Positions 1-64,000 of a stretch of 64,000 nt of DNA are shown here, piece after piece; the stretch's first letter is position 1; the number at the start of each line of letters is the position of its first letter. The translations under genes and the position numbers were made by a program. The stretch is from Candidatus Puniceispirillum marinum IMCC1322. GTDB lineage: Bacteria; Pseudomonadota; Alphaproteobacteria; Puniceispirillales; Puniceispirillaceae. The stretch is taken from NCBI RefSeq assembly GCF_000024465.1, contig NC_014010.1, forward strand, positions 2,331,001 to 2,395,000, written 5' to 3'. The notes below the pieces were generated by a model that was given only the letters and a program-made list of their open reading frames with translations, had not been told where the DNA came from and searched no databases.

Positions 1-553
1 AGGCATACTCCATTAATTTGCGCTTGGCAAAAAAGCACACTTCTTCGTCATACTCGATCTGAAAGGTGGTTGCGGCAACGCCAGCTTCGCGCACCGAATC
101 CATATTATGATACCATTTATCAATTCGTTCATCAGGCAGTTCCCAGTCGGGTGTCCACGCGAAATCTGACGGATAGACATCTGTTGTGATCCGTTCTTCA
201 AAGCCGTGAAGCTGATCGGGGCCAATAAAATGCATCTTCCCTGACAAGCATGTTCGATAGCCCATCGACCGAAGATAATGTGCAAAAGTGGGAATGGATG
301 ACGGAAACTCACTGGCATTGTCATAGGCGGCAATGCGGGTCACCAGTTGACCTGACATAAAGCTAAATCGAGAGGGCGCGCATAAAGGGGCATTGCAATA
401 AGCCGCATCAAAGCGCATGCCTCGTTTGGCTAATGCATCTATATGCGGCGTTTTCACAAGCGGATGCCCATAGGCACTGGTGAATTGGGGCGCGAGCTGG
501 TCAGCCATGATCAGCATAATATTTGGTACAGCAGATACGTTATTTTGTGTCAT
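1..553 (-). CDS. betC: Choline-sulfatase, 5' part only (C-terminus lies beyond the window)
   Basis: Reading the reverse strand from an ATG at 553 gives an open frame that runs off the left edge, about 184 residues. It begins MTQNNVSAVPNIMLIMADQL and contains CNAPLCAPSR: the CxPSR sulfatase signature, whose Cys is converted to formylglycine, with metal-binding Asp near the N-terminus. Segments such as YCNAPLCAPSR, GYRTCLSGKMHF and GPDQLHGFEER match choline-sulfatases closely. These hydrolyse choline-O-sulfate to choline and sulfate in the cytoplasm. The gene is divergent from tag. Family assignment is secure; choline-O-sulfate as substrate is likely but rests on remembered similarity and only a third of the protein. 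Confidence 0.82.
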   Translation of the reverse strand, partial: MTQNNVSAVPNIMLIMADQLAPQFTSAYGHPLVKTPHIDALAKRGMRFDAAYCNAPLCAPSRFSFMSGQLVTRIAAYDNASEFPSSIPTFAHYLRSMGYRTCLSGKMHFIGPDQLHGFEERITTDVYPSDFAWTPDWELPDERIDKWYHNMDSVREAGVAATTFQIEYDEEVCFFAKRKLMEYA

Positions 554-697
554 TTTAACCCTTGTGATGCCAATGCGCATGATGGTTTGAAGCGGATCTA
601 TCTAATACTGGGAAGTAAAAAGCAGATAGGTCAAATATTTTCTGTTATGCGGCTATCCAAATCGTGATGCTGTGCCGAAGGCATACTATGCTAGCCT

Positions 698-718
698 GCT
701 GATCTGAACCCGATCAGC
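698..718. other. Inverted repeat between betC and tag
   Basis: A 7-bp perfect inverted repeat, GCTGATC and GATCAGC, flanks a 7-nt spacer in the 200-bp divergent spacer between the sulfatase and tag. There is no following T-run in either direction, so an operator is as likely as a transcript hairpin. Function is unknown. Confidence 0.3.
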
Positions 719-750
719 CAATGACTCAAAAATCAAAGTAGCGGGGTGTG

Positions 751-1341
751 ATGATTATGTTTGAAATTGATGCCAGCAAGATGCGCTGTTTTGGCAATGG
801 CGCTGGGCATGACGTTCTGGCGGCTTATCATGATATTGAATGGGGCGTGCCTGTTCATGATGATCGGTTGTTGTTTGAAATGCTGACCCTTGAGGGGGCG
901 CAAGCTGGCCTGAATTGGGAAATTGTTCTGAAAAAGCGGGCTGGTTACAAAGCCGCGTTTCATGATTTTGACCTACACAAGGTTATCGCCATGACCGATG
1001 CCGAACTTGAGGCATTACGTGGCAATAAAGACATTATCCGCAACCGTCTGAAAATCTATTCCGTGCGCAAGAACGCTATTGTCATGGCCAAAATTCAAAG
1101 CGAGTATGGCAGTTTTGCAAGCTATCTATGGCAGTTCGTTGATGGCAAGCCGATCAAAAACAGTTTTGCTTCGCTTGATGATATGCCTGCTACCACCCCA
1201 CTCAGCGATACCATCTCAAAGGATCTGAAAAAACGCGGGATGAGCTTTGTTGGCTCAACCATTATCTATGCTTTCATTCAGGGGGTTGGTCTTGTTGATG
1301 ACCATATGACAACATGCTGGCGCTACCATGGATCACGATAA
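751..1341 (+). CDS. tag: DNA-3-methyladenine glycosylase I
   Basis: A cytoplasmic base-excision repair glycosylase that removes 3-methyladenine from alkylated DNA. The protein of about 196 residues has the Tag landmarks: an N-terminal MRCF, YHDIEWGVPVHDDRLLFEML with the catalytic-region Glu, LNWEIVLKKRAGYKAAF, and a C-terminal FVGSTIIYAFIQGVGLVDDH. The usual MxRCxW reads MRCFG here, a minor departure. In-frame starts are GTG 748, ATG 751 and ATG 757; a GGGG at 743-746 fits 757 or 751 best. It is monocistronic, divergent from the sulfatase and convergent with the acyltransferase. Confidence 0.9.
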   Translation: MIMFEIDASKMRCFGNGAGHDVLAAYHDIEWGVPVHDDRLLFEMLTLEGAQAGLNWEIVLKKRAGYKAAFHDFDLHKVIAMTDAELEALRGNKDIIRNRLKIYSVRKNAIVMAKIQSEYGSFASYLWQFVDGKPIKNSFASLDDMPATTPLSDTISKDLKKRGMSFVGSTIIYAFIQGVGLVDDHMTTCWRYHGSR

Positions 1342-1361
1342 ACCGCGAGAATATGCAGTTA

Positions 1362-2192
1362 TCATATGCCGTAAGTCTTGCGGCGCATATAATCTGTGGC
1401 CAATGTCCGGTTGCCAAGCGCTTTTAATGTTGCGCTGTCGATCGGTTTACGCATTGTGACGTTAACGCTGGTACCCATTGTATTACAGATTTCCCGGAAC
1501 ATAAGTGAATAGCCAAGCGTCAGGCTGATCCGACGGGCTATCTGGAATAAAATTGAGGTGCGCCCATCAAAATAAAACGGCACAGTGGTGGTGTTTTTCT
1601 GTTCAGCCAGCCTGGCGGCAAAGGTTTTCCACTCAATATCATACGCAATGCCAAATAGGCGTGGTGCCAGCGAGATAGCCCCTGCTGGGAAAATGATAAT
1701 CGCGCCATCATTTTTAAGATGCGCCATAGCATCTTTCCTGACCCGTAGATTGTTGGCCAGTGCAGCTTCGGTCTCATCAAAATCGATTGGCAGGATTTTA
1801 TCATTAATAGCGGGTGCCTGTCTGAGAACACGGTGTGTGATAATCTTATAATCATCTCGCACTTCCGCCATCAAGGCGCAAAGAACAAGACCGTCAATGA
1901 CGCCATATGGATGATTTGATACGGCGACTACACGGCCGGTTTTGGGTATGTGGGCAAATTGTTCGTGCTGAAGATTAATATCAATATCGAGCCGATCCAG
2001 TGCATCTGACCAGAATTGTGATGGGTGCAGATTTTCGCTGACATAATCAAAATATAGCTGGCTGATTTTTGGCTGACCGGTGGCACGTTCCAACGACCGG
2101 ATGATTTTGTTTGAAAATGATCCCATTTCGGCATCGGCAAAAGAAAACACTGGATGTTCTTCTGCTACCGCTATATTGCTGTGCCTATTCAT
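1362..2192 (-). CDS. PlsC-like lysophospholipid acyltransferase
   Basis: A 276-residue protein of the glycerolipid acyltransferase superfamily, which transfers acyl groups to lysophospholipids or related acceptors at the membrane. The acyl-binding motif is NHPYGVIDG (His94, Asp100), the NHPxGxxDG variant of HX4D seen in hemolysin-like and ornithine-lipid acyltransferases. A second block, IIIFPAGAIS, corresponds to the FPEG motif but with Ala in place of the usual acidic or glycine-rich residue. No clear transmembrane helix is visible, so it may be peripheral. The acceptor lipid cannot be read from sequence. Confidence 0.78.
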   Translation of the reverse strand: MNRHSNIAVAEEHPVFSFADAEMGSFSNKIIRSLERATGQPKISQLYFDYVSENLHPSQFWSDALDRLDIDINLQHEQFAHIPKTGRVVAVSNHPYGVIDGLVLCALMAEVRDDYKIITHRVLRQAPAINDKILPIDFDETEAALANNLRVRKDAMAHLKNDGAIIIFPAGAISLAPRLFGIAYDIEWKTFAARLAEQKNTTTVPFYFDGRTSILFQIARRISLTLGYSLMFREICNTMGTSVNVTMRKPIDSATLKALGNRTLATDYMRRKTYGI

Positions 2193-2427
2193 AGATCATC
2201 CATAAATGTCTCTTAAAACTCTGTCAAAATAATAATAAAATATTACAGAATGGTGACATATCTATATATAATTTTTGATACTGCACGATATATTTGTAAG
2301 ACTTATACTGATGTTTAAACTTGTCTTTAATAAGAAAAATTTACTCTATATCAAATAGTTATATTTTAGTGAAGTGTATTTTTAAGGCTCTATTTATTTC
2401 TTAGAAAATATCAAAAACTAGACATCT

Positions 2428-2455
2428 TTGAAATCCATGTATATAGATATATAAG
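2428..2455 (+). promoter_or_regulatory. Candidate sigma-70 promoter for the AraC-type gene
   Basis: TTGAAA (2428-2433) and TATAAG (2450-2455), each 5/6 to consensus with a 16-nt spacer, end 27 bases before the GTG start of the AraC-type gene. They lie in a 290-bp AT-rich spacer (2193-2482), where chance matches are common. Confidence 0.35.
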
Positions 2456-2482
2456 GTATCGATGATATAAGAAAACTGTCTG

Positions 2483-3475
2483 GTGGATTTCGAGTTAACT
2501 GAAATTCAGGAAACAACCGACAAACTCATCACTGAATTTTGTTTGACGTATCATGTTGATGAGACGGTGTTTCGTAAAGAGGTTGCAGATAAATCTGCCA
2601 GCCATGACACACATAGTCACGAATGTGTTACCCAAACCACCTTAAAAGCTACTTGGAATGTTATAGGGGTTAGAGCTAAGAGCTTTGAATTTGCCATTTT
2701 AGCGGGATCTAAAATGGCTGAAGCACCCCCGATCCCATTTAGTTTTATGAAAAATTACGCCCCTGACCTGCTTAGTGTGTTTCGGCGTGCCCCATATTTC
2801 AAAGCATATCTTCCTGCGGCGGAAATTAAATGCCATGAAACGGCTGATACTTTATCTCTTTATATTAAAGTGCAAGACCCAGGCCATGGTTCATGCTTGC
2901 AGATAGCATCTTATTTTACCTTTCTGATCAGGATGGCACGGGTACAAACATCAGAAGCGTTTATTGTTAAAAAACTAGAATTAGACCGGCAATATACAGA
3001 CTGTCACCAGCTCTCAGACTTTATGGGCTGTGACATAGACTACAGTGGCATAAATTCAATTCATATTTCTAAATCTGAAGCAATTGAGCCTTTTCTAGGA
3101 GCCGATGTGGTTATGTGGATGGAGGCAGAAAATGAACTCAGGCGGCGTTCATTTGGCGTTGGAAAATCTGCTCTTTACCAAGAAGTATATAATGTCCTGA
3201 TGGAAACGCTACCGATGGGTAATGGTAAGTTTGATACAGTCATAGAACGGATGGAGATCAGCAAAAGAACATTACAGCGTCGTCTCAAAAAGGATGGAAT
3301 TAGTTTCCGCGAAATTCTTGATGAAACACGGTTCTGGCTGGCCACAGAATTTATGAAACAGGGCGATATATCTAAAACTGAAATAGCCTATCGGTTGGGA
3401 TATAGTGATCCCAACTCGTTTTATCGTGTTTATAAAGCATGGAAAAAGTCGCGTTTTGCTGTCGACCAAACATGA
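2483..3475 (+). CDS. AraC-family transcriptional regulator
   Basis: A 330-residue regulator. The last ~100 residues form a two-helix-turn-helix AraC/XylS DNA-binding domain (MEISKRTLQRRLKKDGISFREILDETR, then ISKTEIAYRLGYSDPNSFYRVYKAWKK). The N-terminal ~200 residues, with FRRAPYFKAYLPA and repeated hydrophobic strands, resemble the arabinose-binding-type sensor domain of OruR/ArgR-like regulators. The start is a GTG at 2483 without a strong Shine-Dalgarno. It lies upstream of and codirectional with the proteorhodopsin gene but is separated by 410 bp, so it is not obviously cotranscribed. Its ligand is unknown; control of proteorhodopsin is only a positional guess. Confidence 0.8.
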   Translation: MDFELTEIQETTDKLITEFCLTYHVDETVFRKEVADKSASHDTHSHECVTQTTLKATWNVIGVRAKSFEFAILAGSKMAEAPPIPFSFMKNYAPDLLSVFRRAPYFKAYLPAAEIKCHETADTLSLYIKVQDPGHGSCLQIASYFTFLIRMARVQTSEAFIVKKLELDRQYTDCHQLSDFMGCDIDYSGINSIHISKSEAIEPFLGADVVMWMEAENELRRRSFGVGKSALYQEVYNVLMETLPMGNGKFDTVIERMEISKRTLQRRLKKDGISFREILDETRFWLATEFMKQGDISKTEIAYRLGYSDPNSFYRVYKAWKKSRFAVDQT

Positions 3476-3885
3476 ATGTCTGTCCATTCCAACCATTGCA
3501 AAAGCTGATCACATTTGCCCAAACCATCAAATTTTGGTCAATTTAGCATTTTAAGATGCTGGATCATGGTTGTTTTGAAATTGATGCAAAATAGTCCTAA
3601 ATAAGTTTAGTTTTTACTAAAGTACTGAAAAGTATATAATTATTTGTATAAATAGCAAATATCTATCAGTATTGTTGCGAAAATCAGAAAACTGTTTTAA
3701 TTCATATAAGTTATTGTTAAATAAATATAAAAAACCAATTGCGACCAAGCGTTAGTTAACAAGACGGTTAATTATTGAAGTGTATTAGATTTGATGAATA
3801 CTGTAAATTTCGTGAACAATGCTGGTTTGGCAAAGTTTGCGCGATCATAATTTAAAAGTGATCAATCTGTTAACGGAGGTTTAAA
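3476..3885. other. 410-bp AT-rich intergenic region upstream of proteorhodopsin
   Basis: No open frame of note and no RNA gene is visible. The region holds long A/T tracts, a GTTAAC near 3755 and another near 3869, and a weak promoter-like pair TTGGCA (3827-3832) and TAATTT (3848-3853) with a short 15-nt spacer. The proteorhodopsin promoter must lie here, but I cannot place it with confidence. Confidence 0.5.
3875..3879 (+). promoter_or_regulatory. Strong ribosome binding site of proteorhodopsin
   Basis: GGAGG, six bases before the ATG at 3886. It fixes the start of the opsin and suggests efficient translation. Confidence 0.8.
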
Positions 3886-4671
3886 ATGAAGATTATGTCG
3901 GGTACTTCAAAGGCGATCTTGGCTGCTGCCACTGTTGCCCTTTTCCCTACAATTGCATTCGCTGCTGACGCAAATCTAGCCAGTGATGACTATGTCGGAA
4001 TTTCGTTCTGGCTAATTTCAATGGCACTTGTTGCCGCAACAGCATTCTTCTTCTTGGAGACACAGCGTGTTTCTGCAAAGTGGAAGACATCACTGACAGT
4101 GTCTGGTCTGGTAACTTTGGTTGCTGCCGTTCACTATTTCTACATGCGTGACGTATGGATCAGTACAGGCGATACACCAACGGTATATCGTTACATTGAC
4201 TGGCTTATCACAGTGCCGCTTCTCATGGTTGAGTTCTACTTGATCCTGCGGGCGATCACAAATGTATCAGGTGGCGTTTTCTGGCGTCTGATGATTGGTA
4301 CGCTTGTCATGCTTGTTGGCGGTTATGCCGGCGAAGTCGGTTATATGGGCGCATGGCTTGGTTTCATCATTGGTATGGCCGGTTGGGCGTACATTCTGTA
4401 TGAAATCTTTGTTGGTGAAGCCAGCCGGATTTCGGCAGAGCAGGCTCCTGAGTCTGTTAAGTCAGCCTTTTCAACAATGCGTTGGATTGTGACTATTGGT
4501 TGGGCGATTTACCCGATCGGTTACTTCTACGGTTACTTAGGTACAGGCGATCCAGCTTCTGCTGCTGCATCACTTAACGTTATCTATAACTTGGCCGACG
4601 TTCTGAACAAGATTGCGTTTGGCGTAATCATCTGGAACGTTGCTGTTACAGAGAGCGAAGCATCCAAGTAA
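3886..4671 (+). CDS. Proteorhodopsin, light-driven proton pump (green-tuned)
   Basis: A 261-residue seven-helix retinal protein. Residues 1-26 form a signal peptide ending AFA. Key residues, numbered in this protein: His83, Asp105 (counter-ion and proton acceptor in RYIDWL), Glu116 (proton donor) and Lys242 (retinal Schiff base in LADVLNKIAFG). The spectral-tuning position, equivalent to residue 105 of the original green proteorhodopsin, is Leu113, predicting green rather than blue absorption. It pumps protons outward across the inner membrane in light. The carotenoid and retinal genes follow directly after a hairpin. Assignment is secure; the absorption colour is inferred from a single residue. 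Confidence 0.97.
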   Translation: MKIMSGTSKAILAAATVALFPTIAFAADANLASDDYVGISFWLISMALVAATAFFFLETQRVSAKWKTSLTVSGLVTLVAAVHYFYMRDVWISTGDTPTVYRYIDWLITVPLLMVEFYLILRAITNVSGGVFWRLMIGTLVMLVGGYAGEVGYMGAWLGFIIGMAGWAYILYEIFVGEASRISAEQAPESVKSAFSTMRWIVTIGWAIYPIGYFYGYLGTGDPASAAASLNVIYNLADVLNKIAFGVIIWNVAVTESEASK

Positions 4672-4676
4672 TATAT

Positions 4677-4704
4677 TATGAGGCGGTCTCCGGATCGCCT
4701 CATA
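4677..4704 (+). terminator. Hairpin between proteorhodopsin and crtE
   Basis: A 9-bp perfect stem, TATGAGGCG (4677-4685) with CGCCTCATA (4696-4704), and a 10-nt loop begin five bases after the opsin stop codon; TTCTTT follows. The T-run is broken, so this could be a partial terminator or a 3' stabiliser that sets opsin mRNA above the carotenoid mRNA. Confidence 0.6.
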
Positions 4705-4744
4705 TTCTTTCCGCTGGTGAATATAAACATACAGGGGTAAGCAC

Positions 4745-5767
4745 ATGACTAATCTTTCGGTAAAACATAGTTCGATATTCCGGAACGTTACACCTCGTGC
4801 AGATGCCGAGGGGGCTAACTCTCAAAGACTTCATGAATTTATTGTAAATAGGTTGCCTAAAGACGGGACCCCGCTTGCTGATGCTGCACGCCATCATTTT
4901 GCCAAACCAGGTAAAATGTTGCGGGCAAAGATGGCACTCAGCGCGGCAAAGCTTTTGAAAATTGATCAAGCGGCAGCTTTACATTGGTCAACCTCTATTG
5001 AAGTTCTGCATAACGCATCTTTGATCCATGATGATATTTGCGACGGTGATAAAATGCGTCGTGGCCGTGTGGCTGTATGGGCAAAATACGGTCGTGACGT
5101 GGCTTTGACTTTGGGTGACTGGCTAATTGCGCTGTCATTCGAGCTGGCAGCCGAGGCGGCGCAACGCGCCAACACACCAATGCTGGTGAAAATTCTGGCC
5201 AAACATATGGCAACCACCACAGCTGGCGAGGCGGCTGAATTTTCAATTCAGTCCAGCTATAGCTGGGATCATTATCTGCGGATTGCTGGCGACAAGACGG
5301 CGCCGCTTCTCACTGCGCCGCTGGAAGGTATTGCTGCCATGGCCCTACATGGCGACGCAGCAGGGGCCATTGGTTCATATTTCCGTCATCTTGGTGAGGC
5401 GTATCAGATCGCCAACGATATCCTGAATTTCCGTGCTGGTGACGGGGCGGCTGATTGTGGGTCGGATTTGGCGCGACGCGCGCCCAATGCGGTTATTGTA
5501 CTCTATCGTGAGCGCATGGAAGGCGGCGAAGCTCTGGCCTTTGACAAATGGTGCAAGGCAGGTAGCAATGATGGTCTTGCTTTTTGGCTTCAAAAAATAA
5601 TGGCATCTGACGCCTTGACTCAAAGTGCTGGCCGTATGCAGGGCATTCTCGACGAGTCAATACGTTGTGCAACAGAAATGCCTGTTGAACTGCAAACCGC
5701 CATAGCACCGGTACAAAATCTGCTTGAGGCAATATGTCTTCAATCAGTTGCTGGACTTGACCGCTAG
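4745..5767 (+). CDS. crtE: Geranylgeranyl diphosphate synthase (CrtE)
   Basis: An isoprenyl diphosphate synthase of 340 residues, expected to build C20 geranylgeranyl diphosphate for phytoene synthesis. The first aspartate-rich motif is intact (LIHDDICDGDKMRRG, DDxxD near residue 97). The second is degenerate: YQIANDILNF has NDxxN where DDxxD is expected, although the following GSDLARR block is kept. The product could therefore be unusual or the enzyme weaker, but its place as first gene of crtE-I-B-Y-blh-fni makes the GGPP role likely. GGGG lies about ten bases before the start. It follows the opsin hairpin, so it may be read partly from the opsin promoter. Confidence 0.88.
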   Translation: MTNLSVKHSSIFRNVTPRADAEGANSQRLHEFIVNRLPKDGTPLADAARHHFAKPGKMLRAKMALSAAKLLKIDQAAALHWSTSIEVLHNASLIHDDICDGDKMRRGRVAVWAKYGRDVALTLGDWLIALSFELAAEAAQRANTPMLVKILAKHMATTTAGEAAEFSIQSSYSWDHYLRIAGDKTAPLLTAPLEGIAAMALHGDAAGAIGSYFRHLGEAYQIANDILNFRAGDGAADCGSDLARRAPNAVIVLYRERMEGGEALAFDKWCKAGSNDGLAFWLQKIMASDALTQSAGRMQGILDESIRCATEMPVELQTAIAPVQNLLEAICLQSVAGLDR

Positions 5768-5809
5768 GCATCGCCTAAGATTGATTGTAATGTTAATGAT
5801 AGGTGTTTT

Positions 5810-7342
5810 ATGACGTCACAAATGCCGGTAACGCCTTTGGATAGTGATCCAGGGGCGGGTGAGCATATTCTGGTGATTGGTGCTGGTTTTGGTGGAATTG
5901 CGTCAGCCTTGCGCATGCGGGCCAAAGGCTTTGAGGTAACGCTGGTTGATAGATTGTCAGCTATTGGTGGCCGTGCCCAGGTTTTTGAGCGTGGCGGTTT
6001 CAGGCATGATGCTGGCCCAACCGTTATTACAGCGCCATTCCTGTTTGACGAGCTATTTGAATTGTTCGGTGAAAAGCGCGAAGACCATCTGGATTTCAGG
6101 CCGCTTGACCCATGGTACCGCTTTTATTTTCATGGGGGCAGGCAGTTCGATTACCGCCCCTCGATCGAAGATACAAATGATGAGATTCGTAAATTCTCGG
6201 CAGATGATGTCAAAGGCTATGCGGCGCTTCTCAAAACATCGAAAGCTATTTTTGATATTGGTTTTGAAAAACTTGCCGACAGACCTTTTACAAAATTATG
6301 GACAATGCTGGCGCAGATTCCCAGCCTGTTAAAACTTAAAAGCTACCATTCGGTGGCTGGGATAGTGAACAGCCATATCAAGCATCCGTTATTGCGTCAG
6401 GCGTTTTCAATACATCCGCTTCTGGTTGGCGGCAATCCTTTCACAACCACATCGATTTACAGCCTTATTCATTATCTTGAACGGCGCTGGGGCGTGTTTT
6501 TCTGTATGGGCGGCACAGGCCGTCTTGTGGCGGCCTTGCATGATCTTTTGATCCGCGTTGGCGTCAAAGTTGAATTGAATGTCGATATTGCCGAAATCAC
6601 GATGCAGGGTGACCGCGCAACTGGTGCCATTGCCGAAGATGGCCGCAAATTTAGCGCTGACAGAGTCATCTGTAATGGTGATCCACCAACTATCTATAGC
6701 CAGATGTTGCCAGCTGATAAGCATCGTAAAAAGCGGTTATTTCCCGATCGTCTGACGCATTATTCGATGGGGCTTTATGTGTTGTTCTTTGGCACCCGAA
6801 CGCAATATCCCGATATTGCGCATCATACAATATGGATGGGGCCTCGCTACAAGGAACTTCTGGCCGATATTTTTGATAAAAAAATTCTGGCTGATGATTT
6901 TTCCCTTTATCTGCACCGACCAACAGCCACCGATGCAAGTTTTGCCCCGGATGGCTGTGATAGTTTCTATGTATTATGTCCGGTGCCAAATCTGCGTGGT
7001 AATATTGACTGGGATACCAAAGGGCCTGAATTGCGTGATCGCATCGTCACCGCCTTGAGTGCCACGATCATGCCTGATCTGGAAACATCTATAAGTGATG
7101 AATTCTGGATGACGCCAGAAGATTTCAAAAAAGATTACAGATCAATGCATGGCGCGGGATTTTCGATTGCCCCTATTTTTGTACAATCAGCCTGGTTCCG
7201 CTATCATAATCGTGACCCGCATATTCCCAACCTGTATTTTGCGGCTGCTGGGGCGCATCCAGGGGCGGGCATGCCAGGTGTTCTGTGCTCGGCAAAGGTT
7301 GTCGAGACATTGATCGATGATGATGTGCGATCGCAAAGGTAA
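5810..7342 (+). CDS. crtI: Phytoene desaturase (CrtI)
   Basis: A 510-residue flavoprotein that introduces double bases of unsaturation into phytoene to give lycopene. The FAD-binding Rossmann motif is near residues 20-45 (ILVIGAGFGGIASALRM), followed by SAIGGRAQVFERGGFRHDAGPTVI, typical of bacterial CrtI. The C-terminal bacterial desaturase signature is NLYFAAAGAHPGAGMPGVL near residue 475. It sits 42 bp after crtE and 5 bp before crtB, consistent with one operon. The number of desaturation steps is inferred from the downstream lycopene cyclase and blh. Confidence 0.95.
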   Translation: MTSQMPVTPLDSDPGAGEHILVIGAGFGGIASALRMRAKGFEVTLVDRLSAIGGRAQVFERGGFRHDAGPTVITAPFLFDELFELFGEKREDHLDFRPLDPWYRFYFHGGRQFDYRPSIEDTNDEIRKFSADDVKGYAALLKTSKAIFDIGFEKLADRPFTKLWTMLAQIPSLLKLKSYHSVAGIVNSHIKHPLLRQAFSIHPLLVGGNPFTTTSIYSLIHYLERRWGVFFCMGGTGRLVAALHDLLIRVGVKVELNVDIAEITMQGDRATGAIAEDGRKFSADRVICNGDPPTIYSQMLPADKHRKKRLFPDRLTHYSMGLYVLFFGTRTQYPDIAHHTIWMGPRYKELLADIFDKKILADDFSLYLHRPTATDASFAPDGCDSFYVLCPVPNLRGNIDWDTKGPELRDRIVTALSATIMPDLETSISDEFWMTPEDFKKDYRSMHGAGFSIAPIFVQSAWFRYHNRDPHIPNLYFAAAGAHPGAGMPGVLCSAKVVETLIDDDVRSQR

Positions 7343-7347
7343 GTTGC

Positions 7348-8283
7348 ATGAGTATTTCGCAAAAGAACACGCATATTAATGAAGACTTATCACCCGAAAT
7401 GTCGCTTGCCCGTAACGGCAAAAGCTTCAACTGGGCAAAGCATTTTCTTGGCGATGAAATGGGCAGAGATGCGGCAAAATTATATAGTTTTTGCCGTTTG
7501 CTTGATGACATGGCCGATGGTGATATTCCAAATGGCAACACAAGACTTGTAGCTATCCGAGGTGGTTTGAAAAACCATCAACCAACGGCAGACCGGACGA
7601 TGACAGAGTTTTATCCCTTCATGCAGGAAAAGAATATCGACAGGGATGTGGTGCTGGCACTGATTGATGGTTTGCTTCAGGATCAGAATGTTGTTGCGCA
7701 TGAAAATGAAGATGAATTGTTACGTTATTCCTATCGTGTTGCGGGCACTGTTGGCTTGATGATGTGCAAGGTTCTGAATTGCCATAATCCGGCGGCTCTT
7801 GCGCATGCCATTGATCTTGGTATCGCCATGCAACTCACCAATATTGCCCGTGATGTGCTTGAAGACGCGATGATGGGGCGGCGCTATCTACCTGCATCAT
7901 GGGTGGACAACATCACGGCTGATGAGATTTTAGCCGCAATGCGGTCTGCGGATACGGCCAGAATAGAACTTGTTGCTGCGGGTATTGACCGCTTATTGGC
8001 ACTGGCTGAAATCTATTACGAAAGTGGCCGCCTTGGTCTGGCCTATTTACCGGTGCGTGCGCATATCTCAATCGCCGTAGCATTGCAGGTATATCGGCAG
8101 ATTGGTGTGCAGTTGAAAAATCGGGGTACGCCGTGGCAAAATGGACGTCAACATACAAATATCCTGACCAAATTCATCTGTACATCGCAGGCTATGCAAA
8201 GTCTGCTATCGCGCCCCGCTAAAAGGCAGGCGCATAATAAAGCCCTTCATCATGCTTTGGCTGGATTGCCCCATGTTAGCTGA
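7348..8283 (+). CDS. crtB: Phytoene synthase (CrtB)
   Basis: A 311-residue trans-isoprenyl diphosphate synthase that condenses two geranylgeranyl diphosphates to phytoene. Both aspartate-rich Mg-binding motifs are visible: FCRLLDDMADG near residue 53 and NIARDVLEDAMMGRRYLP near residue 170. The start lies 5 bp after the crtI stop and the 3' end overlaps crtY, so translation is probably coupled. Confidence 0.95.
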   Translation: MSISQKNTHINEDLSPEMSLARNGKSFNWAKHFLGDEMGRDAAKLYSFCRLLDDMADGDIPNGNTRLVAIRGGLKNHQPTADRTMTEFYPFMQEKNIDRDVVLALIDGLLQDQNVVAHENEDELLRYSYRVAGTVGLMMCKVLNCHNPAALAHAIDLGIAMQLTNIARDVLEDAMMGRRYLPASWVDNITADEILAAMRSADTARIELVAAGIDRLLALAEIYYESGRLGLAYLPVRAHISIAVALQVYRQIGVQLKNRGTPWQNGRQHTNILTKFICTSQAMQSLLSRPAKRQAHNKALHHALAGLPHVS

Positions 8284-9400
8284 GGCCAGATCATCATCCA
8301 CGTCCGGCACGCCTGATAATGCGCTGGCCAAAACGCATATAGCCATTATCGGTGCCGGTTGCGCCAGCCTGTCACTTGCCGCCTTGGCCAATGAACTACC
8401 GCGGACACAGCTTCATATCATCGAACCGTCATATCCGGCACATGCCGATCACGTCTGGGGATTCTGGGCGATGGACTGGCTGGATCGGGTGCGCCCACTG
8501 GTGCGTAAAAGCTGGCATAAATGGATGATTGTGACCGAACAATCACATAACGTCATGCACGCGGTACAACATCCCTATCAGGCGATAAGCCGGCATCAAT
8601 GGCTGGCGCAATGCCGTGACCAGGCTGTTCAGCATGGGGTGACGTTTCATGACAGTTTGGATGCGGCGCGTCTGGAGGCGGCCGCCGATATATTTGATAG
8701 CCGACCACCAAAAGTGCCAGATGGAGTCATGCTACAGCATTTTGCTGGGTTTGAGGTGCGCGCCCCGGCAGGCAGTTTTGATGAAAGCACGGCGATATTG
8801 ATGGATTTCCGCTGTGATCAATCCCATGGGATGCACTTCATCTATTGTCTGCCGTTTTCGGATCGTGATGCGCTTGTTGAATCAACCATGTTCTCGCCGC
8901 AACAGGCACCGCAGCCTTTTTATGAAAAGGCGATAGCTGACTGGCTGACTGAGGTTGCCAAAATCTCTAATTTTGACATTACACGTCGTGAAGCAGGTGT
9001 TATTCCGCTTGGGTTTTTTGCACGCCATGACCCTGATTTGCGGGGAATTGGGGCTAATGCGGGGGCAATCCGACCATCCAGCGGCTATGCTTTTGGCTTT
9101 ATCCTGAAACAGATACATCATGCGCTTGCCAGAGTGAAAGAGGGAAAACCACTAGTCTTTATCACGCCGCACCGGATGATTGATCTGTGGATGGATCGTA
9201 TCTTTTTGTCGGTGTTGCGTTATCAACCCCAAATAGCACCTAAAATATTTAGCGCGATGGCCAGCCGTTTGAGTGGTGATGAATTTGCTATGTTCCTGAG
9301 TGGTGAGGCAACGATGGGGCTTCGGTTAAAAGTGATTTTGGCGATGCCGATATGGCCATTTTTGCGCGCATTGTTCCGACCAGAGCCGGATGCGTCATGA
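8273..9400 (+). CDS. crtY: Lycopene beta-cyclase (CrtY)
   Basis: A cyclase of about 375 residues that forms the beta-ionone rings of beta-carotene. A dinucleotide-binding motif, IAIIGAGCASLSLAALA, follows an N-terminal tail of ~23 residues, and DHVWGFWAMDW and GYAFGFILKQIH are typical of CrtY. Starts at 8252 or 8273 are both possible and both overlap the end of crtB; neither has a good Shine-Dalgarno, suggesting coupling. The stop TGA overlaps the ATG of blh. Confidence 0.93.
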   Translation: MLAEARSSSTSGTPDNALAKTHIAIIGAGCASLSLAALANELPRTQLHIIEPSYPAHADHVWGFWAMDWLDRVRPLVRKSWHKWMIVTEQSHNVMHAVQHPYQAISRHQWLAQCRDQAVQHGVTFHDSLDAARLEAAADIFDSRPPKVPDGVMLQHFAGFEVRAPAGSFDESTAILMDFRCDQSHGMHFIYCLPFSDRDALVESTMFSPQQAPQPFYEKAIADWLTEVAKISNFDITRREAGVIPLGFFARHDPDLRGIGANAGAIRPSSGYAFGFILKQIHHALARVKEGKPLVFITPHRMIDLWMDRIFLSVLRYQPQIAPKIFSAMASRLSGDEFAMFLSGEATMGLRLKVILAMPIWPFLRALFRPEPDAS

Positions 9401-10356
9401 TTGTTGAAACGCTCACATCTTTTCTGGATGCAACCAGCCTCGGCTGGGCAAGCCTATTGGGGCTTGCGGCGATCATTTTTGTTGGTTTGCCACATGGTGC
9501 TTTTGATGGTGCTGTGGCCATGGCGCTTGGCTGGGCAGGAAAGCCATGGATGATGCTGGCCTTTATTATGGGCTATGTGACAATGGCTGCCCTGGTGGTT
9601 ATCTTCTGGCTGGCATTTCCAGATCTGGCCTTGCTTGCATTTCTGGGCATCAGCCTTGTCCATTTCGGACTGGGTGACGCGATAGGCGGTACAGCTACAG
9701 AGCAAGCGATACAGACAATCGCCCATGGCGGCATGGTGATAGTGGGTATCAGCCTGTTCCATAAAGCCGAAGTTGATATCATCTATAGCTATCTGACAGG
9801 CGGTGATACCACGATTATCTGGGTATGTGTTGAACAGGCACCCTTTGTCATTGGTCTGGCCTTATGTATTTACCTCGCTATGGCCATTGCGCGTCCCGCT
9901 TTGCGCCCGCGGTTGTTTGAGATCGCCTGTCTGGGATTTATCTTTTATATGTTGCCGCCTTTGGCAGGGTTTGCTTTCTATTTCTGCATGGTACATACGC
10001 CGCGCCATTTGTTCCGCATCTGGCGTCAGCTAAGTCGCCAGAATTTTAGCCCCAGATCAATGCTGATCATGGCTGCGGGGTTTAGCTGTGCAAGCTGGCT
10101 GGCTGGCGGCATCGCGCTGTGGATGTCTCCGCCATCGATGTCTGCTGATGCTCATCTGTTGCGTGTTGTCTTTATTGGCTTGGCGGCATTAACCGTACCT
10201 CATATGATTCTGGTAGATGGTCTGTTCCGGCGTCATCACGCACCCATACAAGGGACGACGGATACAATGCCGATAACTGACATCCCTTTCAAAAGTGATA
10301 GCGGCCAAGATAACAAACCCCAAGATAACAAGCCCCAAGGACATAATAATGCGTGA
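9397..10356 (+). CDS. blh: Beta-carotene 15,15'-dioxygenase, Brp/Blh family
   Basis: An integral membrane iron oxygenase that cleaves beta-carotene into two retinals for the opsin. The 319-residue protein has about seven to eight hydrophobic segments and the family's histidines: GLPHGAFD near the N-terminus, SLVHFGLGD, MVHTPRHLFRI and TVPHMIL. The ATG at 9397 overlaps the crtY stop (ATGA), which favours this start over one 45 bp upstream. The hydrophilic C-terminal tail contains two near-copies of QDNKP, encoded by a short direct repeat at about 10307-10337, and overlaps fni by 8 bp. Confidence 0.93.
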   Translation: MIVETLTSFLDATSLGWASLLGLAAIIFVGLPHGAFDGAVAMALGWAGKPWMMLAFIMGYVTMAALVVIFWLAFPDLALLAFLGISLVHFGLGDAIGGTATEQAIQTIAHGGMVIVGISLFHKAEVDIIYSYLTGGDTTIIWVCVEQAPFVIGLALCIYLAMAIARPALRPRLFEIACLGFIFYMLPPLAGFAFYFCMVHTPRHLFRIWRQLSRQNFSPRSMLIMAAGFSCASWLAGGIALWMSPPSMSADAHLLRVVFIGLAALTVPHMILVDGLFRRHHAPIQGTTDTMPITDIPFKSDSGQDNKPQDNKPQGHNNA

Positions 10357-11413
10357 TCAGACACAACCGATAGCCAATACATCTGACCGCAAAGATACGC
10401 ATCTTGATCTGGCCATGTCGCCACGGGCACAGGCCGGCGTCAGCAACAGCATGGACAGGTTGCGCCTTACCCATTGTGCAATGCCTGAATGTGATCTGGA
10501 TGCGATTGACATATCAACGCAATTTCTTGGCTATGATCTTTCGGCGCCGCTTTTCATTGGTGCCATGACAGGCGGCACGAAGCGCGCGGATAGAATTAAT
10601 GCCGCCCTAGCCGAAACAGCGCAGTCGTGTTCGGTGGCGCTGGCTGTGGGCTCACAGCGCGCAGGGCTGGAAAATGGATCATCGCTCCGGCATTTACGGA
10701 CGTTAGCACCGGATATCCCGATCATCGGTAATCTGGGCGCGGTACAGCTTGCTGGCAAGGGGGGGCTGGATCTGGCAAAGGCCGCGATTGACGATTTACA
10801 GGCAGATGCCATTGCGATTCATCTAAACCCGCTTCAAGAAGCTGTTCAACCTGAAGGTGACCGTGACTGGTGTGGTGTTGCGGCTGCGATCGAGCAGGCG
10901 GTAACCGACCTAACGGTGCCTGTAATTGTAAAGGAAGTGGGGGCGGGCATTGGCGCGTCCTTGGCGCACCGCCTGTTTGAAATGGGTGTCATGGCGGTTG
11001 ATGTTGCCGGTCTTGGCGGCACCAACTGGACGCGGATCGAGGCGGCGCGCATCACTGATGATGACGCTGCTCTTTTTGCACCGTTTCTTGATTGGGGTTT
11101 GCCGACACTTGAATGTCTTATTGATGTGTGCAACCGCTGTCCGCATCACCAGATTATTGCGTCAGGTGGCATTCGTCATGGTCTGGATGTTGCCAAGGCG
11201 CTGTGGGTTGGTGCGTCAATGGTGTCGATGGCGGGGCCGATGCTCAAAATGCTGATCGATATGTCGGATGATGAAGTGGCGATCGAGACATTATCACCAG
11301 ATACGCTTTCACAGGCATTGATGGACTGGCAAAAACAGCTTGCCCTCGCCTTGTTTCTGACCGGTTCGGCTGATATTGCCAGTTTGCGTCAGGCTGAAGC
11401 CGAATTGATATAG
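10349..11413 (+). CDS. fni: Type 2 isopentenyl-diphosphate delta-isomerase
   Basis: An FMN- and NADPH-dependent isomerase, 354 residues, that interconverts IPP and DMAPP, supplying the starter unit for carotenoid synthesis. Type 2 features include the RKDTHLDLA start, FIGAMTGGT, QRAGLEN, HLNPLQEAVQPEGD, IVKEVGAGI and the phosphate-binding IASGGIRHGLDVAKAL. AAGG at 10337-10340 supports the ATG at 10349, inside the end of blh, rather than one at 10295. It is the last gene of the retinal operon and converges on the IclR gene 20 bp away. Confidence 0.93.
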   Translation: MRDQTQPIANTSDRKDTHLDLAMSPRAQAGVSNSMDRLRLTHCAMPECDLDAIDISTQFLGYDLSAPLFIGAMTGGTKRADRINAALAETAQSCSVALAVGSQRAGLENGSSLRHLRTLAPDIPIIGNLGAVQLAGKGGLDLAKAAIDDLQADAIAIHLNPLQEAVQPEGDRDWCGVAAAIEQAVTDLTVPVIVKEVGAGIGASLAHRLFEMGVMAVDVAGLGGTNWTRIEAARITDDDAALFAPFLDWGLPTLECLIDVCNRCPHHQIIASGGIRHGLDVAKALWVGASMVSMAGPMLKMLIDMSDDEVAIETLSPDTLSQALMDWQKQLALALFLTGSADIASLRQAEAELI

Positions 11414-11433
11414 CTATGTCCGGCATGCCCTAG

Positions 11434-12219
11434 CTAGGCAAAAAGGGCATTCGAGATGATGTCGGCTGACTCGGATAGCAACCTGTATTTGTCGCGGGCA
11501 TCCTGTTCCGAAAAACGTTGCTTGGGGCCATGCACCGCAAGGGCAGCATAAAAACGGCCTTTAGGGTCGCGTACAGGTACCGCAATGGCAACCATGTCGT
11601 CATGGAACTCCTCACGGTCAATCGCATAGCCATTATGGTTGATCTGTTTTAATTCGGCGTTCAGGGAATCAACGGTGGCATGTGTCTGCTGGGTAAAGAT
11701 TTCCATCTTTAAGCCAGCAATCAGAGCCTGACGTATTTTTGGCTTTAGGTTTGATAGATATACTTTGCCGCTTGCCGTGCAGTGAAAAGGTACATGTGTG
11801 CCAATAGGCAAAAGAATGCGAAATGGCCAGTTTGTTTCCACGCGGTCGATATAACGCATACCATCACGTTCCGGCATGACAAAGTTGACCGTTTCACCAA
11901 CTTCATGCGCGATCTTAAGAAGCACCTGATGTCGCGTTACCTGATTTGCCGATAGGCCAACCAATCCGGAGGTCAGTTTCAAAAGCCGGGTTCCGGTTTG
12001 AAGTCGGCGCCCTATTTTTTCCAGATAGCCCTCCGCCACCATCGTTTGACATAGTCGATGCGTGGTTTGTTTTGGCCAGCCAAGATGGTCGGTGATTTCA
12101 GTTGGCGTCATGGGTTTGCCAACCTCGGCAAGCACTTCCATGATTCGTAACGTGCGAAGATTGGGCGCGACCTTGTCAGTCGTTTCTGTATCTGGTGACG
12201 TTAGGCTATTCATATTCAT
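11434..12219 (-). CDS. IclR-family transcriptional regulator
   Basis: A 261-residue regulator. The N-terminal winged helix spans about residues 20-85 (IMEVLAEVGKPMTPTEITDHLGWPKQTTHRLCQTM) and the C-terminal IclR effector domain about 90-255 (RYIDRVETNWPFR, PFHCTASGKVYLS, YAIDREEFHDDMVAIAVPV). It is divergent from a GMC oxidoreductase gene with a perfect palindrome in the shared spacer, so it probably regulates that gene and itself. IclR regulators sit beside isethionate dehydrogenase genes in other bacteria (family knowledge). The effector is unknown; a sulfonate is my inference. Confidence 0.88.
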   Translation of the reverse strand: MNMNSLTSPDTETTDKVAPNLRTLRIMEVLAEVGKPMTPTEITDHLGWPKQTTHRLCQTMVAEGYLEKIGRRLQTGTRLLKLTSGLVGLSANQVTRHQVLLKIAHEVGETVNFVMPERDGMRYIDRVETNWPFRILLPIGTHVPFHCTASGKVYLSNLKPKIRQALIAGLKMEIFTQQTHATVDSLNAELKQINHNGYAIDREEFHDDMVAIAVPVRDPKGRFYAALAVHGPKQRFSEQDARDKYRLLSESADIISNALFA

Positions 12220-12271
12220 GCTATCCCGTCTGATCTCAAAAATTAGCTGATTCTATGCTTTTTTGTTGCGC

Positions 12272-12292
12272 AGGTGAATATTCAATTCACCT
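12272..12292. promoter_or_regulatory. Probable IclR operator palindrome
   Basis: Perfect 8-bp arms AGGTGAAT and ATTCACCT flank a 5-nt spacer, midway between the divergent IclR and GMC genes. Size and position fit an IclR-type operator. Binding itself is inferred. Confidence 0.6.
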
Positions 12293-12452
12293 ATGACACA
12301 GATGGATGCAAAAATTTAGCTTGAATCCACCGCCATTATATGGTGAGATTTTCTTCAATATACAAGAAAAGGGACTAAAAGTCTCAAAAAGTGATTAAAT
12401 ATGGTTTTTTCAGTAGATGTGGTGTTTCTGAAAAAATTCTCAAGTGTCTTTT

Positions 12453-12460
12453 GGGAGGAG
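12453..12460 (+). promoter_or_regulatory. Ribosome binding site that sets a TTG start for the GMC oxidoreductase
   Basis: GGGAGGAG, five bases before TTG 12466. The longer reading frame from 12391 lacks such a site and would add 25 residues before the FAD motif, so the TTG is preferred. Confidence 0.7.
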
Positions 12461-12465
12461 ATTAC

Positions 12466-14061
12466 TTGAAATTTGACTATATAATTATTGGCGCCGGATC
12501 TGCTGGATGTGCTCTGGCGAACCGTTTATCTGCAGATGGTCGAAGCCAAGTGGCGCTTCTCGAAGCGGGCGGGCGTGACCTGAATCCATGGATTCATATT
12601 CCTGTGGGTTATTTCAAAACCATGGGTAATTCGTCAACCGACTGGTGCTATAACGCTGAAGCTGATGCTGGTTTGAACGGGCGCGCTATTCCATGGCCGC
12701 GTGGCAAGGTGCTAGGTGGTAGCTCTTCGATTAATGGTTTATTATATGTGCGGGGTCAGCCAGATGATTTCAATCACTGGCAACAGCTTGGTAATAAAGG
12801 CTGGGGGTGGAAAGATGTGCTGCCCCTATTCAAACGTGCCGAGCATTGGGAAGGTGCCGAAGCGCCGGAACGTGGCAAAAATGGCCCCTTGAACGTGTCT
12901 GAAAATAAAGTCGATCGCGACATTGTAACCGCCTGGGTCGATTCGGCGGTTGCGGCTGGCTATAAGCGCACGCTTGATTATAATGGCGAAGATCAGGAAG
13001 GCGTCGGCTATTTCCAGATGACGATGAAGAATGGTCAGCGCTGTAGCAGTGCGGTTGCCTATTTGAAGCCAGCACGCCGCCGCAAGAATTTACATATCAT
13101 TACGCATGCACATGCTGAAAAGCTATTATTTAAGGGCAAAAGCTGTGTTGGGGTTCAGGCACGCATCAATGGTATCTCGCAAGATGTGTATGCAGGTCGT
13201 GAAGTGATATTATCTGCGGGTGCGATCGGGTCGCCACAGCTATTGATGGTGTCGGGTATTGGCGCGGCTTCGGAACTAGCCGCACATGGTATTGAGGTCA
13301 AAAATGATCTGCCAGGTGTCGGCAAAAATATGCAGGACCATTTACAAGCACGTCCGATTTTCAAAACCACAGCTAGTACGATAAATCTTGAAATTAATAA
13401 TATTTTTAAGCGTATGCGTATTGCCTTAATCTATGCTGCATCGCGCTCGGGCCCAATGGCGATGGCTGTCAGCCTTGGAACAGGCTTTTTGAAAAGTGAC
13501 CCGGCGCTTGACCGTCCGGATATCCAGTTTCATATCCAGCCCTTTAGCGCAGACAGCCCGTCAAAAGGGCCACACGCCTTTTCAGCCTTCACGGCTTCGG
13601 TTTTGCAGCTTCGTCCGGAGAGCACAGGCACCCTGTCATTGAGGTCGGCATCAATGCATGACGATCCAGTGATCAGGCCAAATTATCTGGCAACCCAGAC
13701 TGATTGTGACACGATTGTCCGCGGCATTCAGATTGCGCGGAGCCTATGCGATTACGAACCCATTAAATCGCTGATCACCGAAGAATATGCGCCAGGCAAG
13801 AATATTGGCCGCGATGACACCGATGGCATTTTGAATTGGGCACGTGATACCGCGACAACGATTTATCATCCTACGGGCACCTGTAAAATGGGACAGGATA
13901 ATATGGCGGTGGTTGACGAACGTCTGCGCGTGCATGGCATTCAGGGGTTGCGCGTCGCTGATGCGTCGATCATGCCATTTATCACATCGGGAAATACTAA
14001 TGCACCGGTCATCATGATCGGTGAAAAAGCATCAGATATGATTATGGAGGATGCGGCATGA
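12466..14061 (+). CDS. GMC-family FAD alcohol dehydrogenase (choline or isethionate dehydrogenase-like)
   Basis: A 531-residue glucose-methanol-choline oxidoreductase. It has the FAD motif FDYIIIGAGSAGCALANRLS at the N-terminus, signature 1 in GKVLGGSSSINGLLYVRGQPDDF, signature 2 in GAIGSPQLLMVSGIG, and the catalytic His-Asn pair in YHPTGTCKMG and SGNTNAPVIMIGEKA. It oxidises a primary alcohol to an aldehyde. Choline dehydrogenase (BetA) and isethionate dehydrogenase (IseJ) both belong here. An IclR regulator and a TRAP transporter nearby favour a sulfonate alcohol, but choline or another alcohol cannot be excluded. The stop overlaps the next gene by 4 bp. Confidence 0.85.
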   Translation: MKFDYIIIGAGSAGCALANRLSADGRSQVALLEAGGRDLNPWIHIPVGYFKTMGNSSTDWCYNAEADAGLNGRAIPWPRGKVLGGSSSINGLLYVRGQPDDFNHWQQLGNKGWGWKDVLPLFKRAEHWEGAEAPERGKNGPLNVSENKVDRDIVTAWVDSAVAAGYKRTLDYNGEDQEGVGYFQMTMKNGQRCSSAVAYLKPARRRKNLHIITHAHAEKLLFKGKSCVGVQARINGISQDVYAGREVILSAGAIGSPQLLMVSGIGAASELAAHGIEVKNDLPGVGKNMQDHLQARPIFKTTASTINLEINNIFKRMRIALIYAASRSGPMAMAVSLGTGFLKSDPALDRPDIQFHIQPFSADSPSKGPHAFSAFTASVLQLRPESTGTLSLRSASMHDDPVIRPNYLATQTDCDTIVRGIQIARSLCDYEPIKSLITEEYAPGKNIGRDDTDGILNWARDTATTIYHPTGTCKMGQDNMAVVDERLRVHGIQGLRVADASIMPFITSGNTNAPVIMIGEKASDMIMEDAA

Positions 14062-14675
14062 ATTGGGCCATGATCGCTGATATTTTACAGATTATTTTTG
14101 CGGATATCATTTTGTCAGGCGATAACGCTTTGGTGATTGGCATGGCGGCAGCGGGTCTTGCGCCTGAATTGCGTCGCCGTGCGATTTTCATCGGCATGAT
14201 GATGGCGGCGGGCTTGCGTATTGTGTTTGCCGTACTTGCCAGTTACCTGCTTGCCTTTGAAGGTATATTGCTGATTGGCGGCTTGTTGCTGGCGTGGGTA
14301 TGCTGGCGGTTTTACAATGATTTGCGCGAATTCAACAGCACACCCGAAGCGGTTGATGGTGAAACTGAGTCAACTGGTGACAAACAGGGTTCATCCTTTG
14401 CGCGGGCTTTATTTACCATTCTTGTGGCTGATGTGTCGATGTCGATTGACAATGTTGTCGCGGTGGCGGCGATTGCGCGCGACAATACGATGCTTTTGGT
14501 TTTTGGGTTGGCGCTGGCAATCACCTTCATGGCCTTGTTCGCGTCTCTGATCATGCGCGTGATGTTGCGTTTTCGCTGGCTGTCATATATGGGCCTATTC
14601 TTTTTGGTCTATTTGACCGCCATGATGCTTTATGACGGTGTTAACGAACTGAACCTTCTGGCTGTATTTTTATAG
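14058..14675 (+). CDS. TerC/YjbE-family integral membrane protein
   Basis: A 205-residue protein with about six to seven hydrophobic helices and the two TerC acidic motifs, ILSGDNALVIGMA near residue 20 and VADVSMSIDNVVAVAAIA near residue 130, whose Asp/Asn pairs lie in the membrane. Family members export metal ions such as manganese or are tied to tellurite resistance. The ATG overlaps the GMC stop, so the two are translationally linked. That is odd for a metal exporter and hints at export of a product or ion linked to the oxidation. The substrate is unknown. Confidence 0.8.
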   Translation: MNWAMIADILQIIFADIILSGDNALVIGMAAAGLAPELRRRAIFIGMMMAAGLRIVFAVLASYLLAFEGILLIGGLLLAWVCWRFYNDLREFNSTPEAVDGETESTGDKQGSSFARALFTILVADVSMSIDNVVAVAAIARDNTMLLVFGLALAITFMALFASLIMRVMLRFRWLSYMGLFFLVYLTAMMLYDGVNELNLLAVFL

Positions 14676-14780
14676 GGGAATGGCCAGATAGATTGATGAA
14701 AGATATTTTATGAGCTGAGGTCTGAACATAGCCAAGGCATATAATTTGAAATTTGATCCACGAAAAAAGCTAAGCTGTAA

Positions 14781-14817
14781 TGCCTTCATCAGCACACGCG
14801 GATCATAAATGAAGGCA
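14781..14817 (+). promoter_or_regulatory. Long-loop hairpin just upstream of the TRAP binding-protein start
   Basis: Perfect 9-bp arms TGCCTTCAT (14781-14789) and ATGAAGGCA (14809-14817) with a 19-nt loop end seven bases before the GGGAGG ribosome binding site. In mRNA it would fold beside the start region; as DNA it could be an operator. Confidence 0.45.
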
Positions 14818-14835
14818 AAACTTGGGAGGATGAAT

Positions 14836-15951
14836 ATGTCCACTTTAAAAATGGTAAGAAATGGTATTGCTTCCGTAGGAATCGGTGCCGCTATTCTTCT
14901 TGCGCCTGTGGTTGCACAAGCAAAGGAAGTTAATATCCGTGTGCAGGCCGTTATCGGTATGCAGACTACTGAAGTTAAAATGCTGAAAGACTTTATGGCT
15001 GACGTTACCGCGCTTACTGGCGGTGAGGTTACTTTTGAAGTTCTGCCAGCTGGTGCAGTGGTTGGTGTTAAAGAAACACTTGACGCCGTTGACGCCGGTC
15101 TTGTTGATGGTGGTTTCGCTTGGACACATTACTGGTCAGGCAAGCATCCGGCAGCCATGCTGTTTGGTTCACCTGTTGCTGGTGCCGGTGTTGGTATCGA
15201 CAACATTGCGTTTCTTTCATGGTTTCTGAATGCTGGCGGTAAAGAGCTTTATGAGCGCCTGTGGGACGAAATGGGCATGAATGTAAAAGGCTTTATGCTT
15301 CAGCCAGTTGGTCCAGAGGCACTTGGCTGGTTTAAAGAGCCAATCAACTCAATGGACGACTTCCGTAAGTATCGTTTCCGCACACCTCCAGGTCTGCCTG
15401 GCCAGTCATATAAAGACATCGGCGTAGCTTCTGTTGCTATGGGCGGTGGTGACATTCTGCCAGCGCTGGAAAAAGGTACAATTGATGCGGCTGAGTGGTG
15501 TTGTCCAAAGCCTGATATGGACTTCGGTTTCCATAAGGTGCTGAAGCACTATTATCTTCAGGGTCTGCACCAGGTTGTTGTGAATGCTGACATGTATCTG
15601 AATAAAGATGTTTACAACTCACTGACTGATCACCAGAAGAAGGCTTTTGAAGTTGCTGCTAACGCATCTTTGGTCAAAGGCATGTCTGCACGTATCTATG
15701 ATAACGGTGTTGCCTTGCATGAGCTGACAACAAAGCATGGTGTTATTCTTCATGATACACCTGCTGACTATTTCCCTGCATATATGAATGCAGCGAAAGC
15801 GCTTCTGGAAAAGAACTCTGCTGAAAATGCGTTCTTTGCCGAAGTATGGCAGTCACAGAAGGATTTTGCTGAAATCGCAGTTCCTTTCTGGTCAGGTGCA
15901 CAGACATCTAATGCCAAGCTAGGCATGGCGTATGCGAATACCCTGAAGTAA
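14836..15951 (+). CDS. TRAP transporter solute-binding protein (DctP family)
   Basis: A periplasmic binding protein of about 371 residues that captures an organic anion for the TRAP permease encoded next. The signal peptide ends at AQA near residue 29. The body shows DctP features, including GQSYKDIGVASVAMGGGDILPALEKGTIDAAEWCCP, the conserved stretch with the ligand-binding loop and Trp. GGGAGG at 14824-14829 places the start at ATG 14836. Ligand is unknown; neighbours suggest a C3 or C2 sulfonate. A hairpin follows, which usually keeps binding protein in excess over permease. Confidence 0.9.
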   Translation: MSTLKMVRNGIASVGIGAAILLAPVVAQAKEVNIRVQAVIGMQTTEVKMLKDFMADVTALTGGEVTFEVLPAGAVVGVKETLDAVDAGLVDGGFAWTHYWSGKHPAAMLFGSPVAGAGVGIDNIAFLSWFLNAGGKELYERLWDEMGMNVKGFMLQPVGPEALGWFKEPINSMDDFRKYRFRTPPGLPGQSYKDIGVASVAMGGGDILPALEKGTIDAAEWCCPKPDMDFGFHKVLKHYYLQGLHQVVVNADMYLNKDVYNSLTDHQKKAFEVAANASLVKGMSARIYDNGVALHELTTKHGVILHDTPADYFPAYMNAAKALLEKNSAENAFFAEVWQSQKDFAEIAVPFWSGAQTSNAKLGMAYANTLK

Positions 15952-15970
15952 CTTTCGGGAACTAAATATG

Positions 15971-16000
15971 GCGGGTTCCCAAATGTTTTGGGGACTCGCT
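15971..16000 (+). terminator. Hairpin after the TRAP binding-protein gene
   Basis: Arms GCGGGTTCCC and GGGGACTCGC pair over 10 positions with two G-U pairs and a 9-nt loop, followed by a T-rich but interrupted tract. It lies in the 133-bp gap before the permease gene and probably attenuates transcription. Confidence 0.5.
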
Positions 16001-16084
16001 CTCATTATTCATTTTGATATTTCAGTCAGCCGATGCGCTGGCGATTAGCTATTTATAAAATTGTCGACGTAAAGGGGAAAAATC

Positions 16085-18334
16085 ATGGCGCAGAATGAAG
16101 AGGGTCAAGAGCTCGATATTTCTGACGAGTTGATTGCGGAACGGCGCGCTGGTGAACCTGGCGATACGCCTGAAAATATGCATCCTTGGATGCGTGTTAT
16201 TGTTGGTAATATCGACGTGCTCAATAACTGGGTTGGCAAGATCACCTGCTTTATGCTGGTGCCGGTTATTTTTGCGATGATTTATGAAGTCGTCGCGCGC
16301 AAGGTGTTTGTGGCACCGACTAACTGGGCCTATGACACAAGCCGCATGTTCTGTGGCGCGATGTTTATGATGGGTGCTGGTTATGCGTTGATGCGCGGTG
16401 TGCATATCCGGGCTGATTTTCTGTTTCGTACATGGTCGCCGAAAACGCAGGCGATTGTCGATGCGTCGCTTTATTTGCTGTTTTATTTTCCAGCGTTGTT
16501 GTTCTTTTTCTGGGTGTCGATGGATTACACGGTCAAAGCATGGGTAACGTGGGAGCGGTCAATGGATACCGCGCTTATGGCGCCTTTGGCACCGGCACGT
16601 TCGGCGATGCCGATTGGCGCGTTTTTACTTTTGATACAGGGTATTGCTGAGTTATTACGCTGTTGTCACCAGATGGGGGGTGAGGCGCAACGTCGCTTAT
16701 TACAATTCCTGCCTGTCTATATCATTGGTTTAGCATTGATTTTCGGCAATGTATTTTTCCCTGATGTGATTACCCTGGGCGGTATGTTTGACAGTGGCTT
16801 GAAAGGAGCTGGTGGCTTATCACAACCCATGATTGGCGTGATCATGATTGCGGTCATGTTGCTGGCCATTTTCATTGGTTTTCCAATTTCCTTTACCTTG
16901 ATCTTCCTTGGCTTCGCCTTTGGTGCTTGGGGTTTTGGCGGCAAGATGGTGTTCTATCTGCAAACGTTACAGTTCAACAACGTGATGCTTGAACAGACAC
17001 TCGCCGCGGTACCGCTATTCGTGTTCATGGGCATCATGATGGAACAGGCGGGACTGATGGAACGTCTGTTCACCTCGGTGCAACTGATGTTGTCACGAAC
17101 CCGTGGCGCGCTCTATCTGGCAGTGCTTTTTGTATCGACCATCTTTGCCGCGGCTACGGGTATTGTGGGGGCGTCGGTGACCATTCTGGGTATCATGGCT
17201 GCCAAAACGATGAATCGATCTGGTTATGATGTTCGTCTAGCAGCAGGCACAATTACCGCTGGTGGTACGCTGGGTATTCTGATCCCGCCTTCGATCATGC
17301 TTGTTGTGATGGGGCCGGTATTACAGGTACCGGTTACTGATTTATTTGCGGCGGCGATTATTCCTGGCATTATGCTGGCATCGATGTATGCCGCCTATGC
17401 GTTGATTCGGTGCTGGCTCAATCCGTCACTTGGTCCGATTTTGCCACCTGAAGACCAGCCGACAACTTCATCTTTCTACTGGTTAGAGGCAACAATGGTG
17501 ATTTCATCAATCATCATTCTGTTCACTTTAATTGTAAAAGCTTTATCTGGCAGCCTTCAGGGATTTTTCCCGTTTTCGTCAATCCTGATCCCGCTTGGCT
17601 GGATGGGCTTGATGTATTACGCCTCGGTCTGGGTTAAAAAGAACAAACCTGCTGGCTTTTTCTTCTCTGATCTCTGGTATGAATTCTTTTTGGGCTTGGT
17701 GCCACCATCGGCGCTGGTTGCGTTTGCTTTGGGATCAATTCTGTTTGGCTGGGCAACCCCTACCGAAGGTGCTGGCTGTGGTGCATTTGGTGCGCTGATC
17801 CTGACCATTGCCTATCGCAAGCTGACGTCAAAGATGTTCTATGAGGCATTACTGAAAACGCTTGAGATTTCGGTATTGATTCTTTTCCTTGTGGCGGCAT
17901 CAAACTTCTTTGGTGCGGTATTCTCGCGGCTTGGTACACCAATGCTTCTTACTGAATTCCTGTTGGCATGGGATCTTTCAGCAACAATGGTGCTGGTTAT
18001 CATCATGGCGCTGATTTTCTTGCTAGGATGGCCTTTGGAATGGGTGCCAATTGTGTTAATCATTGTGCCGATTTTGATCCCGGTTTTGGTCAAACTCGAC
18101 ATCAACCTGACATGGTTCGGCATTCTTGTAGCGGTTAATTTGCAAACAGCGTGGCTCAGTCCGCCTGTCGCGTTGTCGGCTTATTTCCTCAAGGGTGTGG
18201 TGCCGGAATGGGATCTGAAAGACATTTACTTTGGTATGATGCAATTCATGGTGATCCAGTTGATTGGACTTGCACTGATCTTCTCATTCCCAGAAATCGC
18301 ATTGTGGTTACCTGAATATATTTACGGAAAATAG
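16085..18334 (+). CDS. Fused TRAP transporter small and large permease (DctQ-DctM)
   Basis: A 749-residue inner-membrane protein. Residues ~35-190 match the four-helix DctQ subunit (MIYEVVARKVFVAPTNWAYDTSRMFCGAMFMMGAGYAL), and from ~230 onward a DctM unit with about 12 helices follows (LFVFMGIMMEQAGLMERLF, GATGIVGASVTILGIMA-type loop, TAGGTLGILIPPSIMLVVMG). It couples uptake to the sodium gradient using the upstream binding protein. The fusion explains why only two TRAP genes are present. AAGGGG precedes the ATG. Confidence 0.93.
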   Translation: MAQNEEGQELDISDELIAERRAGEPGDTPENMHPWMRVIVGNIDVLNNWVGKITCFMLVPVIFAMIYEVVARKVFVAPTNWAYDTSRMFCGAMFMMGAGYALMRGVHIRADFLFRTWSPKTQAIVDASLYLLFYFPALLFFFWVSMDYTVKAWVTWERSMDTALMAPLAPARSAMPIGAFLLLIQGIAELLRCCHQMGGEAQRRLLQFLPVYIIGLALIFGNVFFPDVITLGGMFDSGLKGAGGLSQPMIGVIMIAVMLLAIFIGFPISFTLIFLGFAFGAWGFGGKMVFYLQTLQFNNVMLEQTLAAVPLFVFMGIMMEQAGLMERLFTSVQLMLSRTRGALYLAVLFVSTIFAAATGIVGASVTILGIMAAKTMNRSGYDVRLAAGTITAGGTLGILIPPSIMLVVMGPVLQVPVTDLFAAAIIPGIMLASMYAAYALIRCWLNPSLGPILPPEDQPTTSSFYWLEATMVISSIIILFTLIVKALSGSLQGFFPFSSILIPLGWMGLMYYASVWVKKNKPAGFFFSDLWYEFFLGLVPPSALVAFALGSILFGWATPTEGAGCGAFGALILTIAYRKLTSKMFYEALLKTLEISVLILFLVAASNFFGAVFSRLGTPMLLTEFLLAWDLSATMVLVIIMALIFLLGWPLEWVPIVLIIVPILIPVLVKLDINLTWFGILVAVNLQTAWLSPPVALSAYFLKGVVPEWDLKDIYFGMMQFMVIQLIGLALIFSFPEIALWLPEYIYGK

Positions 18335-18342
18335 GATTTTAA

Positions 18343-19638
<1,296 letters not shown>

Positions 19639-19640
19639 GC

Positions 19641-20399
19641 ATGAACACCAACGCCGATATCACTGTCTCGCTAGCAGGTAAAACCGCCCTTGTTACCGGC
19701 GCCAGCAGTGGTATTGGTGCCTTCATGGCGTCGGAGCTTGGCGAAGCTGGTGCGCGCTTGGTGCTTGTCGGGCGACGCAAAGACCGGCTTGATGACGTTC
19801 TTGATGGGCATGATGGCATATCGATCGCGCTTGACCTGACACAAGCTGATGCCATCACTGGCGTGAAAGCCGCTTGTCATGATGCCGGATTACATCCTGA
19901 CATCATTGTCAATGCGGCGGGGGTTAATCACCGCAAATCGGCGGATGATATATCACCTGAATTATGGCAGGACACAATTCACCTGAACTTGTCGGTCCCG
20001 TTTTTGGTGGCACAGGCCTTTGTCTCACATATGAAAACGGCAGGCTGGGGTCGGATTATTAATATCGCGTCTTTGCAATCAACCCGCGCATTTGAGAATG
20101 GCATTGCCTATGGCGCGGCCAAGGGTGGCATTGTTCAGCTTACGCGCGCTATGGCCGAAGCATGGTCACAGCATGGCATTATGGCAAATGCAATCGCGCC
20201 GGGCTTTTTCCCAACCGAACTGACCGCACCTGTATTTGAAAATGCGGATCTTGCCAATCACCATGCGCGTAATACGGCCATGGGGCGTAATGGCAAGTTA
20301 AGCGATTTACGCGGGCCATTACTTTTCTTTGCATCGGATGCAAGCGGGTATGTGACTGGACAGACATTACCCGTTGATGGGGGTTATACGGCAAAATGA
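19641..20399 (+). CDS. SDR-family oxidoreductase (HpsO-like position)
   Basis: A 252-residue short-chain dehydrogenase with TGASSGIGAFMASELG (NAD(P) binding, residues ~18-33), NAAG, the catalytic serine in INIASLQS and YGAAKGG (Tyr/Lys pair, near 155-159). It starts 2 bp after the preceding stop and its stop overlaps the next ATG, so it is part of the operon. In dihydroxypropanesulfonate clusters an SDR and a second alcohol dehydrogenase interconvert the enantiomers through sulfohydroxyacetone; this role is inferred from context. Confidence 0.85.
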   Translation: MNTNADITVSLAGKTALVTGASSGIGAFMASELGEAGARLVLVGRRKDRLDDVLDGHDGISIALDLTQADAITGVKAACHDAGLHPDIIVNAAGVNHRKSADDISPELWQDTIHLNLSVPFLVAQAFVSHMKTAGWGRIINIASLQSTRAFENGIAYGAAKGGIVQLTRAMAEAWSQHGIMANAIAPGFFPTELTAPVFENADLANHHARNTAMGRNGKLSDLRGPLLFFASDASGYVTGQTLPVDGGYTAK

Positions 20400-21388
20400 A
20401 GGCTCTTGTTTATACAGGCACCATGGAAAGTGAAATCCGCGATGTGCCAGAACCCGTCGCTGGTGCAGATGATTCCATCGTGGATCTGGCCTGCTGTGGT
20501 ATTTGTGGCTCGGACATGCATGCGTGGCATGGTCACGATGCGCGCCGGGTGCCACCGCTTGTTCTGGGGCATGAAGCTGTTGGGCATGTCATTGCGGGCC
20601 CTGATAAAGGCAAGCGCGTTGCTATTAACCCATTGATGACCTGTGGCTCATGCCCTGCCTGTGTTGTGGGCGCTACGCATCTTTGCCCGTCGCGCGAATT
20701 GATAGGTATGCGGGTGCCTGGTGCTTTTGCCGAACAGGTGGCCATCAAGACCAGCAATCTGACAGTTTTGCCAGATCATCTTGGCTTTGCTCAGGCGGCA
20801 CTTGCCGAACCGCTTGCCTGCGCGGTGCATACTGTCCGCCTTGCTATGAGGTCAGCTACAAAAGCGCCTGGCGAAAGCCGTCTTGTGGTTCTGGGTGGCG
20901 GGGCTATTGGGCTTCTATGTGCGCAAGTTGCCCGTCATTTTGGTTATGCGGATCTATGGATTGCCGAGATTAACCCACTGCGCCGCGACATGCTTGAAAA
21001 GGCAAGCGGCGCACGCGCCTATGATCCGCTAAGTGAGACACCAGACGATAAGCCTGTTGATATCATCATTGATGCGGTTGGTGCGGCGGTAACGCGTAAA
21101 ACCGCTTCGGCACTGGTTACACCGGGTGGCGTCATCGTTCACATTGGCTTGCAAGATAATAATGATGGTCTGGATGCACGGCGCATCACACTCCAAGAAA
21201 TCATTTTCCAGGGTAGCTATTGTTATAGTGAGCAGGACTTTGCCGACAGCCTGTCATTGCTGGCTGATGGCGTGGTGACTGGTGAGGGTTGGGTCGAAAT
21301 GCGGCCCCTTGCCGAAGGTGCAAAATCATTTGTTGATATCCACGAAGCTGCCGCACCACCCAAAATCATTTTGGATACTGATCTATAA
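20396..21388 (+). CDS. Zinc-dependent medium-chain alcohol dehydrogenase (HpsP-like position)
   Basis: A 330-residue enzyme. The catalytic zinc site is in CCGICGSDMHAWHG and GHEAVGHV (residues ~37-70). Four structural-zinc cysteines lie in CGSCPACVVGATHLC, and a Rossmann motif in VVLGGGAIGLLCAQVA. It overlaps the SDR stop by 4 bp. With the SDR it probably interconverts a hydroxy- and keto-sulfonate; the family is secure, the substrate inferred. Confidence 0.87.
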   Translation: MKALVYTGTMESEIRDVPEPVAGADDSIVDLACCGICGSDMHAWHGHDARRVPPLVLGHEAVGHVIAGPDKGKRVAINPLMTCGSCPACVVGATHLCPSRELIGMRVPGAFAEQVAIKTSNLTVLPDHLGFAQAALAEPLACAVHTVRLAMRSATKAPGESRLVVLGGGAIGLLCAQVARHFGYADLWIAEINPLRRDMLEKASGARAYDPLSETPDDKPVDIIIDAVGAAVTRKTASALVTPGGVIVHIGLQDNNDGLDARRITLQEIIFQGSYCYSEQDFADSLSLLADGVVTGEGWVEMRPLAEGAKSFVDIHEAAAPPKIILDTDL

Positions 21389-21430
21389 ACAAGACTGGTT
21401 GCTGATTTATCGAATTAACAGGAGTGTCCC

Positions 21431-21826
21431 ATGCCAAAGAAATTATCGCCTTTCTCATTCGTGAAACATCTACTGGTATCTTGCCTACTGCTTACAACAG
21501 CTGCCTTGGCAACATCGACAGCTACGCGAGCTGATTTCATCGATGGCAATGCGTTACAACTATATTGTACGTCACAGAACCCGACTGATGACGCGATTTG
21601 CATTGTCTATATAACGGGGGCTGTTGATGCCTTTACCACGGTTGATCTGTTTAGTGAAAAATCATCGGATAATAAGCGCGTCTTTTGTATGCCTGAGGGG
21701 ATTCAGCCAGACGCGCTAAAGGCGACAACGATGACTTGGATGCAACGACCCGAGGCTAATCTTGATTTTGCGGCAACATTGCTGATCTGGGGTGCCATGA
21801 AAAATAGCTATGGCTGTCCCGAATAA
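21431..21826 (+). CDS. Small secreted protein, Rap1a/Tai-like domain
   Basis: A 131-residue protein with a signal peptide (about 35 residues, ending near TRA) and a C-terminal domain with four cysteines, beginning FIDGNALQLYC and including AICIVYITGAVDAF, FCMPEGIQ and a final YGC. This pattern resembles the Rap1a/Tai fold first described for type VI secretion immunity proteins, which also occurs widely as orphan periplasmic proteins. GGAG ten bases before the ATG fixes the start. It is 42 bp after the alcohol dehydrogenase and may be cotranscribed. No effector gene is visible, so an immunity role is not supported. Confidence 0.65.
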   Translation: MPKKLSPFSFVKHLLVSCLLLTTAALATSTATRADFIDGNALQLYCTSQNPTDDAICIVYITGAVDAFTTVDLFSEKSSDNKRVFCMPEGIQPDALKATTMTWMQRPEANLDFAATLLIWGAMKNSYGCPE

Positions 21827-21843
21827 ACCGTGAAGTTTGGTGT

Positions 21844-22614
21844 CTAGAACGCGTCCTTGCGGCGGCGTATTTCAGCAAACACATCAGCATTACGGGCATC
21901 CTCCATCCCCAGATGCGCCCTTATTGACGCATCATCAGGGCGCAGAAATGGGTTAGTCGCTTTTTCAACCGACATTATGGTTGGCACCGTGGCGATATTG
22001 TTGGCGCGCTGTTTGATGATCTGCGCATGGCGCTTGTTCAGCGCGTCATTTTCCGGATCAATGGTCACGGCAAAATCGGCGTTTGCCTTGGTATATTCAT
22101 GACTGCAATAGATGACAGTATCATCAGGCAAGGACAGCAATTTTTCTAGACTTTCCCACATCATATCAAAACTGCCTTCAAAGACCCGTCCGCACCCAAG
22201 GGCAAATAGCGTGTCACCGGTAAAGACAATCTTTTCTTCAGGCAGATAGAAGTTAATCATATCGGTGGTATGGCCGGGTGTGGCCATCACATGTACCTGT
22301 CTATTGGCAAAATCAAAGCTGTCGCCATCCCACAGTGCGCTATCGATGCCGGAAATGGCTGCCGAACGGGGCGGCGGTCCGATAACATGCGCGTTATGCG
22401 TCGCTTTTAATGCTGCTAAACCAGCCGTATGGTCGGCATGGTGATGCGTAATGAAAATATGGGTCAATGACCAGCCGGTTTGCGCCAACGCCGCTTCGGT
22501 TGCGGCGGCATCACCTGCATCGATACAGGCGGTTGCACCACTGTCATTACAATGTATCAGAACGCCATAATTATCGGCATTATAGGGAAACTGGAAAATT
22601 TCTAATCTGGCCAT
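21844..22614 (-). CDS. gloB: Hydroxyacylglutathione hydrolase (glyoxalase II)
   Basis: A metallo-beta-lactamase-fold thiolesterase of 256 residues that hydrolyses S-lactoylglutathione to lactate and glutathione. It carries the binuclear metal motif THHHADH near residue 56, ATPGHTTD, and FTGDTLFALGCGRVFEG, the GDTLF signature of GloB. The C-terminal NPFLRPDDASIRAHLG is the glutathione-binding domain. Start at 22614 lies 12 bp after the gloA stop; a longer frame overlapping gloA is less likely. Confidence 0.92.
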   Translation of the reverse strand: MARLEIFQFPYNADNYGVLIHCNDSGATACIDAGDAAATEAALAQTGWSLTHIFITHHHADHTAGLAALKATHNAHVIGPPPRSAAISGIDSALWDGDSFDFANRQVHVMATPGHTTDMINFYLPEEKIVFTGDTLFALGCGRVFEGSFDMMWESLEKLLSLPDDTVIYCSHEYTKANADFAVTIDPENDALNKRHAQIIKQRANNIATVPTIMSVEKATNPFLRPDDASIRAHLGMEDARNADVFAEIRRRKDAF

Positions 22615-22625
22615 CGGATCGCCCG

Positions 22626-23066
22626 TTACCATGTGCCTATGTTTTCCATCGACGTCCACGGTTCGCATAGCGGTAAAGCATCCCCTTCTTGAATCAGTTC
22701 GATGGAAATATTGTCAGGTGATTTGATAAAAGCCATGCGGCCATCACGCGGGGGGCGGTTAATGGTTACACCATTATCAATCAATGCCTGGCAACTGGCA
22801 TAGATATCATCAACTTTATAGGCAAGATGGCCAAAATTACGGCCAAAATCATAATCTTCAGGATCCCAGTTATAGGTCAGTTCAAGTTCGGGTGCGGCTT
22901 CGGCGTGGCTACGATCCTGATCTTTGGGCGCGGCCAGAAACACCAGCGTAAAGCGGCCAGCCTCAAAGTCTTTGCGGCGCATCTCGACAAGGCCAAATTT
23001 GTTGCAATAGAAATCTAGAGAAGCGTCCAGATCTTTAACCCGAACCATTGTGTGAACAAAGCGCAT
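22626..23066 (-). CDS. gloA: Lactoylglutathione lyase (glyoxalase I)
   Basis: A 146-residue vicinal-oxygen-chelate enzyme that isomerises the methylglyoxal-glutathione hemithioacetal. It starts MRFVHTMVRVKDLDASLDFY, with a metal His in FVHT, LELTYNWDPEDYDFGRNFGHLA (Glu and His ligands) and ISIELIQEG (Glu). GGGAG upstream favours the ATG at 23066 over one 36 bp earlier. It sits directly ahead of gloB, so the full methylglyoxal detoxification pair is encoded. Confidence 0.93.
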   Translation of the reverse strand: MRFVHTMVRVKDLDASLDFYCNKFGLVEMRRKDFEAGRFTLVFLAAPKDQDRSHAEAAPELELTYNWDPEDYDFGRNFGHLAYKVDDIYASCQALIDNGVTINRPPRDGRMAFIKSPDNISIELIQEGDALPLCEPWTSMENIGTW

Positions 23067-23153
23067 AGCATTATCTCCCGCAGCATATGATGGATTAATC
23101 ATAGGCGGTGCGCCTTGCCGCTGTCCATGCTTGCCACGCGCCCGCGCAGTATT

Positions 23154-23825
23154 TTATCCGAATTTTATCCCGATCATGGCGGCACCTGCCAGAAGATTGG
23201 GCACAATCAGATGATGTGGCGGGTTGGCTGGCCGCATTGCGGGCGCCAGATCAGGTACCTGTATAACGCGAATGCCTGCGGCAATGGCGGCATTTGCACC
23301 ATTTTCTGAATCCTCAAACGCCACACAGTCTTGCGGGTCTATTCCCAGTTTGGCGGCCGCATCAAGATATACATCCGGTGCTGGCTTGCCATTGGCAACT
23401 TCGTCACCGCCAGTCAGATGCTGAATGAACTCCCAAAGACCAGCCTTTTTCAGTGTTCCCCGCGCCCGCGCACCTGATGACGATGTGGCGACCGCCACGG
23501 GCATACCAATCATATGTAGATGTGCCAATAATTGATGCGCACCATCCTTGACTGGCACACCATCATCAACCAGTGCCCGATAGGCAAGCAACCAGTCATT
23601 TTTGAAGATTGCCGGATCAAGTGATGACGGCAGAATATCACCCAGAATGCCAAGTCCGGTGACATGGTTCAAACCGATCATCTGCCGGTAATCTGCCATT
23701 GTCACGCTGATATCATATGCAGATGCGGTCGTACAGAAACTCTCATAAGACAGGCGCTCGGAATCAAGCAAAAGCCCGTCCATATCAAACAGAATGCCGC
23801 GAAAAGATAATTCGGAAGTGGACAT
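23154..23825 (-). CDS. HAD-superfamily phosphatase (beta-phosphoglucomutase-like)
   Basis: A 223-residue HAD hydrolase with motif I DMDGLLLDS, motif II in VATSSSGA, motif III Lys in GKPAPDVY and motif IV FEDSENG. The helical cap after motif I is of the subfamily I type, as in beta-phosphoglucomutase and small sugar-phosphate phosphatases. The ATG at 23825 precedes the HAD motif by the usual distance. The frame extends further upstream but with non-HAD sequence. Confidence 0.85.
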   Translation of the reverse strand: MSTSELSFRGILFDMDGLLLDSERLSYESFCTTASAYDISVTMADYRQMIGLNHVTGLGILGDILPSSLDPAIFKNDWLLAYRALVDDGVPVKDGAHQLLAHLHMIGMPVAVATSSSGARARGTLKKAGLWEFIQHLTGGDEVANGKPAPDVYLDAAAKLGIDPQDCVAFEDSENGANAAIAAGIRVIQVPDLAPAMRPANPPHHLIVPNLLAGAAMIGIKFG

Positions 23826-23987
23826 GAAAGCCTCATAAAGAAATGAACAACATTCTGCCTTGCCACGGGAAGTGAAGAAAGCAAAATCTTTGCTATTGGC
23901 ACCTAACGCTTTATGGCATGCTCTATCACGATCAGATAAAGATATGGCATGACGTTTGTGCCACGCCAGATTTATGGAGATACGGCC

Positions 23988-24422
23988 ATGCCGACAGCCT
24001 TGATAGCTGAAAATATTCGCCACCTAGTGGTGCATTGTGCTGATACGCCTGATGAAGAGGCGCTGGATGCGCGTGCGATTCATGACATGCATCTTGGGTT
24101 TGGCTGGCATGGCATTGGGTATCATTGGGTGATCTGCCGCGATGGCACATTACAAAGCGGGCGCCCTGAATATTGGGTCGGGGCGCATGTCAAAGGCCAT
24201 AACGAAATCAGCCTTGGCGTATGTCTGATTGGCCGCCAGAATTTCACCGATGCACAAATGCAGACTCTCAAATCTTTGTTAACGCGCTGGCGCAAGGACT
24301 ATCCGCAAGCTGAAATTTGTGGTCATTGCGATTTTGACTATACTGACAAAACCTGTCCCAATTTTGATGTTGCTAACTGGTGCGTACAACATAATATCTC
24401 GGCAAAAGCGGAATGGATATGA
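23988..24422 (+). CDS. N-acetylmuramoyl-L-alanine amidase (AmpD/Amidase_2 family)
   Basis: A 144-residue zinc amidase that cleaves the bond between muramic acid and L-alanine in peptidoglycan fragments. Visible: VVHCADTP (first zinc His), IGYHWVICRDGTL, GAHVKGHNEISLGVCLIG, and a C-terminal HCDFDYTDKTCPNFD, the place of the second zinc His and the Asp/Cys ligand. There is no signal peptide, so it is probably a cytoplasmic recycling enzyme. GGAG at 23976-23979 supports ATG 23988. The 3' end overlaps the NlpC/P60 gene by 10 bp. Confidence 0.85.
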   Translation: MPTALIAENIRHLVVHCADTPDEEALDARAIHDMHLGFGWHGIGYHWVICRDGTLQSGRPEYWVGAHVKGHNEISLGVCLIGRQNFTDAQMQTLKSLLTRWRKDYPQAEICGHCDFDYTDKTCPNFDVANWCVQHNISAKAEWI

Positions 24423-25219
24423 CCGCCAGCGACACATCAGACATCCTTCCTACCGAAATGCAGGTCAGTTTGTCCTATGTTGGTTTATATGATGCGCCGC
24501 GCGATGATGCGGGATTGGATACGCAATGTCTGTTTGGCGAAGGCTTTATCGTAACGGGTGAAGATGGTGATTTTTATCATGGCACCCTATCGACTGATGG
24601 TTATCAGGGCTATGTGCCAAAGTCGGGTCTGATGCCATTCATGGCAGTGCCAACACATCGGGTGATTGTGCCGCGGTCGCTTGTGACCCGAACTGCCGAT
24701 ATCAAAAGCGGCACGCAGTTTGGCCTATCACTTGGAGCACAGGTGACGGTGCCTGATAGCGATAAGTCATCAGATGTTCACAATGTGCAAATTCAGACGC
24801 CGTATGGCGTTGGCTATTTGCCCTGGCGGCATCTGGTGCCATGCGATCATGTGGCACCTGACTGGGTGGCTATAGCCGAATCATTGACAGGGGCGCCCTA
24901 TGGCTGGGGTGGCCGTGATAGTGGCGGGTTGGATTGCTCGGCACTGGTACAGCTAGCTTTGCAGGCAGGCGGTGTTTCAGCCCCCCGTGATAGTGGCCCG
25001 CAGGCCGCCGCGCTGGGTGATTTGCTGGCTGATGACGCCCCGCTTATGCGGGGTGATCTGATATTCTGGAAAGGCCATGTCGGTATCATGCTAGACGCGA
25101 ACATCCTGCTTCACGCCAATGCGTATCATATGCAGGTGGCCTCGGAAAATCTATATGATGCCCTGCCGCGTATCACGCGTGAAGCTGGCGATATAACAGC
25201 CCGCCGTCGCATGCGCTAA
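24413..25219 (+). CDS. NlpC/P60 (C40) peptidase with N-terminal SH3-like domain
   Basis: A 268-residue cysteine peptidase. The first ~130 residues form SH3-like repeats, and the C-terminal half is a C40 domain: YGWGGRDSGGLDCSALVQLAL (catalytic Cys), DLIFWKGHVGIML (His) and LLHANAY (third residue). Enzymes of this layout cut gamma-D-glutamyl-diamino acid bonds in murein peptides. There is no signal peptide, and it overlaps the amidase gene by 10 bp, so the two likely act in turn on recycled muropeptides in the cytoplasm. Confidence 0.87.
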   Translation: MDMTASDTSDILPTEMQVSLSYVGLYDAPRDDAGLDTQCLFGEGFIVTGEDGDFYHGTLSTDGYQGYVPKSGLMPFMAVPTHRVIVPRSLVTRTADIKSGTQFGLSLGAQVTVPDSDKSSDVHNVQIQTPYGVGYLPWRHLVPCDHVAPDWVAIAESLTGAPYGWGGRDSGGLDCSALVQLALQAGGVSAPRDSGPQAAALGDLLADDAPLMRGDLIFWKGHVGIMLDANILLHANAYHMQVASENLYDALPRITREAGDITARRRMR

Positions 25220-25244
25220 ACTCTATGCCACTTTAATAATGAAA

Positions 25245-25263
25245 AGTGATGTGTATCATCACT
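25245..25263. promoter_or_regulatory. Inverted repeat upstream of the GntP-like permease
   Basis: Perfect 7-bp arms AGTGATG and CATCACT with a 5-nt spacer, 26 bp after the peptidase stop and 122 bp before the permease ATG. No T-run follows on the + strand, so an operator is more likely than a terminator. Confidence 0.4.
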
Positions 25264-25385
25264 AAAATTCATTAGCTACATCCCGTCTGGTTAATGATTT
25301 GTTTACCAAACTCCTCGTAAATTCATATGTCTGTCTGTCCAATCGGCAAATCAGGCATAGTGCGTGGAGGGGGTATATAGCGCAG

Positions 25386-26570
25386 ATGGCACAATCATCT
25401 TTAAGAAAACATAATAATTGGCGCATATATTTGCCTGATTTTCCACTTGTGATTTGGATGCTGTTTATCACCATTCTGATTGGTATTCTTTTAGGGCTGT
25501 CATCACCCGAGATTATCAGAAAATTTAATCAGGGCTGGGGTAGTGCTGTAGGTGAATTTGCGCTCATCCTAATGCCATCATTCACCTTGGCGGCGGTTAT
25601 TGAAAAACTCCATATTAAGGGATCAAAACCCATTACAGTGAGTCTATCGCCAGTTCTTGGTGCCGCAATGGTTTGCCCTGACACAGCCTATGCCTCGCTG
25701 GCACCGATTGTGAAGCAAGCGCGTTTATCCATCGCTTTTGGTGCGTATTCTGGGTTTAAGCTGTTATTCCCTGCTGGCCCTTTGATTGTTGCCACCAGCC
25801 TTGGGGTTCAGAGCAATCAGATACTATTTTATTGTGCCGTGATCTTTTTGCCTGTTTGGGTGACAGGCTTGTTGTGGGCGCGGATTTTTGAACAAAGAAT
25901 GGATGTGACCACGCCTATATCTGAAAAAGCCATAACCGATCATCTGTTCGTTAAATTGGCTCCCTTTATATGTCTTATTACGCTAATTGCATTGGGTATA
26001 TTAATAGATTTCAGCTTCAATATTTGGCTGGCATTGGCAACAAATCCTAAAGGTGCACTTTTTATATCTGCGGCGTTGGGGTTGGCTATGGTTAACCGGA
26101 CAGATCGCCGTGCTTGTATCGAAACAGGCATCCGCCGTACTGGCTATCTACTTGTTGTTATCGGTATGGCAAGTGCGTTCAGTCTGTTTTTGACTGAAGC
26201 CGTGCCAATACAACAGCTTTTTGTATCAGCCAATGGGATGCTTGCCCTGTTAGGCTTGTTTATGATTTCGGCATTTGTAAAACTGTTGCAGGGGTCTAGC
26301 ATGGCCACCTTTGCAACAGTCGGCCCAATCGCCGCGCCAATTGTTGTGGCTTCAGGAATAGCACCTGAACTTGCCGTTATTGCGATTTGCCTTGGCTCAT
26401 TCATTGCCATATTGCCGAATGACAGTTTCTATTGGCTTATTCGCGATAATAAACAGCTAACCCAACGCTATAGCGATCTTAATATCATGGCGATCCTTGG
26501 GGGTGGCGCTACTATGCAGGCGGTTGCTGGGTTTCTAGTTTTATGGGGACTATACCTTGTAGGTGCATAG
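25386..26570 (+). CDS. GntP-family-like permease
   Basis: A 394-residue polytopic membrane protein with about 11-12 helices. GSAVGEFALILMPSF, LLQGSSMATFATVGPIAAP and a late LGSFIAILPNDSFYWLIRDN resemble the gluconate permease (GntP) family, which includes carriers for sugar acids, hydroxy acids and D-serine. GGAGGGGG at 25366-25373 lies 12 bases before ATG 25386; longer starts back to 25299 would add a polar tail. Placed inside the cell-wall recycling island, it may carry a lactyl- or sugar-acid product, but this is only inference. Confidence 0.68.
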   Translation: MAQSSLRKHNNWRIYLPDFPLVIWMLFITILIGILLGLSSPEIIRKFNQGWGSAVGEFALILMPSFTLAAVIEKLHIKGSKPITVSLSPVLGAAMVCPDTAYASLAPIVKQARLSIAFGAYSGFKLLFPAGPLIVATSLGVQSNQILFYCAVIFLPVWVTGLLWARIFEQRMDVTTPISEKAITDHLFVKLAPFICLITLIALGILIDFSFNIWLALATNPKGALFISAALGLAMVNRTDRRACIETGIRRTGYLLVVIGMASAFSLFLTEAVPIQQLFVSANGMLALLGLFMISAFVKLLQGSSMATFATVGPIAAPIVVASGIAPELAVIAICLGSFIAILPNDSFYWLIRDNKQLTQRYSDLNIMAILGGGATMQAVAGFLVLWGLYLVGA

Positions 26571-26610
26571 TGCATTCAGCATTTTCCATCCATCCCCGTC
26601 CAACAGAAAC

Positions 26611-27975
26611 CTACCCCTTGCCAAGCGATATGCGGTTGCGCAGATACCACAGCAACAGCAATGACGGAATGACCATCAACGCCGTAATCACAAAGAACGT
26701 GCCCCAATCTCCATTCAGCCAATCAACCATTGCCCCTGACGATGACGCCAATGTTGTCCGTCCCATTGTGCCGATCGAGGCCAGCAAGGCATATTGCGTA
26801 GCTGTGTAGGTGCGATCAACCAGCAGCGAAATAAAGGCGACAAAGGCAACCGTCGCAAAGGCAGCGGCGATATCATCAAGCAGAACGGCAACGGCGAATA
26901 ACAGCTCGGATTTACCACTCCATGCCAGAATTGAAAACATGACATTTGTTGCGGCCATGGCGATACCGGCGATGAATAAAGCGCGGATCGAACCTGACCG
27001 GATCGCAAAATAGCCGCCCAGTAAGGTAAAGCTGATCGTGGTTATCCAGCCAAGCCCTTTTGAATAGATGGCGATCTGGGATTTTGAAAAGCCCATTTCT
27101 TTATAGAAAACCAGTGACATTTTGCCCATGAAGGCTTCACCGATTTTGAACAGGAAGATAAAGCTCAGAATACCAATGCCGATTGCTAGGCCATTCTTTT
27201 TGAAAAAGCTGGTCAGTGGCCCCAGAATGGCACTTGAGAAAAAGGCAATAATTTGCGAAACCGGATTATTGCCACCAACATGGCTGGCGATAGCGGCTTG
27301 GGCTTCGGCCTGGGCTTTGATCCGTTCGTCGGAACTGGCTTCGGGAATAAACAGCAATGCGATATTGGCAAGCAGGATGATGGCCAGAAGCACAAGGAAC
27401 GTTAGCTGCCAGTAATTGACATGCCCCAGCGCCTCAAAATAATCCGCTGTGAACAGCGTAATCATACCGCCTATTTTATAGCCTGACCACCAGCCAGCCA
27501 CCGCCACCGCCGCGCCCGCCGCCATGGCACCACGTTCATCATGGCCGATCTGCTCGATCCGCAAGGCGTCGATGGTGATATCTTGCGATGCTGACGAAAT
27601 CGCAATCAGCAAGCCAAAGGCCATAACCCACCATATATCGGCCGCCGGACTCAGATTGCTCCATGCCAGCACCGAAACAAAAATCACCGCTTGTAGCGAA
27701 ATGATCCAGGCTTTGCGATGACCAATGCGTTCCGTCAGAACGGGGATACGAATGCGGTCAATCAATGGCGCCCACAGAAAGTTAATCGCATAGACGCTGA
27801 AAATCAGACCTGCCCAGCCGATTGCCGAGCGGCTCAACCCATCTTCCTTCAGCCAAAGTGATAGCGATGATCCGATCAGAACCCAGGGAAAGCCGCTTAT
27901 CGCGCCAAGCAGAAGAATGCGAAGCATTCGCTTATCAAAATATATGCTCAAGGTTGCCTTTTCCGGACTACTCAT
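26611..27975 (-). CDS. ampG: AmpG-type muropeptide permease (MFS)
   Basis: A 454-residue major facilitator protein with about 12-14 helices. The N-terminal ILLLGAISGFPWVLIGSSLSLWLKEDG and FLWAPLIDRIRIP, then SASQDITIDALRIE, are hallmarks of AmpG, which imports GlcNAc-1,6-anhydro-MurNAc and its peptides into the cytoplasm. The GGGGAAG before ATG 27975 sets the start. It is divergent from an L,D-transpeptidase-like gene, with a perfect palindrome in the spacer, and lies amid murQ, anmK and an amidase. Confidence 0.88.
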   Translation of the reverse strand: MSSPEKATLSIYFDKRMLRILLLGAISGFPWVLIGSSLSLWLKEDGLSRSAIGWAGLIFSVYAINFLWAPLIDRIRIPVLTERIGHRKAWIISLQAVIFVSVLAWSNLSPAADIWWVMAFGLLIAISSASQDITIDALRIEQIGHDERGAMAAGAAVAVAGWWSGYKIGGMITLFTADYFEALGHVNYWQLTFLVLLAIILLANIALLFIPEASSDERIKAQAEAQAAIASHVGGNNPVSQIIAFFSSAILGPLTSFFKKNGLAIGIGILSFIFLFKIGEAFMGKMSLVFYKEMGFSKSQIAIYSKGLGWITTISFTLLGGYFAIRSGSIRALFIAGIAMAATNVMFSILAWSGKSELLFAVAVLLDDIAAAFATVAFVAFISLLVDRTYTATQYALLASIGTMGRTTLASSSGAMVDWLNGDWGTFFVITALMVIPSLLLLWYLRNRISLGKG

Positions 27976-28099
27976 AATAACTTCCCCCATTTTGGCATTA
28001 TTCAGGCTCCGAATGCCACTTCATTCATTTTTTCTAAAATAACCCTACAACCAAAAACGGCATCGCAAAAGGTTTATTCAAATTGCTGTTTCTGGGGTA

Positions 28100-28120
28100 A
28101 TTTGACAGCTACTGTCAAAT
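28100..28120. promoter_or_regulatory. 21-bp perfect palindrome between ampG and the transpeptidase gene
   Basis: Arms ATTTGACAG and CTGTCAAAT, 9 bp each, flank the spacer CTA. It lies 34 bp before the + strand gene and 125 bp before ampG, and each arm includes a TTGACA-like -35 hexamer. A dimeric repressor bound here could control both directions. Confidence 0.65.
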
Positions 28121-28153
28121 ATCTATCGGGTAGTGGCATAGGAGACAAACGTC

Positions 28154-28681
28154 ATGCGTAGCTGGTGCGTAAAACAAGTCAAAACAGACACCTATCAACT
28201 TGATGCAGGGGCATTGCAGTTTGATTGTATCATTGGCAAGGCTGGCGTTATTGATGCGTCGGCCAAGCGCGAAGGCGATATGGCAACACCGCGATGTGAA
28301 ATGCCTATCCGTGCGGTTTATTATCGCGCTGATCGGGTGCAAATACCGGCTTTGCCGTTTCCGACATTTCCGATCACCGCGTCATGTGGCTGGTGCGATG
28401 CGCCTGAACATCCTGCATATAACCGGCATGTGGATTTGGCTCTGCATGCGCCTTTCGACGCCAGCCATGAGGTGATGTGGCGCGATGATACGGCCTATGA
28501 CATTGTTGTCGAACTTGGCTTTAACGATGCGCCGGTGATAGCTGGACGTGGCAGTGCTATTTTCATCCATTGTATCGCGCCCGGCAAAACCCATACGGCG
28601 GGCTGTGTGGCACTGGTGCATGATGATCTGCTGGCCTTGCTGGCGCTGGCATCGCCGGATCAGCATGTAATTGTTACGTGA
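28154..28681 (+). CDS. L,D-transpeptidase-like (YkuD domain) protein
   Basis: A 175-residue protein with a C-terminal YkuD-type active site: GRGSAIFIHCI followed by TAGCVALVHDDLLALLAL, where His and Cys of the HxnGC motif would form the thiol catalyst that crosslinks or trims peptidoglycan peptides. The central YNRHVDLALHA region also fits. No signal peptide is evident, which is unusual for an enzyme working in the periplasm; a cytoplasmic L,D-carboxypeptidase role in recycling is possible. GGAG precedes the ATG. Confidence 0.75.
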   Translation: MRSWCVKQVKTDTYQLDAGALQFDCIIGKAGVIDASAKREGDMATPRCEMPIRAVYYRADRVQIPALPFPTFPITASCGWCDAPEHPAYNRHVDLALHAPFDASHEVMWRDDTAYDIVVELGFNDAPVIAGRGSAIFIHCIAPGKTHTAGCVALVHDDLLALLALASPDQHVIVT

Positions 28682-28691
28682 GTTTTGATAC

Positions 28692-29522
28692 CTAGCTTTT
28701 TGACGCCCTCCCAAGTGCCGCATCAATCAGTTTTTTACGCGCCCGTAATTTGGCGTTGGTCGGCACCATTTTTACCATCAGGCCATCTTTGACAAATCCC
28801 ATCTGCACCATAATCAGATTAGAGATCATATTGAGACAGATTTTCTGGGCAGTGCCTGCTTTCAACCTTGTCGATCCGGCAATCGCTTCGCCACCAGTTG
28901 CCAGCAAAATGGCATATTCGGCCTCATCCAATAGTGGCGTATTCGCATTATTGGCGATCCCGATGGTTAGCGCACCGGCCTTGCGCGCCTGTTGCAGAAC
29001 ATGGCAGGTAAAGGGCGTGATCCCGCTGGCGGCCAGGCCGATCACAACATCATCCCTGCCGATGGCGGATTTTTCCACCTCCTTGGTGGCGGCTATGCTG
29101 TCATCTTCGGCATTCTCGACAGCGCGTAACAGCGCGTTATGGCCGCCCGCAATCACAAAGCCAACACGTTCACGCGGCCAGTTAAAGGTTGGAAATAATT
29201 CGGCACCATCCTGAACGCCAATGCGGGCGGATGTGCCAGCCCCCGTATAAATCAAACGCCCCATGTCACTGCCCGAAAGCCGTTTATAGGCGGCCATGCC
29301 TGCCGTCTCGATCTGATCGAGCGCGCTGGTCAGGGCGGTTATCGCGCCTGCCTGATTATCCAGCATCATTGCCAATGCCGCATGTGGGCTCAACTTGTCG
29401 ATTGGAACCGGACTTGCGGCCATAATTTCGGTTGCCAGCGTCTTTGACGACGCATCCGTGACGGTTTTATCAGCATCGTCTTTTTGGGCATCGTCTTTTT
29501 GGGGTGTATTTGTTTTCTTCAT
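28692..29522 (-). CDS. murQ: N-acetylmuramic acid 6-phosphate etherase
   Basis: A SIS-domain lyase of about 276 residues that splits MurNAc-6-phosphate into GlcNAc-6-phosphate and D-lactate. Visible: LIYTGAGTSARIGVQDGAELFPTF (catalytic Glu region), GRDDVVIGLAASGITPF, NNANTPL and AGSTRLKAGTAQKICLNMIS. ATG 29522 is chosen because the longer frame upstream runs through an 18-bp tandem repeat and gives an artefactual LLIILS repeat. It is divergent from anmK, whose product it consumes. Confidence 0.93.
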   Translation of the reverse strand: MKKTNTPQKDDAQKDDADKTVTDASSKTLATEIMAASPVPIDKLSPHAALAMMLDNQAGAITALTSALDQIETAGMAAYKRLSGSDMGRLIYTGAGTSARIGVQDGAELFPTFNWPRERVGFVIAGGHNALLRAVENAEDDSIAATKEVEKSAIGRDDVVIGLAASGITPFTCHVLQQARKAGALTIGIANNANTPLLDEAEYAILLATGGEAIAGSTRLKAGTAQKICLNMISNLIMVQMGFVKDGLMVKMVPTNAKLRARKKLIDAALGRASKS

Positions 29523-29553
29523 ACTGCGATCATAGGCAGGATAAAGGCGCCTG

Positions 29554-29625
29554 AGAAGAGATAAGATAATCAGAAGAGATAAGATAATCAGAAGAGATAA
29601 GATAATCAGAAGAGATAAGATAACG
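29554..29625. repeat. Four tandem 18-bp repeats between murQ and anmK
   Basis: Unit AGAAGAGATAAGATAATC occurs three times exactly; a fourth copy ends in ACG instead of ATC. The array fills most of the spacer between the divergent starts and is purine-rich on the + strand. It could vary spacing by slippage or bind a regulator. Confidence 0.9.
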
Positions 29626-29655
29626 AAACAAAAGCTGAGCAAGCATGCCGACACC

Positions 29656-30831
29656 ATGGATCAAGATAGAAACACCATACATCCTGTTATAGGTTTGATG
29701 TCGGGTACCAGTGCCGACGGGATAGACGCGGCCATTCTGCATACTGATGGCAGCCGGTTTCACCGTACCGATTTTGCCGACAGCTTTGCCTATGATCCGG
29801 CCTTGCGCACGCGTATTTTTGACGCGGTGCATGATCCTGTGGCTTTTATGGCGGATGCCGCGGCATATACGGCGTTATCACATGCAATAACCGATGCGCA
29901 TAGTGCGGCGGTCATGGCGCTCGTAGAACAGCTACCAGATGATGCTGATATGCCGCGTTTGATCGGGTTTCATGGCCAGACAATTTTTCACGAACCCGAT
30001 GCCAACACGTCCTCACCGCTTGGGCGATGCACGATCCAGCTTGGGTCTGGCCAACAGCTTGCAGATGCCACAGGTATGAATGTTGTTTATGACGTTCGGC
30101 AGGCCGATATGGCGGCAGGCGGACAAGGCGCACCGCTAGCCCCGGTTTTTCATAGCGCGCTTATCGCCGCGATCGATGCCCCCTGTCCGGCAGTTATCAT
30201 CAATATCGGTGGTGTGGCCAATCTAACCTATGTTGGCAACGCAAAACAGCCTGATATCATTGGTTTTGATACGGGGCCAGGCAACGGGTTGATGGATGAT
30301 TATATGCAGGCCCATTTCAACCGGCCTTTTGACGATGGTGGTATGGTTGCGGCACAAGGGCATAGTGACAAAGGTTTTGTCGCACGGGTGATGCAACATG
30401 ACTTTTTTGCCAGAAGCTGGCCAAAATCACTCGATCGACAGGCATTTGTCCATATTGTGGGTGATGCAGGTTTGCATGATCTGTCCCCGCATGACGCGAT
30501 GGCCAGCCTTGCCGCGCTGACGGTGGCGGGCATCACCCATGCGGTCACTTCACTGCCCGAAGATGTGCGGCAGATATATATCGCAGGTGGCGGACGGCGT
30601 AACCAGACACTCATGCAACAGCTTCGCGCAGTCTTTGGCGATCGTCTGGCTATTGATGATCGCGCGCCATTTGACGCCGATATGCTAGAGGCCGAATTGA
30701 TGGCCTATCTGGCCGCGCGGCATCGTGCTGGCTTGCCCACATCCTTTCCGGCTACCACCGGATGCGCCATGCCTGTCTGTGGTGGCCGCCTTGCCCAGCC
30801 TTCAGATCAGCCGTTAAATAAGCGCGTCTGA
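29656..30831 (+). CDS. anmK: Anhydro-N-acetylmuramic acid kinase
   Basis: A 391-residue cytoplasmic kinase that opens and phosphorylates 1,6-anhydro-MurNAc to MurNAc-6-phosphate. Family blocks: IGLMSGTSADGIDAAIL (ATP-binding), GFHGQTIFH, NIGGVANLTYV, IIGFDTGPGNGLMDD with the catalytic Asp, and IYIAGGGRRNQTLMQQL. The C-terminus overlaps the convergent PIG-L gene by 18 bp. Its product is the substrate of the divergent murQ. Confidence 0.95.
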   Translation: MDQDRNTIHPVIGLMSGTSADGIDAAILHTDGSRFHRTDFADSFAYDPALRTRIFDAVHDPVAFMADAAAYTALSHAITDAHSAAVMALVEQLPDDADMPRLIGFHGQTIFHEPDANTSSPLGRCTIQLGSGQQLADATGMNVVYDVRQADMAAGGQGAPLAPVFHSALIAAIDAPCPAVIINIGGVANLTYVGNAKQPDIIGFDTGPGNGLMDDYMQAHFNRPFDDGGMVAAQGHSDKGFVARVMQHDFFARSWPKSLDRQAFVHIVGDAGLHDLSPHDAMASLAALTVAGITHAVTSLPEDVRQIYIAGGGRRNQTLMQQLRAVFGDRLAIDDRAPFDADMLEAELMAYLAARHRAGLPTSFPATTGCAMPVCGGRLAQPSDQPLNKRV

Positions 30832-31503
30832 TCCGGTCACATAGAAAGGCCGATAGGCCGGCGGTGCAGGCACCATCTCGCGGATATCGGTAAAGGGAAA
30901 GCGCGCTGCCATCCGATAGGCCTCGGCATAATGGCCATCAGGAGCGTTACATTGTGCGGCACGATATCGGTTCATCAGGGCGCTGGCCGCGGCGAATCTT
31001 TCGGGTTCCTGACTGTCATGTGCCATGATGGCGGCTTGTTTGGCGGCAAAAAACGGTGTGATATCGACATAAAAATCGGGTGTAAAGCCTATCCCCATTA
31101 ATGTTTCGGCAAACAGGATCGGACAGGTAAAACCAACCACATCGGTAACAAAGCGCGATAAAGCCCGATGATCGGGATGATAATCATCTGGCGCATGGGT
31201 GACAACAAGATCGGGCTTGCAGTCCGATATGAACCGGGCAATCACCTGCCGCGCATCAGCCGCTTCGGCAAGGCCGCCATCGGGCAGGCCAAGCAAGCTT
31301 GGCGTGGCAAGCGCGGTCAGGCCATTAACGGTTTCTTTTGCCCGTGTTGCGGCCAGTTCGGCACCCGGATTATCGCCACCCGCCGCCCCATCGGTGGCAA
31401 CGCCGATGCTGATATCATCGCCGCGTGCCTTACAGGCGGCCAGAAATCCATAGAAGAAAATTTCCACATCATCGGGATGTGCCCCTATGCCAACAATTTT
31501 CAT
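30814..31503 (-). CDS. PIG-L/LmbE-family zinc deacetylase
   Basis: A 229-residue predicted de-N-acetylase with the N-terminal zinc motif GAHPDDVEIFFYG and the second motif THAPDDYHPDHRALS. Relatives remove acetyl groups from GlcNAc units in small molecules or glycans, including diacetylchitobiose. Its position between anmK and a GH84 hexosaminidase suggests a GlcNAc-containing substrate from cell wall or chitin; the specific one is unknown. Confidence 0.85.
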   Translation of the reverse strand: MKIVGIGAHPDDVEIFFYGFLAACKARGDDISIGVATDGAAGGDNPGAELAATRAKETVNGLTALATPSLLGLPDGGLAEAADARQVIARFISDCKPDLVVTHAPDDYHPDHRALSRFVTDVVGFTCPILFAETLMGIGFTPDFYVDITPFFAAKQAAIMAHDSQEPERFAAASALMNRYRAAQCNAPDGHYAEAYRMAARFPFTDIREMVPAPPAYRPFYVTGSDALI

Positions 31504-31586
31504 CCTATTGACTCCTTAGATGTTTCCATGACTAGCCTTTTGCCCCAAAGATCGGCTTTAATGGCATATCATAACAATGCGACAGT

Positions 31587-32819
31587 ATGCGTCAATTCAT
31601 GCAGAGTGCTAGCAAAATGCAAAATAACCGGTTGAAACCTGCAGATCACCTACCATCAGCGCTGACAGGCTATATTGAGGGGTTTTATGGGCATCTGCTG
31701 AATTGGGATGATCGCTTGCGGCTTCTGGATAGGCTGGCATCATTGTCGATGAATGCCTATCTCTATGCGCCAAAGGATGATCCCTGCCATCGTTTCCACT
31801 GGCGGGTCGAATATGATTCTGACTGGCGCGCTGGCTTTGCGCATTTCTGTGATGCTGCCAGCATGCGCAATATTTCCGTTATTGCCGGTATTGCGCCGGG
31901 TCTTGATTTTAACTTTGCCGATCTGGGTAACGCTGATGATTCTCAGAATAATGATTTCATGATTTTATGTGCCAAGGCCGCCCAGCTTCGCGCTGATGGC
32001 GCTAATCATATCGCCTTATTGATGGATGACATTGCCGCTGATTTTGCCCAGCGTGCTGGTGACTATGAAAGCGAAGGTACGGCGCATGCCGCGCTTGCCA
32101 ATCGTCTGGCCGCTTATCTTGATTGTCCAGTTATTCTGGTGCCGCGCATTTATGCAGATGAACTGGTTACCGATGCCGATGCGCAATCTGCAACCTATCT
32201 TGATGATCTGGCATCCAGCCTCGATCCGGCATCTGCCATCATGCATTGTGGCAGTCATATTGTTGCGCCTGTCATCGGCAGGGATGATATTTTGGCGCTT
32301 TCGCATGCGCTCAGCCACCGTGTTATTATTTGGGACAATATCTATGCACAGGATTATTGTCCGCGCCGCCTATTTACAGGCCCCTATCGCGGGCGTGACG
32401 GCGATGGTGATATAATGCTCAACCCAACCGGCATGATCGAAACGGATCTTCTTCTGCTGGATATTATGGCACGTAAACAGAGCTGGCCAGATATCATTAA
32501 GGCGGCCAGCATACCCGATGAATTTGTAACATTAGCGGCTTATTTTGACGCCCCATACGGATTTGACCCCGTTTTTGATATGCCCAAAGACGCCGATGCG
32601 CTGGCGGCGCTGGAATTGCTGTTATGGTCATGGAAGTCACCCTTACAGCGTGAATGGTATCCATTTTTGATGGGGTTGAAGCATGATATTCTGATGCAGA
32701 ATGGGGCATTGCCGGCATTGCGCATTACCAAGACCCAGACACCAGCCCTAGCATCGCATATACTATCCTCGCATAATCTGGCATCGCAGAATGGCGCCGA
32801 CGCAGATAATGAAAGCTAG
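31587..32819 (+). CDS. GH84-type beta-N-acetylglucosaminidase (NAGidase domain)
   Basis: A 410-residue TIM-barrel hydrolase of the hyaluronidase-like/O-GlcNAcase family. The N-terminal LTGYIEGFYGHLLNWDDRL and YLYAPKDDPCHRFHWR are the family signature. The catalytic Asp pair is in IALLMDDIAADF near residue 150, and WDNIYAQDYCPRRLFTGPYRG is a substrate-binding block. It lacks a signal peptide. Bacterial relatives remove terminal GlcNAc; in this cytoplasmic recycling setting it may do the job of NagZ on GlcNAc-anhydroMurNAc. That role is inferred; protein O-GlcNAc or chitin fragments are alternatives. Confidence 0.85.
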   Translation: MRQFMQSASKMQNNRLKPADHLPSALTGYIEGFYGHLLNWDDRLRLLDRLASLSMNAYLYAPKDDPCHRFHWRVEYDSDWRAGFAHFCDAASMRNISVIAGIAPGLDFNFADLGNADDSQNNDFMILCAKAAQLRADGANHIALLMDDIAADFAQRAGDYESEGTAHAALANRLAAYLDCPVILVPRIYADELVTDADAQSATYLDDLASSLDPASAIMHCGSHIVAPVIGRDDILALSHALSHRVIIWDNIYAQDYCPRRLFTGPYRGRDGDGDIMLNPTGMIETDLLLLDIMARKQSWPDIIKAASIPDEFVTLAAYFDAPYGFDPVFDMPKDADALAALELLLWSWKSPLQREWYPFLMGLKHDILMQNGALPALRITKTQTPALASHILSSHNLASQNGADADNES

Positions 32820-33640
32820 GCTAAAACCGAATATAGCATCCGTGCCGCGCTGATAATCAGAAACAGTGCAAAGGCGCGTTTCAGCCGCACGGGATCAAGC
32901 GCATGCGCAAGGCGGCTTCCCATTGGTGCGGTAAAAATACTGACACTGAACAGCAATATGGCAATCGGCAAATTAATGAAACCAAACGAATAGGGCAGGC
33001 GCATAGCCACATCCCAGCCTGACCATATAAACCCTAATGCCCCCGGTAGCGCAATCATGAAGCCAAAAGCTGCCGATGTCCCGATGGCGCGATGCACCGG
33101 CACACCAAGCGCGGTCATCACCGGAATCGACATGGTGCCTCCACCTATCCCCATCAAGGCTGAAAAGAAACCGATAAAGCTGGATATCAATTTTTCAAGC
33201 GGGCGCGCCTTTGGCAAGATTGTGCCCATTTTGGGTGTGTGCGGCATCATCATATTCATCGCCACAAGAATTGCCAGACAGCCAAAAATCAGCGTTAATG
33301 TCGCGCTTTCGATATACTGCGATAGAAACCCGCCGCTACCGGCACCCAGAACAATAAAAGGTGACCAGCGCCGCAAAATACCCAGATCGATACTATCACG
33401 TCGATGATGCGCCAATGCTGATGAAATCGAAGTGGGAATGATCGTGGCAAGCGAGGTGCCAACCGCCGCATGCATGATGATATCCGCTGGCACATTCATG
33501 ACATCGTAAATCAGAAACAGAACCGGTACCAATATGATGCCGCCGCCAATACCAAGCATTCCTGCCAGAATCCCCGCAATCGCCCCCGTAGCCATAAGCC
33601 CAAGCACCATCATCAATAGCATTTCAGGTGAATAGGACAC
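32816..33640 (-). CDS. TauE/SafE-family sulfite or sulfonate exporter
   Basis: A 274-residue inner-membrane protein with about eight helices and two repeats of the glycine-rich TauE motif, AGILAGMLGIGGGIILVPVL near the N-terminus and SALMGIGGGTMSIPVM near residue 165. Members are proposed to export sulfite, sulfoacetate or other anions. It overlaps the GH84 gene convergently by 4 bp and is monocistronic. A second TauE gene is near the right end of the window. Confidence 0.87.
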   Translation of the reverse strand: MSYSPEMLLMMVLGLMATGAIAGILAGMLGIGGGIILVPVLFLIYDVMNVPADIIMHAAVGTSLATIIPTSISSALAHHRRDSIDLGILRRWSPFIVLGAGSGGFLSQYIESATLTLIFGCLAILVAMNMMMPHTPKMGTILPKARPLEKLISSFIGFFSALMGIGGGTMSIPVMTALGVPVHRAIGTSAAFGFMIALPGALGFIWSGWDVAMRLPYSFGFINLPIAILLFSVSIFTAPMGSRLAHALDPVRLKRAFALFLIISAARMLYSVLA

Positions 33641-33916
33641 AGGTCTGGCTTCTCGTATTGATACGTTGGTGCTGGTTACTTAGGTGCGCGTTGATTATCA
33701 GATGCGTTGGAAGAATGCATCCTTTTAGCAGATACAGTGCCTATGCCAACTATTCTTTAACAACTCACGCATTTCACGGTTGGTTCACAGAAATGTGATT
33801 GGTATGAGTGCCTTACCATCAATATATTCATTGAGAGTATAAAAAATAAACTGACATGGATAAAGGGCTTATGTCTTCTTGAAGCTATGCCACTTTATCA
33901 GAGCGGGATGTAAAGC

Positions 33917-34387
33917 ATGGCAAAAGATACGCTGTCCCGAATTGAAGATCTTGTTATTGAGCGCTGTTTTCCGGCACCACCCGAAACAATATTCGGTTTG
34001 GTAACGCAAACGCGGCACCTGCTGACATGGTGGGGGCCTGAAGATGTTCATATTGGTGAACATAATCTTGATCTGTCGCAACCTGGCGCATGGTTTTCGG
34101 TAATGGTTAATGGCGACAGCTCAACGCATAAGGTATCTGGCGAGGTGCTGGCCATTGACCCGCCGCATTCGGTGACCTTTAGCTGGGGATGGCATGACGA
34201 AGAAGATATACGCGGGCATGAAAGCATCGTGCGTTTTGATATTTCAGCGGTAGGCGCAGCCGCTACCAGCGATACGCGTTTTACATTGACGCACATGAAC
34301 CTGCCAACCAATGAGTCTAGGCGGCTTCATAAAGGCGGCTGGTCTTCGTCACTGGTCAAACTGGAACATCTGTCTGATCGCGCATAG
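33917..34387 (+). CDS. SRPBCC/AHSA1-domain protein
   Basis: A 156-residue START-like protein of the activator-of-Hsp90 homologue type: ERCFPAPPETIFGLVTQTRHLLTWWGP at the start, GEVLAIDPPHSVTFSWGW in the middle and a final GGWSSSLVKLEHL helix. Such proteins bind hydrophobic ligands or act in stress responses; no ligand is known. It is followed 37 bp later by a YCII gene, a frequent pairing in proteobacteria. Confidence 0.82.
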   Translation: MAKDTLSRIEDLVIERCFPAPPETIFGLVTQTRHLLTWWGPEDVHIGEHNLDLSQPGAWFSVMVNGDSSTHKVSGEVLAIDPPHSVTFSWGWHDEEDIRGHESIVRFDISAVGAAATSDTRFTLTHMNLPTNESRRLHKGGWSSSLVKLEHLSDRA

Positions 34388-34424
34388 CGACCTATCAGGC
34401 AACTAACAAATCAAGGAGACGACA

Positions 34425-34745
34425 ATGCCAAAATTTTTGTTTGCCTATCATGGGGGCAAGATGCCCGAAACCGAGGTCGAAATCGCAGCAGAAATGCAAC
34501 GCTGGCGTGACTGGATGGATGGTTTGGGTGACGCGCTGGTTGATCCCGGTAATCCGGTTGGTATGTCCAGCACCGTCAGCATCGACGGCGTTGTCGATAA
34601 TGGTGGTGCTAATCCGGTATCTGGATATTCGCTGGTCGCGGCTGATGATATGAATGCGGCACTGGCGATGGCCGCAGGCTGCCCAATGGTGACGCAAGGG
34701 CATGGGTCAATTGAAGTTGCTGAAACGCATAATATGGATTTCTAA
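34425..34745 (+). CDS. YCII-related domain protein
   Basis: A 106-residue small cytoplasmic protein. MPKFLFAYHGG, the conserved MQRWRDWMDGLGDALVDPG and the C-terminal GCPMVTQGHGSIEVAE mark the YCII/DGPF family. It is often linked to SRPBCC proteins and ECF sigma factors; biochemical function is unknown. AAGGAG nine bases before the ATG makes the start clear. Confidence 0.82.
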   Translation: MPKFLFAYHGGKMPETEVEIAAEMQRWRDWMDGLGDALVDPGNPVGMSSTVSIDGVVDNGGANPVSGYSLVAADDMNAALAMAAGCPMVTQGHGSIEVAETHNMDF

Positions 34746-34751
34746 ACGCCT

Positions 34752-35924
34752 TTATGTCAACAAACCTAGCCGGTCTCCCAGATGTCCGATCACCTCTCGG
34801 TCGGCATTGGCAAAGGCAAAGCGCAGATACTGTTCCTGCCCATCACCAAAAAAGGCACCCGGAATCGTCAGCACGCCAGCATCGCGCGCCATGCGCTGTG
34901 CCACATCGCGTGACCCGATACCGTCAAACGGATGACGGACATAGCCAAAATAGGCGCCGGTGCTGATAAGTTCCCAGCCGTTTAGCTGATTAATAACGTC
35001 GCTGAAAACTGAGGCGCGTGCGGCAATGCGGGCGCGGTTTTCGTCGCGCCACGATGCCAGATGTGCCAGCATTGGTGTGATGGCCTGTTGCGGTGCGCGC
35101 GGGGCGCAAATCTGGATGTTGTCGATAATTTTGGCCAGCTGGAAAATCATTCCTGTTCCTGATGTTACTGCCCCCAGCCGATGTCCGGGCATACAGTAGG
35201 ATTTGGAAAAACTGTAAAGCTGTATCAGATGATCCTGCCAGCCATCGGCGGCAAACAGGTCATGCGGCGCGCCGGCTTCAAGCGGCAGAAAGTCACGATA
35301 GGTTTCATCCAGAATAAGCCAGATCCCCTTTGCCTTGCATAGTGCCAGAATCTCGGTCAGTAAATCAGCCGGATAGATTGTCCCAGCTGGATTGTTGGGG
35401 CTGACTAACGCGATCGCACGCACCTCCGGGGTGATCGCGGCGCTGATATCCGCACAGCTTGGCAACAAGCCATTATCATCATGGCAATCGACATAGCCCA
35501 CCGAAATACCCAGCATCCCAAGTGATGATTCATGCTTGAAATAGCAGGGGCGCGTCATCAATATGCTTTCGCCACGTCCGGCAACGGCCAAGGCGGCGGC
35601 GACAAAGGCCTGATTACATCCGGATGTAATATGTGTGTGTTCTGGCTCGATATTGGCACTGTAAAGCATGCGCAAATGTTCGGCATAGGCAGCGCGTAAA
35701 TTATCATCGCCTTCAACACGGCCATAGCGGGCATTATCGGCTGATGCAGCGGCGTTAGCTAGCGCGTTCAGCATGTCGGGATGCGCGGGATAGCCAGGCA
35801 CCGCTTGACTCATATCGATCATCTCGCCATGGCGGCCATCATATGAAGCCTTCCAGTCAAGAACGGTAGATACAGGCGGGGCATTGAGCGCTTTAATTGC
35901 GGGATTGAACATGGGTGCACCCAT
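34752..35924 (-). CDS. Class I/II PLP-dependent aminotransferase
   Basis: A 390-residue fold-type I aminotransferase. VSPNNPAGTIYP carries the cofactor-contacting Asn, LILDETYRDF the Asp and Tyr, and YSFSKSYCMPGHRLGAV the Schiff-base Lys with the downstream Arg. The C-terminal FRFANADRE-like end (LRFAFANADREV) has the substrate-carboxylate Arg. The amino donor cannot be told from sequence. It converges on the YCII gene with 6 bp between stops. Confidence 0.87.
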   Translation of the reverse strand: MGAPMFNPAIKALNAPPVSTVLDWKASYDGRHGEMIDMSQAVPGYPAHPDMLNALANAAASADNARYGRVEGDDNLRAAYAEHLRMLYSANIEPEHTHITSGCNQAFVAAALAVAGRGESILMTRPCYFKHESSLGMLGISVGYVDCHDDNGLLPSCADISAAITPEVRAIALVSPNNPAGTIYPADLLTEILALCKAKGIWLILDETYRDFLPLEAGAPHDLFAADGWQDHLIQLYSFSKSYCMPGHRLGAVTSGTGMIFQLAKIIDNIQICAPRAPQQAITPMLAHLASWRDENRARIAARASVFSDVINQLNGWELISTGAYFGYVRHPFDGIGSRDVAQRMARDAGVLTIPGAFFGDGQEQYLRFAFANADREVIGHLGDRLGLLT

Positions 35925-36058
35925 GGGGCGATAGTAAAACAGAACGATCTAACGTAACAGAGTTGAAGCGGCTTCAAAAGCACGGCAGACTAGACTACAG
36001 CGATAAAGATGCAAATCGACTATAAAACCGCATCATGAACTTGCCGTGTGAGGGTCAA

Positions 36059-36751
36059 ATGTTTATCCGTGAAAATCTAACTTATGTTGCCGCGCCATTG
36101 CCGCATCGGGAACCGCGAGATGATGGGCAAATGGCCGCCGCGGCTCAGGCGTTTCGCGACACCATGGCAACCCGCCATACCGTGCGAGATTTTTCATCGC
36201 GCCCAGTGCCAAAAGCGATCATCGAAGATTGCATCCGCACCGCCGGACGCGCCCCTAGCGGTGCCAATCATCAACCATGGCATTTTGCGGCCATTGCCAG
36301 CCCGTCTATAAAGGCCAAAATCCGTGCCGCCGCCGAAGCCGAAGAGGCAAAATTCTACGCTAGCACCAGCCATGATGAATGGATCAAAGCGCTGGAACCT
36401 ATCGGCACCGGACCGGATAAGCCGCATCTGGAAATCGCCCCATGGCTGATAGTCATTTTTGGCGAACGCTATGGCCAGTTTGACGATGGCACACGCTATA
36501 AAAATTACTATGTCCCGGAAAGTGTTGGAATTGCGTCGGGGTTTCTGATTGCGGCACTGCATATGGCGGGGCTGTCCTGTCTGACGCATACGCCCAACCC
36601 GATGGGATTTCTTGGTGAGATATGCAACCGTCCAGCTTCGAACAAGGCGATGATGATTCTGGCTGTGGGACATGCGGCAGATGATGCCAGCATTCCCGCC
36701 GTTGCCAAAATTAAGAAACCGCTTGCTGACATTATGACCTGCTTTGAATAG
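36059..36751 (+). CDS. Nitroreductase-family protein, iodotyrosine deiodinase-like
   Basis: A 230-residue FMN protein. FMN-contacting RHTVRDFSSRPV and GRAPSGANHQPWHF are at the N-terminal end, NYYVPESVGIASGFLIAALHMAGLSCLTHTPNPMGFL in the middle. Glu96, Tyr100 and Lys121 keep the E-x3-Y-x20-K spacing of the residues that hold the halotyrosine zwitterion in human and bacterial iodotyrosine deiodinase. This suggests reductive dehalogenation of halotyrosines or a related reduction. GAGGG four bases before ATG 36059 sets the start over one at 36035. Confidence 0.82.
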   Translation: MFIRENLTYVAAPLPHREPRDDGQMAAAAQAFRDTMATRHTVRDFSSRPVPKAIIEDCIRTAGRAPSGANHQPWHFAAIASPSIKAKIRAAAEAEEAKFYASTSHDEWIKALEPIGTGPDKPHLEIAPWLIVIFGERYGQFDDGTRYKNYYVPESVGIASGFLIAALHMAGLSCLTHTPNPMGFLGEICNRPASNKAMMILAVGHAADDASIPAVAKIKKPLADIMTCFE

Positions 36752-36766
36752 CTTGATTATCGCAGG

Positions 36767-37759
36767 CTAATTCTGAAAGTATCTGACAAGATCATCATTA
36801 AGCATTTTCAGAGATGCCATACGATCAAATCCAGGTGGATCAATTGCCGCCGTAATATGCTCTATATCTGTCACGCGTTTCGCAAAAGGCGCAATAAAGG
36901 CAGAGTGATGCCCTTCGCGAATAGAAAAATCAAAAAGCTTGTCTTTTGGGATGATCTTGCTAAGTGGTTCTGCATGAAAATGTGGCACATTGATCTTGTC
37001 GTCGACATACCCTGCGATAAAAACGTGCTCAGCACTGAGCATATTGTCCTCAATCACTATGCCTTGGCCAATCGGTGCGATTAACGCTACCTTCCCATTT
37101 ATCGAAGGTTTTGACCAAAATTTTGATGGAACTTCCCGTTCTAAAGATGGTGTTTTTACACCGCGTTTCCATTTGATCGACCATCGTGTGATGAAATCTG
37201 GTTCGTCGCAGAAATTTGGATCATCATGCTTCTGACAATGGACGTCGACTATTGATTTGTCGATACCGGCACCAGCAGAAGATAATATGGTAACGGTTCC
37301 AAGCGAATATCCCAGCGCATGAATGCGCGACAGGTCAATAGCATTCCGAAACATATCAATTTGCAAAACCATCTCAAGCGCGTGATTGAGTTCAACAGTA
37401 CGCCAGTGCAAAGCCTTAAATGTTTTTGAGGTGCCAACTAGGTGGTCTGCTGCATGTTCGGGGGCTATCACAATGAAACCAGCATCAGCCAGTGCTTTTG
37501 CTGTCAAATGATGGTTGCGGAATCTGCCACTATTGCCATGTGACATCAAAATGACTTGGTAATGGCCATGTCTAAGCGGTGCATCAAACGCAAATTTTAC
37601 ATCAAAAGGACCTAGTCGTTCGTCAGTCTCCTCCATATCTGATGGATACCACACACCAATTTTAAGGTGATTATGTTCGAGGCTTTGAAAGCCTGCGGCT
37701 ACGGCACCTGATATGCTAGCCCACAGCGACAAAGCAAAGAAAAATAATGTCAGTTTCAT
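36767..37759 (-). CDS. Secreted alpha/beta hydrolase (PAF-acetylhydrolase/dienelactone-hydrolase-like)
   Basis: A 330-residue predicted periplasmic hydrolase with a signal peptide of ~22 residues ending AVAA. Visible: an oxyanion region VILMSHGNSGRFRNH, the nucleophile elbow ALGYSLGT (Ser), and a late HHSAFIAPF that may supply the catalytic His. Four or so cysteines in the insertion (CQKHDDPNFCDEP) may form a disulfide. Substrate is unknown. AAGGA precedes the ATG. It is divergent from a membrane AraC regulator. Confidence 0.75.
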   Translation of the reverse strand: MKLTLFFFALSLWASISGAVAAGFQSLEHNHLKIGVWYPSDMEETDERLGPFDVKFAFDAPLRHGHYQVILMSHGNSGRFRNHHLTAKALADAGFIVIAPEHAADHLVGTSKTFKALHWRTVELNHALEMVLQIDMFRNAIDLSRIHALGYSLGTVTILSSAGAGIDKSIVDVHCQKHDDPNFCDEPDFITRWSIKWKRGVKTPSLEREVPSKFWSKPSINGKVALIAPIGQGIVIEDNMLSAEHVFIAGYVDDKINVPHFHAEPLSKIIPKDKLFDFSIREGHHSAFIAPFAKRVTDIEHITAAIDPPGFDRMASLKMLNDDLVRYFQN

Positions 37760-37938
37760 TGCATGTTTCCTTTATAAAAGGGCAGAGCTTGTACCCGTGG
37801 TTGCAAAATTTGGATTTAGCATTGCCACAAATCCTTACTGGTTGTTCTGATTGTTAGTTTGGGGTCGTTAATGTGACTTAACAATATGTGCACTGTCCTA
37901 GATGACGTTCTAGGACAATACATTGAAAGGAAATACCG

Positions 37939-39003
37939 ATGACTGACGTGATGGTAATATCTGCACCTATCCCATTTATGTCTGTATTGCTTTGTCTGGG
38001 AATAGCTGTGCGTATCTGCGGATTGGATCAGGAGATTTTCAATGATAAGACAAGCAAGTCGTTATTCACTGTTTTATTTCTTATATTTGCTAGCCTATCA
38101 TTTCTAGCAGGTATCAGATTTGGATATGGTATTGATGACTTCAGGTGGCTGCAGCGCATTCTGCCTTTTACCATAGGCCCGATTATATATTTCGGGTTCT
38201 ATAGTTTTGCAAAGCCAGGTGCCATTCCAAAAACGATGATCTTCAGACATTTTGGTAGCGCCGCAATATTTATGATCATTTTCGCTTTTGACAGCCACAT
38301 TATGCCCTTTGTTGATGTAGCAATTGCAGTGTCCTATGCAATTTATTCGGGATTTTTGGTAAGATTGTTTGGCTATGGTGGCGATGAATTTGTCGACATG
38401 CCCTTGTCTCGATTTTATGCAATACGCAAATGGGGCATTGGTACCGCCATTCTGCTAATATTTATGCTGATTACAGATAGCGCGGTGTCCTTTTACATTG
38501 CTAACGAAGAAGGACAAATAGCAAGAAAATGGTTATCTGCGATTGTTCTTTTTACCAACTTACTTTTATACGGTCTTATTATCTTGCCGCCCTATAAGTT
38601 TAGAGAAAATTGGCTTGCAGTTAACAAGAAAAACCTTTTGCCGGTGTCAGATATTGATCGTGATCTGGTTAAAAGAGCAGACGAGTTTCTAACGGCTTCA
38701 AAAATTTATCGTGACCCTGAATTAACTTTGGGAAGGTTGGCACGACGTCTTCATGTGTCAGCGCATCAGTTGTCAAATGCGGTTAATCGGGTTGAAGGAC
38801 AAAATATTTCTCAGTATGTGAACGGATTTCGTATTCGTCATGCGGTAGACGAATTAAAACAAGATGAAAGTACCATTCTGTCGGTGATGGAACGTTCGGG
38901 TTTTTTGACCAAATCAAACTTCTACCGTGAATTCAAACGTATTCATGGATTGAGTCCAGCCGAGTTCCGAGTGAAAGCCCGATCCGACGATCTTACCGAA
39001 TAG
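37939..39003 (+). CDS. AraC-family regulator with multi-helix membrane N-terminus
   Basis: A 354-residue protein. Residues 1-225 hold about six to seven hydrophobic segments and no enzyme motif. Residues ~245-345 form the AraC HTH (LGRLARRLHVSAHQLSNAVNRVEGQNISQYVNGFRI and SILSVMERSGFLTKSNFYREFKRIHGLSPAEF-type). Such membrane-anchored AraC proteins are one-component sensors. AAAGGA before the ATG. Divergent orientation from the secreted hydrolase, 179 bp apart, suggests it controls that gene. Confidence 0.85.
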   Translation: MTDVMVISAPIPFMSVLLCLGIAVRICGLDQEIFNDKTSKSLFTVLFLIFASLSFLAGIRFGYGIDDFRWLQRILPFTIGPIIYFGFYSFAKPGAIPKTMIFRHFGSAAIFMIIFAFDSHIMPFVDVAIAVSYAIYSGFLVRLFGYGGDEFVDMPLSRFYAIRKWGIGTAILLIFMLITDSAVSFYIANEEGQIARKWLSAIVLFTNLLLYGLIILPPYKFRENWLAVNKKNLLPVSDIDRDLVKRADEFLTASKIYRDPELTLGRLARRLHVSAHQLSNAVNRVEGQNISQYVNGFRIRHAVDELKQDESTILSVMERSGFLTKSNFYREFKRIHGLSPAEFRVKARSDDLTE

Positions 39004-39091
39004 CTGGTTCGGATCAGCATTGTCGGTCTGGGGAAACGGCGATAGGGTATATGCAAACGATCTTTCATAATCTGGTGTCCGGAGATAAATC

Positions 39092-39820
39092 ATGAAAACA
39101 GTGGCGGTAAAACATATCAAACGTGCAGATGCCGATCTGGCCACACGGCTAGGTGCCGCAGGCGCTTCAACCGTGCATGAAGCCCAGGGGCGAACCGGAT
39201 TGCTAAAACCCTATATGCGTCCGATTTATCCGGGCGCGCGTATTGGCGGCACGGCGGTGACGGTTCTTGCACAACCGGGTGATAACTGGATGCTGCATGT
39301 GGCGATCGAATTATGCCAGCCAGGTGATATTCTGGTGGTGGCCTGTACGACGGCTTGCACCGATGGCTATTTTGGCGATTTGCTGGCAACTTCGGCACAG
39401 ATGCGTGGCGTCAAAGGGCTGGTGATTGATGCGGGCGTCCGTGATGTGGCTGATCTTCAGGCGATGAATTTTCCGGTATGGTCGCGTGCCATTTCATCAC
39501 AAGGCACGGTAAAGAATACGCTTGGCGCGGTTAACGTGCCGGTGGTGTGCGCTGGCCAGCTAATTTTCCCGGGTGATGTGATAGCCGCCGATGATGACGG
39601 GGTGGTTGTGGTGGCGCGCGCCGAGGCTGAAGACGTGATGGCCAAGACCCAGGCACGCCTTGACGCCGAGGAAGACAAACGTGTCCGCTTACAGGCGGGT
39701 GAGCTTGGCCTTGATCTCTATAATATGCGGCCACGTCTTGCCGAAGCGGGTCTTGAATATGTTGATGATCTGGAAACGCTGGGTAGCTTTAACGGCATTG
39801 ATTGCCGGAACCGAAGTTAG
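39092..39820 (+). CDS. RraA-fold 4-hydroxy-4-methyl-2-oxoglutarate/CHA aldolase
   Basis: A 242-residue class II aldolase of the HMG/CHA type, also active as oxaloacetate decarboxylase. Key blocks: [62 protein letters not shown] with the metal-binding Asp and Arg, and a C-terminal extension past the plain RraA fold. In proteobacteria it ends protocatechuate 4,5-cleavage and gallate pathways by releasing pyruvate. No ring-cleavage genes are near, so the upstream pathway is unclear. GGAG precedes the ATG. Confidence 0.83.
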
Positions 39821-39822
39821 CG

Positions 39823-40641
39823 TTAAGCGTTGTTCGGCCAGACCACCGGAAACCAGTCATGGCGCAACTGTGCGCCATCCTGCATGTCATGCCCCGGAAA
39901 GGGGGGTGATGTAGGGCCGGGTCTTGTCACATAGCGCGCATCATCGCCAACATAGCGCAAGGATAGAGCCCGCCGCCGTGTTGTTGCCATATTGCCGCGT
40001 GCACCATGAACAGCACGAAAATCGAAAGCCACCGCATCACCAGGTTGCATCGTCCATTCAAGCGTCGGGAATTTGTCCGGTTCGGCATCGGGGTCAGGTA
40101 CAGGCAGAAAATCATCATCCCCAGCATAAAAACTATCTTCATAAAAATTATTTTCGGCCAGCCAGCGTACGGGCAATACCATCTTATCCCATTTATGCGA
40201 TCCGGCGATCACCCGCAGGCTGGCATCATCGACCGGATCAACCGGAATCCAGAAGCTTACTGTCTGGGTGCCTTCAACAAAGTAATAAGGCGCGTCCTGA
40301 TGCCATGGTGTTGGTTTGCTGGTGCCGGGCTCTTTGACCAGAACATGGTCATGAAAGAACTGGGCATGGTGCGATTGCATCAATGCCGCCGCCACGGCTG
40401 GTGCAGGTGATGAAGCCATGATTTCGGCAAAGGCGGGTATCCGTTGCCAGTTGCAATAATCGTCGAAAAAGCGCCCAGCTTCGCCAGCTTGCAGATTTTC
40501 CGCCGCATAGGGGCCTGGATTTTCCATATTGGTCGCAATGCCATCTTTAATCACATCAACCCAGTCAGCAAATAGGCCGGGCAGACAGACCGCACCATCG
40601 CGGGCAAAAGCATCAATCTGGTCTTGGCTGATATTATGCAT
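39823..40641 (-). CDS. Phytanoyl-CoA dioxygenase-family protein
   Basis: A 272-residue Fe(II)/2-oxoglutarate oxygenase. The iron triad is seen as TPWHQDAPYYF (His, Asp) and FDFRAVHGARGN (His), and a 2-oxoglutarate Arg is near ALSLRYVG. Homologues hydroxylate diverse small molecules, including ectoine, quorum-signal and phosphonate substrates. It converges on the aldolase gene 3 bp away and is divergent from the molybdenum hydroxylase cluster. Substrate unknown. Confidence 0.83.
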   Translation of the reverse strand: MHNISQDQIDAFARDGAVCLPGLFADWVDVIKDGIATNMENPGPYAAENLQAGEAGRFFDDYCNWQRIPAFAEIMASSPAPAVAAALMQSHHAQFFHDHVLVKEPGTSKPTPWHQDAPYYFVEGTQTVSFWIPVDPVDDASLRVIAGSHKWDKMVLPVRWLAENNFYEDSFYAGDDDFLPVPDPDAEPDKFPTLEWTMQPGDAVAFDFRAVHGARGNMATTRRRALSLRYVGDDARYVTRPGPTSPPFPGHDMQDGAQLRHDWFPVVWPNNA

Positions 40642-40819
40642 CTTTAACGTCCGTTGTTTGGTTGGTTATGTTAATACGACAAGCTACACGTGATTCTATC
40701 AATATTCTAAATTAGTAATTCAATTAAATTCAACTATTTAGCCTAAAATTAGCACCCGATTTACAAATTGCTCTATTTGTTCCAGCCTTTATGTATAGAC
40801 CATTATTTTGGAGGGGGAA

Positions 40820-41290
40820 ATGGCACAAGTTTCACTTAACCTCAATGGCACGCCGATGGAATGTGAGGTTGACGAAAACAGCCTTTTATCAACCTTTTTA
40901 CGCGAAGATTGCGGCCTGACAGGCACACATATCGGTTGCGATACCAGCCAGTGCGGCACCTGTGTTGTGCATATTAACGGTCAATCGGTAAAATCATGCT
41001 CGATGCTGACATTACAGGCAGATGGTGCCGATATCACAACGATTGAAGGCATTGCCGATGGCGATGATCTGCATCCGATGCAGGCGGCTTTCCGCGAACA
41101 TCATGGTCTGCAATGTGGGTTTTGCACGGCGGGGATGGTGATGAGTGCGATCGATCTTCTGCGCCATCATCCCGCGCCAAGCAAGGCCGACATCCGCGCC
41201 TATATGGATGGCAATATCTGCCGCTGTACAGGTTATCACAACATTGTCAAAGCGATTGACGCCGCCGCCAAAGAGATGGCCGCGCGCTAG
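40820..41290 (+). CDS. Molybdenum hydroxylase small subunit, two [2Fe-2S] clusters
   Basis: A 156-residue electron-transfer subunit. The plant-type ferredoxin cluster is in [18 protein letters not shown] with a later Cys, and the second in [13 protein letters not shown] and [17 protein letters not shown] at 40810-40814 supports ATG 40820. It is the first gene of a small-large-medium order set, the order of form II CO-dehydrogenase-like enzymes, and passes electrons from the Mo site to FAD. Confidence 0.93.
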
Positions 41291-41301
41291 AGGAGATAGA
41301 C

Positions 41302-43689
41302 ATGCCAGATGGAACAGAAGCAACAGGTATCGGCGTCTCGGTCAAGCGTAAGGAGGATTATCGTTTCCTCACCGGACAGGGTAATTATACTGACGATATC
41401 AACCGACCAAATCAGACCTATGCCTATATCCTGCGCGCACGCGAGGCACATGCCAAAATCACTGTTAAAACCGACAAGGCCAAAAAGGCGGCTGGCGTTG
41501 TGGCAATCTTTACGGGTGAAGATATGCAAGTGGGTTCGATTCCCTGCGGCTGGCAGGTTGACTCAAAAGATGGCACGCCGATGCGCGAGCCAGAACATCC
41601 ACCGCTTGCCAAAGGTGTTGTTCGCTATGTTGGCGATCAGATTGCGGTGGTCATTGCCGACAATCTGAACGCGGCAAGGGATGCTGCCGAACTGATTGAG
41701 GTTGACTATAGCCCGCTTCCCACAGCGGTTGATCTGATGGCCGCGGCTCATGCTGATGACAAGGGCGGTGCTTTGGTACATCCCGATTTTGGCACCAATA
41801 TCTGTTATGATTGGGAGATTGGCGATGAGGCAGAAATCGATGCCGCGCTGGCTAAATCCTATTATGTTACCGAGCTTGAAATCCGCAATAACCGCCTGAT
41901 CCCCAATGCGATGGAACCACGTGTGGCCATCGGTGATTATGACAAGGCGACTGATCATTATACGCTTTACACCACCAGCCAGAATCCGCATGTGATCCGA
42001 TTATTGATGGGGGCGTTCGTTTTATCGATACCCGAACATAAATTACGCGTCATTGCGCCGGATGTTGGTGGCGGTTTCGGATCGAAAATTTTTCATTACG
42101 CTGAAGAGGCGATCGTCACATGGGCGTCGCATAAAATCCAGCGCCCCGTCAAATGGACATCTGACCGTAGCGAAGCCTTTATGTCTGATGCGCATGGCCG
42201 CGATCATCTGTCGCTGGCCAAACTTGGCATGGATAAAACAGGAAAATTTACTGCATTAAAGGTCAATACGATTGCCAATATGGGGGCATATTTATCAACA
42301 TTTGCATCATGTGTACCGACTTATCTTTACGCCACCTTGCTGGCTGGTGTTTATACAACCCCCTTGATTTATTGTAATGTAAAGGCGGTCTTTACCAATA
42401 CGGTTCCGGTTGATGCCTATCGTGGTGCTGGTCGCCCCGAAGCAACCTATCTACTCGAGCGTATTGTCGATAAGGCGGCGCGTGAAATGGGTATTGATCA
42501 AGCCGAAATCCGGCGCCGTAATTTTATTCCTGCCGATGCTTTTCCCTATCAGACACCTGTCGCTTTGCAATATGATTCGGGAGATTATGAAGCCACCTTG
42601 CAACATGCCATGGAACTGGCTGACGTGGCGGGATTTCCGGCACGCCGCAAGGCGGCAAGCGAACAGGGTAAATTACGCGGGCTTGGATATTCGACCTATC
42701 TGGAAGCCTGCGGCATTGCGCCATCGGCGGTGGTTGGTTCGCTGGGCGCACGGGCAGGCCTGTTCGAATGTGCCGAGGTGCGCGTCCATCCTACCGGTTC
42801 GGTGACGGTCTTTACCGGATCGCACAGTCATGGTCAGGGGCATGAAACTACCTTTGCGCAATTGGTATCGGAATCGCTGGGTTTGCCATTGGATGCAATT
42901 GAAATAAGCCATGGGGACACCGCGAATATTCCCTTTGGCATGGGCACCTATGGATCACGGTCACTGGCGGTTGGCGGCGAAGCGATCATGAGCGCCATCG
43001 ACAAGATCAGGGTCAAAGCCACGCGGATTGCCGCCCATATTCTCGAAGAAGATGTTGATGATGTTGATTTTGACAAGGGGGTATTCACAGGGCGCAAAAC
43101 CAATGCTAGCCTGACCTTTGGCGATATTGCCCTGGCTGCCTATGTGCCCCATAATTTCCCACATGACGAGCTTGAGCCGGGGTTGGATGAAAAGGCCTTT
43201 TATGATCCCAAAAATTTCACCTATCCGGGTGGTTGTCATATTTGCGAAATTGAAATTGATCCGGCCACCGGCGAAACCACTGTTGTGAATATGACGGCGG
43301 TTGATGATGTTGGCCGTGTGATCAACCCGATGATTGTCGAAGGTCAGGTACATGGCGGTCTGGCACAAGGCATTGGTCAGGCGCTTTATGAAGCCTGCGT
43401 TTATGACGATGATGGCCAGCTTTTAAGCGGTTCCTATATGGATTACACGATGCCGCGCGCCGATCATCTACCTGATTTTCAGGTCGCCACCGAAACCACC
43501 TTATGTACGCATAATTCGCTTGGCGTAAAGGGATGCGGCGAAGTAGGGGCGATCGGGTCACCGCCCGCGGTGATTAATGCGGTTGTTGATGCGCTTTATG
43601 ATCTTGGCGTCAAGGATATCAGCATGCCAGCCACCCCTGAGACGGTCTGGCGGGCGACTCAGTCAACAAATCTCAAAGCCGCAGAATAG
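41302..43689 (+). CDS. Molybdenum hydroxylase large subunit, form II CO-dehydrogenase-like
   Basis: A 795-residue molybdopterin-binding subunit of the xanthine dehydrogenase family. The active-site loop reads [18 protein letters not shown], the AYRGAGR motif of form II; true aerobic CO dehydrogenase (form I) has AYxCSFR with a catalytic Cys. Other family blocks are [25 protein letters not shown] and [19 protein letters not shown] with the catalytic Glu. It probably hydroxylates an aldehyde or N-heterocycle; CO oxidation is doubtful. A good GAGGAG precedes the start. Confidence 0.92.
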
Positions 43690-43703
43690 GCGAGGAGGCA
43701 ACG

Positions 43704-44501
43704 ATGTATGCAACATCCTATATAAATCCCGCAAAGACAGCAGAGGCTGTCAAGGCAATGAAACAGGCGTCCGACGGAAAATTTCTGGCTGGCGGCATGA
43801 CCCTTATCCCGACATTGAAAGCACGGCTGGCGGCACCTGATATGTTGATTGATCTGGCTCAATGTGGCCTGTCAGACATCAATATTAAGGCAGATATTAT
43901 CGAGATTGGCGCAATGACAAACCATGCAGAGGTTGCGTCATCCGAGTCTGTTGCAGATATGATTCCGGCATTGGCCATACTGGCAGGTGGCATTGGTGAC
44001 CGGCAGGTGCGCTTTCGTGGGACAATTGGGGGCTCATTGGCAAATAATGACCCGGCGGCATGCTATCCTGCAGCGGCCTTGGCACTCGGCGCGACGATTC
44101 ATACGCATCAGCGCGATATCGAAGCCCATAAATTTTTTGTCGGCTTGTTTGAAACCGCTTTGAAAGAAGATGAAATCATCACCAGCATTAGTTTCCCCCG
44201 CCCTCAAGCGGCTGCTTATGTAAAATACAATAATCCCGCATCGCGTTATGCGCTGGTTGGTGTTTTCGTCGCGCGCTTTGATGATAATGATATCCGTGTT
44301 GCCGTGACGGGTGCTGGTGCTGGTGGTGTCTTTAGATGGGAAGACGCCGAACGCGCCTTGGCGCAAGACTTTACCAGTGCGGCACTGGAACGGGTGGTGG
44401 CCAATCCTGATATATTGATGTCCGATATACACGCGGCGGCAGATTACCGGGCGCATCTGATAGGGGTGATGACACGCCGTGCGGTGACAAATTGTGTCTA
44501 A
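43704..44501 (+). CDS. Molybdenum hydroxylase FAD subunit (CoxM-like)
   Basis: A 265-residue FAD-binding subunit that completes the S-L-M set. FLAGGMTLIPTLKARLAAPD binds the FAD pyrophosphate, and IGDRQVRFRGTIGGSLANNDPAACYPAAALAL is the conserved flavin loop. The final step passes electrons to a quinone or other acceptor. GAGGAGG precedes the ATG, 14 bp after the large subunit stop. Confidence 0.92.
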   Translation: MYATSYINPAKTAEAVKAMKQASDGKFLAGGMTLIPTLKARLAAPDMLIDLAQCGLSDINIKADIIEIGAMTNHAEVASSESVADMIPALAILAGGIGDRQVRFRGTIGGSLANNDPAACYPAAALALGATIHTHQRDIEAHKFFVGLFETALKEDEIITSISFPRPQAAAYVKYNNPASRYALVGVFVARFDDNDIRVAVTGAGAGGVFRWEDAERALAQDFTSAALERVVANPDILMSDIHAAADYRAHLIGVMTRRAVTNCV

Positions 44502-44597
44502 GTCTTGGATAGTTTAAAAATCAGGTTGGCAGATGCGCCGGAATCTGCCAGCGTCGGCTCTTAATCATGTGCATCACCGATGATGAGAGTAAACTAT

Positions 44598-45392
44598 ATG
44601 AATACCGAACTGCCCGGATTGCCTCCCGCCGGATCAAAACCAATAAAGCTGATCATATTTGACAAGGATGGCGTCATTCTTGATCTGGCCGCAACGTGGT
44701 TTCCCGTGGTCTATGCGGTTGCCGAATATACGATCTCTATTATTCCGGATCATACCACCGCGGTTCAGGCCACACCCGCTGTTGGGCTGGATGATTTGCT
44801 GGCGCATATTGGCGTTGATGCTGCGGGTAATATTGATCATCACGGTCTGTTTGCGGCTGGCACCTTTACCGATATTTGTCAGGCATGGCAGACCTTGCTA
44901 CCTGATAATATGATCGATCTGCTGACCGACACATCATACAATGCCAGGGTTAACGAGCTGGTGATCGAGCTGGTGCGGGGGCGCAGTGTTGCCAAAGGTG
45001 ATGTGAAAACACCGCTGACGATGCTGTCGAATGCGGGCTATATTCTGGCCTTACTGACCAATGATAATGCAGTCTCGGCATTGCAGAATCTCAAAGATCT
45101 TGAAATTGACCATTTATTTGCAACAATCATAGGGGCTGATAGTGGCTTTGGTGGCAAGCCAGCCCCGCATGGGTTGTTGCATATATGTGACTCGCATGGC
45201 GTAATGCCGGATCAGACAATCATGGTGGGAGATACGATCGCCGATTATGGTGTGGCGATAAATGCCCGGGTACAGAATTTTATCTGCGTTGCTGATGATA
45301 TCAGCTATCGCCCAGATAGGGCTATTGATCCAGACTTGGTGATCCCGAGTCTTGGGGCTTTGCCCAGCTTGATTGAAAACTTGCCAAGATAA
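44598..45392 (+). CDS. HAD-superfamily hydrolase (phosphoglycolate phosphatase-like)
   Basis: A 264-residue HAD phosphatase: motif I IIFDKDGVILDLAATW (with Lys rather than Met or Leu between the Asp residues), motif II LLTNDNAVSAL, motif III GKPAPHGL and motif IV MVGDTIADYGVAINA. Its cap is helical. It lies just upstream of the DHDPS-family gene by 23 bp in the same direction and is probably cotranscribed. Substrate unknown. Confidence 0.82.
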   Translation: MNTELPGLPPAGSKPIKLIIFDKDGVILDLAATWFPVVYAVAEYTISIIPDHTTAVQATPAVGLDDLLAHIGVDAAGNIDHHGLFAAGTFTDICQAWQTLLPDNMIDLLTDTSYNARVNELVIELVRGRSVAKGDVKTPLTMLSNAGYILALLTNDNAVSALQNLKDLEIDHLFATIIGADSGFGGKPAPHGLLHICDSHGVMPDQTIMVGDTIADYGVAINARVQNFICVADDISYRPDRAIDPDLVIPSLGALPSLIENLPR

Positions 45393-45415
45393 ATGTGACA
45401 GCTAAAGGACGTAAA

Positions 45416-46330
45416 ATGAAGTTTCGTGGTATATATACCCCAGCCATCACCCCGCTTCATGATGATGAAAGCATCGATTGGGATGGGTTTGACAAGGTGC
45501 TTGAATTTCTCATTGAGACAGGTGTTGATGGTATTATCATTGGCGGCACAACGGGTGAATATTATGCCCATTCGACCGAAGAGCGCGAAACAGCTTTAAA
45601 GCGTGCGACTGATGTGGTGGCGGGGCGGGTGCCACTTATTGGCGGTACTGGGGCCATTCGTACCGAAGATTCGATTGCCTTGGCGATGATAGCCAAAGCC
45701 AGCGGCTATGACGCCATACTGATCACGACACCGCCTTATGCCCAGCCAACGCCGCGTGAAAATGCCATTCATGCGTTACGCATTGATCGCGCGGTTGATA
45801 TGCCCATTATGCTGTATAATTATCCTGGACGAATGGCCGCCGAGATGAGTGATGAATATCTAGACCGCGTAGGCCGAAGCCAGAATTTCCGTGTGATAAA
45901 GGAAAGCTCGGGCGATATTAACCGTGTGCATCAACTGGCACGCGATTATGCCCATATTCAGCTTAGCTGTGGCATGGATGATCAGGCGCTTGAGTTTTTT
46001 GCATGGGGTGCCGAAAGCTGGGTCTGTGCGGGATCAAATTTTGCTCCTGAAGCACATATTGCTCTATGGAAGACCTGCGTTGTTGATGGTGACTTTGCGC
46101 TTGGCCGAAAGATCATGTCGGCGATGTTACCGCTTATGGCCACTCTGGAACAAGGCGGTAAATTTCTGCAATGTATCAAATATGGTGCGACCTTGCGCGG
46201 CTTGCCGTCAGGGCCCCCACGAAGCCCGCTTCGAAGTCTGAACAAGGATGAAAAACGCAGCCTTGCCGAAGTGATTGCGGTAATGAACAAAACGATAAAT
46301 GAACTAAACGCTGGAGAGGCCGGAAAATGA
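45416..46330 (+). CDS. Dihydrodipicolinate synthase/N-acetylneuraminate lyase-family aldolase
   Basis: A 304-residue class I aldolase. GTTGEYYAHSTEER is the pyruvate-binding loop, MLYNYPGRMA has the catalytic Tyr, and RVIKESSGDINR the Schiff-base Lys. The family splits or makes 4-hydroxy-2-oxo acids, or dehydrates sugar acids. AAAGGA before ATG 45416 sets the start. Its ATG-sharing overlap with a downstream aldehyde dehydrogenase suggests a catabolic lyase whose product aldehyde is oxidised next, rather than lysine synthesis. Confidence 0.87.
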   Translation: MKFRGIYTPAITPLHDDESIDWDGFDKVLEFLIETGVDGIIIGGTTGEYYAHSTEERETALKRATDVVAGRVPLIGGTGAIRTEDSIALAMIAKASGYDAILITTPPYAQPTPRENAIHALRIDRAVDMPIMLYNYPGRMAAEMSDEYLDRVGRSQNFRVIKESSGDINRVHQLARDYAHIQLSCGMDDQALEFFAWGAESWVCAGSNFAPEAHIALWKTCVVDGDFALGRKIMSAMLPLMATLEQGGKFLQCIKYGATLRGLPSGPPRSPLRSLNKDEKRSLAEVIAVMNKTINELNAGEAGK

Positions 46331-47844
46331 GTGATCTTTTGACGCATGATGAATATAAGGCACTTGCCGAGGGCCTGACGCCTGCATCTACCAGCTTTGT
46401 TGATGGCAGTTTTCGTGCGGCACAATCTGGTGCCACCTTTGACAGCATCAATCCGGCAACCGGCAAGCGACTGGCCAAGGTCGCTGCGTGCGATGCCGCA
46501 GATGTTGATTACGCTGTTGAAAAAGCCCGCATGGCTTTTGATGATGGGCGTTGGCGCTGTTTACATCCATCGGCGCGTAAAGATGTGCTGATAAAGCTGG
46601 CCAAGCTGATAAAGCGCAACCGGCATGAACTGGCGGTTATGGAGTCAGTTGATTCCGGCAAGCCAATCCGTGATTGTGCGACCATTGATCTGCCTGAAAC
46701 GATCAATACCATCATCTGGCATGCCGAAGCGGTTGATAAATTATATGACCAGACCGCACCAGCTGGCGAAGATGCCATGGGTATGATTGTGCGTGAACCG
46801 ATTGGTGTTGTTGGTGCTGTATTGCCATGGAATTTCCCCCTATTGATGATGGCGTGGAAAATTGCCCCCGCTTTGGCGGCAGGGTGTTCGGTCATTGTCA
46901 AACCCGCTGAACAGACATCATTGACTGCTTTGCGTATCGCTGAATTGGCAATGGAAGCTGGTGTGCCACGTGGTGTTCTGAATGTGATTACGGGGGATGG
47001 GCCAAAGACAGGCGCGCCTCTGGGGCTACATCCGGATGTGGATATGGTATCCTTTACCGGCTCAACCGAGACCGGACGTTTGTTTCTCAAATATGCCGCT
47101 GAGTCCAATCTGAAAAAAATCGTGCTGGAATGCGGTGGTAAAAATCCGGCGATTGTCATGGATGATGCCGAAGACCTTGATCTGGTCGCTGAGCATGTGG
47201 TCAATGGGGCATTCTGGAATATGGGTGAAAACTGTTCTGCCACATCGCGTCTGATTGTGCATGAGGCTATCAAGGATGATCTGATGCGGCATATTCTGGC
47301 ACATGCCAAAGAATGGCATATGGGCGACCCGCTTGATCCGAAGAATCATCTTGGATGTATGATTGATTCCGAACATTTTGGTAAAGTCGCCAGCTATCTC
47401 GATACCAGTGAAAATGGTAACAATATTGTTACCCTATGTGGTGGCAAAGCGGCGGATGGCTATGTCGAGCCGACGATTTTTGATCAGGTAACGTCGGCAA
47501 GCCGGCTGGCTAAAGAGGAAATCTTTGGGCCTGTTCTTGGGGTTATGACCGTCACATCCATCGACGAGGCGATTGCCCTTGCCAATGACACTGACTATGG
47601 TCTTGCCGCTTCGGTCTATACGACCAATGTCAAACAGGCGATGCGCGCGGCGCGCGCCATTCGTGCCGGTACTGTTACCGTCAATTGCTATGGCGAAGGT
47701 GATGCCACAACCCCGTTTGGCGGCTATAAGCAATCTGGCTTTGGCGGACGTGATAACGGCATTCATGCACATGATCAATATTGCGAGGTCAAAACCATCT
47801 GGATTGACCTGACTGACCGGGCGGCTAGTGACGCGGTCAACTAG
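46327..47844 (+). CDS. NAD-dependent aldehyde dehydrogenase (PuuC/AldH-like)
   Basis: A 505-residue ALDH with VVGAVLPWNFPLLMMAWKIAPALAAG (cofactor binding), FTGSTETGR, the catalytic Glu in LECGGKNPAIV and the catalytic Cys in NMGENCSATSRL. It resembles gamma-glutamyl-aminobutyraldehyde dehydrogenases. The ATG overlaps the stop of the DHDPS-family gene (ATGA), so the two are one unit. Substrate unknown. Confidence 0.88.
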   Translation: MSDLLTHDEYKALAEGLTPASTSFVDGSFRAAQSGATFDSINPATGKRLAKVAACDAADVDYAVEKARMAFDDGRWRCLHPSARKDVLIKLAKLIKRNRHELAVMESVDSGKPIRDCATIDLPETINTIIWHAEAVDKLYDQTAPAGEDAMGMIVREPIGVVGAVLPWNFPLLMMAWKIAPALAAGCSVIVKPAEQTSLTALRIAELAMEAGVPRGVLNVITGDGPKTGAPLGLHPDVDMVSFTGSTETGRLFLKYAAESNLKKIVLECGGKNPAIVMDDAEDLDLVAEHVVNGAFWNMGENCSATSRLIVHEAIKDDLMRHILAHAKEWHMGDPLDPKNHLGCMIDSEHFGKVASYLDTSENGNNIVTLCGGKAADGYVEPTIFDQVTSASRLAKEEIFGPVLGVMTVTSIDEAIALANDTDYGLAASVYTTNVKQAMRAARAIRAGTVTVNCYGEGDATTPFGGYKQSGFGGRDNGIHAHDQYCEVKTIWIDLTDRAASDAVN

Positions 47845-47864
47845 TTGCTTGGGTACAACCCGGG

Positions 47865-49307
47865 CTAGCGTGTCCGATAAGCAATATTTTTGGTCTGCAC
47901 ATAATTGAGCAAGGCTTCGCGGCCTTTCTCGCGTCCATAGCCCGATTTGCCATAGCCGCCAAAGGGTGTTTCGACACCCCCTGCAAACCATTCATTTACA
48001 AAAATCTGGCCTGCCTTGATTTTGCGGGCGGCACGGTGGGCGGCGTCAATATCACTGGTAAAAATGCCACCAACAAGTCCAAATTCGGTGCTATTGGCAA
48101 TCGTGATAGCTTCGGCTTCATCATCGGCTTTCATGACCGATAGAACCGGACCAAAAACTTCGGTTCCTGCGATCTGCATGTCGGGCGATACATCAGTAAT
48201 GATTGTCGGTGCTAGAAATGATCCAGGCTGGTTCAGGCGATGCCCCCCAGTGACAATCCGTGCGCCTTCGCTAGCCGCTTGTTTGCATAGGTTTTCGGCG
48301 CGGTCACGTTGATTGTCAGATACCATTGCACCCATATTAGCCCCAAAGGTAGTTCGTTCTATACCGGGGCCAACTGACAGGCTTTCGGCAAGGCTAACAG
48401 CACGTTCGACAATTTCATCATGCACATCAGGATGCGCGATCACGCGCGACATGGCCGAACAGACCTGTCCGGCATTAAAGAAAATACCCCAGCGCATCGA
48501 TTCCATCACCTGATCCAGGTCGGCATCTGGCATCACGATCGCCGCTGATTTACCTCCAAGCTCCAGAATCGCTGGCACCACATTCTGTGCGGCAGCTACC
48601 GCTACTTTGATACCGGTTGCGACCGAACCGGTGAACACAACATTGCCGATGTCAGGATGGCCGGACAGGGCGGCGCCTGCTTCATGCCCATAGCCGCATA
48701 GAATGTTCAAAGCCCCGCGTGGCAGGCCAGCGGCTTCGCCTGCTCGTGCCAGCCAGCTGGTTGATAATGGATCAAGTTCGGGTGTTTTGACAACGCATGT
48801 ATTGCCAGTGGCCAAAGCCACCGCAATACCGCGTGCGGTCATTTCAATCGGGTAATTCCACGGAATGATCTGGGCACTGACGCCAATCGGTTCATAGATT
48901 GTATAATCAAGATAATTTGCGCCAAGCGGGATTGACCGCCCTTCAACCGTTTCAGCCTGATTGCCGTAATATTCGAAATACCGGGCTGTCCCTTTAATTT
49001 CAATAACGGCTTCCCAGTAAGGTTTACCTGATTCAAGGCACAGCAATTCGGCTATCTCGGCGCAATTATCGAGCATGAATTGCCCCATCTTGCGTACCAT
49101 ACGGCTACGCTCAACAGGACGTAAATCGGATAGTGCACCACTTTCGTGGCAGGCCAGCGCCGCGGCAACGGCGCGGTCGATATCTGCCGCATCCGCAAGC
49201 GCTACATCCGCCAGATGCTCGCCAGTGCCGGGATTGCTTACAGGCAGGCGTCCCCCGCCACCATCAATCCATGATCCGTTAACATAGTTCTGGAAAAAAT
49301 CCTGCAT
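47865..49307 (-). CDS. NAD(P)-dependent aldehyde dehydrogenase (betaine-aldehyde dehydrogenase-like)
   Basis: A 480-residue ALDH: GVSAQIIPWNYPIEMTARGIAVALATG, FTGSVATG, the catalytic Glu in LELGGKSAAIV and Cys in NAGQVCSAMSR, and a final TPFGGYGKSGYGREKG. It belongs to the betaine/gamma-aminobutyraldehyde group. It is convergent with the other ALDH gene 20 bp away and divergent from the flavoprotein gene. GAGGAT precedes the ATG. Confidence 0.88.
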   Translation of the reverse strand: MQDFFQNYVNGSWIDGGGGRLPVSNPGTGEHLADVALADAADIDRAVAAALACHESGALSDLRPVERSRMVRKMGQFMLDNCAEIAELLCLESGKPYWEAVIEIKGTARYFEYYGNQAETVEGRSIPLGANYLDYTIYEPIGVSAQIIPWNYPIEMTARGIAVALATGNTCVVKTPELDPLSTSWLARAGEAAGLPRGALNILCGYGHEAGAALSGHPDIGNVVFTGSVATGIKVAVAAAQNVVPAILELGGKSAAIVMPDADLDQVMESMRWGIFFNAGQVCSAMSRVIAHPDVHDEIVERAVSLAESLSVGPGIERTTFGANMGAMVSDNQRDRAENLCKQAASEGARIVTGGHRLNQPGSFLAPTIITDVSPDMQIAGTEVFGPVLSVMKADDEAEAITIANSTEFGLVGGIFTSDIDAAHRAARKIKAGQIFVNEWFAGGVETPFGGYGKSGYGREKGREALLNYVQTKNIAYRTR

Positions 49308-49527
49308 GACATGATCCTCTGTCGGATATTCTTTTTTGATATATGCTCATAGGCCAGTTCAAGATATACTCATCAAACCCCAGATTGGATTTTTATTTAG
49401 GTGCAATATCAATCTACCAAAGCTGTTTTTTAAATCCTAGATCATATTATGGCACTATATTAGGCTTGACCCTTATCCAATAATCGCCATGACTAGAGTT
49501 CATACAATATGAAGGTGAGATGAGTTC

Positions 49528-50763
49528 ATGACGTCAAATATCGTTATCATTGGTGCCAGTCACGCTGGCGTCAGCTTTGTTGATGCGATGCGCACAAATG
49601 GTTTTGACGGCGCTTTAACACTTATTGATCGTCAGGCGGGAACCCCGATGGAACGTCCGCCCTTGTCAAAGGCGTTTTTGCTAGAAGATTCCGACAGTGT
49701 TAATCCGGCCTTTATGATTCGTAATGCAGATTGGTATGCGACCAACAAAATAACGCTGACATCAGGTGCTGACGTCATTGCTATTGATCCCGTTACCAAG
49801 TTGCTGACATTGGCAGATGGCATGACAATCACTTTTGACAAATTGGTGCTGGCAACAGGTGCCGTGCCGCGTGTGCTTCCGCCGGCATCTGAACTTGCTA
49901 ATGTGTTCATGTTGCGCCAGCCTGATGACGCTACGGCGCTTAGAAAGGCGGCTCAATCAGCCACAAGTGCCATTATTGTTGGCGGCGGCTATATCGGGCT
50001 TGAGGTGGCTGCATCTTTGCGCAAACGCGGGCTAGATGTCAGCGTGGTTGAAGCGGCTGATCGTTTACTTGCCCGTGTTGCCAGCCCGCCTGTAGCCACA
50101 TTTTTAGGTGACTTGCATCATGCGCATGGTGTGTCAATTCATACGGGTGTGGCAATTGCCAGCATTACTGATAATAAGGGCGTGTTTACGGGTGTTACCC
50201 TTATCGATGGGCATGCATTATCGGCCGATATGCTGGTTGTCGGTATTGGCGTTACGCCAGATAGTCAGCTTGCCCGTATGGCCGATATTGAAACCGAAGC
50301 TACTGATAATGGTGCCATTCTGGTTGATGCGATGATGCGCACCAGCAATCCGGATATTCTGGCCATTGGAGATGTTGCTCTGCAACATGGGCATGCAGTG
50401 CGTATTGAGTCGGTTCATAATGCTCAGGATAGCGCCGCACGTGCGGTTGCGGGGTTGTTGGATATGCCGCCACCAGCTGATCAGGCGCCGTGGTTCTGGT
50501 CGGATCAATATGATGCCAAATTGCAATCGGCAGGTATCGTGCCTGTTGGTGCGGATGATCTGTTACATGTGACGCGACCAGGCAAGCGTGAAGGCGGTAA
50601 ATCGGTCTGGACCTATCGTGGCAGTCAGCTTCTGGCGGTTGAGGCTGTTCGTGATCCGGCCGGTTATATGCTTGGCAAGAAATGCCTTGAGGCCAATATA
50701 TCACCCAGTCCGAATCAGATTGGTGATCCGGCATTTGACCTGAAGGCACTATTGGCTCATTAA
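49528..50763 (+). CDS. Ferredoxin/rubredoxin reductase-type FAD oxidoreductase
   Basis: A 411-residue pyridine nucleotide-disulfide-fold flavoprotein. NIVIIGASHAGVSFVDAMR binds FAD, RPPLSKAFL and LVLATGAVPRVL are family marks, IIVGGGYIGLEVAASLRKRGLDVSVVE binds NAD(P)H, and PDILAIGDVALQ is the second FAD motif. It has the C-terminal reductase domain. Such enzymes feed electrons to ferredoxins of Rieske or P450 oxygenases. No partner oxygenase is adjacent. It is codirectional with threonine aldolase 65 bp on. Confidence 0.88.
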   Translation: MTSNIVIIGASHAGVSFVDAMRTNGFDGALTLIDRQAGTPMERPPLSKAFLLEDSDSVNPAFMIRNADWYATNKITLTSGADVIAIDPVTKLLTLADGMTITFDKLVLATGAVPRVLPPASELANVFMLRQPDDATALRKAAQSATSAIIVGGGYIGLEVAASLRKRGLDVSVVEAADRLLARVASPPVATFLGDLHHAHGVSIHTGVAIASITDNKGVFTGVTLIDGHALSADMLVVGIGVTPDSQLARMADIETEATDNGAILVDAMMRTSNPDILAIGDVALQHGHAVRIESVHNAQDSAARAVAGLLDMPPPADQAPWFWSDQYDAKLQSAGIVPVGADDLLHVTRPGKREGGKSVWTYRGSQLLAVEAVRDPAGYMLGKKCLEANISPSPNQIGDPAFDLKALLAH

Positions 50764-50827
50764 GGAAGAATATTTCAGAATGATGGCGGGTTAAATGGCG
50801 AATGCGGGAACATATGCAGGTGCAACA

Positions 50828-51856
50828 ATGGCGACAGGCGACGTGCTTGTTGATTTTCGCAGTGACACGGTAACCCGCCCAACCGCGGCCATGCGTGCGG
50901 TGATGGCCAAGGCTGATGTAGGCGATGATGTCTATGGAGACGATCCCAACGTCAATGACCTTCAAGACAAGGTAGCAGCTCTTATGGGCAAGGAAGCCGC
51001 GCTGTTTGTGACCAGCGGCACCCAGTCCAATCTATGCGCCATGCTGGCACATTGTCAGCGTGGTCAGGAAATACTGACTGGCGAAAACTATCACGTCTTT
51101 ATTGACGAAGCTGGCGGTGCGTCTGTGCTTGGCGGCATCATGATGGCACCGATGCCTACTGACGAAACTGGCGCATTGAATGGCGACGATATCGACCGGA
51201 CGGTCAAGCCTGATGATCCGCATTGTCCTATCAGTTCTTTACTATGTCTGGAAAACACTGTGTCCGGCAATGTGCAATCGGTCGATGTGATCGATGCGCT
51301 GGCGTTACGTGGCAAAGCGCATGGGCTAGCTGTGCATCTTGATGGCGCGCGCCTGATGAATGCGGCGGTCAAGCTGGATGTGCCGGTGCGTGATATTGTC
51401 AAACATGCCGACAGCGTATCATTATGCCTGTCAAAAGGGCTTGGCGCGCCTGTTGGCTCGGTGCTTGCTGGTTCAAGGGAAGTGATCAGTCGTGCTTATC
51501 GCGTGCGCAAACTTGTGGGTGGTGGCTTGCGTCAGGCTGGCCTACTGGCGGCTGCCGGGCTTTATGCGCTTGATCATCATGTTGATCGTCTTGCCGATGA
51601 CCATGCCAACGCTCTGCGGCTGGCTGAACAGCTGGCAACGATCCCGCAGATTTCGGTCAATGTTGATGCTGTGCAAACCAACATGGTCTTTATGACTATG
51701 GCGCATGACGCTGCCGCATCCTTGCCTGCATATTTGCAGAATAAGGGCATTTTGATAAATGGCCATCCTAGCCGTATCCGTCTGGTGACGCATCTGGATG
51801 TCAGCGCTGAAAAAATTGACCAGTTTGTGACCGAATTACGTGGATTTTTTGCCTAA
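50828..51856 (+). CDS. ltaE: Low-specificity L-threonine aldolase
   Basis: A PLP enzyme of 342 residues that splits threonine or allo-threonine to glycine and acetaldehyde. DFRSDTVTRPTAAMRAVM, VGDDVYGDDPNVN, FVTSGTQSNLCAM, HLDGARLMN and the Schiff-base Lys in LCLSKGLGAPVGSVLAG are the LtaE landmarks. AGGTG at 50818-50822 favours ATG 50828 over one at 50795. It lies just ahead of dmdA and feeds glycine into one-carbon metabolism. Confidence 0.9.
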   Translation: MATGDVLVDFRSDTVTRPTAAMRAVMAKADVGDDVYGDDPNVNDLQDKVAALMGKEAALFVTSGTQSNLCAMLAHCQRGQEILTGENYHVFIDEAGGASVLGGIMMAPMPTDETGALNGDDIDRTVKPDDPHCPISSLLCLENTVSGNVQSVDVIDALALRGKAHGLAVHLDGARLMNAAVKLDVPVRDIVKHADSVSLCLSKGLGAPVGSVLAGSREVISRAYRVRKLVGGGLRQAGLLAAAGLYALDHHVDRLADDHANALRLAEQLATIPQISVNVDAVQTNMVFMTMAHDAAASLPAYLQNKGILINGHPSRIRLVTHLDVSAEKIDQFVTELRGFFA

Positions 51857-51936
51857 AAACGTAATGGTTTTGACGTAAACGGAATATCTTTGCCGCATAG
51901 CTATGGCAGACTTCGGTAAATTTATTGAGGTGTGTA

Positions 51937-53046
51937 ATGTCTCTTGCTCTTTCAGTTGGGCCGCGTGTGCGCAAAAGCCCTTTTTTTTCGTCAGCACGCA
52001 AAGCTGGCCTGGCGGCGGCCTCTGTTTATAATCATATGTATATGCCAACCAGCTATGGCGACCCTATGGCGGAATATGATCGCTTGATCAATGGCGTTGC
52101 TATGTGGGATGTGGCGGTTGAACGTCAGGTGGCTCTCAAGGGGCCTGATGCGATTGCGCTGGCAAAATATTTGACCCCGCGTAATCTTGATAATCTTAAA
52201 GTCGGCGTTGGCAAATATGTCCCGCTTTGTGATTTTAATGGGATGCTGATCAACGATCCGGTGCTGTTGCAAATCAGCGAAGATGAAGTCTGGCTGTCGA
52301 TTGCCGATAGTGATGTAAAATTATGGGCGGCGGGCATTGCTGGTGCGCGCGGCATGGATGTCCGCGTTTATGAACCGGATGTGTCACCGCTTGCCATTCA
52401 GGGGCCTAAAGCCAGCGATGTTGTGCGCGATCTATTTGGCGACTGGGTGAATGAGATCAAATATTTTGGTTTCCGGGCGACCGAGCTAAAAGGTATCCCA
52501 TTGGTGTTGGCGCGGTCTGGCTGGTCAAAGCAAGGTGGCTTTGAACTCTATCTTCAAGATGGCAGCAAAGGTGACGCCCTGTGGGATATTGTAGCCGAAG
52601 CAGGCAAGCCCTATGGTATCGGGCCTGGTACGCCGAATTATATCGAACGTGTTGAAAGCGGGTTGATTTCCTATGGTGCTGACACCGATGAAATGAGCAA
52701 TCCTTTTGAACTGGGAATGGATCGTCTTATTGACCTTGATCAGCCACAAGATTTTGTCGGCAAGGCGGCGCTCAGTGACATCAAGGCACGCGGGGCGACC
52801 CGCCGCTTTATGGGGCTGATTATTGATGGTGAAAAATTCACCAGCACCAATGAAAGCCGCTGGCCAGTTGAATGGAATGGTGCCAATGCAGGCTATGTAA
52901 GCGCCAGTGCCTATTCACCGCGCCTTGATGCGAATATTGCGATGGCGATGGTATCTGTTGCGGCGATTGAGTCCGGCGACAAGGTACATGTCCTGAACGA
53001 AACGGGCCGTCTGACGGCTAAGATAGTGTCATTGCCTATGGTCTAG
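51937..53046 (+). CDS. dmdA: Dimethylsulfoniopropionate demethylase
   Basis: A 369-residue GcvT-fold methyltransferase that moves a methyl group from DMSP to tetrahydrofolate, giving methylmercaptopropionate. The length equals that of the SAR11 enzyme as I recall it. MWDVAVERQVALKGPDA, INDPVLLQISEDEVWLSIADSDV, LAIQGPKASDVV, FFGFRATELKG-like, LVLARSGWSKQGGFELYL and GPGTPNYIERVESGLISYG match DmdA rather than GcvT. GAGG at 51927-51930 supports ATG 51937. A dimethylglycine dehydrogenase-like gene follows 37 bp later. DmdA is well supported; a related methyl donor is the alternative. Confidence 0.88.
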   Translation: MSLALSVGPRVRKSPFFSSARKAGLAAASVYNHMYMPTSYGDPMAEYDRLINGVAMWDVAVERQVALKGPDAIALAKYLTPRNLDNLKVGVGKYVPLCDFNGMLINDPVLLQISEDEVWLSIADSDVKLWAAGIAGARGMDVRVYEPDVSPLAIQGPKASDVVRDLFGDWVNEIKYFGFRATELKGIPLVLARSGWSKQGGFELYLQDGSKGDALWDIVAEAGKPYGIGPGTPNYIERVESGLISYGADTDEMSNPFELGMDRLIDLDQPQDFVGKAALSDIKARGATRRFMGLIIDGEKFTSTNESRWPVEWNGANAGYVSASAYSPRLDANIAMAMVSVAAIESGDKVHVLNETGRLTAKIVSLPMV

Positions 53047-53083
53047 ATTTTAGATCAGTGTAATGATGCCAATGGGGGTGGTA

Positions 53084-55504
53084 ATGGCTGACATGGTCTC
53101 ACATGCAAAGGTGGTTGTTATTGGCGGCGGCGTTGTTGGCTGTTCGATCCTGTTCCATCTGGCAAAATTTGGCTGGAAAGACGTGGTGTTGCTTGAACGT
53201 AATGAGCTGACATCTGGTTCAAGCTGGCATGCGGCAGGTCAAATTCATACGATCAGTTCCGACCCGAATATTTCACGCCTGCAAGGCTATACAATCAATC
53301 TTTATAAGGAAATTGAGGAAACCTCTGGCCATTCGGTTGGCATGCATAATACAGGTGGTTTCTATCTGGCCTCTAATCCTGATTGGTATGATTATCTCAA
53401 GCGCGAACGGTCCAAAGCGCGCTATATGGGTCTTGATCAGGAATTCATCTCGATCGAAGAAGTTGCCGAACGCCATCCCCTGATTGATCCCAGCCACTAT
53501 CTTGCGGCTTTATGGGATCCGCTTGATGGCGATATTGATCCGTCTGGCGTCACCTATGCCTATGCTAAATCCGCCCGCGTTCATGGGGCAAAATATTACA
53601 CGCATACGCCGGTGATTGAAACCAACCAGCGCCCCGATGGTAGCTGGGATGTGGTCACCGAAAAAGGCACCATCAATGCGGAAATGATTGTTAATGCGGG
53701 TGGCCTATGGGCGCGCGAAGTTGGTCATCTGGCAGGGTTGCATCTGCCGGTTCAGCCGATGGAGCATCATTATCTGATAACCGAGGATATTCCCGAAATC
53801 ACCGCCCGCAGCGAACGCCTACCAGCAGGCATTGATTATGAAGGCAATATCTATTTCCGACAGGAACGTGGCGGGATGTTGCTGGGCACCTATGAACCAC
53901 GGGCAACGCCGTGGTCGCTGGCTGGCACCCCACAGTCATTTGGCCATGAATTGCTCGAACCAAAGCTCGATAATATCGCTGACAGGCTGGAAATTGGCTT
54001 TGAGCGCATTCCGGCATTAGCCGAGGCTGGGATTAAGAACATCATCAATGGTCCCTTTACCTTTGGGCCAGATGGTAATCCGATGATTGGGCCGGTGCCG
54101 GGCATGACCAATTACTGGGTCGCGGTTGGCGTTATGGCGGGCTTTTGCCAGGGTGGTGGTGTTGGTCTGTGTATGGCTGAATGGATGATGGATGGCGAAC
54201 CGTCGATTGACGTGTGGGCTATGGATGTGGCGCGCTTTGGTGATTATGCAACGCCGCATTGGGGCACCGTCAAATCATCGGAAAATTACGAACGCCGTTT
54301 TGTCATGACGTTTCCTAATGAGACCTTGCCAAAAGGGCGGCGGCAACAGACAACAGCTCTTTATGACCGGCTGGTATCACGCGGGGCGGTAATGGGTGAT
54401 TCGCATGGGCTGGAAAATGCCCTTTGGTTTGCAAATGATGCCGATGATGCCCACGAAGATCCAACATTCAGGCGTTCACGTGCGCATGATTATGTGGCTG
54501 CCGAAGTGGCGGCGGTACGACATGATGTTGGCGCCATCGAGGTTGCCAATTTCGCCAAACATGAATTCACCGGCACTGGCGCGCGTGCGTTTCTGGATTA
54601 TATGCTTGCGGGCCGTGTGCCAAAGCCGGGCCGGTTGCAACTGACCCCGATGCTGACGCCAAAGGGCAAGCTATATGGTGATATGACAGTTGCTTGTCTT
54701 GCCGAAGATCATTTCTATCTATTCGGTTCGGGGGCAGCCCAAAATATGCACCGGCGTTGGTTTGAATCACATCTTCCAGATAGCGCTGTCAGCTATGCAA
54801 ATCGATCTGATGCGTGGCATGGTATTGCCATCTCGGGGCCGAAGTCACGAACACTTCTGCAACGCCTTGTGCGCGAAGATGTTGGTGCCGATGCGTTGGC
54901 TTTTCGTGATGTGCGGCAGACCTTTGTGGCTGGTGTGCCCGCCATGCTGCTGCGCATATCCTTTTCTGGTGAGCTCGGTTATGAAATCTATGTTGCCCCG
55001 CAATATCAGCTTCGTTTGTTTGAAGCGATCGAAGAGGCAGGTCAGGATCTTGGGCTTCGGCTTTATGGAAGCCGGGCTTTGATGTCGCTACGGTTGGAAA
55101 AGAACTGGGGGGCATGGACATTGGATTTCCGGCCTGATTTCACCGCCGCTGAATCTGGGCTGGATGCTTTCATCCATTGGGACAAGGATTTTATCGGCAA
55201 GGCTGCCGCTATGGCTGAGGCCAAAACGGGTCCGGCAAAAAAGCTGGTGATGATGACCATCGATACAGATGATATTGATGTTTCAAATGACGAAGCCATT
55301 TTTGCCAATGGCGAGGCTGTGGGTTATGTCAGCTCGGGTGGTTTTGCGCATCATGTCGGCAAATCAATGGCATTCGGCTATGTGCCAAGCGCATTGGTTG
55401 CTGATGGTGCCGAACTGCATGTCGAAATTCTTGGCAACCTATGTCCAGCCAGAATAGAAACGACACCTCTATATGATGCAAATGGCGGAAAAATGCGGGG
55501 TTAA
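53084..55504 (+). CDS. Dimethylglycine/sarcosine dehydrogenase-like FAD-folate enzyme
   Basis: An 806-residue two-domain protein. The N-terminal ~400 residues are a DAO-type flavoprotein (KVVVIGGGVVGCSILFHLA) with the covalent-FAD His in TSGSSWHAAGQ. The C-terminal ~400 residues are a GcvT-like folate domain ending in FSGELGYEIYV, a KNWGAWTLDFRPDFTAAESGL loop and a barrel. It oxidatively demethylates an N-methylated glycine and passes formaldehyde to tetrahydrofolate. The GGGGGTGG before ATG 53084 sets the start. With dmdA and ltaE it forms a one-carbon block. Exact substrate unknown. Confidence 0.87.
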   Translation: MADMVSHAKVVVIGGGVVGCSILFHLAKFGWKDVVLLERNELTSGSSWHAAGQIHTISSDPNISRLQGYTINLYKEIEETSGHSVGMHNTGGFYLASNPDWYDYLKRERSKARYMGLDQEFISIEEVAERHPLIDPSHYLAALWDPLDGDIDPSGVTYAYAKSARVHGAKYYTHTPVIETNQRPDGSWDVVTEKGTINAEMIVNAGGLWAREVGHLAGLHLPVQPMEHHYLITEDIPEITARSERLPAGIDYEGNIYFRQERGGMLLGTYEPRATPWSLAGTPQSFGHELLEPKLDNIADRLEIGFERIPALAEAGIKNIINGPFTFGPDGNPMIGPVPGMTNYWVAVGVMAGFCQGGGVGLCMAEWMMDGEPSIDVWAMDVARFGDYATPHWGTVKSSENYERRFVMTFPNETLPKGRRQQTTALYDRLVSRGAVMGDSHGLENALWFANDADDAHEDPTFRRSRAHDYVAAEVAAVRHDVGAIEVANFAKHEFTGTGARAFLDYMLAGRVPKPGRLQLTPMLTPKGKLYGDMTVACLAEDHFYLFGSGAAQNMHRRWFESHLPDSAVSYANRSDAWHGIAISGPKSRTLLQRLVREDVGADALAFRDVRQTFVAGVPAMLLRISFSGELGYEIYVAPQYQLRLFEAIEEAGQDLGLRLYGSRALMSLRLEKNWGAWTLDFRPDFTAAESGLDAFIHWDKDFIGKAAAMAEAKTGPAKKLVMMTIDTDDIDVSNDEAIFANGEAVGYVSSGGFAHHVGKSMAFGYVPSALVADGAELHVEILGNLCPARIETTPLYDANGGKMRG

Positions 55505-55719
55505 GCATCATCCAATCGAAGCGAAGTGCAGATTGATAAGATGATCGCGGGTTATATAAGCATCATCCAATCGAAGCGAAGTGCAGATTGATAAGATGAT
55601 CGCGGGTTATATAAGCATCATCCAATCGAAGCGAAGTGCAGATTGATAAGATGATCGCGCTTTAATACAAGCATCATCCAATTGAAGCGAAGTGCAGATT
55701 GATAAGATGAGCATCATCC
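55503..55719. repeat. Tandem 55-bp hairpin-forming repeats
   Basis: Copies start at 55503, 55558, 55613 and 55669 (periods 55, 55 and 56 bp). The first two are identical, the third differs at its end, and the fourth is truncated near 55712 and followed by another GCATCATCC. Within each, ATCATC pairs with GATGAT, and CAATC with GATTG, around a 13-nt loop with an ATAA bulge. In copy four CAATC becomes CAATT, which still pairs by G-U. Copy one supplies the last two bases of the upstream stop codon. Confidence 0.92.
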
Positions 55720-55852
55720 GCCGGATAAAGTGGTTCAGATATAGTCTAAAACCCATACCAAAGACAAAAGCCGCCCCTGACGGAGCGGCTTTATCATGAT
55801 AGGTGGCATTGTCTAACCGACACTGCCAATTGGTTTTACAGCCAACTTTATT
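55505..55852. other. 348-bp spacer between the dehydrogenase and cspA
   Basis: Holds the 55-bp tandem repeats (to about 55719) and the rho-independent terminator; no open frame is visible here. Confidence 0.7.
55767..55792 (-). terminator. Terminator of the cold-shock gene, possibly bidirectional
   Basis: Stem AAAGCCGC with GCGGCTTT, 8 bp, around a 10-nt loop. Read on the minus strand it ends in TTTTGTC; on the plus strand in TTTATC. It lies 60 bp beyond the cspA stop and also ends the rightward transcript after the repeats. Confidence 0.75.
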
Positions 55853-56062
55853 TTATTCTACAACTTCAAGATTTACGGCGGCCATTTTGCCGTTACGCTG
55901 TTCTTCAAGCTCATAAGTTACTTTTTGACCTTCGTTCAGACCGTTCAGGCCTGAATTCTGGACAGCGGTGATGTGAACAAATACATCATTGCCAGAATCA
56001 TCAGGATCGATGAAACCGTAACCTTTTTGGGTGTTAAACCATTTAACAGTGCCTTGTGACAT
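55853..56062 (-). CDS. cspA: Cold-shock protein, CspA family
   Basis: A 69-residue single-stranded nucleic-acid-binding OB-fold protein: GTVKWFNTQKGYGFIDPDD with RNP1, DVFVHITAVQNSG with RNP2. It acts as an RNA chaperone. ATG 56062 (MSQGTVKWF) is chosen over one 21 bp earlier by family length and a GGAG upstream. The following terminator is at 55767-55792. Confidence 0.95.
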   Translation of the reverse strand: MSQGTVKWFNTQKGYGFIDPDDSGNDVFVHITAVQNSGLNGLNEGQKVTYELEEQRNGKMAAVNLEVVE

Positions 56063-56330
56063 TCTATTAGTCTCCAACTTCAAACCAAACCTGCCGATGG
56101 TTTAGTATCTCAAATTGTTATGTGGTTTCATTGTTGCTTTACGCAAATGCGAAAAAAGCCCAAAAAAACCCTCGGCACATAACATATGGGTGGCATGTGC
56201 CCCAATGTCAATTGTTTTATGCGTAGTAAAGAGCTTGGCAATTATACTAGATACGCCTATGAAAGATATTGCTGTGGTCAATTCTTTGTATTTTTCCTGC
56301 AGATGTTATCTCTTTGAAAGTTTGTCGCCG

Positions 56331-57269
56331 ATGGCCCCAGAAAATTCCAATGTGCGTGGCGCCATGCCCGGAACAGTGTCTCAATCCCATAACCTGCAAA
56401 CGCGCGGCATCATATTTGCGATCGCCGCAGGGTTTTTATGGGGTGTTCTGCCGATCTATATCAACAGTGTGAATGCCATCACACCTTATGAAATAGTCGC
56501 GCATCGTGCTATTTGGTCTGCGGTTCTTCTGGCCGCGTTAATGCCGTTCTTGGGTGGCTTTGGCCAGGTCATAACCTTGCTTCGCCAGCGCAAGCTTCAA
56601 TTAGGTTTGGGGGCAACGACGGTTTTGGTTGGCATAAACTGGTCTGTTTTTATCTATTCTGTGCAAAGTGGACAGATTGTGCAGGCGGCGCTTGGCTATT
56701 TTATTTATCCGCTTGTCGCACTATTGCTTGGTGTTCTGATGCTGGGGGAACGTCTAGACCGGATGGGCTGGCTGGCGATCGCGCTGGTAGCCTGTGGTGT
56801 CATAGCGAAAAGCACATTTGCTGGCGAGCCCCCAGTTATAGCGCTGTTTCTGGCAGTAACCTTCGGTTTATATGCCGTGACGCACAAGAAATTAGGCATC
56901 GATCCGGTCAAAGCCCTGTTTGTTGAATCGGCATTATTATTACCTATCGGTGTTGCCTATCTCTGGTGGCTTACCGATCAAGGCCTCCCGATCTTTTTTG
57001 GCGGTGGGGCGATCAATATATCATTAGCGGTGCTGGCGGGTTTATTTACAATTCTACCGCTATTGTTCTTTCACGCGGGAAACCGCGCTCTGACAATGTC
57101 CATGTCGAGTTTGCTATTCTATTTCAATCCTACAACCCAGCTCATGGTTGGCATCTTTATATATGATTCGCCCTTCACCATGGCCGATGCCGTTACTTTC
57201 GGACTGATATGGGTCGGAATAGCTGTATATTTTGCTACCCGACCCCGTACGCCTAGACCAGTGGTCTAA
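56331..57269 (+). CDS. rarD: EamA-family permease, RarD type
   Basis: A 10-helix inner-membrane protein of about 312 residues. RGIIFAIAAGFLWGVLPIYINSVNAITPYEIVAHRAIWS at the start and a C-terminal SSLLFYFNPTTQLMVGIFIYDSPF are RarD landmarks. Function is poorly known; amino acid or metabolite export is usual in EamA. ATG 56331 is preferred, 56367 and 56259 are possible. The stop overlaps that of the convergent cyclophilin gene. Confidence 0.85.
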   Translation: MAPENSNVRGAMPGTVSQSHNLQTRGIIFAIAAGFLWGVLPIYINSVNAITPYEIVAHRAIWSAVLLAALMPFLGGFGQVITLLRQRKLQLGLGATTVLVGINWSVFIYSVQSGQIVQAALGYFIYPLVALLLGVLMLGERLDRMGWLAIALVACGVIAKSTFAGEPPVIALFLAVTFGLYAVTHKKLGIDPVKALFVESALLLPIGVAYLWWLTDQGLPIFFGGGAINISLAVLAGLFTILPLLFFHAGNRALTMSMSSLLFYFNPTTQLMVGIFIYDSPFTMADAVTFGLIWVGIAVYFATRPRTPRPVV

Positions 57270-57781
57270 TCCAGCATCCGTGCCGAGACAATTTTGTCTG
57301 CTGTTGCAGGTGGTTCGCCAACGGCTAGTTTTTTGACAATATCCATGCCGCGTTCTACCTGGCCCCATACTGTATATTGTCCAGTCAAATGACTACATCC
57401 ATCAAAACAGATGAAAAACTGGCTATCAGCACTGTTTGGGTTCATCGCACGCGCCATGCCGACGGTGCCTTCACGATATTGATAATCGGTGAATTCAGCG
57501 TCAAGATTTGTACCTGAACCACCCATGCCGGTACCTGTTGGGTCACCCGTTTGTGCCATAAAGCCGGGAATCACGCGGTGAAAGATAATGCCATCATAAA
57601 ATCCGTCATTCACCAATTCGGTGATCCGGGCAACATGGTTAGGCGCCACATCAGGCAGCATCGTGATTTCAACTTGCCCCTGGCTTGTTTCAAGAAGCAT
57701 TGTTTCGCCTGCGACGGCGTCATTTTGAGTACTCATCAATAAAAATCCAATTCCAACTAGGGATACAAAAAAAGTGCGCAT
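57266..57781 (-). CDS. Peptidyl-prolyl cis-trans isomerase, cyclophilin type
   Basis: A 171-residue cyclophilin that speeds proline isomerisation. The signal peptide (~22 residues) predicts a periplasmic enzyme. YDGIIFHRVIPGFMAQTGDPTGTGMGG and SQFFICF carry the active-site Arg, Phe and Gln, and a compact loop follows. AAGGA before ATG 57781 sets the start. It may be cotranscribed with the upstream stress-protein gene, 22 bp away. Confidence 0.92.
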   Translation of the reverse strand: MRTFFVSLVGIGFLLMSTQNDAVAGETMLLETSQGQVEITMLPDVAPNHVARITELVNDGFYDGIIFHRVIPGFMAQTGDPTGTGMGGSGTNLDAEFTDYQYREGTVGMARAMNPNSADSQFFICFDGCSHLTGQYTVWGQVERGMDIVKKLAVGEPPATADKIVSARMLD

Positions 57782-57803
57782 AAGATAATCCTTGTTAGCG
57801 AGC

Positions 57804-58286
57804 CTAGAAAAGGGCGTCAATCTGTTCGTCAGTCAAGTTACCAGGTACAACCGTAATCGGTACGCGACAACTTGAAGCACCGCGTGTCACCATGAATGAA
57901 ATAAGCGGGCCAGCTGTTTCCGAGTTTGTGTCGGCGCCAAGCACAAGCAAGCTGATATCGGTTTCCTCACTGATAAGGCTCAGTAATTCGTCACGAATAT
58001 CACCTTCACGAACATATAATATAGGCGTGCTGTTGGTAAGCTGTTGAACATATTCGGCATGTATCGACATTTTTTCTTCGGCCGCTTCGCGGGCTTCGGC
58101 CCGCATCAATTCGCCAACGCCGGCAAAATATTCGAACTCGGATGGCGCTATGCAATAAAGCAAGGCAACCTTGCCTCCGACCGCATCGGCGCGGCCACAG
58201 GCAAACTGCAATGCCTGATGCATTTCCTCGCTATCATCAACGACCACAAGAAAAACAGGGTCCTGCTTCTTTTTTGTTTTAGCCAA
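57804..58286 (-). CDS. Universal stress protein (UspA family), TTG start
   Basis: A 160-residue protein with VFLVVVDDSEEMHQALQFACGRA at the start and a C-terminal SLLVLGADTN, VTRGASSCRVPITVVPG block that resembles the ATP-binding G-2x-G-9x-GS/T loop but incompletely. GGAGGT at 58291-58296, five bases before TTG 58286, points to this start; the longer frame to 58337 also begins with TTG but has no ribosome site. The gene precedes the cyclophilin. Confidence 0.85.
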   Translation of the reverse strand: MAKTKKKQDPVFLVVVDDSEEMHQALQFACGRADAVGGKVALLYCIAPSEFEYFAGVGELMRAEAREAAEEKMSIHAEYVQQLTNSTPILYVREGDIRDELLSLISEETDISLLVLGADTNSETAGPLISFMVTRGASSCRVPITVVPGNLTDEQIDALF

Positions 58287-58434
58287 GGTTACCTCCGAAA
58301 AACTGGCAGCTTCATCATCTGAAAAAGCCACAGGCAAGATTACATGCAGTTGTAGAATTTGACCAGTAGTTGTTGGACAGTCCCGTTATGGTATCATTCA
58401 TGCAGACGTTCTTTTTTTCTGGCTATTTTTCTGG

Positions 58435-59250
58435 CTATTTTTTCCGGAACGCTGCTGCAGCCAGCCAGCCCGAGGCAATCGCAAAGATAACGGCAAATAA
58501 ACCGTAAAAGAACGAAAATTCATGCGCCATATTATAGATCGTGGCACTGAGTCCACCTTTTCTTATGGCAATACTTGTTGTGTCCTCGCTTAATGGCACG
58601 CCATCTCGTAAATGTATGATCCGCACCTCATACTGGCCGGAATGCACATTCGATGGCAGGTCAATCACGCTGCGGAACAAAGCCCCTTCCTTGAGGGCGA
58701 TAGTATCTGTTGTGGCACCCCATAGTCCAAGCGCACGCATATTCGCTACGAGCTCACCAACCATGCCATTGACTGTTGGCATCGCCAGCCCAGTCTCCTG
58801 TGGGTCTTTTTCGGGGGTTATTTGCAAGGCCAGATTGGTGGCCCCCACACCAAGATCTTGCAAGGTGGCCTCATTGGCAATCTTGGCCAGGTCACGCGTT
58901 GCCAAAATCTGATAGAAGCTTGGTGTTTTGGTCCAGATATTGGTTTCAACATTTATCCAGATGCCCGCGACCTTGCTTTTGCGGCGCTGGGCTATGTGGG
59001 CATCAGGGCCACGCACAACGATGATGATATCGTCGCCTTGCATGCCATCAACAGCACCGAATAATAATAACTCTGTGCCATGAAAATCACTTTCGATCGA
59101 AACCGTATTTTCGGACAAATCGGCAACAAGCTTACCGTTAACTGCGTGGGCTGAGATCGTACCAAAGCTAACCGAAAGAATCGTGAACAGCCACAGCATG
59201 AATGTCATCTGGCTAGGGATTTTATAATTGTGCGGATATGGTCTGATCAT
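58435..59250 (-). CDS. TIGR02186-family membrane protein
   Basis: A 271-residue protein: a signal peptide (~34 residues, ending AHA), a periplasmic beta-rich domain (ENTVSIESDFHGTELLLFGAV, DIIIVVRGPD, AGIWINVET) and one C-terminal helix. This family of alphaproteobacteria has no known function and is nearly always next to a TauE gene. The ATG overlaps the stop of the TauE gene by 4 bp, so they are translated together and may form a complex. Confidence 0.85.
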   Translation of the reverse strand: MIRPYPHNYKIPSQMTFMLWLFTILSVSFGTISAHAVNGKLVADLSENTVSIESDFHGTELLLFGAVDGMQGDDIIIVVRGPDAHIAQRRKSKVAGIWINVETNIWTKTPSFYQILATRDLAKIANEATLQDLGVGATNLALQITPEKDPQETGLAMPTVNGMVGELVANMRALGLWGATTDTIALKEGALFRSVIDLPSNVHSGQYEVRIIHLRDGVPLSEDTTSIAIRKGGLSATIYNMAHEFSFFYGLFAVIFAIASGWLAAAAFRKK

Positions 59251-60161
59251 TTCAGCAACTCCACCGAATAGAGGCTGGCGGGTTGTAAAGCCAGATCAAA
59301 GCCCAGCTTTATACAAACAGCAATGACCATCAATGCGAGCAGGCCGCGTAATTGTTCGCCGCGTAATTTTGCTCCGGCGCGGGTGCCGAACTGGGCACCG
59401 ATCACAGCGCCGAATAGCAACAGGCCAGCCAGAACAAAATCAACAGTTTGCGTCTGAACGGACTGCAAAACCGTCACATTGGCTGTCACAAAGATAATCT
59501 GGAATAGCGAGGTGCCAACCACAACAGCCGTTGGCATACCCAGTATATAGATCATCGCAGGTACCATTATAAAGCCGCCACCCACACCCATAATGGCGGC
59601 TAGCACACCCACGAAAGCCCCTATGCCAAGGGGAAGCAAGGCTGAAATATAGAGTTTTGAGCGCCGAAACCGCATTTTGAAGGGCAGGCCATGCAACCAG
59701 TTATGCTGATGCAATTTACCACGTGCCGCGCCTGGCTGGCGGGTGCGCAATATGGCGCGTACACTTTCGACAAGCATCAGGCTACCCACGATGCCTAGCA
59801 GAACAACATAGGATAGTTTGATAACCAGATCAATCTGGCCAAGTTCACGCAGAAAGGCAAACAGGAACACGCCAAGGGTAGACCCAATCACACCACCAAC
59901 CAGCAGGATGGTGCCCATTTTAAAGTCAACATTGCTACGGCGCATATGTGCCAGCACGCCGGAAACCGACGAGGCAACAATCTGGTTGGCTTCGGTGGCC
60001 ACAGCCACAACAGGCGGCACGCCAAAGAAAATCAACAGTGGCGTCATAAGAAAGCCACCACCAACACCAAAAAGCCCCGATAGAAAACCAACACCACCAC
60101 CAAGCCCGATGATGATTCCGATATGCATCGAAATTTCTGCAATAGGAAGATAAATATACAT
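59247..60161 (-). CDS. TauE/SafE-family permease
   Basis: A 304-residue eight-helix membrane protein with the duplicated motif GGGVGFLSGLFGVGGGFLMTPLLIFFG (N-terminal) and GVLAAIMGVGGGFIMVPAMIYILG (near residue 200). It is predicted to export sulfite, thiosulfate or related anions. The downstream TIGR02186 gene is translationally coupled; a cysteine-free ArsR gene lies 246 bp upstream in the same direction. Substrate is unknown. Confidence 0.87.
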   Translation of the reverse strand: MYIYLPIAEISMHIGIIIGLGGGVGFLSGLFGVGGGFLMTPLLIFFGVPPVVAVATEANQIVASSVSGVLAHMRRSNVDFKMGTILLVGGVIGSTLGVFLFAFLRELGQIDLVIKLSYVVLLGIVGSLMLVESVRAILRTRQPGAARGKLHQHNWLHGLPFKMRFRRSKLYISALLPLGIGAFVGVLAAIMGVGGGFIMVPAMIYILGMPTAVVVGTSLFQIIFVTANVTVLQSVQTQTVDFVLAGLLLFGAVIGAQFGTRAGAKLRGEQLRGLLALMVIAVCIKLGFDLALQPASLYSVELLK

Positions 60162-60378
60162 CTATATGTAACGCCAGATCATATGCTAATGTTCAAAGAT
60201 GCGTTGCTTGCACAGCCATAGCATCTCTTGCGCCATCGTGTTGCACAAATAATAACGCTATTCAACTCAAATTATATACTTATCGTCGCGTTGTTTATTT
60301 TACATATGTAAAAATAAACAGAAACAGCCCCATTTATGGAGCCATAACGTCTGAAACATATGTCATACGTTAAATATG

Positions 60379-60412
60379 TTAGTGCAGATTTATTAGTGCA
60401 AATCCATTAGTG
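60379..60412. repeat. Three TTAGTG repeats at 14-bp spacing
   Basis: TTAGTG recurs three times at 14-bp steps (starting about 60379, 60393 and 60407) at the 3' end of the ArsR gene, overlapping its stop codon on the minus strand. It lies upstream of the TauE gene and could be an operator, but the repeats are short. Confidence 0.35.
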
Positions 60413-60736
60413 TCGGGTTTTTCTCATTGCGGGGTCGTCAATATAGATATGAGTCAGCAAACGTAGAATGCGCAATACATCAGCATCCTCAATCGAATAA
60501 TAGATGGTTTGCGACGCGCGGCGGGTACGTACAATATTTGCTCGTCGCAACCGCCCTAGATGTTGTGATAAAGCCGACTGGCTGAGTGTGGCAATAATTT
60601 CCTCAAGCTCGGAAACCGATCTTTCCTGTCCGTCGGCAAGTTCATTGAGAATGCGCAAACGCTTGGAATTACCCATAGCGCGCAGAATCATTGTTGCCTT
60701 AGATTGTTCGGTTTCTAAGTCAGGTAAGCGAGCCAT
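60407..60736 (-). CDS. ArsR-family winged-helix regulator without cysteines
   Basis: A 109-residue regulator. Visible: ILRAMGNSKRLRILNELADG, SVSELEEIIATLSQSALSQHLGRLRRANIVRTRRASQTIYYSI (recognition helix and wing). The segment where metal sensors have CVC reads SVSELEE and the protein contains no Cys at all, so neither metal thiolate nor BigR/SqrR-type persulfide sensing is possible by the known mechanism. AGGAGG before ATG 60736 fixes the start. It may control the TauE-TIGR02186 pair. Confidence 0.88.
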   Translation of the reverse strand: MARLPDLETEQSKATMILRAMGNSKRLRILNELADGQERSVSELEEIIATLSQSALSQHLGRLRRANIVRTRRASQTIYYSIEDADVLRILRLLTHIYIDDPAMRKTRH

Positions 60737-60895
60737 GAATTTTCCTCCTAGCGAGTTAAAGCCCAAGATATGGCGGCGATTCCCCTTATCCACCCACTAA
60801 TATATCGCAAAAAGGTTATTAAACCGTTAAAGACTATATGAAAAATGCATTGTTTTTAATATGTGAACGCTGTTTTGTCAGATTATGCACCAAGG

Positions 60896-61705
60896 CTAGA
60901 TAATGGGCTGATGTTCGGGGTCGGTGATACAGGCAACGCTTAATACCCGATAATTCTGTGGGCGATCTGATGCGGGGGCGAGGGGATAGATCAGACGATG
61001 AAAATGATGCTGGATATGTCCGGGGATGGTTCCGGTTTGTGTGTCTGGCATTTTTATGTGGCCATGGTGATAAAGTGGGGATTTCAGGGCAAAGGCTGTT
61101 TCATAAAGGATGCTGAGCCAATATTCTGCATCTTTAGGAAGACATTCATCAAGCGCATCTCCCTTTTCGATGGTGGCGTTTGGCCATGAAAATTGTGGGG
61201 GAATCGAGAGAAAACATAATCGCATCGACATGGTTTGTCCGATGGATACAAGATTTTTGATATTGGCATCAATCACCTGCATCAATGCTGACGGCACGTC
61301 CTTGCCAAGCAGATTGAGACGCGCCAGTGGCATTAATTCTTCTGGCAGATCATATTTGTCTAAATTGGCATGCGAGAAAAGTTCCAGATGACTTTTAAAA
61401 ATTATGTCGGGTTCTGCTTCCAGCGCTTTGATTGCCATTCGTGCGATCGTGATAAAGACATCCTGCGGCGTCTGGTTGCTTGTATTGATGTTGGCACCTG
61501 ACAGGCTCATCAAGCCAGACGCTGATCTTAAGGTGCGAATCAGGCTTATTAGCGCGGGTAGTTCTGGTTTATCGTCAAAGAAAATTGAAAATTCCTGATT
61601 CGTGCGTGTCACATATACACCGCCTTCTGGCGTTGCGTTACTTTCTGATGACTGAACAACGCCCTTTTTATTTATCAATATTTCTGAACGCATTACTTTT
61701 CGCAT
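60896..61705 (-). CDS. Hypothetical protein, possible PAS-like C-terminus
   Basis: A 269-residue soluble protein I do not recognise. There is no signal peptide or membrane segment. Two Cys and many His occur in the C-terminal half (LYHHGHIKMPDT, IQHHFHRLIYPLA). The end, HRLIYPLAP then YRVLSVACI, faintly recalls the PAS_5 pattern of alphaproteobacterial signalling proteins, but the match is weak. It is alone: 190 bp from the ArsR gene and preceded by a 271-bp AT-rich spacer. Confidence 0.6.
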   Translation of the reverse strand: MRKVMRSEILINKKGVVQSSESNATPEGGVYVTRTNQEFSIFFDDKPELPALISLIRTLRSASGLMSLSGANINTSNQTPQDVFITIARMAIKALEAEPDIIFKSHLELFSHANLDKYDLPEELMPLARLNLLGKDVPSALMQVIDANIKNLVSIGQTMSMRLCFLSIPPQFSWPNATIEKGDALDECLPKDAEYWLSILYETAFALKSPLYHHGHIKMPDTQTGTIPGHIQHHFHRLIYPLAPASDRPQNYRVLSVACITDPEHQPII

Positions 61706-61977
61706 GATTTCAATAGCATCATTAGCTTATGCTTGTTCCCAAATTTTAAACGTGTTTTGTTTTTTTCACGTTGCTTAGTTGCATTATGGTTTTATTTCGT
61801 TCCATCTAGTATGTGAGTATTTTTAAAACCCACATGCAAAAATAAAAAAATTAATAAAAACAGATACAAAGCCAACATCACATAGTTTCTATGCTATAGT
61901 GTCGCAGAAAAAGATTTACAAAAGGTTAGCAACACAAAAATAAATTTTTTGACGGTAAAATCCTGATATTATGACTC

Positions 61978-62499
61978 ATGTCCAAAAACGCGCCTGACAG
62001 TGGTAAAATCAAAAAACCGCTTGAAAATATCAACCGGTTGACGCCGCAACAGTTCGATATTCATATCGCGTCTGATGGTTCTTGGTTTCATGAGGGGGGG
62101 CTTATCGGGCGCCCAGCTTTGGTACGGCTATTCGCGTCGGTATTGCACCGGCATGACGATGGCACATTCTGGCTTGTGACACCGGCAGAACGCGGACAAA
62201 TAACCGTTGAAGACGCGCCCTTTATAGGGGTGGCACTTACGGTAACGGGCGAGGGTGTTGATCGTGAGCTTCGCCTGACAACGAATATCGGCGATACGGT
62301 GCTGATTGATCGTGATCATGCGCTGCGTATGCAAACAGGCGACGATCATGAGGGCCGACCCTATGTCAGAATCAGAGACCAGCTGGATGCTAAATTGAGC
62401 CGGCCTGTTTTTTACGAATTGGCAGCCCTTGCTGAACCAGATGAAAATGGCCGTTTGGGTGTATGGAGCGCGGGATGCTTTTTCCCGCTTATGGATTGA
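61978..62499 (+). CDS. DUF1285-domain protein
   Basis: A 173-residue conserved protein with FDIHIASDGSWFHEGGLIGRPALVRLFASVLHRHDDGTFWLVTPAE in the first half and VLIDRDHALRM, PYVRIRDQLDAKLSRPVFYELA in the second, the DUF1285 signature. The fold is known structurally as two small domains, but the function is not. It is 2 bp from the NUDIX gene and is the first of an operon with it and the CCA transferase, a conserved alphaproteobacterial arrangement. Confidence 0.88.
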   Translation: MSKNAPDSGKIKKPLENINRLTPQQFDIHIASDGSWFHEGGLIGRPALVRLFASVLHRHDDGTFWLVTPAERGQITVEDAPFIGVALTVTGEGVDRELRLTTNIGDTVLIDRDHALRMQTGDDHEGRPYVRIRDQLDAKLSRPVFYELAALAEPDENGRLGVWSAGCFFPLMD

Positions 62500-62501
62500 G
62501 T

Positions 62502-63122
62502 ATGTTTGGTGATGCGTCAAAAATTGCATCGGTACTGACCCCACCGCACCATATGAATGGTAATATCAAGGATATGATTATGCCGGTGATGGCAACCGAT
62601 CGGCCGGCGGCTGTGCTGGTCGGCTTAATCACACATCAACAAAGTTTGCATATTCTGATGACGCGCCGCGCCGCGCATTTGGCAACGCATCCAGGGCAAA
62701 TCAGTTTTCCCGGTGGCAAGATTGAAACACATGATGCCACGCCGGTTGATGCCGCTTTGCGAGAAGCGCATGAAGAGGTGGCGTTACAGCCTGATCATGT
62801 GACCATACTTGGTTCGCTTTCGGTGTTGCGTAGCCCAGCGGGCTTTATCGTTGCCCCGATTGTCGGTATGATTACAGCTGACGAAGGGGATGAGGTGAAG
62901 CTTACACCTGATCCGGCTGAGGTTGATGATATTTTGCTGTTACCACTTGATCACATGCTTGATCGTCAAAATTATAGGCGTGAAACACATGAACGTGATG
63001 GTGTTGCGCGTCAAACTTGGGTTATTGATCATCCAGCCCATTATATTTGGGGACTATCGGCAGCCATAATTGTTGAGCTGTCCGATAGATTGCAGACACT
63101 AAGTCAAACAGGAGCAGGTTAA
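62502..63122 (+). CDS. NUDIX hydrolase, CoA pyrophosphatase-like
   Basis: A 206-residue hydrolase. HPGQISFPGGKIETHDATPVDAALREAHEEVAL contains the Nudix box with REAHEE and the upstream LLMTRRA-like segment, typical of CoA diphosphatases (NudL). It cleaves CoA or acyl-CoA to phosphopantetheine and ADP. Start at ATG 62502, two bases after the DUF1285 stop. The stop overlaps the start of the next gene by one base. Confidence 0.87.
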   Translation: MFGDASKIASVLTPPHHMNGNIKDMIMPVMATDRPAAVLVGLITHQQSLHILMTRRAAHLATHPGQISFPGGKIETHDATPVDAALREAHEEVALQPDHVTILGSLSVLRSPAGFIVAPIVGMITADEGDEVKLTPDPAEVDDILLLPLDHMLDRQNYRRETHERDGVARQTWVIDHPAHYIWGLSAAIIVELSDRLQTLSQTGAG

Positions 63123-63406
63123 TGCGGCGATATCTGATTATTCTATCTGCGCTTGGCGCGGCCATAATTGTGATGAGTCTGGTAAAGGCATGGCAACGAC
63201 GCCGTGCGATTAAGGCTGGTCTTGATCCCAGCGATATTAAAATCTCGACATCTTACATAATAGGCGGGCTGGCTGGTTTGCTTGTATTTCTTATTGGCGT
63301 AATGGCTCTTGAAGGTGGAGCAGGTGCCCCTGGTACAAGCTACAAACCGGCCACCATAAAAGATGGCATGATTAGCTCGGGTGGCTTCAAAGATAATGAT
63401 AATTAG
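63122..63406 (+). CDS. Small membrane protein (DUF6111-like)
   Basis: A 94-residue protein with two hydrophobic helices (residues 4-20 and 45-63) separated by a basic turn (KAWQRRRAIKAG), and a C-terminal SYKPATIKDGMISSGGF that resembles the DUF6111 tail. It lies between NUDIX and CCA-transferase genes, where a small protein of this kind is often found. No function is known. Confidence 0.6.
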   Translation: MRRYLIILSALGAAIIVMSLVKAWQRRRAIKAGLDPSDIKISTSYIIGGLAGLLVFLIGVMALEGGAGAPGTSYKPATIKDGMISSGGFKDNDN

Positions 63407-64000
63407 GCAGCCATCTTGGTCACCAGCAGATAAAAACCATGCCCTGCGGTCATTACCGCCATTTGCCAGTCAACAGCTTGTCATGCGTATTTTTGATATA
63501 GCTCAGAAAGCGGGTGGCGAGGCACGTATTGTAGGTGGTGCCGTGCGTGACTGGCTTGCAGGTATGGAAGTTGGTGATATTGATATGGCAGTGAATATGC
63601 CGATTGAACGTTTCGCTGATACTCTTGAACAGGAAGGTCTGCGCGTGATTCATACGGGCTTGTCACATGGCACAGTCACCGTGGTGCAGGACAAAACTAA
63701 AATCGAGATCACGCATACGCGACTTGATATCGAAACTGATGGGCGTCACGCCAAGGTCACACATAGTCCTGATTGGCTGGAAGATGCGCGCCGGCGGGAT
63801 TTTACGATCAATGCCATCTATATGGATGCGGCAGGTAAAATCTTCGACCCGCTAAACGGTCAGGATGATCTTCAAGCTGGCATTCTTCGCTTTGTTGGAG
63901 ACGCAGACCGGCGGGTACAGGAAGATGCGTTGCGTATGTTGCGCTATTGTCGGTTTTTGCATCGGTTTGGCCGCGGCCAGATTGATGCAGATGCACTTGC
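63396..64000 (+). CDS. cca: CCA tRNA nucleotidyltransferase, 5' part only
   Basis: Frame open from ATG 63396 to the window edge, about 201 residues of an expected ~400. GGAVRDWLAG binds nucleotide, DIDMAV holds the two catalytic carboxylates, ITHTRLDIETDGRHAKV and RRDFTINAIYMDAAG follow, and VGDADRRVQEDALRMLR is the beginning of the neck domain. It adds CCA to tRNA 3' ends. The start overlaps the DUF6111-like gene by 11 bp; a second ATG at 63483 would shorten it by 29 residues but is less typical. Confidence 0.88.
   Translation, partial: MIIRQPSWSPADKNHALRSLPPFASQQLVMRIFDIAQKAGGEARIVGGAVRDWLAGMEVGDIDMAVNMPIERFADTLEQEGLRVIHTGLSHGTVTVVQDKTKIEITHTRLDIETDGRHAKVTHSPDWLEDARRRDFTINAIYMDAAGKIFDPLNGQDDLQAGILRFVGDADRRVQEDALRMLRYCRFLHRFGRGQIDADAL

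Follow-up and report, generated by a model that had tools for sequence, protein, structure and literature searches.

NagZ, a glycosidase of family GH3, is regarded as the standard enzyme of its step in peptidoglycan recycling, and its place in that pathway is set out in the available part of PMC13046382. NagZ is also a drug target, and inhibitor work, as far as the accessible text of PMC3920638 goes, aims at separation from the human O-GlcNAcase. O-GlcNAcases are members of family GH84, for which a substrate-assisted, double-Asp mechanism is described (PMC4683255, available part). The same part of that source presents TtOGA of Thermobaculum terrenum, a leaderless bacterial GH84 protein that is paired with a GT41 protein and assigned to protein O-GlcNAc. 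Here we describe a GH84 protein that is likewise leaderless but lies among recycling genes, in a window of 64,000 nucleotides from the complete, single-contig genome of Candidatus Puniceispirillum marinum IMCC1322 (order Puniceispirillales, hereafter the order). We consider it very likely that these genes form an island for peptidoglycan recycling in the cytoplasm, with GH84 performing the step of GH3 NagZ. A literature search, judged from titles and the openings of abstracts, returned no paper on GH84 in the NagZ role.

Gene content of the island

The sequence-only reading had reported a cluster of amidase, NlpC/P60, AmpG, YkuD, MurQ, AnmK, PIG-L and GH84 genes, and all were found where it had placed them or close by (Table 1), except that PIG-L, which it had put past GH84, lies between AnmK and GH84. 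A GntP/ArsQ-like permease gene inside the cluster was missing from its gene list; no homologue of this permease was detected in 28 GH84-bearing loci of the order, and the gene is probably an insertion outside the conserved island.

Table 1. Features of the recycling island (coordinates in the window)
Feature	Coordinates	Strand	Evidence
AmpD-like N-acetylmuramoyl-L-alanine amidase (Amidase_2)	23949-24422	+	PF01510, E 9e-16
NlpC/P60 peptidase with SH3_16	24413-25219	+	domain matches
GntP/ArsQ-like permease	25299-26570	+	ArsQ 416.9 bits (cut-off 480)
AmpG muropeptide permease	26611-27990	-	TIGR00901 365.7 bits (cut-off 350)
YkuD protein, leaderless, Cys motif	28154-28681	+	PF03734
MurQ, MurNAc-6-P etherase	28692-29657	-	subfamily cut-off passed
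AnmK, anhydro-MurNAc kinase	29656-30831	+	398 bits (cut-off 352)
PIG-L/LmbE (CE14) deacetylase	30814-31503	-	PF02585 87.4 bits (gathering cut-off 28.2)
GH84 beta-N-acetylglucosaminidase (predicted), leaderless	31587-32819	+	PF07555, E 4e-44
GH84 marked residues			D147/D148, K63, Y189, W249-D250-N251, D256, N279

The recycling set of the MurQ route, AmpG, AnmK and MurQ, is present in the island, with MurQ failing TIGR00274 (200.7 vs a cut-off of 302) and passing at subfamily level (273.4 vs 168). MurQ is without about 55 C-terminal residues of the usual form, and its true start is probably internal. The AmpD equivalog score of the Amidase_2 protein is weak (28 bits vs a cut-off of 143). Dipeptidyl-peptidase VI 3pvq and 3npf are among the 14 matches of the NlpC/P60 protein, which is a probable cutter of the peptide once released. 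The [ST]xGC motif of the YkuD protein is kept in all 53 order homologues longer than 150 aa; a leader was judged by eye to be absent from the window protein, for which a sequence search found no solved relative. ElsL, in the available part of PMC8649774, is a cytoplasmic YkuD L,D-carboxypeptidase, and leaderless YkuD in a recycling context is common to both systems. The window protein, leaderless and with a catalytic Cys as in the ElsL class, is by this analogy a probable ElsL-like cytoplasmic L,D-carboxypeptidase, the activity itself being predicted.

What each protein acts on, and in which sequence, we infer from this gene content. AmpG would import GlcNAc-anhMurNAc-peptides, from which the AmpD-like amidase, the leaderless YkuD protein and the NlpC/P60 peptidase would remove and trim the peptide, while GH84, with D147/D148 as its catalytic pair, would take off GlcNAc in a substrate-assisted retaining hydrolysis. 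AnmK would then yield MurNAc-6-P, to be converted by MurQ into GlcNAc-6-P and D-lactate, and PIG-L would deacetylate GlcNAc-6-P (or GlcNAc) instead of NagA.

The GH84 protein

In a domain scan the GH84 protein matched PF07555 only, and it shows what defines the family: a NAGidase TIM barrel, a catalytic Asp-Asp pair and the GlcNAc-binding residues K, Y, N, D and N, whose roles, apart from those of the Asp pair and the O4/O6-binding Asp, are presumed here. K63, D147, D148, Y189, N251, D256 and N279 are invariant in 29 of 29 aligned order proteins, and R187 and a C-terminal WxWK...REWY stretch are invariant or nearly so across the order. R187, which precedes the active-site Tyr by two residues, could bind the lactyl/peptide carboxylate of anhMurNAc. 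The earlier description of the protein as signal-less is borne out by simple hydropathy, with no leader-like N-terminus in the first 55 residues of the same 29 proteins (of these, G087 lacks part of its N-terminus through trimming, and G110 has an unsure start). Over residues 21-250, most of the barrel, the predicted structure is good, but past about residue 254, where an OGA-type helical bundle would be expected, it is poor because the alignment contained distant sequences only; the fold is that of GH84 and aligns with human OGA 5m7r (Z 28.1, 266 residues, 2.8 A), and identity to OgOGA and human OGA in the fold alignments is 23-29%.

Distribution of GH84, AnmK and GH3

The lack of a GH3 NagZ, first remarked on for the cluster, extends to the complete genome, where no GH3 (PF00933) match was found by a search that was positive in 10 of 14 control genomes. 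GH20 is likewise without a match there (control genomes positive: 4 of 14), and the genome carries a single GH84. GH3 occurs in 320 of the 385 genomes of our class sample and in two of 136 order genomes, with none among the 43 good ones; the contigs that carry the two matches measure 3.8 kb (G097) and 11.9 kb (G120), the G097 genome shows 7% contamination, and both are probably contaminants. GH20 was considered as a NagZ substitute and is ruled out by its occurrence in 0/136 order genomes.

GH84 and AnmK are each present in 85 of the 136 order genomes, and the association that the sequence-only reading had anticipated is near-complete: 80 genomes have both, five GH84 only, five AnmK only and 46 neither. 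A contig ends on the side of the expected partner in four of the five GH84-only genomes and in two of the five with AnmK only; for AnmK without GH84 in G001 and G052, contig ends beside the island offer no explanation. Since GH84 adjoins AnmK, joint inheritance or loss could give much of this co-occurrence, the counts being raw and ignoring the species tree.

Linkage was read at 82 order loci, that is, the 85 GH84-bearing order genomes minus the window itself, G120 and G121. GH84 lies at most 5 kb from AnmK, MurQ, AmpG or YkuD in 74 of them; of the eight with no recycling gene in that range, seven stop at a contig end beside GH84 or PIG-L, and the last, G008, spans 3.7 kb in all. The linkage recurs across 14 genera, the window's own counted, which is more than chance would give, and where AnmK has been relocated (G073, genus g9) GH84 is still found with YkuD and AmpG. 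Like this bacterium, most recycling-capable relatives in the order are without NagZ and appear to employ instead a small GH84 encoded among recycling genes.

Counts from the class sample speak against GH84 as the replacement. Of its 301 AnmK-bearing genomes 22 lack GH3; 17 of the 22 are from outside the order and all 17 are without GH84, so AnmK without NagZ need not imply GH84. All six GH84-bearing class genomes outside the order retain GH3.

PIG-L and NagA

The sequence-only reading had left PIG-L uninterpreted. No match to NagA (TIGR00221) was found in this genome. Of 81 order genomes, 12 have a TIGR00221 match that passes the cut-off and 45 more have only weaker ones, and the two genes are complementary: the island PIG-L occurs alone in 44 cases, NagA alone in nine, both in none and neither in six. 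Three of the 12 NagA genomes (G002, G004, G005) showed neither GH84 nor AnmK and had no locus to read. The tree, a quick one in which the letter-composition check flagged 72 of 72 rows, shows only two independent PIG-L/NagA switches, and the independent-pairs test found two pairs only (median p 0.5); the complementary pattern therefore rests on few events. Among eight solved relatives of PIG-L the second match is the diacetylchitobiose deacetylase 8bgn, and the BshB equivalog cut-offs are missed (BshB1, 78.9 vs 182.5 bits; BshB2, 38.7 vs 195.25). Judged from family membership and this distribution, PIG-L is probably a second replacement, standing in for NagA. A literature search on PIG-L with NagA, judged by title, gave nothing on the subject.

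Alternative roles for GH84

With OgOGA and human OGA as its closest solved relatives, and GT41 OGT-like proteins in 32 of 136 order genomes, the GH84 protein might be an intracellular O-GlcNAcase that acts on proteins and stands beside recycling genes by chance. However, this genome has no OGT/GT41 (PF13844) match, which weakens such a reading, GT41 is found in six of the 43 good order genomes against 31 for GH84, and the neighbourhood recurs across genera; we regard an O-GlcNAcase role as very unlikely. Slightly less improbable, though still unlikely, is a general amino-sugar salvage cluster in which GH84 cuts other GlcNAc disaccharides, such as imported chitobiose or glycoconjugate GlcNAc. 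GH84 enzymes accept varied aglycones, and the best solved matches to PIG-L include diacetylchitobiose deacetylases; yet the AmpG transporter and the amidase, YkuD, AnmK and MurQ are the usual handlers of anhydro-muropeptides, and the absence of GH20 from the order also speaks against salvage.

The least probable alternative, to which we give little credence, is that an unrecognised enzyme cuts GlcNAc-anhMurNAc and that GH84 is only auxiliary, acting for example on GlcNAc-MurNAc without an anhydro end. The 17 class genomes with AnmK and neither GH3 nor GH84 suggest that other solutions may exist, but no further glycosidase domain was found in ten proteins scanned in or beside the island (the genome-wide searches for alternative glycosidases covered GH3 and GH20), and GH84 tracks AnmK in the order. 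The absence of GH3, the co-occurrence with AnmK and the retained catalytic residues argue strongly for non-orthologous replacement of NagZ by GH84, as the sequence-only reading had proposed.

Distant GH84 proteins and a possible wider re-tooling

In Niveispirillum lacus a distant GH84 (26% identity) is encoded among AnmK, AmpG-like, MurQ, BadF kinase and D-lactate dehydrogenase genes. Recycling genes were found at four of 80 named loci of this distant subfamily (the best 80 of at least 589 confirmed), the other three, out of the remaining 79, being in Sphingomonas (two) and Sphingopyxis. The remaining 76 of these best 80 of at least 589 have no recycling gene in the sequence covered around them, some of them lying on short contigs. 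A recycling role for distant GH84 proteins in general was therefore rejected, AnmK/MurQ homologues being confined, within the sequence covered, to those four. Within family f55, to which G404 belongs, only two of 82 genomes have GH84, and in the second of them (G582) the 3.9 kb read contain no recycling gene. Five further class genomes from outside the order carry GH84; its surroundings were read in four of them (G139, G257, G455, G472), and none has a recycling gene nearby.

Taken jointly, and with odds that we put only a little above even, recycling in the order may have been re-tooled at several steps, with an R187-marked GH84 for NagZ, PIG-L for NagA (on GlcNAc-6-P), a leaderless YkuD L,D-carboxypeptidase and a C-terminally short MurQ, GH84 having been recruited to the muropeptide step a second time, out of the distant subfamily, in Niveispirillum and some sphingomonads. 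If so, some unexplained leaderless bacterial GH84 proteins would be muropeptide enzymes rather than O-GlcNAcases.

Comparison with described systems

A whole marine order appears to use the O-GlcNAcase family for a step ascribed to NagZ. If true, leaderless GH84 proteins of bacteria, labelled O-GlcNAcase or hyaluronidase in public records, would gain a function, and OGA inhibitors, not NagZ inhibitors, should block the step. The closest solved relatives, OgOGA of Oceanicola granulosus (2xsa) and human O-GlcNAcase, have the GH84 core, catalytic DD and fold in common with the window protein, which differs in R187 and the C-terminal WxWK...REWY stretch, in its recycling-gene context and in a genome without OGT. 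Caulobacter crescentus, also alphaproteobacterial, shares AmpG, amidase and AnmK with the window but, according to the available part of PMC13046382, has GH3 NagZ and NagA and lacks MurQ (using a MurU shunt); the term 'GH84' does not occur in the main text of that source. The window GH84 is of another family than NagZ, with a predicted substrate-assisted double-Asp mechanism where that of NagZ is covalent, lies in a genome without GH3, and is proposed to carry out the same reaction as NagZ in the same compartment, at the same place between AmpG/AmpD and AnmK.

A recycling island without NagZ

The sequence-only reading had proposed that the GH84 protein of a cell-wall recycling island stands in for the GH3 enzyme NagZ, and this idea of a likely non-orthologous replacement holds up well. 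The genome-wide search for a GH3 NagZ that it called for finds none in the window's complete genome (one contig, 2,753,527 bases; the same search was positive in 10 of 14 control genomes), which carries a single GH84 gene. Among the 136 genomes of the order Puniceispirillales, GH3 occurs in two, and in none of the 43 good ones (completeness 90% or more, contamination 5% or less); GH20, another hexosaminidase family, was detected in none of the 136 (search positive in 4 of 14 controls). In a comparison sample of the class Alphaproteobacteria, an even draw of 385 genomes, GH3 is present in 320 and AnmK in 301; 22 of the latter lack GH3, five of them members of the order.

Features of the recycling island, genes in order (window positions)
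Feature	Position	Strand	Profile evidence
Whole island	23949-32819		
AmpD-like amidase			equivalog-level match weak
NlpC/P60 with SH3_16			
GntP/ArsQ-like permease	25299-26570		416.9 bits to ArsQ, cut-off 480
AmpG			passes curated cut-off
YkuD			
MurQ	28692-29657		above a subfamily cut-off, below TIGR00274
AnmK			passes curated cut-off
PIG-L	30814-31503	-	
GH84	31587-32819	+	
Tandem repeat	29530-29657		
AmpG to TauE	26611-33640	alternating	

Genes alternate in strand from AmpG onward, several gene ends overlapping, which makes the cluster a linked island rather than a single operon; the conserved linkage involves no shared operon. The permease within it is close to the arsinothricin exporter ArsQ, and no homologue was detected in the relatives' loci compared with the window. 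MurQ proteins of the order, including that of the window, are some 55 residues shorter at the C-terminus: about 175-190 residues lie between the GAGTS motif and the stop in most of them, against 238 in Niveispirillum, and the window protein matches the NCBIfam profile only up to 241 of 300. A short tandem repeat between the murQ and anmK starts reads SDYLIS in one frame and IILSLL in another.

GH84 accompanies the pathway

GH84 and AnmK are each found in 85 of the 136 order genomes (31 of the 43 good ones), and the co-occurrence anticipated from the window is borne out: 80 genomes have both, five GH84 only, five AnmK only and 46 neither (Fisher p 9e-25, kinship ignored). Four of the GH84-only genomes have a contig end at the partner's expected place; the remaining one, G074, has a completeness of 57%. 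Where AnmK occurs alone, the contig stops within AnmK or just past PIG-L in two genomes (G076, G081) and one (G097) is 7% contaminated, leaving G001 and G052 as exceptions that contig ends do not explain. AnmK, MurQ, AmpG or YkuD lies within 5 kb of GH84 in 74 of the 82 loci read, the other eight being cut by contig ends or a short piece (G008). The arrangement varies by family, with MurQ-AnmK-PIG-L-GH84-YkuD-AmpG in many genomes of family f3. In genus g9 and genome G073 GH84 still adjoins YkuD and AmpG while AnmK lies a few genes off or on another contig, so that GH84 does not simply follow AnmK. In g7 and g8, order genera that belong to the same family, neither GH84 nor AnmK is present in the listed genomes, even those of high completeness; the one exception is an AnmK fragment in G097, the contaminated genome. 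The recycling pathway seems to have been lost in these genera.

An alignment of 29 order proteins from 14 genera shows K63, D65, D147, D148, Y189, W249, D250, N251, D256 and N279 to be invariant. By hydropathy, none of the 29 has a leader-like N-terminus, two starts being unsure. The DD pair (D147, D148) is described as the catalytic pair in human OGA and TtOGA (PMC4683255). The AlphaFold model of the window protein (mean pLDDT 69.4; barrel mostly high, poor past residue 254) matches human OGA with Z 28.1 and 2.8 A over 266 residues. Position 187 is Arg in 29 of 29 order proteins, Thr or Ser in four distant GH84 sequences aligned and Thr in OgOGA; our guess is that this arginine may recognise the acidic groups on anhMurNAc. 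A C-terminal WxWK...REWY motif is kept across the order with a single departure, at R355, and is missing from the four distant sequences.

Several observations count against this role. Linked genes get lost jointly, as GH84 and AnmK could have been. The solved structures nearest to the window protein bear the name O-GlcNAcases, and GT41 proteins, the OGT family, occur in 32 of the 136 order genomes, though none was found in the window's own. Outside the order, GH3 is kept in all six GH84-bearing class genomes, and 17 class genomes carry AnmK with neither GH3 nor GH84. Eight such AnmK-bearing genomes in the class sample are at least 90% complete (G159, G179, G187, G216, G222, G295, G334 and G362) and possibly hold further NagZ substitutes. 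On the genomic evidence, NagZ has likely been replaced by GH84, which is kept across most of the order.

A probable second replacement, PIG-L for NagA

The NagA profile (TIGR00221) finds nothing in the window's genome. Of 81 order genomes, 12 have a match above its cut-off, and in a further 45 every match falls short of it; these lesser matches are nearly all short and weak, and we read them as other amidohydrolases. For 59 genomes the locus could be compared with the NagA result: the island PIG-L stands without NagA over cut-off in 44, NagA without the island PIG-L in nine, both in none and neither in six (G034, G128 and G134 cut by contig ends; G124, G132 and G135 not); the window is one further PIG-L-only case. 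Five of the nine genomes with NagA (G073, G110, G114, G117, G119) have nagA next to anmK or murQ, as does G118, outside the NagA sample. A tree of 72 genomes requires two changes of state for NagA and four for PIG-L and holds only two independent pairs; the complementarity is suggestive but falls short of significance. The best solved relatives of the island PIG-L include diacetylchitobiose deacetylases, and this, with the distribution, makes PIG-L a probable stand-in for NagA, a second replacement in which it probably deacetylates GlcNAc-6-P or GlcNAc.

GH84 in other lineages and known pathways

The GH84 of Niveispirillum lacus (genome G404; loci L106, also L137) is only 26% identical to that of the window. 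To one side lie genes for AnmK, an AmpG-like protein, GntR and MurQ, and its neighbours on its own strand are a BadF-type kinase on one flank and, on the other, a dehydrogenase for D-lactate, the compound that MurQ produces. This genome retains GH3. Related gene sets occur in Sphingomonas sp. GM_Shp_1, Sphingopyxis sp. L1A2A and a Sphingomonas MAG, while 76 of the 80 named distant GH84 loci (the best 80 of 589 confirmed) have no such set in the stretches read, some of which are short contigs. Outside the order, loci L106, L201, L214 and L216 combine anmK, murQ, BadF-type kinase, D-lactate dehydrogenase and GH84 in varying ways.

A search of the open-access literature by title and abstract start (subscription papers and bioRxiv being outside its scope) found no paper on GH84 or O-GlcNAcase in peptidoglycan recycling, nor did an open-access search on NagZ and GH20. 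The term 'GH84' is absent from the main text of a recent alphaproteobacterial study (PMC13046382), which describes NagZ and NagA in Caulobacter.
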